From positions 1-45,106 of the forward strand of contig VBLP01000131.1 of assembly GCA_005887925.1 (NCBI GenBank): a stretch of DNA of 45,106 bases, read 5' to 3'. The notes under the pieces were generated by a model. The model was not told where the DNA came from and ran no database searches. It worked only from the letters and a program-made list of their open reading frames with translations. Shown one piece after another: positions 1-45,106 of this stretch. A program made the translations under genes and the position numbers. The DNA comes from Deltaproteobacteria bacterium (GTDB lineage Bacteria > Myxococcota_A > Polyangia > Haliangiales > Haliangiaceae). How positions within the stretch are numbered: the first letter of the stretch is position 1; every line of letters begins with the position of its first letter.

Positions 1-46
1 ACGAGGACATGGAGCGCTGAGGTCGTGGCGGCGATTGCCGCGATGA

Positions 47-262
47 CCGGCTCGAAGCCAGCGCCGCGCCGAGCAACGTGAAACCGTTCGGTTGTTGCCG
101 TGGCAGATTCCGGAACGAATTTCTGCCAACCCGCCGCACCCCAACGTCGAGGGGCCGATCACGTTCGACCCGACCTACCTCGGGGCCGTGACCGGCTTCG
201 CCGGCGCGATCGACGACGCGAGCCGGCAGTTCCTGGCCACCAAGTCGGCCGCGATCGACTAG
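47..262 (+). other. Possible C-terminal coding fragment at window edge
   Basis: Reading frame 2 is open from the TGA at 44-46 to the TAG at 260-262. Its last about 50 residues look protein-like (a segment with ITFDPTYLGAVTGFAGAIDD, then a charged tail ending AAID). TTG codons at 92 and 95 are the only plausible local starts, so this may be the tail of a frameshifted gene entering from the left or a short orphan. Bases 1-46 carry nothing I can assign. I do not recognise a family. Confidence 0.25.
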
Positions 263-1092
263 CGGAACGTGACCGAGGCGTCGAGCGCGGGCGCCAGCGC
301 GCTGCCGTTCCACTCGTAGATCATGTCGTTCGCGCGGTCGCCGTCGCCGCCGCCGCAGATCAGGCCCTGACCGCGGACGCGGATCAGCGTCTTGCCGCCC
401 TGCGTGCCGGCCGCGAGCGCCGACAGGTTGCAGCAGAACGACTCGTCGGCGAGCGCGCCGGTGCCGGCCGGCAGATCCTTGCGTTCGACCGCCCTGGCGC
501 CCTTCCACACCACGGCCACGACCGGGCAGACCACGTCCTGGACGTCGGGGTCGCCGTCGGCGGACCTGGGCGGCCGCACGCCGCGCAGCAGCGCGACACA
601 CGCGGCCGACGCGCCCTTGGGCACGAGTGCCGGGGGCGCCGCCGCCGTCGCGATCGCCTTGTCGACCGTCAGCGCGCAGCCGCCCGGCTTGATCGCGGCG
701 TACTTCGCGTCGAGCGCCTTGCTGCAGTAATCGAGGTTGAACTCGATCGCCTTGACCAGCTTCTCGTTCCCTGGCTCGCGCAGCCCGGACTTGGGATGCG
801 ATAGCGGCGCCATCAGCCGCTCGCACTCGACGTACTGGCCGTTGCGCTCGTAGGCGACGGCGAGATCGTTGGCGACCCAGGCGCGCTCGCTCGCCGACTG
901 GCTGTCGCCGCACTCGCGGAGCAGCGGCTCGAGCAGCGCGATCGCCTTGCCGTGATCCCTCGCGGCCACCGCCTTGTCGGCGGCAGCGCGCACCTTGCGG
1001 ATCGCCGCGTTCGAGCAGTCGGGCTTGGGGCCGGCGTGCGCCACGCCGGCGAGCAGCACCAGACCGAGCAGGGACATCGAGATCGCTCGCAT
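259..1092 (-). CDS. Secreted protein of unknown function
   Basis: This is a 277-residue protein if started at the ATG at 1092, which puts a clean signal peptide at the front (MRAISMSLLGLVLLAGVAHA, cleavage after AHA). An upstream in-frame ATG at 1128 would add 12 residues ahead of the signal sequence and is less likely. The mature part begins GPKPDC and has a helical, TPR-like stretch of about 100 residues (alternating Ala-rich helices and an ERAWVANDLAVAYERNG segment). A Cys-containing C-terminal half follows, with CPVVAVVWKGA, SFCCNLSAL and GLICGGGDGDR. The cysteines suggest disulfides in the periplasm or outside. It lies 3' of the neighbouring secreted-protein gene on the same strand, so the two are probably cotranscribed. 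The family is not recognised. Confidence 0.75.
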   Translation of the reverse strand: MRAISMSLLGLVLLAGVAHAGPKPDCSNAAIRKVRAAADKAVAARDHGKAIALLEPLLRECGDSQSASERAWVANDLAVAYERNGQYVECERLMAPLSHPKSGLREPGNEKLVKAIEFNLDYCSKALDAKYAAIKPGGCALTVDKAIATAAAPPALVPKGASAACVALLRGVRPPRSADGDPDVQDVVCPVVAVVWKGARAVERKDLPAGTGALADESFCCNLSALAAGTQGGKTLIRVRGQGLICGGGDGDRANDMIYEWNGSALAPALDASVTFR

Positions 1093-1203
1093 GCCGGCGA
1101 GTATGTCGTGGCGATCTGCGGAAGTCACTTCTCGCCGCCGGTCAACGACGCGGCGATGTCCACGTTCGCGGGATCAGGATGCAGCGCAGCGAGCGCGAGC
1201 AGG

Positions 1204-2094
1204 TCAGCAGCGCTTGGCCGGAAACCGGGTGATCTTTCCGGTGGCGACATCGATGATGACGAGGTCCCCGGCGCGGGCGCCCGCATGGACCAGGACGAGG
1301 TGCATGGCGTCACCGACCAGGGTCGCCGAGTCGGACCCAGCAGCCTTGTCGACCGCGATGCGCTGCACCACCTTGCCGGTGACCACGTCCTGGAGGACCA
1401 CGACCTCGCCGGTCGCCGGAGCGAACGCATACGTGTTCCCGCTGACGTGGACCGGCGGCGAGTTGCTGTTGATCGGCGAGTTGCCCCCGAGCGGGGCGAT
1501 CTTCTTCCCGGTCTTCGTGGCCAGCCACTCGGTTCCCCCGGGCGTGCCGCATTCCGACTGCGTGATATCGAGGGTGTCACCGGCGAATGCGAGGAACATG
1601 CACATACCACCCTTGTCGGGGAGCTTGAACGTCGCCAGGTGCTTGCCGGTGGTGACATCGAAGGTCTCCACCTGCGACTGGCGATGCGGCGCTTGCGTGC
1701 CGAATGCAGCGAGCGTACCGCTGCGATTGACGGCGCTGACCAGGCCGAGGCCGGGGTCGACGATCCCCTTGGGCACGAGCTTGCGGCACGCGCTGCCGTC
1801 GTGATGACACACGGTGACGTCCGCCTCCGCCTCGGTGACCTTGGGTGCATCGGGCGCCGCGGTCACCTGAGGTCGATCGCTCCCGGCGGGCGCCTGCTCG
1901 GTCGTGACAGCGCCGGTCTGGAGGTTCACCGCGTAGCAGGCGAGGCCACCCGGCTCGAAGCAGAACCTGCCGCTCGTCGCGTCCAGGCCGACATGGCTCG
2001 AGTGCTTGCTGCCCCGGATGCAGACGCCATCGGCGCGCACGACCGCCGAGCCGAAGACGAGGACGACGGATCCGATCAATGACCAGCGATGCAT
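1204..2094 (-). CDS. Secreted beta-propeller-like protein, C-terminus possibly frameshifted
   Basis: A 296-residue protein with an N-terminal signal sequence (MHRWSLIGSVVLVFGSAVVRA, cut before DG) and a strong ribosome site, GGGAGG, five bases before the ATG at 2094. The body is beta-rich with repeated blade-like phrases (YAVNLQTGAVTT, ETFDVTTGKHLATF, VLQDVVTGKVVQRI, VIIDVATGKITRF), as in WD40/PQQ-type propellers. It is probably a secreted propeller of unknown ligand. The frame stops right after ITRFPAKRC, but the adjacent frame continues sensibly to 1125 (SAADLLALAALHPDPANVDI and on to TGGEK). A one-base indel near 1205-1215 may therefore have cut off about 27 residues. It is transcribed divergently from the lipoprotein gene at 2132. 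Confidence 0.7.
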   Translation of the reverse strand: MHRWSLIGSVVLVFGSAVVRADGVCIRGSKHSSHVGLDATSGRFCFEPGGLACYAVNLQTGAVTTEQAPAGSDRPQVTAAPDAPKVTEAEADVTVCHHDGSACRKLVPKGIVDPGLGLVSAVNRSGTLAAFGTQAPHRQSQVETFDVTTGKHLATFKLPDKGGMCMFLAFAGDTLDITQSECGTPGGTEWLATKTGKKIAPLGGNSPINSNSPPVHVSGNTYAFAPATGEVVVLQDVVTGKVVQRIAVDKAAGSDSATLVGDAMHLVLVHAGARAGDLVIIDVATGKITRFPAKRC

Positions 2095-2131
2095 CTCGCC
2101 TCCCTGCGATCATCTGTACTACGGTTTGCCC

Positions 2132-2665
2132 ATGAGGCTTGCGCTTGCGATCGTGATCTTGGTGATCTGCTCAGCCGGCTGTGGCAAGAAGCCGGACTCG
2201 GGAGCTGCTCCGGCCGTCTCCGATGAACGAAAGCCGGCCGCCCCGTCCGGCGCGGCCACCACTGCGCCGAGCGATGCCGTGCCGACGGTCGACGCGGCCG
2301 TCGCTGCCGATCACAATCCGCCGGCGCCAGAGGCGGCCGTCGTCGACGACAATCCGCGAACGTCCGAGCTATGCGGCGAGGTCCTGCTGAAGATCGTCGA
2401 CTGCGCCAAGGACAAGCAGTTCCTCGCGGCGCTCGACGAAGCTGTCGATGCCAAGCGCAAGGCCGCCGACAAGAAGCATCTCTCGCAGATCGTGAAGTGG
2501 CACTACACCGATTGCGGTGCGCTGCCGACCGCGATCGAGGACGGCGGATTCCTCGACAACTGGAGCACGGTGTCCGGAGCGCCGGGGATCCTCGATTCGT
2601 GCGGCACGCTCGGTACCGCGCTGCGCAAGGCGGGCGGGCTGTTCGGCGGCGACGTCGCGAACTGA
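2132..2665 (+). CDS. Lipoprotein of unknown function
   Basis: A 177-residue protein. The start at 2132 is chosen because it begins a type II signal sequence, MRLALAIVILVICSAGCGKK, with the lipobox Cys at residue 17. Longer in-frame starts would bury it. After the lipobox comes an about 65-residue Pro/Ala/Asp-rich linker (PAAPSGAATTAPSDAVPTV), then a small Cys-containing domain of about 95 residues (ELCGEVLLKIVDCAKD, YTDCGALP, ILDSCGTLG). Four cysteines in that domain probably form disulfides. The spacing of paired cysteines recalls small helical repeat proteins of myxobacterial lipoproteins, but I cannot name a family. Its 3' end meets the 3' end of the large minus-strand hydrolase gene with no gap. 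Confidence 0.7.
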   Translation: MRLALAIVILVICSAGCGKKPDSGAAPAVSDERKPAAPSGAATTAPSDAVPTVDAAVAADHNPPAPEAAVVDDNPRTSELCGEVLLKIVDCAKDKQFLAALDEAVDAKRKAADKKHLSQIVKWHYTDCGALPTAIEDGGFLDNWSTVSGAPGILDSCGTLGTALRKAGGLFGGDVAN

Positions 2666-5600
2666 TCATCCGGGCGGCTTCTCGTCCTCGTACGCGAGGT
2701 TGAGCTGCTTGCCGGTCTCCTCGACGTGCCAGTGCTCCTGCATCTTGGAGTCACCGCCCTTGTCCTTGTGGAGCGGGCGAGTGAGCCCGAACTGGTGGTA
2801 GATCTCCTCCCAGCCCCACAGATCAGGGGCCTTCGAGTTCGGGTTGTTCTTGTCGCGCCACGGGATCCCGACATCGACCGCGTGCCCCGAGCAGTGCGCC
2901 GAGACGCCCTGCCCCGACTCGAGCCGCATCGGAGCGCGCCGCGAGTCGCCGAAGTTGTAGCCTTCGGCCGCGACCTTTCCGGTTCCGCCACCCGCGTACA
3001 GCTTCTCGGCGTTCGCGATGATCTGGTCGTCGGTCCAGCCCGGCTTGTACCAGAGGTTGCCGTCTTCGTCCTTGCCGTCCTTGAGCTTGGCGAACAGCGA
3101 CCGGTCGATCATCTTCATGCCGCCGCGCGCGATCCAGAAGCGGACCGACATCCAGTGGGCGTGTCGTGGATCGCGCATGCCTTCACCGATCACGATGTCA
3201 TCGACCACCATGTCGTTCGCGATCGCCCAGTTCATCAGCGCGTTGACCTTCGACATCAGGGATGAGTCGAGTGCCGTTCCATGGAACGACGCGAGGAAGT
3301 TCGACCCGAACCGCCACTTGAACTTGCTCTGACCGGGCTTGCACTCCTTGGGCAACTCGGCGCGGATCGCGTCGGCGCGCGCCTTGTCCTTGGCATCGCT
3401 GAGCTCGTTGCCGAACGGAACGACCGCACCCGCCTCCGGCTTCCCGCCGAGGTTGGAGAAGTTGATCCAGAGGTTCTTTTCGAGCCCGATCTCCGGCGTC
3501 ACGATCTGCGCGCGCGCCATGTACTCCGGCATCCCCTTCTTCCGGTTCGGGGTTGGCTTCTCGTGGACCTTCGCGACGTGCAGCTTGGTGCCCCTGGGCA
3601 AGGTGCCGGCGGTCTGCATGCTCTCCGCGCTGGTGTAGAGCGTCGTGCCCTCCGTGACGATCGAGAAGGCGTTCTTGAACACGTGGTTGTCGTCGCCTGC
3701 GCTCCGCTGTCTCTCGCGGATCGAGTCGGTGGCGTTTCCGAACGAGTCCACGCCGCCCTTCAACCGATCGTAGTGACCGGCGTGGTCGTGGGTCGGCTGG
3801 ATCTCTCCGACCGGCGCTGCTGCCTTGACCTCGTGCTTGGGCTTGGCGTCGTGTGCATGGTCGTCGTGAGCCGCCTTGGGGGGCGCCTGGACGGGCGGCG
3901 CGTCGGCGTGCGCGTCCTTGGTGGTCGAGGCCTTGACCACCGGGTCGGCCGGCTTCGCGGTCGTGGCGGGCGGCGTATCCTTGAGGACGCCGTGGTCGCG
4001 CTTGCCGTAGGTCTCGTTGCCGGCAGCACCCTCGGCGACCGATAGCGCGGAGTCGTCCATCACCTCGTCGCGCAGCGGGTGGTGGTCGCGGAGCTCGTTG
4101 TGGGTCTTGTCGTACGCGAGGATCAGGATGTCGCAGTGATTCTCGCCGCCCTTCATCAGCCGCGTGTGCTGGAACACGGTCATGTACTGCCCGCGCTTCT
4201 CGCCTTCGGCGGCGTGCTCGAGCGTGAACCCGTGCTTTGCCGCAGGGCCCTTGAGCACGGACTTGTCGAAGTAGTCCTTCCAGTACGAATTGCCCGGCGT
4301 GTGCAGCTGCGTCGGCGTCTCGATGATCCGGACGGTCTTGCCCGGGCTGCCCTTGAACATCCAGTTCTGCGTGCTCGCGTAGTGGACCGAGGCGTAGTCC
4401 GAGTCCATCAGCGTGACATCGGTGATCGCATCAGCGAGCTTGCCGGCACCTTCGAGCGCGCTGTGGATGCCCTGATAGCCACCTGCACTGTGACCGGCGA
4501 TCGAGATGTGGCCGGGGCTGAGCGGTCCGCCGCCGATCTGCTCGGTGAGCCCGCGTAGCGTGCCCTCGAGGAACGTCGGCAGGCTGTCGGCGCCCTGCAG
4601 GCCCTTCATGTAACCGCCCTCATCGGAGCGGTCCTTCCGCTTCGGGGCCCGTCCGCTGACCCCCTGCGGCAGGACCGCGATCGTGTTCTTGTTGCGCGCG
4701 CGCGACATCGCCTCCGCCGCGATGTCGGCTCCCGAGATCACGGCGTGCGAATCCTTGCCTTTCTGCGCCGGATCGATGCCGTAGTCGGCATCGAACCCGT
4801 GCAGGAACATGAAGATGTTGGGTGTCGGTGTGAGCTTGCCGGGAGATACGTAGACCAGCACCTTCTGCTCGGTCTCGCCCGAGCCGACCGTGACGACGTG
4901 GGGCTCGATGTGCTCGGCCTCCGGCGTGACCTCGGGGGTCGCCGGCCGCACCGGCTGAGCCACTGCCGTCTTGCCGGCGTCGGCCGCTGGCATCGGGGTG
5001 GGTGCCTTGGGGGTCACGGTGGGCGCCAGGGTCTTGTGCTCGGCGGGCGGGGTCGCCGGCTTGGCGGGCGCCGGCTTGGCCGCGCTGGTGCGGGCGAGCG
5101 TCGCCTTCACCAGATCGGCGAGCAGCAGCGGCAGGAGGACCAGGCCCTCGAGCGACGGCGTGCCGCCGTGGAGCTTCTCGTCGAACGCGATGAACGACTT
5201 GACCGCCTCGCCCTGATCGATCTTGCCGCGGAGGAACAGCTTCATGACCGCGGCGTACTGCGCGCGCAGCCTGGCCTGCCGGCCCTCGTCGAGCTTGCCC
5301 TCGGCCGCGGCGTCCTGCTTCGCCGGTGCGGCCGCGTCGCGCTTGGCCGGTGCGATCGCCTGCGTGACCGGCTTGGCCGCCGGCTCGCCGGGCTGGCCGT
5401 GCGCCTTGTTCCAGAACCGGAGCGTCTTCTCGACGCGGCCCTCGTTGCCGCCCTCGCTGTGCCAGTTCGACAGCGTCTCCTTGCACTTGGCGTCGACGAG
5501 GTCGCCGAAGTCGTTGCCCCAGGTCGCCGGCCACCTGGCGCGGTCGGTGGTGTGCGCGTCGTAGAACGCGTCGATCGCCTTGAGGAACGCCGCGTTGGCG

Positions 5601-7557
5601 TACTTGGGGTTGTTGACGCGCATCGAGAAGTACAGCACCGCAGCCTTGGGGCTCGCGGTCATCCAGGTCTCGGCCTTGCCGTACTGATCGCGGTACTTGG
5701 CGTGGAACGTGTTCTTGCAAGCCTTGAGCGACTGATCGACGACCTTGTCGCCGAACTTGACGCCCTGGGCCTCCTTGTACATGTCCTTGGCGCGCTCGAA
5801 CTGCGCCTTCTGCACCCGCGGGTCGGCGCCGGCGGCGGCGAAGATCTCGCTCCACGTGCGCGCGGTCTGCTTGTCCTCGCGGACCAGCTTGTCGATCGCC
5901 GCCTTGCCCTCGCCGTCGTCGCCGAGCGGGTACTCCTTGCCGTTGTACCAGAGCTGGTACTGGCCGCCGCTGGGCCTCACGTCGATGCCCTTGGACGCGA
6001 AGTCGTCCTGGAACGCCGCGCGGCCCTCGGCGCCGGACTTGTCCTTGAGGAAGCCGAGGAACTTCTGGAGGCTGCCGGCGTGCAGCGTCCACTGCATGAT
6101 GCCGAACGACAGGATGCCGGCGTCGTAGGTCTGGACCGAGTCGTAGCGGCCCTCGACGTTGGACACGGCATAGATCGCGGCGCTGACGTCGCCGCCGGCG
6201 TGCTTGACGCCGTGGGTGCCGCCGAGGTCCCAGCCGTAGGTCTTGCTGTCGCCCTTGCCGTAGGACGTCCAGCGATCCTTGCCGGGACCCTTGAGGTTGT
6301 CGGTGCCGGCGAAGCTGTCCGCGGCGGTCGCGGCGGGTGCGGCCGCCGGCTTGGGCGCCGCGGCCTCGACGGGCTTGGGCGCGACGACCGCCGGCTGGGG
6401 CGCCGGGGCCGGTTTGGCCTCGACGGGCTTGGGCGCGACGGCCGCCGGTTGGGGCGCCGGCGCCGGTTTAGCCTCGACGGGCTTGGGCGCGACGGCCGGC
6501 TTGGGCGCGGCAGCAACGGGTGCAGGGATCGCCGGTGCGGCCGGCTTCGATGCTGGAGCGGCTCCCGGCGCCTCGGGCTTGGCCGAGGGCTTGCTCGCGG
6601 TGGCGAGCGTGACGTGTCCGATGCGTCCATCGGCCGGGATGCCGTGCGCCCGCTGCCAGGCGGCGACGGCGTTGGGGTCCGCTTCGTTGCCCGAGCCGCA
6701 GGCGTTGTGAGTCGCGGCATTGAACTGCGCGATCAGACCGTGGCGCTCGTTGTAGGCGCGGGCGGCGTCCTGCCAGCTCCGCTTGGCCGGTGCGGCCGGC
6801 GCGGCCGCCTTGGCGGGGGCCGGATCGTCGAGCAGCTCGTGCATCTCGGCTTGCGAAAGCGGATGCGCGGGGCCCTTGGGGGCCTTGGCGGGGGCCGGAT
6901 CGTCGAGCAGCTCGTGCATCTCGGCTTGCGAAAGCGGATGCGCGGGGCCCTTGGGGGCCTTGGCGGGCGCCGGATCATCGAGGAGCTCGTGCATCTCGGC
7001 CTGGCTGAGCGGATGCCGCGGGCCCTTGGGGGCCTTGGCGGGCGCCGGATCATCGAGGAGCTCGTGCATCTCGGCCTGGCTGAGCGGATGCCGCGGGCCC
7101 TTGGGCGCAGCGCCTGGCGCCGGGGTCTCGGCGACCGCGGTGCTGAGGCCCTGTGCCGCCCCGGCGAGGGCCGGTCCCGGCGCGGGAACCGCTTCGTGCG
7201 CGGCGGCGCCGCCACCACCGCCACCACCGCCGGCGGGTGCGCTGACCGTACCTGCCTCGGGACCCTCGGACTCGGCCGCGTCGGGCGGCGCCGGTTCCCG
7301 GGTCGCCGCTGCCCCCGTGCCGGTCTCGATCTCGGCCTGCGCGACCGCGGTGGCCGCCGGATCGACGTGGCTCGGCTCGGGGGCGGCGCCGTGCAGCGCG
7401 AGCTGATCGACGTCGGGGCCCGCCAGCGCGGCGGTCGTCGAGGCATCGCCGCCGTACTGCGCGTCGATCTCGGCCAGCGACTGCGAGACCGCAAGTCCAC
7501 CGGCGGCACCCGCGGCGCCACCGGCAGCGATGTCCTGCGCGTCATCGCCGGATCCAT
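2666..7557 (-). CDS. Very large multidomain cell-wall hydrolase (PG-binding, lysozyme-like, alpha/beta hydrolase, M15 peptidase)
   Basis: The main frame encodes 1467 residues from the ATG at 7069, but it is open and coding-like up to the stop of the upstream gene (7571). The best start (ATG 7557, preceded by GAAGAGGA) is in another frame, so an indel near 7545-7557 is likely. Numbered from 7069, the layout is: four 25-residue repeats (MHELLDDPAPAKAPKGP, 1-100); a peptidoglycan-binding-like segment around 120-155 (AVAAWQRAHGIPADGRIGH); a Pro/Ala linker with 20-residue repeats (about 165-250); a lysozyme-like domain (about 270-560, VEGRYDSVQTYDAGILSFG); an alpha/beta hydrolase (about 735-985, FLHGFDADYG and GHSAGG nucleophile motif); an SH3-like segment (about 1120-1210); and an M15 D-Ala-D-Ala peptidase-like domain (SAHCSGHAVDV near 1395, EHWHVE near 1446, supplying the zinc ligands). 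There is no signal peptide. The gene directly follows an injection-system-type AAA+ ATPase, so it may be a delivered effector or baseplate lysin; this is inference. Confidence 0.8.
6350..6520 (-). repeat. About 60-bp Pro/Ala-coding tandem repeat
   Basis: Within the linker of the large hydrolase, the segment APKPVEAKPAPAPQPA is repeated about three times with a period near 20 codons. It is a flexible spacer between the peptidoglycan-binding-like and lysozyme-like domains. Confidence 0.7.
6810..7110 (-). repeat. 75-bp tandem coding repeat, four full copies
   Basis: The 25-residue unit containing HPLSQAEMHELLDDPAPAK recurs with Met codons at 7069, 6994, 6919 and 6844, exactly 75 bases apart, plus a partial copy upstream (PKGPRHPLSQAE). 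Two copies differ from the other two at the same positions (PRHPLSQ versus PAHPLSQ). This suggests recent duplication of a two-copy block. The function is unknown; it could be a docking or spacer segment. Confidence 0.85.
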
Positions 7558-7570
7558 GGTGTCCTCTTCG

Positions 7571-9652
7571 TTACAGCTCCGATGTCGCGGCCAGCACGTG
7601 GCCCATCGACAGATACTCTCCGCGCGCGGCCTGCGTGACCGTGGCTTGATCGATCCGGCTCCTGCCCTCGGCGGCGGCGAGGAACGCGGCCGCGAGCGCC
7701 GCGTTGCGGATGTTCGCGCCGGTCATCTGCGGGTACAGCCGCGACAGCTTGCGCGCGTCGATGTCGCGGCCGAGCGGCGCGCCGTCGGCGGCGAGCAGCT
7801 GCGTCCACAGCTGCTCGCGCTCGTCCTCGTCGGGGTGCTGGAACACCACGTGGGCCGCGAGCCGGCGCTTGAGCGCCTTGTCGATGCTCGCTTCGAGGTT
7901 GGTCGTCAGGATGACGATGCCGTTGAAGCGCTCGATGCGCTGCAAGAGGAAGTTGACCTCGAGGTTGGCGTAGCGGTCGGTCGCGCCGCGCATCTCGGTC
8001 GAGCGCTGGCCGAACAGCGCGTCGGCCTCGTCGAACAGGAGCAGCACGTGGCCGGCCTCGGCGGCGTCGAACACCTTGGCCAGCTGCTTCTCGGTCTCGC
8101 CGATCCACTTCGAGACCACCTTGCTGAGATCGACCTGGTAGAGCTCGAGGTCGAGCTCGTTGGCGATCAGGCCCGCGACCATCGTCTTGCCGGTGCCGGG
8201 CGGCCCCGAGAACAGCGCCGCCACGCCGACGCCGCGCGGCATCTTGGCGCGGTAGCCCCACTGCTCGTAGACCATGTGGGCGTGCCGGACGCGGCCGACC
8301 AGGCCGACCACGCGCGTCATCACGTCGTCGGCCAGGACCAGGTCGTTCCAGGTCTGCTTGACCACGACGCGCTCGGCGAGCCCGCCGAGCCGCTCGGCGA
8401 CGTTCTGGCGGATGCCGGACTGGAGCTCGCCGGGGGTGAGCCGCGAGCCCGGCGGCCGGCCGGCGAGCACCAGCGCGCTCGACACCGCGCGGCGGATCGC
8501 ACCGGCGCCCATCGGGAAGCGATGCGCGATCAGATCGATCTCGGCCGCGCCATCGCCCGCCGCGCCGGTGATCGCGCCGGCGAGGTCGCGCCACAGTGCG
8601 GCGCGCGCCGCGACGTCGGGGATCGGCCAGTCGATGCGCACCGCGGGCAGCTGGACGCCGACGTCGATACCGCGCCAGCTCGACACCAGGACGACCGGCT
8701 CGCTCGCGGTGTTGAGGTGCTGCGCGAGCAGCCGCATCCGCGGATCCTTGCCGCCCTCGGCGGACATCAGCTCCTCGATGCCGGCGATCACGGCGACCGC
8801 GCCGCGCAGCGCGGCCTCGCGGCGCAGCGCGACCAGCGCATCGCGCAGGCTGTCCGGCGACGGCGCGAGGTTGGCGAGATCGATCGCGAGCACCGGCCCG
8901 CCGGTGGCGAGCGCGACCGCGGTACGCCGGCCGGTGAGCTCGGGGCCCTCGATGTAGAGCACGAGCGGCTGGCGGTTGCCGAGCATGGCGCCGATGTGGG
9001 CGACCGCGCGCTGCTGGACCTCGTCGAGCAGCGCGCCCTCGGCCGGCGGCGCGATCTCCGACAGCGCCGCGACGCTGCTCGGCTGGCCGGCGAGGTAGTG
9101 GATCAGCTCGGGCGCCGGCATCCACGGCAGCGCCGCCGGCACCCACTCGCCTTGCGCCGGCACCAGCAGGCCGTTGCGCGACGCCGCGTGGCCGGGCAGG
9201 AGCGCGAGGCCGAGCGCGCGCGACGCATCGGCCTCGAGGTTGGCGATCCGGCCGTACAGCGACAGCGACAGGCCGCGCGACGCGGTGTCGTCGAGGCCTC
9301 TGGCGTGAACCAGCATGCGCGGGTTGACCGCGAGCGCGACCGCGGTCCACAGAAAGCCGACCTCGTGGCCCGAGCAGCCCAGCCGGCGCGCCAGCGCCTG
9401 CATCGGCCGCTCGTCGGCGCCGGGCAGCTCGGCGATGTGCTGCTCGACCACGTCGAGCTCCTCGCTGATCGGCGCGAGCGCCGGGTGGTCCTGCTCGCGC
9501 TGCACGCGCTGGGTCTGGAGCATCGCGCGCATCGTCCGCAGCAGCGCGGCGTGGAGCTGCAGCTCGTACTCGATGCGGGCGAGGCTGTGCTGGGGGGACA
9601 GGCGGAGGTCTCCCGCGTCGTACAGATCGAACATGGCTGCTGAGCCCGCCAT
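7571..9652 (-). CDS. Two-domain AAA+ ATPase, contractile-injection-system type
   Basis: A 693-residue protein from the ATG at 9652 ([14 protein letters not shown]); the ATG at 9634 is an alternative. The open frame goes further upstream to 9823, but that part does not look coding. Order of parts: an N-terminal helical and winged-helix-like region (about 1-190); a degenerate AAA domain (about 255-400, Walker A reduced to GPELTGRRT); then a canonical AAA+ domain with Walker [10 protein letters not shown], Walker [13 protein letters not shown], sensor [11 protein letters not shown] and arginines in [10 protein letters not shown]. This inactive-plus-active arrangement with a long N-terminal domain is typical of the AAA+ ATPases encoded in extracellular contractile injection (Afp/PVC-like) loci. 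No sheath, tube or baseplate gene is visible here. The next gene, a multidomain cell-wall hydrolase, starts 14 bases after the stop, so the two form an operon. Confidence 0.85.
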
Positions 9653-9771
9653 ACTAATGGAAAGTCCCCCGTGGGCCAGACTGCTATTTTCTACGCGATC
9701 GTCGACGCCGACGTTCCCCCGGACCCGCGATTTATCTCCGTTGGATCTAATGCCAATCGCGGAATGTCGGA

Positions 9772-9823
9772 GTGTCTCTCCGAATGTCTCTGAGTGTCTC
9801 CGCCGGACATCGGGGAGAGACAC
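9772..9823. promoter_or_regulatory. Inverted and direct GTGTCTC repeats upstream of the AAA+ gene
   Basis: GTGTCTCTCC at 9772-9781 is repeated in inverted orientation as GGAGAGACAC at 9814-9823, and the core GTGTCTC also occurs directly at 9794 and 9871. The block is in the 266-bp space between the kinase gene's 3' end (9919) and the ATPase gene's 5' end (9652). It could be an operator, or on RNA a stem-loop ending the kinase transcript. I see no strong T-run. Confidence 0.45.
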
Positions 9824-9918
9824 TGCGCGGGTGAATCATCGCGGCAAGTTTCGCCATCCCGCGTGTCTCCGGAACGTGGGTGGCGAGCGCACCTACACCG
9901 AGGATCCGAGATCCGGCG

Positions 9919-15192
<5,274 letters not shown>

Positions 15193-15447
15193 ACTGCACA
15201 GATCGACCGCCGACGAGCGATCTGTACCCCGCACCCACCGCGAGCCCCGCCCGGCGCCGGCGCCGGCCACCGCAGGCGCGGGATCGACCGTGCGTGGCGC
15301 GATCGTGCGTGCACCTGCGCCTCGGTGTGACCAGGCGCAGGCAGTTCGCCGTCGGCGGTCGTCGCAGCTCGCCGGTTTGGCAATCCGCGGCGCGGGAATC
15401 GCGGTTGCACATGCTTCGAGCCATTCCAACCGATGAGGAGTCTTCCG

Positions 15448-16069
15448 ATGCGTAGCTACGCCCTCGTGCTGTGCGTGCTGCCCGCTCTGGTGCTGGCGTG
15501 CGGAGACAACCGGTCGCCCACCGGCGATGACGATATGGCCGTCGGTACCCACGATTCCGATCAGGGCGGCTCGGCGCGCTCGATCGCCGCCAGCCTCGAC
15601 ATCAACTCTCCCAGCTGCGACACCGCCACCGCCAGCTTCGAGGTCCTCGCGCGTCACCTCGACGACGCGAGCTCCGTGAGCAAGCTCAAGTGCCAGATCG
15701 CGTTCGACGACGGCGCCACCGCCGACGTCTGCCTGGGTGAGCACACGTTCGCGAGCGCGGGCGCTCACACGTTCACCGCCGACATCACCGACCTCGACAC
15801 CGGCGCGACCGCGCACGTCGTGATGACGCGGGTCATCGCGACGCCGCTCACCGTCGAGCTCACCGTCGAGGCGCCCGCGTGCGGCCTCGACGTCTCGTTC
15901 AGCGCCAAGCTCAGCACCGGCGCCGAGGTCCACGCGACCATGGAGCCCGCCGACAAGGTCGTCGTCCCGACCGTGTTCGGCCGCACCGGCCAGTTCCAGG
16001 CCCGCGAGGCCGCCGATCTGCGTCCGTCAGGTGTCCCGCACCGTCACCCTCAACTGCCCCTGCCCCTGA
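15448..16069 (+). CDS. Lipoprotein with reading-frame switch near its 3' end
   Basis: The start at 15448 is set by GAGGAG seven bases upstream and by the type II signal sequence MRSYALVLCVLPALVLACGD (lipobox Cys at residue 18). The mature part is a beta-rich, PKD/Ig-like protein with paired cysteines (SPSCDTATASFEV, LKCQIAFDDG, VCLGEHTF, PACGLDVSF). In the starting frame third-position GC is high to about 16000, then drops. From about 16005 the next frame has near-perfect third-position GC and ends ICVRQVSRTVTLNCPCP-stop at 16067-16069. I infer a one-base indel around 15990-16015. Without it the frame runs on into the rhodanese gene and would give an artificial fusion to 16302. The function is unknown. 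Confidence 0.6.
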
Positions 16070-16107
16070 CCTCGCCGGGCGGCGCCGCGCTTGCAGTCCG
16101 ATCCGGC

Positions 16108-16428
16108 ATGACCGCCGAGCGCATCGATCCCCACACCGCGCGGGCCGACATCGCATCGTCGAAGGCGTTGCTGGTGTGCGCCTATGACAGTCCGGAGAAG
16201 TGCCAGCAGTACGCCCTGGACGGCGCGATCGACCTCGACGAGCTCCGCCGGCGCGAGCCGAGCCTGCCGCGGCAGCAGGAGATCATCTTCTACTGTGCTT
16301 GACCCAGCGAGGCCACGTCCGCCCGGCGGGCGGAAGAGTATCGCGCCAAGGGATTCAGCAACGCCAGGGCGCTGAGCGGCGGCTTCGACGCCTGGAAGAA
16401 GTCGACCGCGACCCACGCCTCGGCGTGA
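16108..16428 (+). CDS. Rhodanese-domain protein, probable selenoprotein (Sec at in-frame TGA 16300-16302)
   Basis: A 106-residue, single-domain rhodanese from the ATG at 16108 (MTAERIDPHTARADIASSK). The usual rhodanese features follow in order: LLVCAYDSPEKC, LDGAIDLDELRRREPSLP, then EIIFYCA-[TGA]-PSEATSARRAEEYR and a tail GFSNARALSGGFDAWKK, ending at the TGA at 16426-16428. The internal TGA (codon 65) falls where relatives have the second Cys of the motif YCACPxEATSA. Homology on both sides is intact and in one frame. A hairpin fitting the bacterial SECIS rules lies just after it. The simplest reading is selenocysteine insertion; a Cys-to-stop mutation is the alternative. The reaction is probably sulfur or selenium transfer, or thiol redox chemistry. 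No start-proximal Shine-Dalgarno is obvious. Confidence 0.75.
16300..16334 (+). promoter_or_regulatory. UGA codon plus bacterial SECIS-like hairpin
   Basis: After the TGA at 16300-16302 comes a 22-base spacer to the apical loop. The stem is CCGCCC (16319-16324) with GGGCGG (16328-16333), extended by a T-A pair (16318/16334), and the loop is GGC starting with G. Published bacterial SECIS models ask for a short stem, a G in the first loop positions and roughly 16-37 bases from UGA to loop. All three are met. Confidence 0.65.
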
Positions 16429-16476
16429 ATCGCACACCCATGCGCGCTACCATGCGCAGCGCGTACAGGAGCTGCG

Positions 16477-17085
16477 ATGAACCCCACCGTCGAACTGCGC
16501 TGTCGCTGCGGTCAAGTCGAGGGCCGCGTCGCCGACGCTGCGCCTGACACCGCGAACCGCGTCGTCTGCTACTGCGACGACTGCCAGGCCTTCGTGCACC
16601 ACCTCGGACGCGCCGACCTGCTCGACCCCCACGGCGGCACCGACATCGTGCAGGTCGCGCCGGCCTCCCTCGCCTACACCCGCGGCACCGATCGCATCGC
16701 CGGCGTTCGCCTGGCCCCCAAGGGCCTGCATCGCTGGTACGCGTCGTGCTGCAAGACGCCGCTCGGCAACACCCTCGGCCCCGGCCTGCCGTTCGTCGGC
16801 GTCGTCGCGCAGGCCTTGCGCTCGGCCGACGACGCCTTCGGCCCGCCGCTCGGCGGCATCTACGGCAAGTACGCCGTCGGAGCCGCGCCACCCGGCACCA
16901 CCCGACCCAGCCTACGCCTGATCGGCCGCGCGCTGCGCAAGGTCGTCGGCTGGAAGCTCGGCGGCAGGACCTGGCCGCATCCGTTCTTCGATCGCACCAC
17001 GCGCGCCCCGATCTACCCGATCACCCTGCTGTCCCCCGACGAGCGCGACGCCCTGCGTCCGCTCTGCGGCCCCAGGCCCGCATGA
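16477..17085 (+). CDS. DUF6151 / GFA-like zinc protein
   Basis: A 202-residue soluble protein with AGGAG six bases before the ATG. It has three Cys clusters: ELRCRCGQVEG near residue 9, VCYCDDCQAF near 30 and YASCCKTPLGN near 90. These match the zinc-binding pattern of glutathione-dependent formaldehyde-activating (GFA) fold proteins. The overall length and the sequences between clusters fit the DUF6151 relatives of that fold. The biological substrate is unknown. It stands alone between the rhodanese gene (49 bp upstream) and a convergent hypothetical gene. Confidence 0.75.
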   Translation: MNPTVELRCRCGQVEGRVADAAPDTANRVVCYCDDCQAFVHHLGRADLLDPHGGTDIVQVAPASLAYTRGTDRIAGVRLAPKGLHRWYASCCKTPLGNTLGPGLPFVGVVAQALRSADDAFGPPLGGIYGKYAVGAAPPGTTRPSLRLIGRALRKVVGWKLGGRTWPHPFFDRTTRAPIYPITLLSPDERDALRPLCGPRPA

Positions 17086-17154
17086 TCCGCCCGATGGCCG
17101 AGGACGACGTCGCGATACCGGGTTCGCGCGGTCCCTGGGGCCGGTGCCGACTCT

Positions 17155-17598
17155 TCACGTGACCGCGGACGACCGCAGCCGGTGGATCGCCGCTTCGATG
17201 TCCTCGGCCGTGCTGTCGTGTAGCAATACCTGGACCCATACCGGCAGCATCATGAAGTGATCGGCGTAGAACAGCGCATCATCGTCCATCGGCTTGTTGG
17301 CGAAGTAGAAGGTGATGCGCTCGCCCGCCTTCGCCTTGCCGCTCACCAGCGGCCGGATCTTGTCCTTCACCATCGCGACGGTGTCCTCGCCGGATATCCA
17401 GTCGCCGTCCACGCGGTGTTCCGCGAGCTTCCCGCTCTGAAACTCGTCGAAGGTCGTCGCCTGCAGGTCGAGGCGGAACAGCTCCTGCTCGAAGTACGCC
17501 TCGACACCCTCGTGGCCTTCGACCGTCGTACCGTCATGGAGGTTCACGACCCGGACGTTGTCGTATTGCGGCTTCTTCCTCTTCCAGAACTTCCACAT
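17155..17598 (-). CDS. Hypothetical protein
   Basis: A 147-residue soluble protein starting MWKFWKRKKPQYDNVRV, with GAGGGAAC just before the ATG. It has no signal peptide, and its N-terminus is basic and aromatic. The middle is acidic (TTVEGHEGVEAYFEQEL, DFYADHFMM-like segment, DWISGEDTVAMVKDKIRPL). The alternating charged strands and helices suggest a small alpha/beta domain. I do not recognise a family. Good third-position GC and a proper ribosome site support a real gene. Confidence 0.65.
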   Translation of the reverse strand: MWKFWKRKKPQYDNVRVVNLHDGTTVEGHEGVEAYFEQELFRLDLQATTFDEFQSGKLAEHRVDGDWISGEDTVAMVKDKIRPLVSGKAKAGERITFYFANKPMDDDALFYADHFMMLPVWVQVLLHDSTAEDIEAAIHRLRSSAVT

Positions 17599-17663
17599 GT
17601 TCCCTCACGCCGAGGCTAGCCGATCGGCGGTGCAGGGTCAGCAGGCTCCGATGCGCCGGCTGC

Positions 17664-18175
17664 TCAGCCGCCCGGATCGATCGTCTGCTGGAGCGCCACC
17701 GGAATGCGGAACCTCGCCTGCTTCGCCTCGCGCTCCACCTGCACGATGGCCTTCATCAGCTGGTGGGTGGCGTGCGCGATCAGGCGCGAGTCGAGGTCGC
17801 GGCGCTCGCCGCCGCCGAGCAGCTGGCCGACCACCGTGCCCGCGGAGATGAGCGAGCGGGTCCGGTCGGCCGGGGGCAGCTCGAGCAGATCGGCGCAGTG
17901 ATCGCCGGCGAGGGTGCGCACCAGCGCGGTCGGAAAGCCGTCGAAGGCCATGCCGGGAAAGTAGGCCTGCATCATCTCGATCAGCGGTGCGATCAGCAGC
18001 GGGCCGTCGCTGCTGCGCGTCCACTGGCGGTCCCGGATCGCCTCCATCAGCTCCTCGGCATCGCCGAGGTCCGATCCAGCGCGCGCTGCGTTTCTTCGAG
18101 CTTCCGTTCGGACACCGCCCCCCCTTGTCTGCTGATCCCCGGCGAGCCGTCAGGGAACCAGACGCTTCGCTCCAT
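17664..18175 (-). CDS. MpaB-oxygenase-like C-terminal fragment, frameshifted
   Basis: The downstream frame (ATG 18047, 127 residues: LLIAPLIEMMQAYFPGMAF, DGFPTALVRTLAGDHCADLL) is coding-like. The preceding about 40 residues are found in another frame from the ATG at 18175 (MERSVWFPDGSPGISRQGG), which has GGTGAGG just upstream. Joining the two near 18065-18075 gives about 170 residues. The phrase about Gly-Phe-Pro-x-x-Leu-Val-Arg-x-Leu-x-Gly-Asp and the helical tail resemble the C-terminal part of MpaB/latex-clearing-type (DUF2236) oxygenases. The catalytic His-rich core is absent, so it would be a remnant or a distinct small family. The family call is weak. Confidence 0.4.
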
Positions 18176-18347
18176 GCCTCACCGGTCCATGGAAGTGGCG
18201 CCCGTCCTCCACGGATAGCGCAGGACCGGCATCCGATCACGGCCGCGGAGCAGGCCAGCTTGGCTGCCGGGACAAGTAGTTGCGCTCCATCCGCTCCGGC
18301 TGGATGTTTCCGTTGCCGGACGCCGCGATCGTGTACGTTCGCGTCCG

Positions 18348-18977
18348 ATGAAGCTGGCACTGTTCGGCGCGACCGGCCTCACGGGACCGTCCGTGCTGCG
18401 CGAAGCGCTCGCGCGCGGCCACCACGTCCGGGCGCTCGCGCGCAAACCCGAGGCGATCACCACCACGCATGAGCGGCTGACCGTGCTGCGCGGCGATGCC
18501 CTCCACCCCGGCGACGTCGAGGCGTGTGTCGCCGGCTGCGACGCCGTGGTGCACTGCCTCGGCGTCGGCGGCCGCGGCGACGGCAAGCCGACGACCCTGG
18601 TGTCGGAGTCGGTCGCGCTGCTGCTGCCGATCATGCAGGCGCAGGGCGCCAGGCGCCTCATCGTGATGTCGAACCTGGGCGCCGGTGGCAGCGGACCGTG
18701 GTGGATGCGCAAGATCGCGATCCCCGTGCTCGTGCGCTGGCTCGCCCCGATCGTCGAGGACAAGGACCGCACGGAGGCGATCCTGCGGTCGAGCGAGGTC
18801 GAGTGGATCGCGCCGCGCTTCCCCGCGATCGTCGAGGGCCCCGCGAAGCCGGTCAGGACGAGCGCCGACGGCCGCCGCATCGGGTTCAGGATCACGACCG
18901 GCTCGTGCGCAGCCTTCCTGCTCGACCATCTCGCCGACTCGCCCCACCTGCGCGCGGCGCCCTCCGTCAGCAACTGA
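18348..18977 (+). CDS. NAD(P)H-binding Rossmann oxidoreductase
   Basis: A 209-residue protein of the atypical short-chain/NmrA-like type (NAD(P)H-binding family, as in flavin/biliverdin reductase B homologues). The nucleotide loop GATGLTG is at residues 7-13, followed by an Arg/Lys pair (RALARKPE) that favours NADP. Other family landmarks are GDALHPGDVEACVAGCDAV, VHCLGVG and RLIVMSNLGAGG. The late TRTEAIL-like helix carries the segment DKDRTEAILRSSEVEW typical of this fold. The substrate cannot be told. It is transcribed divergently from the MpaB-like fragment, and no clear Shine-Dalgarno is visible. Confidence 0.8.
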   Translation: MKLALFGATGLTGPSVLREALARGHHVRALARKPEAITTTHERLTVLRGDALHPGDVEACVAGCDAVVHCLGVGGRGDGKPTTLVSESVALLLPIMQAQGARRLIVMSNLGAGGSGPWWMRKIAIPVLVRWLAPIVEDKDRTEAILRSSEVEWIAPRFPAIVEGPAKPVRTSADGRRIGFRITTGSCAAFLLDHLADSPHLRAAPSVSN

Positions 18978-18980
18978 CCG

Positions 18981-19318
18981 CGCGCCCTTCGCGATTGCGT
19001 CGCGATCGCCGCGCCGCTATGTCGAAGTCGCCATCGGTGCGGAGCGCGCGCAAGCGCAAGGTCGCCTCGGCGCTGGGCAGGAACGAGTCGTCTCTCAAAC
19101 AACCGGAGCAGCTCTTCGTCGACGATCGAGTACTTGAGCTCGCTGACCTTGGGCCGCTGCTCGGGGGGCAGGAGCGAGACCGAGCAGATGCGGTGGGCCT
19201 CGTCGAGCTCGAGCAGGTCGTTGAGGAAGCCCAGCAGGATCGGCTTGTGGTCCTCGCTGCCGAAGATGCGCTGGAACACGAAGTCGGTCTTGGGGTCAGC
19301 GAAGACCGGACGGACCAT
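18981..19318 (-). pseudogene. Remnant of an Rpn/PDDEXK-2 family nuclease gene
   Basis: From the ATG at 19318 the frame reads MVRPVFADPKTDFVFQRIFG then KPILLGFLNDLLELD and PEQRPKVSELKYSIVDEE. This is the conserved N-terminus of Rpn (recombination-promoting nuclease, 'PD-(D/E)XK transposase') proteins. Relatives continue with a nuclease core after the ELKYSIVD segment. Here the sequence jumps to an E/R/L-rich tail and then loses coding character before 18981. The catalytic half is therefore missing, most likely by an internal deletion. Rpn genes are often fragmentary and mobile. Confidence 0.6.
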
Positions 19319-19353
19319 GGTCACGGATGTACCGCGGATCGGGGCGGCCCGCA

Positions 19354-20238
19354 CTAACCGGGTGGCGTGCGCGAGCGGTAGTCCGTCGATTCGAGCTGCC
19401 CGAGCACGTGGCTGGCGCCGACGATGACGATGGGCCGGAACGCGAGGTTCAGGACGGGCACGGCGAGCAGGGCGGCGGTCGACAGCGCGAAGCCGATCAT
19501 CAGGGTGGGGTGTTCCTCGACGAGGGCGATCTCCTCGCGCCAGGGCAGGGACAGCCGGTCGCAGAGTCGAGCGAACCGGAGCACCAGGCGGCCGCCGAAC
19601 GGCACGCGGTCGGCAGCATGGAATAGCCAGCGAACGTACCAGGGCGACTGCACAAGCAGCGCGGCGGCGTCGAGGTCGGCGAGCGTCTGGCCCGGCCGCA
19701 GGACGCGCGCGGCGTCGAACGCCTCGACGACGACCCAGTGCAGCGCCCACACGGCGGCGGCGGCCTGCACGAAGAGCCAGCCGATCCCGGGCACCATGTG
19801 CAGGAGCCCGCTGATCGGCGCGAGCACGATCGCAACGAGGATTGCCTGCTTGATCGCTCGCGCGAGGTTGCGACGGAGGGGCTCGATGCACGGATCGACG
19901 CGCGAAAAGCCGAGCGCATGGCGCGCGTGGGCGGCGAGCCGCGCGTAGTGGCCGGCGAGGACGATCGACGGCAGCGGCGCGAGGACGGCAAACGTCACGT
20001 AGAACCGGTGCAGGAAGTCGTCGCGGTGCCCGGCGAGCGCGATGGCGGCGCAAAACGCGGCGAGCAGCACGGCGGGGACCAGCGCAGCCTTGAGGAGGCT
20101 GCGGTGCGTCGCCAGCAGCCGGACGCCGAGGAGCGGCTGGGTGAGGCCGTAGACGACCCGATCGACGGCGGCGACCGGCGGCGACCGCGGCGCGACGTGG
20201 TCACGGACAGCGGCGAAGCGGCTGGGAGAGGCTCGCAT
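19354..20238 (-). CDS. EI24/CysZ-like integral membrane protein
   Basis: A 294-residue protein with four to five hydrophobic segments (AALVPAVLLAAFCAAIALA near residue 50, FAVLAPLPSIVLAG near 83, QAILVAIVLAPISGLLH near 130, GWLFVQAAAAVWALHWVV near 155, and a late TLMIGFALSTAALLAVPVL). The VDRVVYGLTQPLLGVRLLATH opening and the amphipathic loop between the second and third helices fit the EI24 domain (CysZ-like) family. Some members take part in sulfate uptake, but most bacterial copies have no known role. It lies alone on the minus strand, with a 154-bp space to the next gene and no operon partner. Confidence 0.75.
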   Translation of the reverse strand: MRASPSRFAAVRDHVAPRSPPVAAVDRVVYGLTQPLLGVRLLATHRSLLKAALVPAVLLAAFCAAIALAGHRDDFLHRFYVTFAVLAPLPSIVLAGHYARLAAHARHALGFSRVDPCIEPLRRNLARAIKQAILVAIVLAPISGLLHMVPGIGWLFVQAAAAVWALHWVVVEAFDAARVLRPGQTLADLDAAALLVQSPWYVRWLFHAADRVPFGGRLVLRFARLCDRLSLPWREEIALVEEHPTLMIGFALSTAALLAVPVLNLAFRPIVIVGASHVLGQLESTDYRSRTPPG

Positions 20239-20392
20239 CTGTGGGAAAAGACGCCACTACCGGCCGCCAAGTCGGACGGGCAGTCGCAGCGTAGCGACCT
20301 ACGTAGTCACTTGAAATGCGCATGGCAAGGCCTCGCGGCGGACCGATCATCGCGGCAGGTCATGTCGCCGGCGCTCGATCTACCATCCGGCC

Positions 20393-21148
20393 ATGCTCGC
20401 CGATCGGTGGAAGCCGGATCTCGTCCGGCGCCTGGAGACGATCGCGTTCCGGGCGTGGCCGGCCCTGGAGTCGGAAGCGTCCCCGGGCTGGCTTCAGCGA
20501 TTCAGCCAGGGCTACACCAAGCGAGCCAACTCCATCAATGGACTGGATCCGGACGCCGAGATGACTCCCGCGGTCATCGAGACGCTGGAAGCGCCGTATC
20601 GCAGGCGTGGTCTGCCACCGATCTGGCGGATCTCGCCGCTGGCGCCGCCCGCGGCCGACAGCCTGCTCGAGGCGCGCGGTTATCCGCGGATCGACGAGAC
20701 GCTGGTCCAGATCGCGCCGATCGACGCCGGCCCCGGCGCCGACCCGGCCGTGGCGATCACCGCGCGGCCGTCACCCGCCTGGCTCGCGGGCTTCGCCGAG
20801 CTCCGCCCGGTGAGCGTGGCGCAGCGCGCGGCGATGACCGGCATGCTGCAGGCGATCGCCGCGCCGGTCGGCTTCGCGCGGATCGAGGAGTCGGCGCAGC
20901 CGGTCGCCTTCGGGGTGGGCGTCGTCGACGGCGATCAGCTCGGCGTGTTCGACATGCTCGTCGCCCCCGCAGCCCGTCGACGCGGCCTGGCGCGGCGCGT
21001 GCTGCGAAGCCTCCTGGCATGGGGCCACGCGCACGGCGCGCGCGCCGCGTACCTGCAGGTGTTCGCCAGCAACACGGCGGCGCGTCAGCTCTACGCCGAT
21101 CACGGCTTCGACACGGCGTACAGCTACTGGTATCGGGTGCCGCCCTGA
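20393..21148 (+). CDS. GNAT-family N-acetyltransferase
   Basis: A 251-residue protein. The N-terminal half (WPALESEASPGWLQRFSQG, about 1-120) resembles the extension of two-domain GNAT proteins. The C-terminal half is a standard GNAT fold with the acetyl-CoA loop VAPAARRRGLARRVLRSLL at about 195-213 (an R-R-x-G-x-A-type motif), then the AYLQVFASNTAARQLYADHGF strand-helix with the typical N-x-x-A-x-x-L-Y-x-x-x-G-F ending. The acceptor is unknown. It ends five bases from the 3' end of the convergent NnrS-like gene, so the two genes are tail to tail. Confidence 0.85.
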   Translation: MLADRWKPDLVRRLETIAFRAWPALESEASPGWLQRFSQGYTKRANSINGLDPDAEMTPAVIETLEAPYRRRGLPPIWRISPLAPPAADSLLEARGYPRIDETLVQIAPIDAGPGADPAVAITARPSPAWLAGFAELRPVSVAQRAAMTGMLQAIAAPVGFARIEESAQPVAFGVGVVDGDQLGVFDMLVAPAARRRGLARRVLRSLLAWGHAHGARAAYLQVFASNTAARQLYADHGFDTAYSYWYRVPP

Positions 21149-21153
21149 CCGGG

Positions 21154-22359
21154 TTAGCCGGGTCGCCCGTCGATCCGCGGCCGGACGAGGATGCGCGCGT
21201 AGACCACCGTGAACGTGGCGAACGCGAGCGACCACAGCGTTCCCGAGAGGTAGAGCATGGCCGGGTAGATCGAGAGCGAGAACGGTCCGAGCACGCGCAC
21301 GATCCCCGCCAGGACGAGCGCACCGAATGCGAGCGCGACCGGGTACGGAGCGACGAGCGTGCGTCCCGAATGGCCCAGCGACACCCGCGCCATCATCCCG
21401 AGCGTGGTGCATCCGATCGCGCCCACCGTCAGCGCGTGGACCGCGGACGACGCCGTCACCCTCCCCGTGAAGGCCGCCGCGACGCGCAACCCGAGCCCGA
21501 TGACGATCCACGCGTGGCCGGCGTGGAGGATCCACAGCAGCGGATGGCGCGCGGTATGGCGGGCACCCCATGGCACGCTGCGCGCCAGCGCGAGCGCGGC
21601 CGTGGCGCCGGCGAGCGCGGTCCCGGCGCGGGTCTCGGGGAATGCGACGTCGGTGATCGCGAGCGCGGCCATCGCGGCGACGGTGGCCATGTCGAGCGCG
21701 GGCACGTTGCGGATCGACGCCACCTGGGTCGCGTTGCGCGTGAACATCGGGAAGACGCGCGCCGAGATCAGCAGGATCAGCAGCGTCACCACGTCGAGCG
21801 CGCCCAGCGTGGCTCGCCACAGCCAGCCCGCGAGGATCCGGTTGCCGTCGAGATGGATCGCGAGATCGGCCAACCACAGCGCCAGGACGACGCCGAGGAC
21901 GGCGTAGTTGCGCCGGTTCTTCGCGCCGACGAGCGCGCGCCCGACCACCACCGCGAGCGCCGGCAGGAACGCGAGGTCGGCAACGGCGACGACGGGCACG
22001 GGCAGCACCGCCGCCGCGGCGAACGCCACGCGCCCGGCCAGCCACAGCGCGACCAGCACGATCAGCGGACCGCCGACGGCCGTCTCGCGCTGGGTCCAGT
22101 TGGCCACCGCCGTCAGCAGGAACCCCGCGAGCACGGCGGCGACGAAGCCGAACACCATCTCGTGCGCGTGCCAGTACATCGCCCCCAGGTAGCTGTCGAC
22201 ATGGACCCGGCCGGCCAGCGCGAGCAGCCACAGCAGCATGATCAGCGCGGCGAAGCCTCCCGCCAGCAGGAAGAACGGGCGGAAGCCCTTGGCCGCCCAC
22301 GCCGGCACGTCGGCCGGTGGCACCGGGGCACTGCCGAGGACAGGAAGCGCGCGCGACAC
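21154..22359 (-). CDS. nnrS: NnrS-family membrane protein
   Basis: A 401-residue protein from the GTG at 22359 (VSRALPVLGSAPVPPADVP). An ATG at 22503 would add 48 residues that do not resemble the family, so I prefer the shorter form. About twelve transmembrane segments are visible. Family landmarks are KGFRPFFLLAGGFAAL near the start, MYWHAHEMVFGFVAAVLAGF, ISARVFPMFTRNA, HAGHAWIVIGLGLR, HALTVGAIGCTTLGMMARV and SLGHSGR. The conserved His/Met residues in these are proposed haem/copper ligands. NnrS proteins are linked to nitric-oxide stress and denitrification; no denitrification gene is seen here. The di-heme cytochrome lipoprotein lies just upstream on the same strand. Confidence 0.85.
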   Translation of the reverse strand: MSRALPVLGSAPVPPADVPAWAAKGFRPFFLLAGGFAALIMLLWLLALAGRVHVDSYLGAMYWHAHEMVFGFVAAVLAGFLLTAVANWTQRETAVGGPLIVLVALWLAGRVAFAAAAVLPVPVVAVADLAFLPALAVVVGRALVGAKNRRNYAVLGVVLALWLADLAIHLDGNRILAGWLWRATLGALDVVTLLILLISARVFPMFTRNATQVASIRNVPALDMATVAAMAALAITDVAFPETRAGTALAGATAALALARSVPWGARHTARHPLLWILHAGHAWIVIGLGLRVAAAFTGRVTASSAVHALTVGAIGCTTLGMMARVSLGHSGRTLVAPYPVALAFGALVLAGIVRVLGPFSLSIYPAMLYLSGTLWSLAFATFTVVYARILVRPRIDGRPG

Positions 22360-22525
22360 GCCAGCGTCTTCTACCGCATGGAGGTCTGGGCGACGAGCTT
22401 CGGCGGTGGCCTGCGTGTCTTCCAGCAGCCGTGACCCCGGCGCTGGTCGTGGGAGGAGCCGCTGGCGCGACGATAGCATCGGCGCACAGCTCGTCGCGGC
22501 CATCCGGCGCTAAGGTCGCTGATGA

Positions 22526-25500
22526 CTAGCTGTCGCTGCGATCGGGGATGCCGTCGGCGTCGCGATCGATCCCGATGCGGGTTCCGCTGCCGGGCGGCAC
22601 GCAGGTGAACGTGACCGGGGCGGCGAACGCCGATGCCTGGTTCAGCAGCGTCTGCAGCGAGACCGCGGCGTCGCCGGTGGCGTCCGGAACGAAGCGCTGG
22701 CTGCTGTTCATCACCCAGCCCATCGGCTGGCTGCCGAACACGGCCTTGGCCACCAGCTCGCACTCCGGCCGCGGGGTGGTCACCGCCGCGCGCTGGACCA
22801 GCAGGTTGAGCCGGGCCTGGACATCCGCGCGGCCGGCGTTGGCCACCGTCACCGTCACCTGCTGGCCGACGATCGGCGCCAGGTCGGACGGGAACGCGAG
22901 CACGAACTGCTCCACCTGGGTGCGCTGCGTCGCGGTGAGCGTGAACACCGCGGCGCTCACGAACTGGTTGATCGAACCGGTCGCGCCCGAGTTGTCGTAG
23001 CCGAAGCCGCGGATCTGGTCGCCGACGCCGGTCTGGCCCGAGAGGTTCTCGGCGAACATGCCGATCTTCTGATACATGTTGCGAAGGTGTGGGATCTTGA
23101 AGTCCTCGGCCACCACGCCGCCTTCGAACGACAACGTGCCGTCGGTTCCGAACCGGCCCTGCGTCGGGTTCAGCACGTGGCATCCAGTGCATTGCGTGAT
23201 CCGGTCGGACACGACGCTGTTGAACACCTGCGCGCCCTGGGATTGCGCGGCGGTCAGGCTGTTGTCGAGGTTGGCGATCGGATTGGGGGGATAGCTGAGC
23301 TGCAGCGCAAACTTCGCGAACGAATTCATCTGGTCGGTGGTCAGCTGGGAATCGCGACCAAGCAGGCTCGTGAACGCGACGTTGAAGTCTTCGAACGCCT
23401 GTTCCTCGAGTGTCTCGTCCGGATCGTGGGTGACGCCGGTGCGATCGCCGCGCCAGTGCATCGGCCCGTTGTGCGCGAGCCCGCGCAGGCTCTGCGTGGT
23501 CATCGGACCTTTCATGGGATGGTTGGTTCGATTGCGGAGCGAGGTCGGGATATTGACGTTGTAGGTGCCGGGATTCTGGACCGTCACCCCGTCGGGGTTG
23601 CCCAGGTCCCATGCCAGGTGATCGACATCGCCGAAGATGTGACAGCCCGCGCACGACGAGTCACCGCGGCTCGAGCTCAGGGTCGCGTCGTAGAGGAAGC
23701 GGCGGCCGGTCACGACCTCGGCCGGCTCCGGGTTGAACATCGCGACGTGCGCGGTCTCGGTGAGCTGCCCGGTGTCGACCACCGAGATCCCGTTGTCGAA
23801 CCGCGTCGACACGAAGGCGCGGCCGCGGGCCTCGTCGAGGACCACGCCGGTCGGCCCGCCGCCCGACACCAGCAGCTGATCGGTCGCCGACGGCGTGAAC
23901 GTGTTCGCCTCGAGCTCGGAGGTCCGGTAGCGGGCGAGCTTGCTCGAGCCCATACCGACCACGAACAGGGTGCTGCCGTCTGCCGTCACCGCCATCTGCA
24001 ACGGGGTGGCCAGCGACAGCGCGCGCTCGGCGGCGGTGCCCAGGGCGGCCCCGTAGTTGGTGATGTGCTTGTTGAGGTGGCGAGGCGACACGGTGGTGCC
24101 GGTCAGTACGGTGATCCGGCTCTCTGCGAAGTGGCCGCGCACCGTGGTCGAGCGGGTGCCCGGACCCTCGAACCGGGTGAGGTTCAAGGACTCGAGGTTG
24201 CTGACATAGATCACGCCGCTCCGCGGGTTCACCGCCACGTCGAACAGCGTCGTGCCGACGCCGGATATCCGCGGGCCGAGCTGCGGCGCTGCGCCGGTCG
24301 CGTTGATCTGGAACACATCGAAGTCCGGCAGGTTCAGCTTGACGCGCGCGCTCTGGTTCTGCGGCGGAACGCCAGTCCTGGGATCACCGCCGTCGACCCA
24401 GCTCGTGCCGTTGAACTGGACGATCAGTCCGGTCCGCGGCTGGGTCGTGCCATCCGCGGCGGTGGTCGGCGGCGGTTTGGTGATCCCTCCGTTCGCGATG
24501 TCGGGAGCGAGCACGGTGGTGCGATCTCCCGAATGAAACACGGCCGCGTACACCCGCGAGCCGTCCGCGTTGCGGGCGAGCCCGCGCAGCGAATCGCCGA
24601 ACATGTGCAGGATGGTCAGCGGCTGACCGCCGAGCGCCGCACCGAGGTTGGCGCTGTCGAACACCCAGACGTCGGCGCGACCGACTCCCGGCGTCGTGAG
24701 CTGCGGATCGAACGGTGCGTTCTGGCCGCGGTGAGCCGCCGAGATGAACGCCCAGGCGCTGTTCGGGCCGGCGAACACGATGTCGCTCGGCTCGTCGCCG
24801 ACCAGCAGCGTGTTCACGATCCGCGCCGGACTGACCGAGACATCGATCACGCTGACACTGTCGGACAGGTGGTTCACCACCCACAGCTGGCCGTCATTGG
24901 CCAGCGCGACCGCGACCGGCTCCAGGCCGACGGAGATCGACTCGATCGGCCGGGGTGTCGCGCTGCTGGTATCGAACACCTCGACGCGGTTGTCGGGCGT
25001 GTTGACCGCATAGAGCCGGAGCCCGTTGCTCGACAGCGCGAGCGGCCTCACGTGTCCGGTCTCGAACGTGGTGAACGCACCGATCGGCGGCGGGGCCCCG
25101 GTGCCGCCACCGCCGTTGGCAACGCCCTCGACAGTGACGTTGTCGACGTCGTAACTCTCGTTGCCCGCGTTCGCGCTGACCCGGAATCGCAGGACGACCT
25201 GGACCTGGTTGTCTGCTCCCGCACCGAGCGGGAACGTCGCATGGCCCAGGGTGGTCGAGCGCGTCGACTCGATCGTGGCGAATGCGCCACCGTTGATCGA
25301 CACCGCCGCGATGCCGTTCTCTCCGTTATCGAGGCCCGCTGTCACGCGGTCGAAACTCAGCGTGATGCTGGAGAACCCCGTTGTACTGAACGACTTCGAC
25401 GTGATCGTGCCGCTATTCGCGGCATTGGAAGCCCCGGTCATGTGCGCGGCACCGGACGTCGCCGACACACCGCCCGTGGATGTGAATTGCCCGAGACCGC

Positions 25501-25654
25501 CGGTGAAACTCTCTGAAAAGATCACCGTAGTTACCGACTGAGTAGTTGTATGGATGTCGCTGTCGGTGAATCCGCCGCAGCTCGAGATCAGAGCTGTGGC
25601 CGACAAGGTACCGGCGAGTGACAACCACGTTCGTGACGAGCCTCGACGCACCAT
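22526..25654 (-). CDS. Di-heme c-type cytochrome / beta-propeller lipoprotein
   Basis: A 1042-residue exported lipoprotein. AGGAG sits close before the ATG at 25654, and the type II signal ends at LISSCGG (Cys 26). After an about 150-residue jelly-roll-like domain (FSESFTGGLGQFTSTGG) comes a seven-bladed YncE-like propeller (VEVFDTSSATPRPIESISVG, VVNHLSDSVSVIDVS, VAVNPRSGVIYVSNLES, RFDNGISVVDTGQL). The C-terminal third carries two haem-c motifs, CAGCH near residue 670 and CTGCH near 823, in a di-haem peroxidase-like (MauG/CcpA superfamily) setting. The tail DRDADGIPDRSDS is a calcium-binding type-3-like motif. It probably acts in extracytoplasmic electron transfer or oxidation. The substrate is unknown. 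Confidence 0.85.
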   Translation of the reverse strand: MVRRGSSRTWLSLAGTLSATALISSCGGFTDSDIHTTTQSVTTVIFSESFTGGLGQFTSTGGVSATSGAAHMTGASNAANSGTITSKSFSTTGFSSITLSFDRVTAGLDNGENGIAAVSINGGAFATIESTRSTTLGHATFPLGAGADNQVQVVLRFRVSANAGNESYDVDNVTVEGVANGGGGTGAPPPIGAFTTFETGHVRPLALSSNGLRLYAVNTPDNRVEVFDTSSATPRPIESISVGLEPVAVALANDGQLWVVNHLSDSVSVIDVSVSPARIVNTLLVGDEPSDIVFAGPNSAWAFISAAHRGQNAPFDPQLTTPGVGRADVWVFDSANLGAALGGQPLTILHMFGDSLRGLARNADGSRVYAAVFHSGDRTTVLAPDIANGGITKPPPTTAADGTTQPRTGLIVQFNGTSWVDGGDPRTGVPPQNQSARVKLNLPDFDVFQINATGAAPQLGPRISGVGTTLFDVAVNPRSGVIYVSNLESLNLTRFEGPGTRSTTVRGHFAESRITVLTGTTVSPRHLNKHITNYGAALGTAAERALSLATPLQMAVTADGSTLFVVGMGSSKLARYRTSELEANTFTPSATDQLLVSGGGPTGVVLDEARGRAFVSTRFDNGISVVDTGQLTETAHVAMFNPEPAEVVTGRRFLYDATLSSSRGDSSCAGCHIFGDVDHLAWDLGNPDGVTVQNPGTYNVNIPTSLRNRTNHPMKGPMTTQSLRGLAHNGPMHWRGDRTGVTHDPDETLEEQAFEDFNVAFTSLLGRDSQLTTDQMNSFAKFALQLSYPPNPIANLDNSLTAAQSQGAQVFNSVVSDRITQCTGCHVLNPTQGRFGTDGTLSFEGGVVAEDFKIPHLRNMYQKIGMFAENLSGQTGVGDQIRGFGYDNSGATGSINQFVSAAVFTLTATQRTQVEQFVLAFPSDLAPIVGQQVTVTVANAGRADVQARLNLLVQRAAVTTPRPECELVAKAVFGSQPMGWVMNSSQRFVPDATGDAAVSLQTLLNQASAFAAPVTFTCVPPGSGTRIGIDRDADGIPDRSDS

Positions 25655-25680
25655 TCAATACTCCTATCGCTGCGTTCCTG

Positions 25681-25732
25681 AGGAAACCCGAGGAAACCCG
25701 AGGAAACCCGAAGAAACATAGAGGAAACCTTC
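25681..25732. repeat. 10-bp tandem repeat upstream of the cytochrome gene
   Basis: AGGAAACCCG occurs three times in a row at 25681-25710, followed by two decayed copies (AAGAAACATAG, AGGAAACC). It lies 27 bp before the cytochrome start codon, in its 5' region. It may be a protein-binding array or slippage-prone leader DNA. Confidence 0.75.
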
Positions 25733-26069
25733 GCGCGGTCACCCAGCGCTCCACACGAGCGCCGAAGCCGCGCGTCGAGCGTCAGTTGTACAACAGGACT
25801 CTGCAGGAGTACAACCACAGTGAAACGGCCTGTGAAGGCCAATAAGATCACAATGAATGATCTCTATAGAGAACAGACGCGAGGCCCATTCCAATGTTCG
25901 CCCGGCCATCTCTTGCACAGTTGGTCAGGTCTAACGCCGCGGCGTTCTTCGGCCTGCGTGCTGCGATGCCACGGCGCGGTCCCTTCTTGGATCCGCGCCG
26001 CGGTCGCTACCGAGAGATCTGGCCCGACGGTTCCCCCGCGGGACCGGCCGGATCGGGGCGGGGCGCGAG
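25733..26069. other. Intergenic region upstream of the cytochrome gene
   Basis: The space is unusually AT-rich for this window near 25790-25880 (runs such as AATAAGATCACAATGAATGA and CTATAGAGAA), which suits a promoter for the minus-strand cytochrome gene. A short plus-strand frame from 25894 is open but overlaps the activator gene and has basic, low-complexity content, so I do not call it. I see no RNA gene. Confidence 0.4.
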
Positions 26070-27482
<1,413 letters not shown>

Positions 27483-28292
27483 CGCTTGGCTCCTCGTGCA
27501 TCGGCGATCCGAACACGGCCGATCGACGACACCGCGAGCTCCTCCGGGGGGAGCTTGGGGCCTCCGATGTCCGCTTCGACCACGGTGAAATTGAGCGGGG
27601 GCTCTTGCGCTCCCGAGATGCTGGTGACTGTGGCCCACACGGTCCGCTGGCTGCCCTCGATGGTGAGCTCGACGCGCTGGCCCTTGCGGACCGCGCCGCG
27701 GTGCTCCTTGGGTACCGCGAACCGGATGATGAGATCGGTGGGGTCGAACACCCGGGCCAGGGGGGTGCCGACCTGAGCGATCTCGCCCACGTGGGCCTTG
27801 AGGCCGGTGATGATGCCGTCGATCGGCGAGAAGATCTGGGCCTTGGCGAGGTCCTTCTCGCTCTGCTCGCGCGCGGCCTTGGCGGTGATCGCGCGGGCCA
27901 TCGCGGCGCCGCCCTGGCCACCGACCTGGGCGTACTCGGCGCGCGCGGTGGTCACCGCCATCGCCGCCGACGCGCCCATCGTGTGGAGGTAGCTCTCGGC
28001 GATCATCTTCTTGCGCAGCGCGGACGCCTGGGCGCCGTACGCGCCGGCCTCCAGCAGCGCCGACTGCTCCTGGCTGCGCGCCTGGGCGAGCTTGGTCTTG
28101 AGCTCGGTCTGGTCGAGCTGGGCGACCAGCTCGCCGGTCTTGACGACCTGGCCGGAGTGGATGTCGAGCTCCTCGATCCGGGCCTGGACCTGCGCCGAGA
28201 TCACGCTCGACCTGCGCGAGGTGATGACGCCGGTGAACTCGACGACGGCAGGCGGCGTCTTGACGACGCGGGCCTGGGTCACCTCGGTGGGA

Positions 28293-30596
<2,304 letters not shown>

Positions 30597-30613
30597 GGGT
30601 GGTGAGTCCCTTC

Positions 30614-30665
30614 GGGCGATGCGGGCGATGGGCGATGCGGGCGATGGCGGGCGATGGCGGATGGC
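30614..30665. repeat. Short tandem GGGCGATG repeats before the exporter gene
   Basis: About six imperfect copies of GGGCGATG lie between the large adaptor gene's stop and the exporter gene's Shine-Dalgarno. On the mRNA they read CATCGCCC repeats. They may affect mRNA structure between the two genes. Confidence 0.6.
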
Positions 30666-30707
30666 GAACCGGGCGGCCAGTGGGCGCTGGCCGCGCTGGC
30701 CGCGCGG

Positions 30708-32633
30708 TCAATCGGGCAGGTACTTCTCGATCGCGGGCAGGAGCGTTGCGAGGAACGGCTTGGACTGGATCTTGACCTCGACGACGGCGTGCATGCCGTG
30801 GTGGTAGTGATAGGTGTTGTGCTCGGTCTTGAACGTGCGCTCGGGCAGCCGGGCGCGCGCGGTGATCCAGGTCGTGCCGAGCTGGAGGTCCTTGGCGATC
30901 GACTCGGTGAGCATGTCGCCGCCGAGCTTGGCGGCCTCCACGCGCGCCTTCTTGTAGCCGTCGAGCTCGAGCTGCATGCCCATCTTCTCGCGGATCCGCG
31001 GGCTGTCCTTGCTCGGCAGGAACGCCAGCACTTCGATCTCGCTGTTCTCGTCGGTGATCTGCATGGCGTAGCCGCCGAGCTGGAGCGCGACGCCCTCCTT
31101 GGCGTGGAGGTTGGTGACCACGCCGTCGCGCGGCGCGCGGATCGTGCGGGCCTCGACGCGGGCGAGCGCGTGGTCGCGGCTGGTCGCCGCCGACGCGAGC
31201 GACTTGCGGATCTGCTCGTCGCTCTGATCGAGCAGGAACTGGGCCTGCAGGTTGCGCCACTCGGCCTCGGCCGCGGCGAGCTGGGCGACCTCGTCGGGCG
31301 AGTTCAGCCGGATCACCGGGTCGCCCTTCTTGACCGCCTCGTTCTCGTGCACGAACACCTTCTCGACCGTGCCGCTCGCCGTCGCGGTGACCGAGGTCGA
31401 GCCCTCGAACACCACGACGGCGGTGCCGGTCGAGTAGGTCGGCACCTTGACGAAGATCGCGAAGCCGATCGCGATCAGGATGGTGACGATGAGGAGCGGA
31501 TAGGCGCGCTTGACCCACGCCGGCGACAGCTGGACCAGCTGGCCCTCCTGGCCGCGGGTGCGGTGGGCCTCGAGCGCCTCGCCGCGGTACAGCGAGCCCC
31601 GGTCGGCCTTGATCTCGCTCTGGCGCTGCAGGTGCTGCACCGCGAGGTGATGCAGGATCGGCGCGGCCTCGCGGGCGAGCGCGACCATCGCGATCTGCTC
31701 GACCAGCTGGTACGCGGGCTGGCGGTTGTTGCGGGTCAGCGTGATCACCGCGACGGTCTCGGTCGTGGTGACCACCGGGATCATCGCGACGTGGCTGGCG
31801 ATCAGGGCGCGGCGCGCGGTGGCGATGGCGACCAGCGGCTGGGCGTCGCGCGGGATCTCGGTGTCGTCGCCGAGCGTCCACAGGCCGTCGGTGCCGGGAT
31901 AGACGATCGCGCACGCCAGCGACGACGTCAGCTCGGCCAGCGCGTCGCGCAGCACGCGATCGGCGCCGGCGAGGTCGGCCTGCAGCGCGAGCCGCCGGAT
32001 GTGACCATAGATCGGTCCGGCGAGCTCGGGCGGCGTGGGGATCGCGAGCGGATCGATCGCGCCGATGCCGGCGGGCATCGCGGGCGGCATCGCGGGCGGA
32101 GTGGCCTGCGGCGCGGCGGGGACCGCGACAGGCGTGGGCTGCGGCTGTGCGACCGAGCCGGCCCGGGCCGACCGGACCGACTGGGCCACCGACGCCGACG
32201 GCACCGGGCGAGCGGCAGACTGCGCCACCGCCGGCTGCGCGTACATCGCCTGCGGCGTGCCCTGCGGGACCGGCTGCGCGTACACCGGCTGCGGCGTGGC
32301 CTGCGGGGCGCGCGGCGCGGGGCGCTGCTGCGGGGTGCGCTGGCTGGACGGCTCGGTCCGGACGCGGGGGGCAGGGGCGAGCTCGCTGCGCGAGCACCGG
32401 CTGCTGCTGCGGCTGACCGACACGATGCTGTGATCGTCGATCGCAGGGATCTGCGGCAGCGCGTCGGGCTCGGCGCGTCGCTTGGTCCGCGATGCGGACG
32501 CCGAGTGGCTGCGATCGAGCGCGTGGCTCTGATCGAGATGACGGATCTGATCGATATGATCGAGCAGACCCGGCGGCAGATCTCCCGCACGCAGATGCGT
32601 GGGAGCTTCCGGTGCGCTGTGGCTGGGCCGCAT
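30708..32633 (-). CDS. Large HlyD-family secretion protein with GAF-like region
   Basis: A 641-residue protein. The N-terminal about 200 residues are low complexity, rich in Gln/Pro/Ala, with repeats such as QPVYAQPVPQGTPQAMYAQP. A GAF-like region (about 200-350; GDDTEIPRDAQPLVAIATA, VVTTTETVAVITL) is followed by one transmembrane helix (LLIVTILIAIGFAIFV, about 380) and a HlyD barrel-sandwich with coiled coil (SVTATASGTVEKVFVHENE, RTIRAPRDGVVTNLHAKEG). This architecture is like the HlyD proteins paired with NHLM-type bacteriocin exporters. It is the first gene of the four-gene minus-strand operon. A -24/-12 element sits just before its ATG. The start is uncertain since no Shine-Dalgarno is seen. 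Confidence 0.85.
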   Translation of the reverse strand: MRPSHSAPEAPTHLRAGDLPPGLLDHIDQIRHLDQSHALDRSHSASASRTKRRAEPDALPQIPAIDDHSIVSVSRSSSRCSRSELAPAPRVRTEPSSQRTPQQRPAPRAPQATPQPVYAQPVPQGTPQAMYAQPAVAQSAARPVPSASVAQSVRSARAGSVAQPQPTPVAVPAAPQATPPAMPPAMPAGIGAIDPLAIPTPPELAGPIYGHIRRLALQADLAGADRVLRDALAELTSSLACAIVYPGTDGLWTLGDDTEIPRDAQPLVAIATARRALIASHVAMIPVVTTTETVAVITLTRNNRQPAYQLVEQIAMVALAREAAPILHHLAVQHLQRQSEIKADRGSLYRGEALEAHRTRGQEGQLVQLSPAWVKRAYPLLIVTILIAIGFAIFVKVPTYSTGTAVVVFEGSTSVTATASGTVEKVFVHENEAVKKGDPVIRLNSPDEVAQLAAAEAEWRNLQAQFLLDQSDEQIRKSLASAATSRDHALARVEARTIRAPRDGVVTNLHAKEGVALQLGGYAMQITDENSEIEVLAFLPSKDSPRIREKMGMQLELDGYKKARVEAAKLGGDMLTESIAKDLQLGTTWITARARLPERTFKTEHNTYHYHHGMHAVVEVKIQSKPFLATLLPAIEKYLPD

Positions 32634-32647
32634 TGCCGGACCGAAAG

Positions 32648-32663
32648 TGCAAGCCGAGGACCA
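32648..32663 (-). promoter_or_regulatory. Candidate sigma-54 promoter for the exporter operon
   Basis: Read on the minus strand, TGGTCC-N5-TTGCA keeps the invariant GG-N10-GC spacing and has a perfect -12 half (TTGCA). The start codon at 32633 is only 16 bases past the GC, which would give an almost leaderless mRNA. The match is by eye. Confidence 0.4.
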
Positions 32664-32806
32664 CGGGCGGCAGCGCCGCCAACTGGCGGATTCACACGCG
32701 GCACCTGTCCCGGCGATGGGGGGTGGGGGCGCGATCCGTAACCCGAGGTAGTCGAGTCCCGCGGCGAACGCCGGCTGGATCCCGAGGTAGACAGCGAAGT
32801 TACGCG

Positions 32807-32822
32807 TGGCATGGCGACTGCT
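32807..32822 (+). promoter_or_regulatory. Candidate sigma-54 promoter for the TolC-like gene
   Basis: TGGCAT-N5-CTGCT has GG and GC exactly ten bases apart. The ATG at 32836 follows the GC after 15 bases, and no Shine-Dalgarno is visible, consistent with a leaderless start. Confidence 0.4.
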
Positions 32823-32835
32823 CTAGCCAGCGGCC

Positions 32836-34482
32836 ATGACCCGCTTCACCCTCCTCGTCGCCGCGGTCGGCGCAGTCCTTCCTTCGATCCCGGCCGCTGC
32901 CCAGCCCCGCGGTCGCTCGCAAGCCGACACCGCGTCCGCGCCCGCCCCGGACGACGACGACGGGCCAGAGGCGCGCGGCGTCGCGGTGTTCAAGCTCGAC
33001 GACATCATCAAGGCAGCGGTCCGGCTGTCTCCCGACATCGCGCGCGCGACGACCGAGCGCGAGATCGCGCGGGCGGCGGCGGGCGCCGCGGGCCGGGATC
33101 AGCAGTGGGTGCTGTCGGCGGGCGTCAACTACCAGCGCGACGCGATCGGCGCCGACACGCCGGACAACCGGCTCGAGCCGCTCACGCCGATCGCGACCGA
33201 CAAGGTCACCGGCACGCTCTCGCTCGGCCGCAACCTGCCGACCGGCGGCAACCTCAGCTTCGATCTCGGCCTGTCCCACGTGCGCCAGGAGATCAACCTG
33301 ACCGGCGAGTCGGCCGCGGCCCAGCAGGGCGCGCCGCAGGCGCCGCAGAGCGAGTGCGGCGAGAACATCGACATCTTCTGCCAGGACCAGGCGACCGCGC
33401 GCGTCACCTTCAAGCAGCCGCTGGCCCGCGGCCTGGGCTCGGACGTGGCGCTCGCGTCGCAGCACAAGGCCGAGCTCGCCGCCGCCGAGGCCACCGTCAA
33501 GTCGCAGCTCGCCGCCGAGCAGCTGCTGCGCGACATCATCACCGCGTACTGGGATCTCGCCTACGCTGCCTACGAGGTCGACGTCCGGGCCGAGTCGCTC
33601 GATCTCGCCCGCAAGCAGGAGCAGCTGACCCGGCTGGAGATGCGGGCCGGCACGTCGGCGCAGAACGCCGTCGACGCGGTGCTCTACGAGATCGCGCTGC
33701 GCGACGAGGCCCTGCTCAGCGCCAAGCTCGTCTTCGAGCAGAAGTCGCTCGAGCTGCGCCGCAAGGCGGGCCTCGAGATCGGCCGCCGCGACATCGCGAT
33801 CCGGCCCGCCGATCCGCTCGAGCTCGACCGCCAGGACTGGAGCGTCGACGAGGTCCTCGCCCAGAGCCACCGGATCAACCGCCAGCTCGCGACCGTCGTG
33901 CTCGAGAAGCGCAGCGCCGACATCGACGTCGACGTCGCGCACAACGCGCTCCTGCCGCAGATCGATCTGACGCTGTCGGGCGGGGTCAGCGGCACCGGCG
34001 ACACCAGCAGCGCCGCGTTCGCGGGCCTCGGCGGCGACAGCAACAACGGCTTCGGCTACCAGGTCGTCGCCGGCTTGTCGCTGTCGTTCGAGCTGTCGGG
34101 CGCGGCCAAGTCGGCGCACGCCGCCGCGGTCGCCAAGCGCCACAGCCTCGACATCCAGCGGGTCGACCTCGAGCGCCAGATCGACGCCCAGGTCGTGTCG
34201 TCGGTCAAGACCCTGCAGAGCGGCCGGACCCGCGTCGCGCTCGCCGACAAGGCGATCGCGATCGCCGAGGAGAACGCCAAGAACGAGCGCGCCAACTTCA
34301 TGGTTCAGCGCTCCAACAACTTCCAGGTCATGCAGCGCCAGACCCAGCTGATCGAGGCCCAGCTGCGCCGCGGCCGCGCGGTCGCCGAGTACCGCAAGGC
34401 CGTCGCCCAGCTGCAGTACCTGAGCGGCACGTTGCTCGACGCCTACCGCATCCACGTCCGCCGCGCGGGCCGCGAGGAATAG
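32836..34482 (+). CDS. TolC-family outer-membrane channel
   Basis: A 548-residue protein with a cleavable signal (MTRFTLLVAAVGAVLPSIPAAA, cut before QPRG). It has the two-fold helical pattern of TolC proteins: FKLDDIIKAAVRLSPDIARA opening the first half, long coiled helices, strand segments such as SAGVNYQRDAIGA and LTLSGGVSGTGD, and the closing AVAEYRKAVAQLQYLSGTLL. It would form the outer-membrane duct of the type I-like exporter whose inner-membrane parts are on the opposite strand, head to head across 202 bp. Expression together with the exporter is suggested by sigma-54-like sites facing both ways. Confidence 0.9.
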   Translation: MTRFTLLVAAVGAVLPSIPAAAQPRGRSQADTASAPAPDDDDGPEARGVAVFKLDDIIKAAVRLSPDIARATTEREIARAAAGAAGRDQQWVLSAGVNYQRDAIGADTPDNRLEPLTPIATDKVTGTLSLGRNLPTGGNLSFDLGLSHVRQEINLTGESAAAQQGAPQAPQSECGENIDIFCQDQATARVTFKQPLARGLGSDVALASQHKAELAAAEATVKSQLAAEQLLRDIITAYWDLAYAAYEVDVRAESLDLARKQEQLTRLEMRAGTSAQNAVDAVLYEIALRDEALLSAKLVFEQKSLELRRKAGLEIGRRDIAIRPADPLELDRQDWSVDEVLAQSHRINRQLATVVLEKRSADIDVDVAHNALLPQIDLTLSGGVSGTGDTSSAAFAGLGGDSNNGFGYQVVAGLSLSFELSGAAKSAHAAAVAKRHSLDIQRVDLERQIDAQVVSSVKTLQSGRTRVALADKAIAIAEENAKNERANFMVQRSNNFQVMQRQTQLIEAQLRRGRAVAEYRKAVAQLQYLSGTLLDAYRIHVRRAGREE

Positions 34483-34566
34483 CCATGCATCCGCGAGTTG
34501 ACATCGCGCGGACCGCGGCCCCGATCCGATCGACTGCAACCGCAGGTAGTCACGCAGCGAGCCCGC

Positions 34567-34582
34567 TGGCACGCACGCTGCT
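34567..34582 (+). promoter_or_regulatory. Candidate sigma-54 promoter for the LRR lipoprotein gene
   Basis: TGGCACG-N4-CTGCT departs from the consensus TGGCACG-N4-TTGCT at one base only and keeps GG-N10-GC. The start codon at 34599 is 18 bases past the GC. It is the best -24 half in the locus. Confidence 0.5.
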
Positions 34583-34598
34583 CCCCCCGGAGATGCCC

Positions 34599-35672
34599 AT
34601 GCGCTTCACCACGCTCACCACGCTCACCACGCTCACCACGCTCACCACCTTCGTGTTCATCAGCCTCGCGGCGGCCTGCGTCGGCGACGTCGGCGGCTCC
34701 CACAGACCCGGCCCGGGCTCGGGCTCGGACCGGACGCAGAGCGGCCCGTGCGACAAGCTCGAGAAGGATGTCGCGATCCGCTCCTCGGCCGACATGTCCG
34801 CGCTGCCCAGGACCGGCTGCTACGACATCTACGGCAAGCTGACCCTGCAGGGCCAGGCGATCACCAGTCTCGCCGGGCTGGGCCCGATCAACTCGGTCAA
34901 CGAGCTCGACCTCGATCACACCGCGATCACGGCGATCGACACCAAGCACCCGCTCGGCATCTACGGCAAGCTGACCCTGACCGGCAACACCAAGCTCACC
35001 AACCTCCAGCAGCTGTCGTTCGAGACCGCGTCGACCGGCATCCTGATCGACGGCAACACCGCGCTGACCTCGCTCGACCCGCTCGGCCTGGCCGATCCCA
35101 AGCTCGAGGAGGTCGACGGCGACATCGCCATCACCGGCAACACCGCGCTGACCGCGATCCCGCTCGGCAACCTGACCAAGCTGACCGGCGCGCTGACCGT
35201 GTCGGGCAACGCGCAGCTGACCTCGCTCGATCTGTCGCGGCTCGCCACGACCGGCCACGTCGAGATCTCCAGCAATGCCAAGCTCGGCTCGCTCACCGGG
35301 TTCGCCGCGACCACGATCGCCGGCGACCTCGCGATCCACGGCAACGCGCAGCTGACCTCGCTCGGCACGATGAGCGCGCTGTACCGCGTCACCGGCAGCG
35401 TCACGATCGACGGCAACGCCGCGCTCACCAACCTCGCGGCGTTCACCACCAGCCTCAAGTTCATCGATCAGAGCCTGACGATCACCAACAACGCGCAGCT
35501 GACCGACCTCGGCGCGCTCAAGCACCTCGCGCTGGTCGAAGCGATCACGATCACCGGCAACCAGAGCCTGGTGAACTGCCGCGCGGTCGAGGTCGACCGC
35601 TGCACGCAGCATCCGACCACCGCGGTCATCAGCAACAACAACAACGCCAGCTGCAACTGGCAGTGCAATTAG
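34599..35672 (+). CDS. Leucine-rich-repeat-like (receptor-L-type) lipoprotein
   Basis: A 357-residue lipoprotein. The start at 34599 has GGAG six bases upstream; an in-frame ATG at 34593 is possible. The signal sequence contains a four-fold Thr-Leu-Thr repeat, then FVFISLAAACVGD (lipobox Cys). The rest is a regular solenoid with units of about 22-25 residues of the type LTGALTVSGNAQLTSLDL, VEISSNAKLGSLTGF, LAIHGNAQLTSLGTM, VTIDGNAALTNLAAF and LTITNNAQLTDLGAL. This resembles the receptor L-domain/SLRP-like solenoids of bacterial surface proteins, and a Cys-rich cap closes it. It probably sits on the outer membrane and binds a partner. It is followed 23 bases later by the barrel gene. Confidence 0.8.
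   Translation: MRFTTLTTLTTLTTLTTFVFISLAAACVGDVGGSHRPGPGSGSDRTQSGPCDKLEKDVAIRSSADMSALPRTGCYDIYGKLTLQGQAITSLAGLGPINSVNELDLDHTAITAIDTKHPLGIYGKLTLTGNTKLTNLQQLSFETASTGILIDGNTALTSLDPLGLADPKLEEVDGDIAITGNTALTAIPLGNLTKLTGALTVSGNAQLTSLDLSRLATTGHVEISSNAKLGSLTGFAATTIAGDLAIHGNAQLTSLGTMSALYRVTGSVTIDGNAALTNLAAFTTSLKFIDQSLTITNNAQLTDLGALKHLALVEAITITGNQSLVNCRAVEVDRCTQHPTTAVISNNNNASCNWQCN
34608..34643 (+). repeat. 9-bp tandem repeat in the lipoprotein signal sequence
   Basis: ACCACGCTC is repeated four times and encodes Thr-Thr-Leu units in the hydrophobic stretch of the signal peptide. Since the unit is three codons, slippage would change signal length without breaking the frame. Confidence 0.85.
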
Positions 35673-35695
35673 GCCCACCACCCGAGGAACCAGCC

Positions 35696-37282
35696 ATGTC
35701 GATCACCACGTCTGCCCTTCGCCTCGCCCTGACCGCGGCTGCCCTCTGTGCGGCCACCACCGCCGATGCCCGCCCGCGGCGCATCGTCATCCTCGACTTC
35801 GACGGACCGCGCCAGCTCGCCGACGTCGGCCGCAGCTCGGTGCTGTCCGCCCTCGGCGACCAGTACGACGTCGTCGCCACCAAGCGCTGGGAGCAGGCCA
35901 AGACGACCGCCGCCCAGAAGAGCCACGGCCCCGACCAGTGGGCGCGCGCCGCCAAGCAGGCCGGGGTCGACGCCATCATCGAGGGCTGGGTCCAGGACGA
36001 GGGCCGTCGCAAGCTGCTCAACGTCACGATCCGCATCGCGTCCACCGGCAAGGAGCTCGACACCGTCCAGGTCCGGATCGACAAGACCGGAGCGACGACC
36101 GAGACCACGCGCCAGCTGCAGTCGAGCCTCGACGGCGTGCTCGACTTCATCGACGCCGGCCTGGGCGATCCGCCCCGCGCGCTGCCCGAGATCGACGTCA
36201 AGGACGTCAAGAAGATCGGGCCGTCGAGCTCGCCGGCCGGTGACGACGCGCGCCCCCGCAGGCGGTCGCGGTCCGATGACGTCGAGGTGACCAGCGACGA
36301 TCCGTCGCGCGCGGCGCCCCGGCCGGCCAGCAAGGCGGACAAGGCCGACAAGGCCGACAAGGCCGACAAGGCCGACAAGCCCGAGGATGTCAAGCCCGAC
36401 GCCGCGCCCGCCGGCGACCCGCCCGCCCACGAGGCCAAGCCGCCGAGCGTCTCCACCGCCGATCGCGAGACCCACGAGATCGAGATCCTGTTCCCGCCCG
36501 GCAGCGAGGAGCGCAAGGACGTCCTGGGCGTCAAGGCCGAGCACGTGCCGCAGAAGACCCCGCGGTTCATGATCGACGGAGGCGGCTACATCGGCTCGCG
36601 CAGCCTGATCTGGGACGCGCCGCCCGACGCGAACATCACCCCGTTCGCCGGCATCTCGACCAAGGGCTTCCAGGTCAACGCGGCGATCTACCCGTTCCCG
36701 CTCAAGCCGATCGACGGCGTGCTGTCCGGTGTCGGGTTCACCGCGTCGCTGCATCACTCCGTCGGCTCGACCGTGGAGTTCGACAACGTCGACACCATCG
36801 AGGAGTACGTGCTCAACCAGAACGGCTGGGAGCTCGGCGTGCACTACCGCCAGCCGATCAACAGCCTGGTCACGATCGACGGCGGCGCGTTCTACGGCAA
36901 CCAGACCTTCGAGATCGTCGACACCTCGCAGGCCTTCGAGGTCCCCGACACCAAGTACTCGTACCTCGGCGCGAGCGCGCACCTCGATCTCGCGATCACC
37001 GACCGCGCCACCGTCGGGTTCGGCGCGCGCTACTTCACCGTGCTCGACTCGGGCGACCTCGCCTCGACCGACTGGTTCGGCCCGGTCAGCGCCAGCGGGC
37101 TCGGCCTCGAGGCCTCGTTCCAGGTCCCGCTGCCGGCGAACCTCTACGTGCGCGGCCAGCTATCCTACCAGCGCATCTCGCTCGAGACCAGCGGCGGCGG
37201 CCAGCTCACCGATGACGAGGCCGTCACCGGCGGCACCGACTCGTTGATCGTCGGCAACGTCAACATCGGCATCGCATTCTGA
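35696..37282 (+). CDS. Outer-membrane beta-barrel protein with periplasmic N-terminal domain
   Basis: A 528-residue protein with GAGGAA before the ATG and a signal peptide (MSITTSALRLALTAAALCAATTADA, cut before RPRR). Residues about 26-165 form an alpha/beta domain (RIVILDFDGPRQLADVG, AGVDAIIEGWVQDEGRRKL, TQLQSSLDGVLDF-like helix). This is like the periplasmic TolB-N/CsgG-type domain found before barrels in myxobacteria. A charged linker with Lys-Ala-Asp repeats follows (about 210-260). The C-terminal 230 residues are amphipathic beta strands with many aromatic ends (GGYIGSRSLIWDAPP, GFQVNAAIYPFPLKP, VNIGIAF at the end). The terminal Phe is typical for outer-membrane insertion by BamA. It lies in an operon with the LRR lipoprotein. 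Its role in the export system is not known. Confidence 0.75.
   Translation: MSITTSALRLALTAAALCAATTADARPRRIVILDFDGPRQLADVGRSSVLSALGDQYDVVATKRWEQAKTTAAQKSHGPDQWARAAKQAGVDAIIEGWVQDEGRRKLLNVTIRIASTGKELDTVQVRIDKTGATTETTRQLQSSLDGVLDFIDAGLGDPPRALPEIDVKDVKKIGPSSSPAGDDARPRRRSRSDDVEVTSDDPSRAAPRPASKADKADKADKADKADKPEDVKPDAAPAGDPPAHEAKPPSVSTADRETHEIEILFPPGSEERKDVLGVKAEHVPQKTPRFMIDGGGYIGSRSLIWDAPPDANITPFAGISTKGFQVNAAIYPFPLKPIDGVLSGVGFTASLHHSVGSTVEFDNVDTIEEYVLNQNGWELGVHYRQPINSLVTIDGGAFYGNQTFEIVDTSQAFEVPDTKYSYLGASAHLDLAITDRATVGFGARYFTVLDSGDLASTDWFGPVSASGLGLEASFQVPLPANLYVRGQLSYQRISLETSGGGQLTDDEAVTGGTDSLIVGNVNIGIAF
36332..36379 (+). repeat. 9-bp tandem repeat (Lys-Ala-Asp coding)
   Basis: AAGGCCGAC is present about five times in a row (first copy AAGGCGGAC), coding a Lys-Ala-Asp tract in the linker of the barrel protein. 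It is an in-frame, slippage-prone tract. Confidence 0.85.
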
Positions 37283-37319
37283 TCGGCGGCCCCACCCGCC
37301 CGCCCGCAACCTCCTCGAG

Positions 37320-37341
37320 AGCCGGCCCGGCAAGGCCGGCT
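37320..37341 (+). terminator. Stem-loop terminator after the barrel gene
   Basis: AGCCGGC (37320-37326) pairs with GCCGGCT (37335-37341) across an 8-base loop, followed by TT. It is 38 bp after the barrel stop codon. The T-run is short, so termination strength is uncertain. Confidence 0.6.
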
Positions 37342-37477
37342 TTCGGCTATTTCGGCGCGGCCGCGCCGGCGAGGCGGGGCCTCCCCGCGGGATCAACCGT
37401 CAACCCCAGGATGCGATCTGAGTCCCCTGCCGGGCGCCGCGACCCGCCAGATCCACGGAATCGCAGCGCGGCCGCGC

Positions 37478-37493
37478 TGGCACATCGCGTGCT
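37478..37493 (+). promoter_or_regulatory. Candidate sigma-54 promoter for the peptide operon
   Basis: TGGCAC-N5-GTGCT has a perfect -24 half and GG-N10-GC spacing. It lies about 66 bp before the first peptide start codon (37559), leaving a normal 5' leader. Confidence 0.55.
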
Positions 37494-37558
37494 CCTCGCA
37501 AGCACAGGCCCTCACCACTCCCAGGACCCACACCACGGGTCGGAAAAGCGACAAGCCC

Positions 37559-37894
37559 ATGTCGAAGCCCACGCAGCGCACCCAGACAGACCCGTTCCCG
37601 TCGATCGATGCGACCCAGCTCAGCAAGGTCGCCGGCGGCGCGTCGCGCGTCACCGCTCGCTCGAACAGCGGCAACGATCAGCTCACGCTGATGCTGACCC
37701 AGATCACCGACTCCATCAAGGCGCTGTCCCAGAACAACAGCCAGAGCGACCCGATGCAGATGATGATGATGATGATGATGATGGGTGGCATGGGCGGCGG
37801 CGGCGGCGCGGTGGCCGCACCTCCGCCCGCGCCGGCGCCCGCGCCCGCGCCGGTGATCAACATCTCGACCACGGTGAGACACCGTGGCTGGTAG
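37559..37894 (+). CDS. Double-glycine-leader peptide 1 (Met-rich, Pro/Ala-rich)
   Basis: A 111-residue precursor. The leader FPSIDATQLSKVAGG ends in Gly-Gly at residues 26-27, a standard C39 cleavage site. The predicted 84-residue product has three parts: an amphipathic Gln/Leu helix (DQLTLMLTQITDSIKALSQN), eight consecutive Met residues within a Met/Gly patch, and a Pro-Ala linker closing with VINISTTVRHRGW. The same layout and C-terminal signature recur in peptide 4. It is the first gene of a three-gene run; peptide 2 starts inside its last codons. It matches no bacteriocin class I know and has no cysteines, so lanthipeptide or disulfide chemistry is ruled out. It is inferred to be the substrate of the C39 exporter. 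Confidence 0.75.
   Translation: MSKPTQRTQTDPFPSIDATQLSKVAGGASRVTARSNSGNDQLTLMLTQITDSIKALSQNNSQSDPMQMMMMMMMMGGMGGGGGAVAAPPPAPAPAPAPVINISTTVRHRGW
37760..37783 (+). repeat. (ATG)8 microsatellite inside peptide 1
   Basis: Eight ATG units in a row encode an eight-Met tract. It is a trinucleotide repeat, so slippage would change Met number in frame. Confidence 0.95.
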
Positions 37895-38138
37895 CGCGAT
37901 CGAGGTCATCGACGCGGCCGAGCTCCGCGAGGTCCGCGGCGGCGTCGACAAGCAGACCAGCGCGGCGCAGATCGCACTCGCGCAGGCGGTCAGCGCGGTC
38001 CAGGGCGTCGCCCGCAGCGTCGCTCCCAAGGACACCAGCATGACCGACCTGCTGCTGCACGCGATGAGCAGCCGGCGATCCGGTTCCGGCCCGAGCTCGG
38101 CGCCGGCGCTTCCCCCCACCAGCACGTTGACGAGGTAG
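37884..38138 (+). CDS. Double-glycine-leader peptide 2
   Basis: An 84-residue precursor with a GTG start at 37884 that overlaps the stop of peptide 1 (11 bases) and GGTGAGAC just upstream, indicating translational coupling. The leader AIEVIDAAELREVRGG ends in Gly-Gly at 19-20. The 64-residue product has an Ala/Gln/Val-rich helix (AQIALAQAVSAVQGVARSV), a second helix (SMTDLLLHAMSS) and a Ser/Pro-rich tail. It lacks the Met run and the C-terminal signature of peptides 1 and 4. Peptide 3 begins three bases after its stop, so it is the middle gene of a tight operon. Confidence 0.7.
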   Translation: MAGSAIEVIDAAELREVRGGVDKQTSAAQIALAQAVSAVQGVARSVAPKDTSMTDLLLHAMSSRRSGSGPSSAPALPPTSTLTR

Positions 38139-38140
38139 CC

Positions 38141-38383
38141 ATGAGCCGACGATCGCCCAAGTCACCGCCCGCGTTCGAGACCATCGACGCGCGCGTGCTC
38201 GACCAGGTCACCGGCGGACGCATCTCGCCGCGCACGACGCTGGACCCGGTGTTGCTGCAGGGGATCCAGCAGCTGTCGCAGGCGATCATGAGCGTGGGCC
38301 AGAACCTCGCCGCCGCCAAGCAGGGCTCGAGCCAGCAGATGATGCAGGTCCTCCAGCAGATGATGCAGTCGCGCCGCCGCTAG
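38141..38383 (+). CDS. Double-glycine-leader peptide 3
   Basis: An 80-residue precursor with GAGGTAG before the ATG at 38141. The leader AFETIDARVLDQVTGG ends in Gly-Gly at 25-26. The 54-residue product is almost entirely one Gln/Leu/Met-rich amphipathic helix (LLQGIQQLSQAIMSVGQNL, then QQMMQVLQQMMQ) and ends in Ser-Arg-Arg-Arg. It resembles the helical part of peptides 1 and 4 but has no Pro-rich tail. The stop codon region (CGCCGCCGCTAG) is repeated imperfectly just downstream. Confidence 0.72.
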   Translation: MSRRSPKSPPAFETIDARVLDQVTGGRISPRTTLDPVLLQGIQQLSQAIMSVGQNLAAAKQGSSQQMMQVLQQMMQSRRR

Positions 38384-38426
38384 CGCGCCGCCGCCGCCGC
38401 TAGCGCGCCGCCGCCCGGATCTGACC

Positions 38427-38632
38427 AGCTCGCAGCGCCGGGAGAACGCCATCACGCGAGCTCGCCGGGGCTGCTGCGCGGATGGGCGTCGGGGCTGCGC
38501 CCGCCCCAGGACCACCGGTGCCTGCGCGAGCGGCGCGAGGTATGTGCGGAGCAAGACCGGCCAATCCCGGCTACGGTCGCGGCCGCCGACCCCATCCGCT
38601 CGCGGTCGCCCCGGCGAGCTCGCGTTGACGTG
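38427..38632 (+). repeat. Left arm of long inverted repeat flanking peptide 4
   Basis: The block matches, in reverse complement, 39349-39558. The match is strongest at the inner end (about 43 bp from CCCCATCCGCTCGCGG to GCGAGCTCGCGTTGACGT with one indel) and drops to roughly 80% by eye further out. This arm and the following bases up to 38897 hold no gene I can support; the frames across it are basic and low complexity. Confidence 0.75.
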
Positions 38633-38897
38633 TCGCGATCGCGCCTGGCCCGCTCGGCAGGCACGCCGCGCGGCACCGACAGCGAATGCGCGCTCGCCCC
38701 TACCTGGGTCCGCCGCGCGTTCGGCTCGCTGTCCGAAGGGGACCCTCGCCGGTGCGCCGCGCGGTGGCGAGAGCGCGTGAGTCGGTGGCAGACGTCTGCC
38801 TGGCGCCGTCGTCGTCGGGAAGCAGTTCGTCGCTCGAGATTGACACGATCGTCGTCGGAGCGGCGGCGAACTGGTCGATCCGGTGGGCTGGGCGCGG

Positions 38898-38913
38898 CGG
38901 CACGAACGCTGCA
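38898..38913 (+). promoter_or_regulatory. Candidate sigma-54 promoter for peptide 4
   Basis: CGGCACG-N4-CTGCA keeps GG-N10-GC and differs from the consensus at two bases. The GC lies 39 bp before the ATG at 38951, leaving room for the ribosome site AAAGGA. Confidence 0.5.
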
Positions 38914-38950
38914 CAGGCAGCCTCCAACCCCTTCTGAAAGGATCGCCACG

Positions 38951-39238
38951 ATGCATCACCTCCACCCGACCCTGCTCACGACGGTCGTCGGCGGCACGAC
39001 GACCAACGACCAGATCACGCAGCAGCTCACGGCGCTGCAGAGCTCGCTCAAGGACGCCGCGAGCAACAACGGCAACAGCAGCAACAGCACGTTCATGATG
39101 ATGGCCGTGATGATGGCCATGCGGCCTCAGCCGACGGTCGTGGCGGGAGGCCCGCCTCCGGTGGCGGCCGCCGTGGCCCCGCCGCCCGTGGCAGCCGGTC
39201 CGGTCGTCAACATCAACAACCGCATCCGGCACTTCTGA
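38951..39238 (+). CDS. Double-glycine-leader peptide 4 (Met-rich, Pro/Ala-rich)
   Basis: A 95-residue precursor with GAAAGGATC upstream of the ATG at 38951. The leader is very short, MHHLHPTLLTTVVGG (Gly-Gly at 14-15). The 80-residue product repeats the plan of peptide 1: a Gln/Leu helix (DQITQQLTALQSSLKDAASN), an Asn/Ser stretch, a Met-rich patch (FMMMAVMMAM), a Pro/Ala/Gly linker and the end VVNINNRIRHF, to be compared with VINISTTVRHRGW. It is a stand-alone gene with its own promoter and terminator, set between the arms of a long inverted repeat. It is likely exported by the same C39 system. Confidence 0.75.
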   Translation: MHHLHPTLLTTVVGGTTTNDQITQQLTALQSSLKDAASNNGNSSNSTFMMMAVMMAMRPQPTVVAGGPPPVAAAVAPPPVAAGPVVNINNRIRHF

Positions 39239-39267
39239 GCGCAGCGACGATCACATCGTCATCCAAG

Positions 39268-39297
39268 GCGAGCACGATCCTGGCAGGTCGTGCTCGC
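39268..39297 (+). terminator. Rho-independent terminator after peptide 4
   Basis: GCGAGCACGA (39268-39277) pairs perfectly with TCGTGCTCGC (39288-39297) over a 10-base loop, followed by TGGCATTTT. It sits 30 bp after the stop codon. Confidence 0.85.
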
Positions 39298-39348
39298 TGG
39301 CATTTTCGGTGCGGGCAGCGGGCAGCGCTAGCACGACTATCTGCTGAA

Positions 39349-39558
39349 GACGTCAACGCGAGCTCGCCAGGGGCGACCGCGAGCGGATGGGGTCGGGGCG
39401 GCGACTGTAACCAGGATTGGCAGGTCATGCCCCGCACGTACCAAGGACCGTCCGCGCATGCGTCGGCGGTGATTCGGCAGGCGCTGCCCCGACGCCCATC
39501 CGCGTAGCAGCCCCCGGCGAGTCTCGCGTGTCCGCGCTCTCCTGGGCGCCGCGCAGTT
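39349..39558 (-). repeat. Right arm of long inverted repeat flanking peptide 4
   Basis: Reverse complement of 38427-38632; see that entry. Its outer end runs into a 47-bp tandem repeat. Confidence 0.75.
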
Positions 39559-39655
39559 GCCCGGCGAGTCTCGCGTGTCCGCGCTCTCCTGGGCGCCGCG
39601 CAGTTGCCCGGTGAGCTCGCGTGTTTGCGCTCTCCTGGGCGCGCGCAGCAGCCCG
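39515..39655. repeat. 47-bp tandem repeat, three copies
   Basis: Units begin at 39515, 39562 and 39609 (CGGCGAGTCTCGCGTGTCC, then CGCTCTCCTGGGCGC). The first two are identical and the third is diverged. There are no unique spacers, so it is not a CRISPR array. The rest of 39239-39777 holds no gene I can support. Confidence 0.85.
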
Positions 39656-39777
39656 GCCGGGGAGACTGCCGGTCCGCGCAAGGGCGGTGATCGCCTGGGG
39701 GTGCAGCCCGTCTACCGGAAGCAGCGAAAGGTCCTGTCAGGCGGCTGCTAAGACCGTGAAATTGGCCGGGACAGCGG

Positions 39778-39793
39778 AGGCACGCAGCGTGCA
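39778..39793 (+). promoter_or_regulatory. Candidate sigma-54 promoter for the SQPY-repeat gene
   Basis: AGGCACG-N4-GTGCA keeps GG-N10-GC. The ATG at 39806 follows the GC by 14 bases with no Shine-Dalgarno between, as at the TolC-like gene. Confidence 0.45.
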
Positions 39794-39805
39794 ATAGGTG
39801 CGGGC

Positions 39806-40261
39806 ATGCGCGACACCGAGACCATCCGGGCCATCAACTGCGAGCAGCTCGCCACGGCGACCGACCGCCTGCTGGTTCGCAGCCGCCGGGTGGCAAGGCA
39901 TCGCGCGCCGTCGCAGCCCAGCGCGCCCGGCTACCTCCACATCCCGCTCGCGTGCGGCTCGCAGCTGCGGGTCGGCCACCCGGCGCCGCCGGTGCGCGCC
40001 TCGCAGCCGTACCTCACCCCGCCGCGCGCTTCGCAGCCGTACGTCGCGCCGCGCGGCTCGCAGCCCTACGTCGCGGTCCGCGGCTCGCAGCCGTGCCTGG
40101 TGCCGCCGGCATCCGCCGCGCAGCCGCGCGCGCACCGCGCGAGTGCCGAGCGCACCATGGTGATGCGCTCGACCGCCAGGGTGATGCCGCAGATGCTCGC
40201 GCTCACCGTCGTGGTGCCGGCCATCGTCGGCCTCGCGATCGGGATCGCGGCGCTGCTCTAG
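39806..40261 (+). CDS. Small tail-anchored membrane protein with SQPY repeats
   Basis: A 151-residue protein. After a basic N-terminus (TDRLLVRSRRVARHRAPSQ) come about four repeats of 9-10 residues: RASQPYLTPP, RASQPYVAP, RGSQPYVAV and RGSQPCLVPP. A charged stretch and one C-terminal transmembrane helix (MLALTVVVPAIVGLAIGIAA) end the protein. This arrangement suggests a C-tail-anchored inner-membrane protein with a repetitive cytoplasmic or periplasmic arm. The large HlyD-like protein in the same locus also has Gln-Pro/Tyr repeats (VYAQP), a loose resemblance only. No family is recognised. Its sigma-54-like site and the strong terminator behind it make it a self-contained unit of the export locus. 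Confidence 0.65.
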   Translation: MRDTETIRAINCEQLATATDRLLVRSRRVARHRAPSQPSAPGYLHIPLACGSQLRVGHPAPPVRASQPYLTPPRASQPYVAPRGSQPYVAVRGSQPCLVPPASAAQPRAHRASAERTMVMRSTARVMPQMLALTVVVPAIVGLAIGIAALL

Positions 40262-40272
40262 TCGGTTCGTCT

Positions 40273-40361
40273 CCGGCGGGACAGATCGAGCTGTGGTGAC
40301 TCGATCATGGGTGCGGCTCGGATTGGGCCCCGGACCGCACCCGTCCCGCCGGTTTTTTTTT
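40273..40361 (+). terminator. Strong nested terminator after the SQPY-repeat gene
   Basis: An outer stem CCGGCGGGAC (40273-40282) pairs perfectly with GTCCCGCCGG (40343-40352), directly followed by nine T (40353-40361). Inside it, GGGTGCGG (40309-40316) pairs with CCGCACCC (40335-40342), next to the outer 3' arm. It closes the export locus. Confidence 0.85.
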
Positions 40362-40409
40362 GTGCGAAGCGCGGCTCGCCCCCCGGCGGGCGCCTGGTAC
40401 GACGGTGCC

Positions 40410-41852
40410 ATGCCGCATGCGTGGCCGAGCGACCGGCGCCTGCTGACCGCCGCGCTGGTGGTGTGGGCGGCGGTCGCCGCGATCGGTGTCGCGTTCAGCC
40501 CGCCGCTCGGCCACGATGAGGCCGCGTTCGCGATCGCCGCGCGCGGCGATGTGCCCGCGGGCGGATGGCTGTACCGCTCCGAGGGCACGGTGGTGCTCGC
40601 CGGGCTCGGCGTGGCGCTCGGCGCCGCCGACTGGCAGCTCCGGATCGCCAGCGCCGCCCTGAGCATCGCGCTGGTGATCGCCGCGTTCGCCGTCGGGCGG
40701 GCGGCCTTCACCGCGCGCGCCGGCGCGTGGGCCGCGGCGCTGGTCGCCGGGGCGCACCCGATGGCGCTGCGCAGCGCGCAGCTGCTCAGCGACCTGCCGG
40801 CCGCGGCGTGCCTGCTCGGCGGCATCGCCGTGCTCGTCGGCGAGCTCGACCGTCCCACCCGCCTCGCGGCGCCCCGCGGTGCGCGCGATGCCGGCGCGGA
40901 GGCCGGGTCGGAGATCGGACACGGCGCGGGCCCGGACGCTGGGCGCGGGGTCGGGCGCGATGCCGGGCCGCGCTGGCGACTGGTCGCCGCCGCGCCGCTG
41001 CTGGCCGCGGCGTTCTATCTCCGCTACGGCAGCGCGCCGGTGATCGCGCTCGCGCTGGGCGCCGCGGGCCTGATCTGGTGGCGGGCCGTCGCGGCCCGGC
41101 CGCTTCGCGCGCTGGCGACGGTCGCGGCGCTCGCCGCGCTGATGGTGCCGCACCTCGCGCATGCGCACGCGGTCACGGGCAGCGCGCTGGGCATCCTCGA
41201 GGTCAGCGCGGCCATGCCGCGCCGCGCCTATGTCGGCGAGGGCCTCGTCACGTACGTCGCGTCGAACCCGTTCGCGTTCTACGGCGTGCTGATCGCCCCG
41301 GTCATCGTCGCCGGCCTCGTCGGGCTGGTCCGGGCGCGCCGCCGGGCGCCCTGGTACCTCGCGATCGTCGCGCTCGGCCAGCTCGTCGCGCTCGGCCTGC
41401 AGAGCCACGGCCAGCCACGCTACGTCTTCGTCGCGACGATCCTCCTCGCGGTGCTCGGTGTCGATGCCATCGCCCCGCTCGCCCGGCCGCGCCTCGCGGC
41501 GGCCATCATCGCCGCGTCCTGGCTTCACGTCGTCATCGGCCAGGTCGTGGTGTCCCGCGAGGCCGCGCACAGCCGCGCGCCGATCGTCGAGGCCGCGCGC
41601 GCGATCCGCGGCGATGCCGGCGGCCGGCCGTGCGCGGCGGTCGCGCTGCTGGCTCCCCAGCTGGCCTGGTACTCCGGCTGCGAGGTCTACGTCTTCCGCC
41701 TCCAGGCGGTCATGCCCGCCGACCGCGTGCGCTACATCGCCTCGTTCACGCGCCGGCCGATCGATCCGGCGCCGCTCCTGGCCGCCCAGCACCTGCGCGC
41801 CACGCCGATCGCCACCGGCGACCCCGACGCCCGCGTCTGGCGGCTCGAGTGA
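40410..41852 (+). CDS. GT-C type membrane glycosyltransferase
   Basis: A 480-residue polytopic protein from the ATG at 40410; longer in-frame starts are hydrophilic and run through the terminator. Near the N-terminus, after the first helix, is FSPPLGHDEAAFAIA. The Asp-Glu pair fits the catalytic acidic motif of GT-C transferases that use a polyprenyl-phosphate sugar (ArnT/PMT superfamily). About ten hydrophobic helices follow, among them YVASNPFAFYGVLIAPVIVAG and YVFVATILLAVLGVDAIAPLA. An Ala/Gly/Asp-rich insert lies near 160-185. A C-terminal soluble part (about 395-480) has ALLAPQLAWYSGCEVYVFR. The acceptor is unknown. Confidence 0.75.
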   Translation: MPHAWPSDRRLLTAALVVWAAVAAIGVAFSPPLGHDEAAFAIAARGDVPAGGWLYRSEGTVVLAGLGVALGAADWQLRIASAALSIALVIAAFAVGRAAFTARAGAWAAALVAGAHPMALRSAQLLSDLPAAACLLGGIAVLVGELDRPTRLAAPRGARDAGAEAGSEIGHGAGPDAGRGVGRDAGPRWRLVAAAPLLAAAFYLRYGSAPVIALALGAAGLIWWRAVAARPLRALATVAALAALMVPHLAHAHAVTGSALGILEVSAAMPRRAYVGEGLVTYVASNPFAFYGVLIAPVIVAGLVGLVRARRRAPWYLAIVALGQLVALGLQSHGQPRYVFVATILLAVLGVDAIAPLARPRLAAAIIAASWLHVVIGQVVVSREAAHSRAPIVEAARAIRGDAGGRPCAAVALLAPQLAWYSGCEVYVFRLQAVMPADRVRYIASFTRRPIDPAPLLAAQHLRATPIATGDPDARVWRLE

Positions 41853-42031
41853 TTCGCTTCGAGGAGCGGTTTGAAAAATGGAGGCCGTAACTCCTTTTTT
41901 CATAGGGAAATGGAATCGGACCCTCCCGCGGCGCGGTTCCAGGCGCGCTGTGGGATGGCGGCCATTCCTCGACGGTAGCAATGAAGGCGTTCGCGATTGC
42001 AAGCCGCCGGCAAACCGTGTGTGCTCGCGGC
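41853..42031 (+). other. Intergenic region with weak terminator
   Basis: GGAG (41880-41883) and CTCC (41891-41894) can pair before six T (41895-41900), a weak terminator for the glycosyltransferase gene. The rest probably holds the promoter of the rhomboid gene. Confidence 0.4.
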
Positions 42032-43141
42032 ATGTCGGAAGGTCGTGACCGGCCATGGATCGTGTATGCGCTGATCGCGGCGAACGTCGCGGTGTTCGTC
42101 GTCGAGATCGCGCGTGGCCTGGACCCGATCCGGCCGGACGTGCCGGGGATGGTCGAGCTCGGCGCGAGCTACCCGCCGCTCACGCTGGGCGGCGAGTGGT
42201 GGCGACTCGGGTCGTCGATGTTCCTGCACTTCGGCATCCTGCACCTGGCGATGAACATGCTGTGCCTGTACCAGGTGCGCGCCGTCGAGCTGGTGTTCGG
42301 ACGCGTGGGGTTCTTCGCGATCTACCTGCTCGCCGGCCTGGGCGGCGGGATCGCGATCCTGCTCGTCAGCGGCAACGTCGTCGCCGCCGGTGCGTCGGGC
42401 GCCGTGTTCGGCGCCTACGGCGCGTTCGGCACCAAGCTCGTCCTGCATCGCAGCCAGTTCGCGCCCGATGCCTGGCGCAACACCATGCGCCGGCTCGCCA
42501 CGTTCCTCGGCCTCAACATCGCGATCGGCCTCACCGCGTCGGGAGTCTCGCTCGCCGGGCACGTCGGCGGACTGATCGTCGGTGTCGCGGTCGCCGCCGC
42601 GCTGCTGGCCGGTGACCGCCGCGCGCAGGGCCGCTCCGGCGCGCGGGATGGCCGCGGCCGCGCGCCCGGTCGCGTCGTGCGCGCGCTCGCGCAGATCGCC
42701 ATCGGCCTGGCGCTGACCGCGGTCGCCGTGCTGGTGATCCACCCCGCGCCCGACACGGGGCCGGTGCTCCGGCACTTCGACGCGGTCGAGCGCATCGTGA
42801 AGGCCAAGGCCAACGCGGCGATCGCGCAGTACCAGGAGCGCGCGATCAGCGCGGCCGAGGTCACCGCCATCCTGGATCGCGACGTGATCGCGCCCTACCG
42901 CCAGCTGCGCGACGAGCTGCAGGCGACCACCGACGTTCCATCGCGCCTGCGACCGCTGTTCGCGCGGCTCATCGAGCTCGTCGCCGCCCGCCTGGTCGCG
43001 TACGACGCGTTCAAGGCGTTTGCGGCCGAGCCCGATCCGGCCAGGCAGGCCGCGCTGTTCGAGGTCTACACGCAGCGCAACGATGACGTCGCGAACCGCG
43101 TCGACGGGCTGGAGGCCGAGCTCCGGCGCCTCACGCCATGA
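42032..43141 (+). CDS. Rhomboid-family intramembrane serine protease
   Basis: A 369-residue protein from the ATG at 42032 (MSEGRDRPWIVYALIAANVA). Rhomboid landmarks in order: WWRLGSSMFLHFGILHLAMN (loop 1 and the HxxxN oxyanion helix), FAIYLLAGLGGGIAILLVSG, the catalytic Ser in AAGASGAVFGAYGA, and the catalytic His in SLAGHVGGLIVGV. Six helices form the core. A seventh (LAQIAIGLALTAVAVLVIH) is followed by an about 120-residue helical C-terminal domain outside the membrane (NAAIAQYQERAISAAEVTA). The stop overlaps the start of the monooxygenase gene (ATGA), so the two are coupled. Confidence 0.9.
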   Translation: MSEGRDRPWIVYALIAANVAVFVVEIARGLDPIRPDVPGMVELGASYPPLTLGGEWWRLGSSMFLHFGILHLAMNMLCLYQVRAVELVFGRVGFFAIYLLAGLGGGIAILLVSGNVVAAGASGAVFGAYGAFGTKLVLHRSQFAPDAWRNTMRRLATFLGLNIAIGLTASGVSLAGHVGGLIVGVAVAAALLAGDRRAQGRSGARDGRGRAPGRVVRALAQIAIGLALTAVAVLVIHPAPDTGPVLRHFDAVERIVKAKANAAIAQYQERAISAAEVTAILDRDVIAPYRQLRDELQATTDVPSRLRPLFARLIELVAARLVAYDAFKAFAAEPDPARQAALFEVYTQRNDDVANRVDGLEAELRRLTP

Positions 43142-44745
43142 TCGCCGCCGCGCGCGCCGAGGCGCTCGACGTCCTCGTCGTCGGCGCCGGTTTCGGCGGC
43201 CTCTACGCGCTGCACAAGCTGCGCGCCATGGGCTGGCGCACGCGCGCGCTGGACGCCGCGCCGAGCGTCGGCGGCACCTGGTGGGCCAACCGCTATCCCG
43301 GCGCGCGGGTCGATATCCAGAGCCTCGAGTACTCGTACTCGTTCTCCGAGTCGCTGCAGCAGGACTGGCACTGGACCGAGCGCTATGCCGCGCAGCCCGA
43401 GCTCCTGCGCTATGCCGACCACGTCGCCGACCGTTTCGACCTGCGGCGCGACCTCCAGCTCGACACGCGCGTGACCGGCGCGCGCTTCGACGAGGCCGCG
43501 TGCCGCTGGCAGGTCGAGACCGATCGCGGCGCGTGGTCGGCGCGGTTCCTGGTCCTGGCGATCGGCCCGCTGTCGTCGCCGAACCTCCCGGCATTCGACG
43601 GGCTCGACCGCTTCGCCGGACAGGTCCTGCATTCGGCCGCCTGGCCGCTCGCGCCGGTCGACCTCGCCGGCCGCCACGTCGCCGTGATCGGAACCGGCTC
43701 GTCGGCGGTGCAGATCATCCCGATCGTCGCCGCGCAGGCCGAGACGCTCACCGTGTTCCAGCGCACCCCGGCGTACGCCGTGCCGGCGCGCAACGGCCCG
43801 CTCGACCCCGCCTGGGAGGCGCGCATCAAGGCCGATTACGCCGGCTTCCGCGCGCGCAATCGACGGATGTACAGCGGCTTCGGTTGCGAGCTGTCACCCC
43901 GACCGATGTCGGCGCTCGATGCCGCCGCCGGCGATCGCGAGGCCGCGTTCGAGGAACGCTGGGGGATCGGCGGCTTCAGCCTGCTGGGCGCGTTTCCCGA
44001 TCTGCTGACCAACCTCCGCAGCAACGAGCTGGCGGCCGACTTCGTGCGCCGCAAGATCCGCGAGATCGTCCGCGATCCGGTCACCGCATCGCGGCTCTGC
44101 CCCGGCTATCCGATCGGCTGCAAGCGACTCTGCGTCGACACCGGCTACTACGACGCCTACAACCAGCCGGGCGTCCGCCTGGTCGATATCGGCGCCGATC
44201 CGATCGAGGCGATCACGCCCGGTGGTTTGCGCGCCGGCGGCCGCGATCACCGCTTCGACACCCTCATCCTCGCGACCGGCTTCGACGCCTACACCGGCCC
44301 GCTCCTGCGGATCGACCTCCGCGGCCGCGATGGCCTGCGCATCGAGGACAAGTGGCGCGCCGGGCCGCTCAACTATCTCGGCCTCACCATCGCCGGCTTC
44401 CCCAACCTGTTCTACGTCGCCGGCCCGGGCAGCCCGTCGGCCTTCACCAACTTCTTCGTCGCGGTCGAGCATCACGTCGACTGGATCGCCGACTGCATCT
44501 CCTGGCTGGACGCGCGGGGCGGGCGAGCGATCGAGGCGAGCGAGTCCGCCGAAGCCGCCTGGGTGGCCCAGGTCAACCTGGCCCCGCAGAGGACCGTGTT
44601 CACCCACTGCAACTCCTGGTACCTCGGCGCCAACATCCCCGGCAAGCCGCGCGTCTTCCTGCCGCTCGTCGGCGGCTTCCCCGCCTACGCGGAGCGCTGC
44701 GCGGCCGTCGCCGAGCGCGGCTACGACGGCTTCGTCGTGCGCTGA
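43138..44745 (+). CDS. Baeyer-Villiger-type flavin monooxygenase
   Basis: A 535-residue cytosolic enzyme. It has the FAD Rossmann motif VVGAGFGGLYALHKLRAMG (about 14-32), then GGTWWANRYPGARVDIQSL, and the Baeyer-Villiger fingerprint FAGQVLHSAAWP (FxGxxxHxxxWP, about 160). The NADPH Rossmann motif VIGTGSSAVQIIPIV (about 183-197) and a late ATGFDAYTGPLLRIDLRG complete the set. With NADPH and O2 it should insert oxygen into a ketone to give an ester or lactone. The substrate is unknown. It is translated together with the rhomboid protease, an uncommon pairing with no obvious shared task. Confidence 0.9.
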   Translation: MIAAARAEALDVLVVGAGFGGLYALHKLRAMGWRTRALDAAPSVGGTWWANRYPGARVDIQSLEYSYSFSESLQQDWHWTERYAAQPELLRYADHVADRFDLRRDLQLDTRVTGARFDEAACRWQVETDRGAWSARFLVLAIGPLSSPNLPAFDGLDRFAGQVLHSAAWPLAPVDLAGRHVAVIGTGSSAVQIIPIVAAQAETLTVFQRTPAYAVPARNGPLDPAWEARIKADYAGFRARNRRMYSGFGCELSPRPMSALDAAAGDREAAFEERWGIGGFSLLGAFPDLLTNLRSNELAADFVRRKIREIVRDPVTASRLCPGYPIGCKRLCVDTGYYDAYNQPGVRLVDIGADPIEAITPGGLRAGGRDHRFDTLILATGFDAYTGPLLRIDLRGRDGLRIEDKWRAGPLNYLGLTIAGFPNLFYVAGPGSPSAFTNFFVAVEHHVDWIADCISWLDARGGRAIEASESAEAAWVAQVNLAPQRTVFTHCNSWYLGANIPGKPRVFLPLVGGFPAYAERCAAVAERGYDGFVVR

Positions 44746-44904
44746 CCAGCAGCGTCGATGCACGACCCGCGGCCGCGATGCGACGAGGCAGCGCCCGCCG
44801 GGCATCTGGCGACGTGGCCGTGTTTGCCTCGGCGACCAGCACGACAACGAGGAGCGGCGTGGTACACTGCTCTGCTACGTGGTGACGGGTGAACAGGAGG
44901 CGTG

Positions 44905-45106
44905 ATGGCGGGACAGCCGAGTGATGCGCGCGTGCGATGCGCGGCGGTGCCGGCGATGTGGCGAGCGCTCGCGCTGGCGGCCGCGGGATGGGTCGCCGCG
45001 GCGTGCGGGGCGACGACGCACGAGACGGTGCGTGCGGCGGTCGACGAGATCGGCAAGCGCGGGACGTGGCAGAAGCTGCAGGAGCCGGCGCGCGGGATCG
45101 CGGGCG
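44905..45106 (+). CDS. Lipoprotein, 5' part (runs off window)
   Basis: AGGAGG lies just before the ATG at 44905. About 67 residues are present: a basic start, a hydrophobic core ALALAAAGWVAAACGATT with a lipobox Cys, then a charged helix (VRAAVDEIGKRGTWQKLQE). The frame continues past the window edge. The family is not recognised. Confidence 0.6.
   Translation, partial: MAGQPSDARVRCAAVPAMWRALALAAAGWVAAACGATTHETVRAAVDEIGKRGTWQKLQEPARGIAG

Follow-up and report, generated by a model that had tools for sequence, protein, structure and literature searches.

This locus raises the question of whether an in-frame TGA within a rhodanese-like reading frame is a stop codon, an error or a codon for selenocysteine (Sec). 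The window, i.e. the whole stretch of DNA analysed, comprises 45,106 nucleotides of contig VBLP01000131.1, from a genome assigned to the Haliangiaceae; its relevant features are collected in the table. The reading that we favour, with a probability of roughly 95%, is that the gene encodes a small rhodanese-family protein in which the UGA would be decoded as Sec by SelB and tRNA-Sec, as directed by a hairpin downstream of it; the chemistry of the C-x-U pair so formed is something that we infer.

Features of the window discussed in the text, with the basis for each assignment
Feature	Position	Strand	Basis or detail
Lipoprotein-like reading joined in frame to the TGA (mechanical ORF)	15433-16302	+	ORF list, 289 aa
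Rhodanese-like selenoprotein gene (predicted)	16108-16428	+	106 residues plus stop; PF00581 over cut-off; ends match 29 aligned relatives
Cys24 codon, LLVCAYD stretch	16177-16179	+	C24 in at least 90% of 30 aligned rows
Cys63 codon, FYC	16294-16296	+	Invariant in 30 rows; aligned with FYC of PDB 6mxv
In-frame TGA, read as Sec65 (predicted), C-A-U motif	16300-16302	+	TGA at the same codon in relatives
SECIS-like hairpin	16318-16334	+	Arms 16318-16323 and 16329-16334; extra pair 16324-16328; loop GGC 16325-16327
Terminal stop TGA of rhodanese-like gene	16426-16428	+	Frame reading
DUF6151 protein, downstream neighbour	16477-17085	+	PF19648, 99.1 bits

Apart from the single TGA the frame is open from 16108 to 16425, and in the protein alignment it runs unbroken to a C terminus typical of the group of relatives that we term subfamily A. 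The product, with U for Sec, reads MTAERIDPH...EIIFYCAUPSEATSARRAEEYRAKGFSNARALSGGFDAWKK..., and no leader peptide was seen in it by eye. The Pfam rhodanese model PF00581 spans residues 42-98 (32.2 bits against a cut-off of 22.2, E 1.5e-7, profile positions 47-101 of 102), so that homology extends over the TGA and to both sides of U65, in agreement with the preliminary description of the locus, which had noted one frame with rhodanese homology on either side of the codon. Beyond the TGA, P66, A69, A75, G91 and G92 are invariant in the 30 rows of the protein alignment (A1). The mechanical ORF that ends at the TGA consists of a lipoprotein-like N terminus followed by the first 64 residues of the rhodanese-like protein, and automatic annotation would probably call this ORF, truncating the selenoprotein gene or fusing it, much as had been foreseen. 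The lipoprotein-like reading (15433-16069) itself seems, by eye, to change frame at about 16010, the other frame ending in VTLNCPCP with a stop at 16067-16069; the frame change is possibly an indel in the assembly.

A scan of 84,980 species genomes with the degenerate pattern [FL]YCAUPx(E/D)A, in which a TGA was demanded, returned 97 stretches, of which 31 encode the same short protein as the window and constitute subfamily A (consensus ...ALLVCAYDDxxK...L.GAI...QEIIFYCAUPxEA...GG.AW), about 45 are of an LYCAU type with LDVRxGRDW (type B), and the remainder are mostly other rhodaneses, with a few matches by chance. These numbers follow a rule-based sorting into 45 B, 29 A, 16 C and 7 rejected stretches, after which L114 and L136 were moved by hand to give 31 in A; at least L103, L134 and L145 (planctomycete type, filed in B), L126 (probably spurious, in C) and L158 (probably genuine, among the rejected) are misfiled. 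Members of subfamily A come from Desulfobacterota, Desulfuromonadales, Rokubacteria, Acidobacteria, Planctomycetes and Nannocystis, and the window protein is 33-52% identical to the 29 that were aligned with it; L114 and L157 are absent from A1 and present in the DNA alignment (A2), in which L157 and L111 are identical after the TGA.

Because that scan demanded a TGA, a search without this demand was also run, using a subfamily A profile against the 277 genomes of the class of Geomesophilobacter sediminis (E <=1e-12). It gave 91 matches in 79 genomes, with a TGA in 88; the three exceptions are G752:C57 (TAA), G812:C277 and G632:C17 (N-terminal half only). Fifty of the 91 were read (30 listed, together with 20 of the other 61 chosen by hand, two of them for lacking a TGA), and 48 have U at the C-x-U position, with TAA in one (L231) and Cys in one (L232); the 48 are not all subfamily A, the weakest matches being other rhodanese types. 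In the window's own class, 21 of 317 genomes match the window protein (E <=1e-6, at most 15 candidates scored per genome), and among the candidates scored a TGA occurs only in the window and in Nannocystis poenicansa (NZ_CP114040.1, one contig of 13.2 Mb; Nannocystis punicea, Myxococcota, in present NCBI naming), at the same codon, in RVIFYCAUPQDATAVRRAEEL. The conserved TGA, with homology on both sides of it, is far beyond chance.

Several relatives depart from this pattern in ways worth recording. L231 (G752:C57:56639-56944, minus strand) is a subfamily A paralogue with TAA at the Sec codon, in which the hairpin sequence and the remaining frame appear preserved; it may be a decaying copy, an error or a case of UAA recoding. 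Its genome also carries a TGA copy (L207) and one ARAGORN-confirmed tRNA-Sec with anticodon UCA, a second tRNA-Sec match over cut-off being read by ARAGORN as tRNA-Trp. In L243 (G873:C80), likewise of subfamily A, a further in-frame TAA follows the Sec site; this copy shares a contig with the tRNA-Sec of its genome, at a distance of about 16 kb. Within the family of the window (30 genomes, E <=1e-3), L020 (G019:C87) ranks next after the window in match quality; it keeps the LVCAY stretch and has FYSRWDGE, with neither Cys nor Sec, instead of the C-x-U loop; by its sequence it seems to be an A-like rhodanese that lost both active-site residues. The TGA-bearing matches read in that family search are other rhodanese kinds. 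We also considered a plasmid or phage gene and rejected it: the 20 plasmid records that match the window protein do so at below 60% identity, and the four that were read are all CxC; plasmids gave no match to the subfamily A member L179, and a search of phages gave none.

The stem after the UGA pairs UCCGCC with GGCGGA, six pairs to which a seventh, C-G, can be added, and the loop GGC starts 22 nt after the UGA, in accord with the minimum-energy fold and with the earlier account of a 6-7 bp stem and a G-starting loop at that distance. Taken as proof standing by itself, the window hairpin was rejected, being within what chance gives in GC-rich DNA. Its fold z-scores are -0.67, -1.86 and -1.03; among the 872 TGAs on both strands of the window, a bSECIS-like hairpin of at least 6 bp follows 213 (24%) and one of at least 7 bp, the length class of the window hairpin, follows 104 (12%); and in 20,000 synonymous recodings of the window peptide, with codon weights from three genes of its genome, the same six pairs arose in 13%, any hairpin of at least 6 bp in 38% and one of at least 7 bp in 24%.

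The hairpin's weight as evidence comes from the relatives. In A2, which aligns 32 sequences without gaps after the UGA, 91.9% of 186 pair cells are standard, compared with 83.2% in shuffles, 24 cells are changed on both sides, compared with 10.3, and the covariation score is 0.285, compared with 0.141, none of 500 shuffles being as high by any of these measures. Weaker are the counts of pairs changed on both sides (3, with 23 of 500 shuffles as high) and of further pair types (8, with 29 of 500). When the partner is shifted by 1-3 columns, pairing falls to 24-50%, and RNAalifold, unaided, predicts the inner four pairs. At least five of the six pairs occur in the same register in 60 of 61 distinct subfamily A members (the window, rows of identical DNA and off-motif rows, at least L122 and L243, left out), where synonymous resampling, with codon weights estimated roughly from the G+C content of each locus, gave a mean of 23.4 and a maximum of 36 over 400 rounds; these relatives share descent, so that the counts are not independent events. 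The NF041203-type LYCAUP genes, described below, have a hairpin in the same register, at least five pairs being found in 50 of 60 other U forms (a set mixed with further types) against 7.7 expected under resampling; among Cys forms, a sample of five and too few to carry weight, the figure is none against 0.2 expected. In 49 of the 61 members the loop consists of GGUC and one further base; that of the window differs (CGGCG, or GGC with the extra pair). A G occupies one of the first two loop positions in all 61 and also in all five Cys forms, and the loop G thus does not tell them apart.

The window's genome, a draft of 12.2 Mb in 778 contigs that is 81% complete, holds the full set of genes whose lack had been named as evidence against Sec: selA (TIGR00474, 556.5 bits), selB (TIGR00475, 296 bits against a cut-off of 242, in an ORF of 633 aa), selD (TIGR00476, 319 bits) and a tRNA-Sec gene, selC (RF01852, 67.9 bits against a gathering score of 47), with anticodon UCA according to ARAGORN. 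The selD gene has an in-frame TGA of its own (GGGUAAK), which predicts at least one further selenoprotein in this genome; no hairpin of the same kind appears in a simple fold of the 42 nt that follow it. Of the 31 genomes in which the pattern scan located subfamily A, 29 have selB over its cut-off, G596 and G617 falling short.

How far does this evidence exclude simpler accounts of the TGA? An ordinary Cys rhodanese spoiled by a sequencing or assembly error, or by a nonsense mutation, would look similar in one draft genome, which is all that represents the window strain; a relative (L231) does have TAA at the site, and the apparent loss of frame in the lipoprotein-like reading near 16010 means that the stretch may hold errors. 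Against this account, which we regard as very improbable, stand the U that 48 of 50 loci and Nannocystis have at this position, the window frame that is intact to its family-typical C terminus, and the Sec machinery of the genome. The preliminary description had named two further findings that would tell against Sec here. As to reads with TGC or TGT in place of TGA, the Nannocystis gene and the 48 loci exclude a read error for the family, the question applying henceforth to the window strain's own reads; as to relatives with unrelated stop codons here, one was found, its genome carrying a TGA copy as well, and the 48 loci keep U. No more credible is the idea that the gene truly ends at 16302, with a truncated product or a lipoprotein fusion being made and the rest a decaying remnant. 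It agrees with the mechanical ORF and with the lack of significance of the window hairpin by itself; it is opposed by the five invariant residues after the TGA, by the TGA in 88 of 91 profile matches and by a hairpin kept in relatives beyond codon constraint. The insertion of Sec proposed in the preliminary description is thus supported by the conserved UGA, the register of the hairpin in relatives and the complete Sec machinery. Under this interpretation, SelB with Sec-tRNA would read the UGA at 16300 as Sec, directed by the hairpin.

What the Sec would do is a separate matter. Rhodaneses carry a persulfide on the Cys at the FYC position, and the position of Cys63 is, we presume, that of their catalytic Cys. 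In the mechanism that we propose, Sec65, two residues on from this persulfide-forming position, would complete a C-x-U pair in an active-site loop that would exceed that of an ordinary rhodanese by two residues; the pair would probably cycle via a selenenylsulfide (or a perselenide/persulfide), the enzyme acting as a thiol/sulfane-sulfur oxidoreductase in which Cys24, nearly invariant, may serve as the resolving residue. The C-x-U pair together with Cys24 suggests thiol/selenol redox or sulfane-sulfur exchange chemistry. It is possible, though on the unlikely side, that Sec is inserted and the protein nevertheless acts as an ordinary sulfurtransferase, in which Cys63 does all the catalysis and Sec is a tuned neighbour, an arrangement compatible with all that is said above of Sec insertion; Cys63 falls opposite the FYC of a structurally solved rhodanese-like protein (PDB 6mxv), and the GlpE and PspE models are matched by 21 and 1, respectively, of the 30 subfamily rows. 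The Sec at 48 of 50 loci read speaks against it, since it suggests a direct catalytic role, as does the loop after Cys63, which in the window protein is two residues longer than in 6mxv (rhodanese-like family protein; one sequence alignment). More doubtful, at the other extreme, is a distinct FYC-x-U selenoenzyme, a selenol-based reductase and not a sulfurtransferase, whose enlarged loop with C-x-U and Cys24 would reduce an oxyanion or persulfide and which would have come to a few myxobacteria by horizontal transfer.

With respect to known systems, rhodanese selenoproteins, CxU ones included, are already in print. The available part of a 2026 review (PMC13188914) gives rhodanese-like selenoproteins in five forms, of which form 3, credited to Zhang and Gladyshev 2005, has a CxU motif and the model NF041203; a CxU rhodanese form is among those tabulated in the corresponding part of PMC9312934, and rhodanese or sulfurtransferase selenoproteins are counted in those of PMC2398784, PMC1088965 and PMC5029168. 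For Anaeromyxobacter dehalogenans, PMC1794560, likewise available in part, gives 11 selenoproteins, with rhodanese not among them there. In titles and abstract openings, with few subscription papers included, we found nothing naming subfamily A or a myxobacterial rhodanese selenoprotein. The window protein shares with form 3, as set out in the available part of PMC13188914, a CxU at the rhodanese active site, being likened to it by motif and not by its exemplar TKB26178.1.

The window protein exceeds the cut-off of no NCBIfam model. Its best match is the NF041203 model (rhodanese_LYCAU, 'rhodanese-related (seleno)protein'), of whose 126 profile positions it covers only 64-119. The 55.6 bits scored fall short of the cut-off of 115, a result on which membership of this equivalog family was rejected and which indicates a sister subfamily; the cut-off is exceeded in none of the 317 genomes of the window's class, and all 30 rows of A1 match the model (best E 1.2e-21). 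The two types have in common the C-A-U-P motif, the rhodanese family and a single Sec, and differ in the N-terminal half, where the window has LLVCAYD and the NF041203 type LDVRxGRDW. A tree was drawn from 92 rows, namely 61 members of A, the window, 5 Cys forms and a random 25 of the 60 other U forms; in it, subfamily A and the window are set apart from the rest with support 94/98, the NF041203 type lying across this deepest drawn branch; the window's place within subfamily A is without resolution, and several Cys rows stand on long branches. By sequence, then, the gene belongs to an established kind, the CxU rhodanese selenoproteins, in a predicted sister subfamily whose window member NF041203 does not accept.

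The Cys homologues that had been expected at the Sec position do occur in CxC rhodaneses of the wider group, i.e. in L052 and L061 of the window's class, in L232 and on plasmids of Xanthomonas, Cupriavidus, Paraburkholderia and Caballeronia. Within subfamily A no Cys form was seen among the 50 of 91 profile matches read, the sole Cys locus there, L232, falling outside A in the tree. In Xanthomonas sacchari WP_043095768.1 the domain has YCACPNE, with Cys where the window has Sec; unlike the window protein, it is joined to a membrane protein according to its annotation (DedA family protein/thiosulfate sulfurtransferase GlpE), and the stem is not kept (2 of 6 pairs).

Other rhodanese kinds with an in-frame TGA were encountered alongside these. 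The first, with FYC-x4-U (FYCxxPxU) then xxxH, is found in the window's genus (L046, L047, L094, L095) and class (L093); it shares the in-frame TGA with the window and differs from it in that the Sec lies five residues after the FYC Cys and in a leader-like N terminus in L046, L047 and L093. In L047, L093, L094 and L095 a hairpin is present at roughly the same position, whereas L046 folds differently. By motif only, this kind is perhaps the rhodanese-like form 1 (UxxS) listed in the available part of PMC13188914. Another kind, HC(G/A)U(P/G)TDG(S/T)SARAALQL, occurs with a 7-bp hairpin in two genomes of the window's genus (L028 and L096), and in another family of the phylum a rhodanese with a TGA, VYCTUPNEASSARVAL, follows a membrane-like N terminus (L200, G583:C360). 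TsoB (NF045694, UxxxxU) is a rhodanese selenoprotein too, with two Sec and a rhodanese/DsbD fusion according to the table of PMC13188914, of which part was available; its model is matched weakly by 10 of the 30 subfamily rows and, at E <=1, not by the window protein.

The overall results correct a gene model at a place where automatic pipelines would probably truncate or fuse the gene. They also delineate a CxU rhodanese subfamily below the NF041203 cut-off, which is present in Desulfuromonadales and other former Deltaproteobacteria, in Rokubacteria, Acidobacteria and Planctomycetes, and in at least two genomes of the Nannocystis class, and in which the Sec form predominates at the loci read. 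The practical value of this knowledge lies in a cleaner family model and in a better-defined candidate for enzymology.
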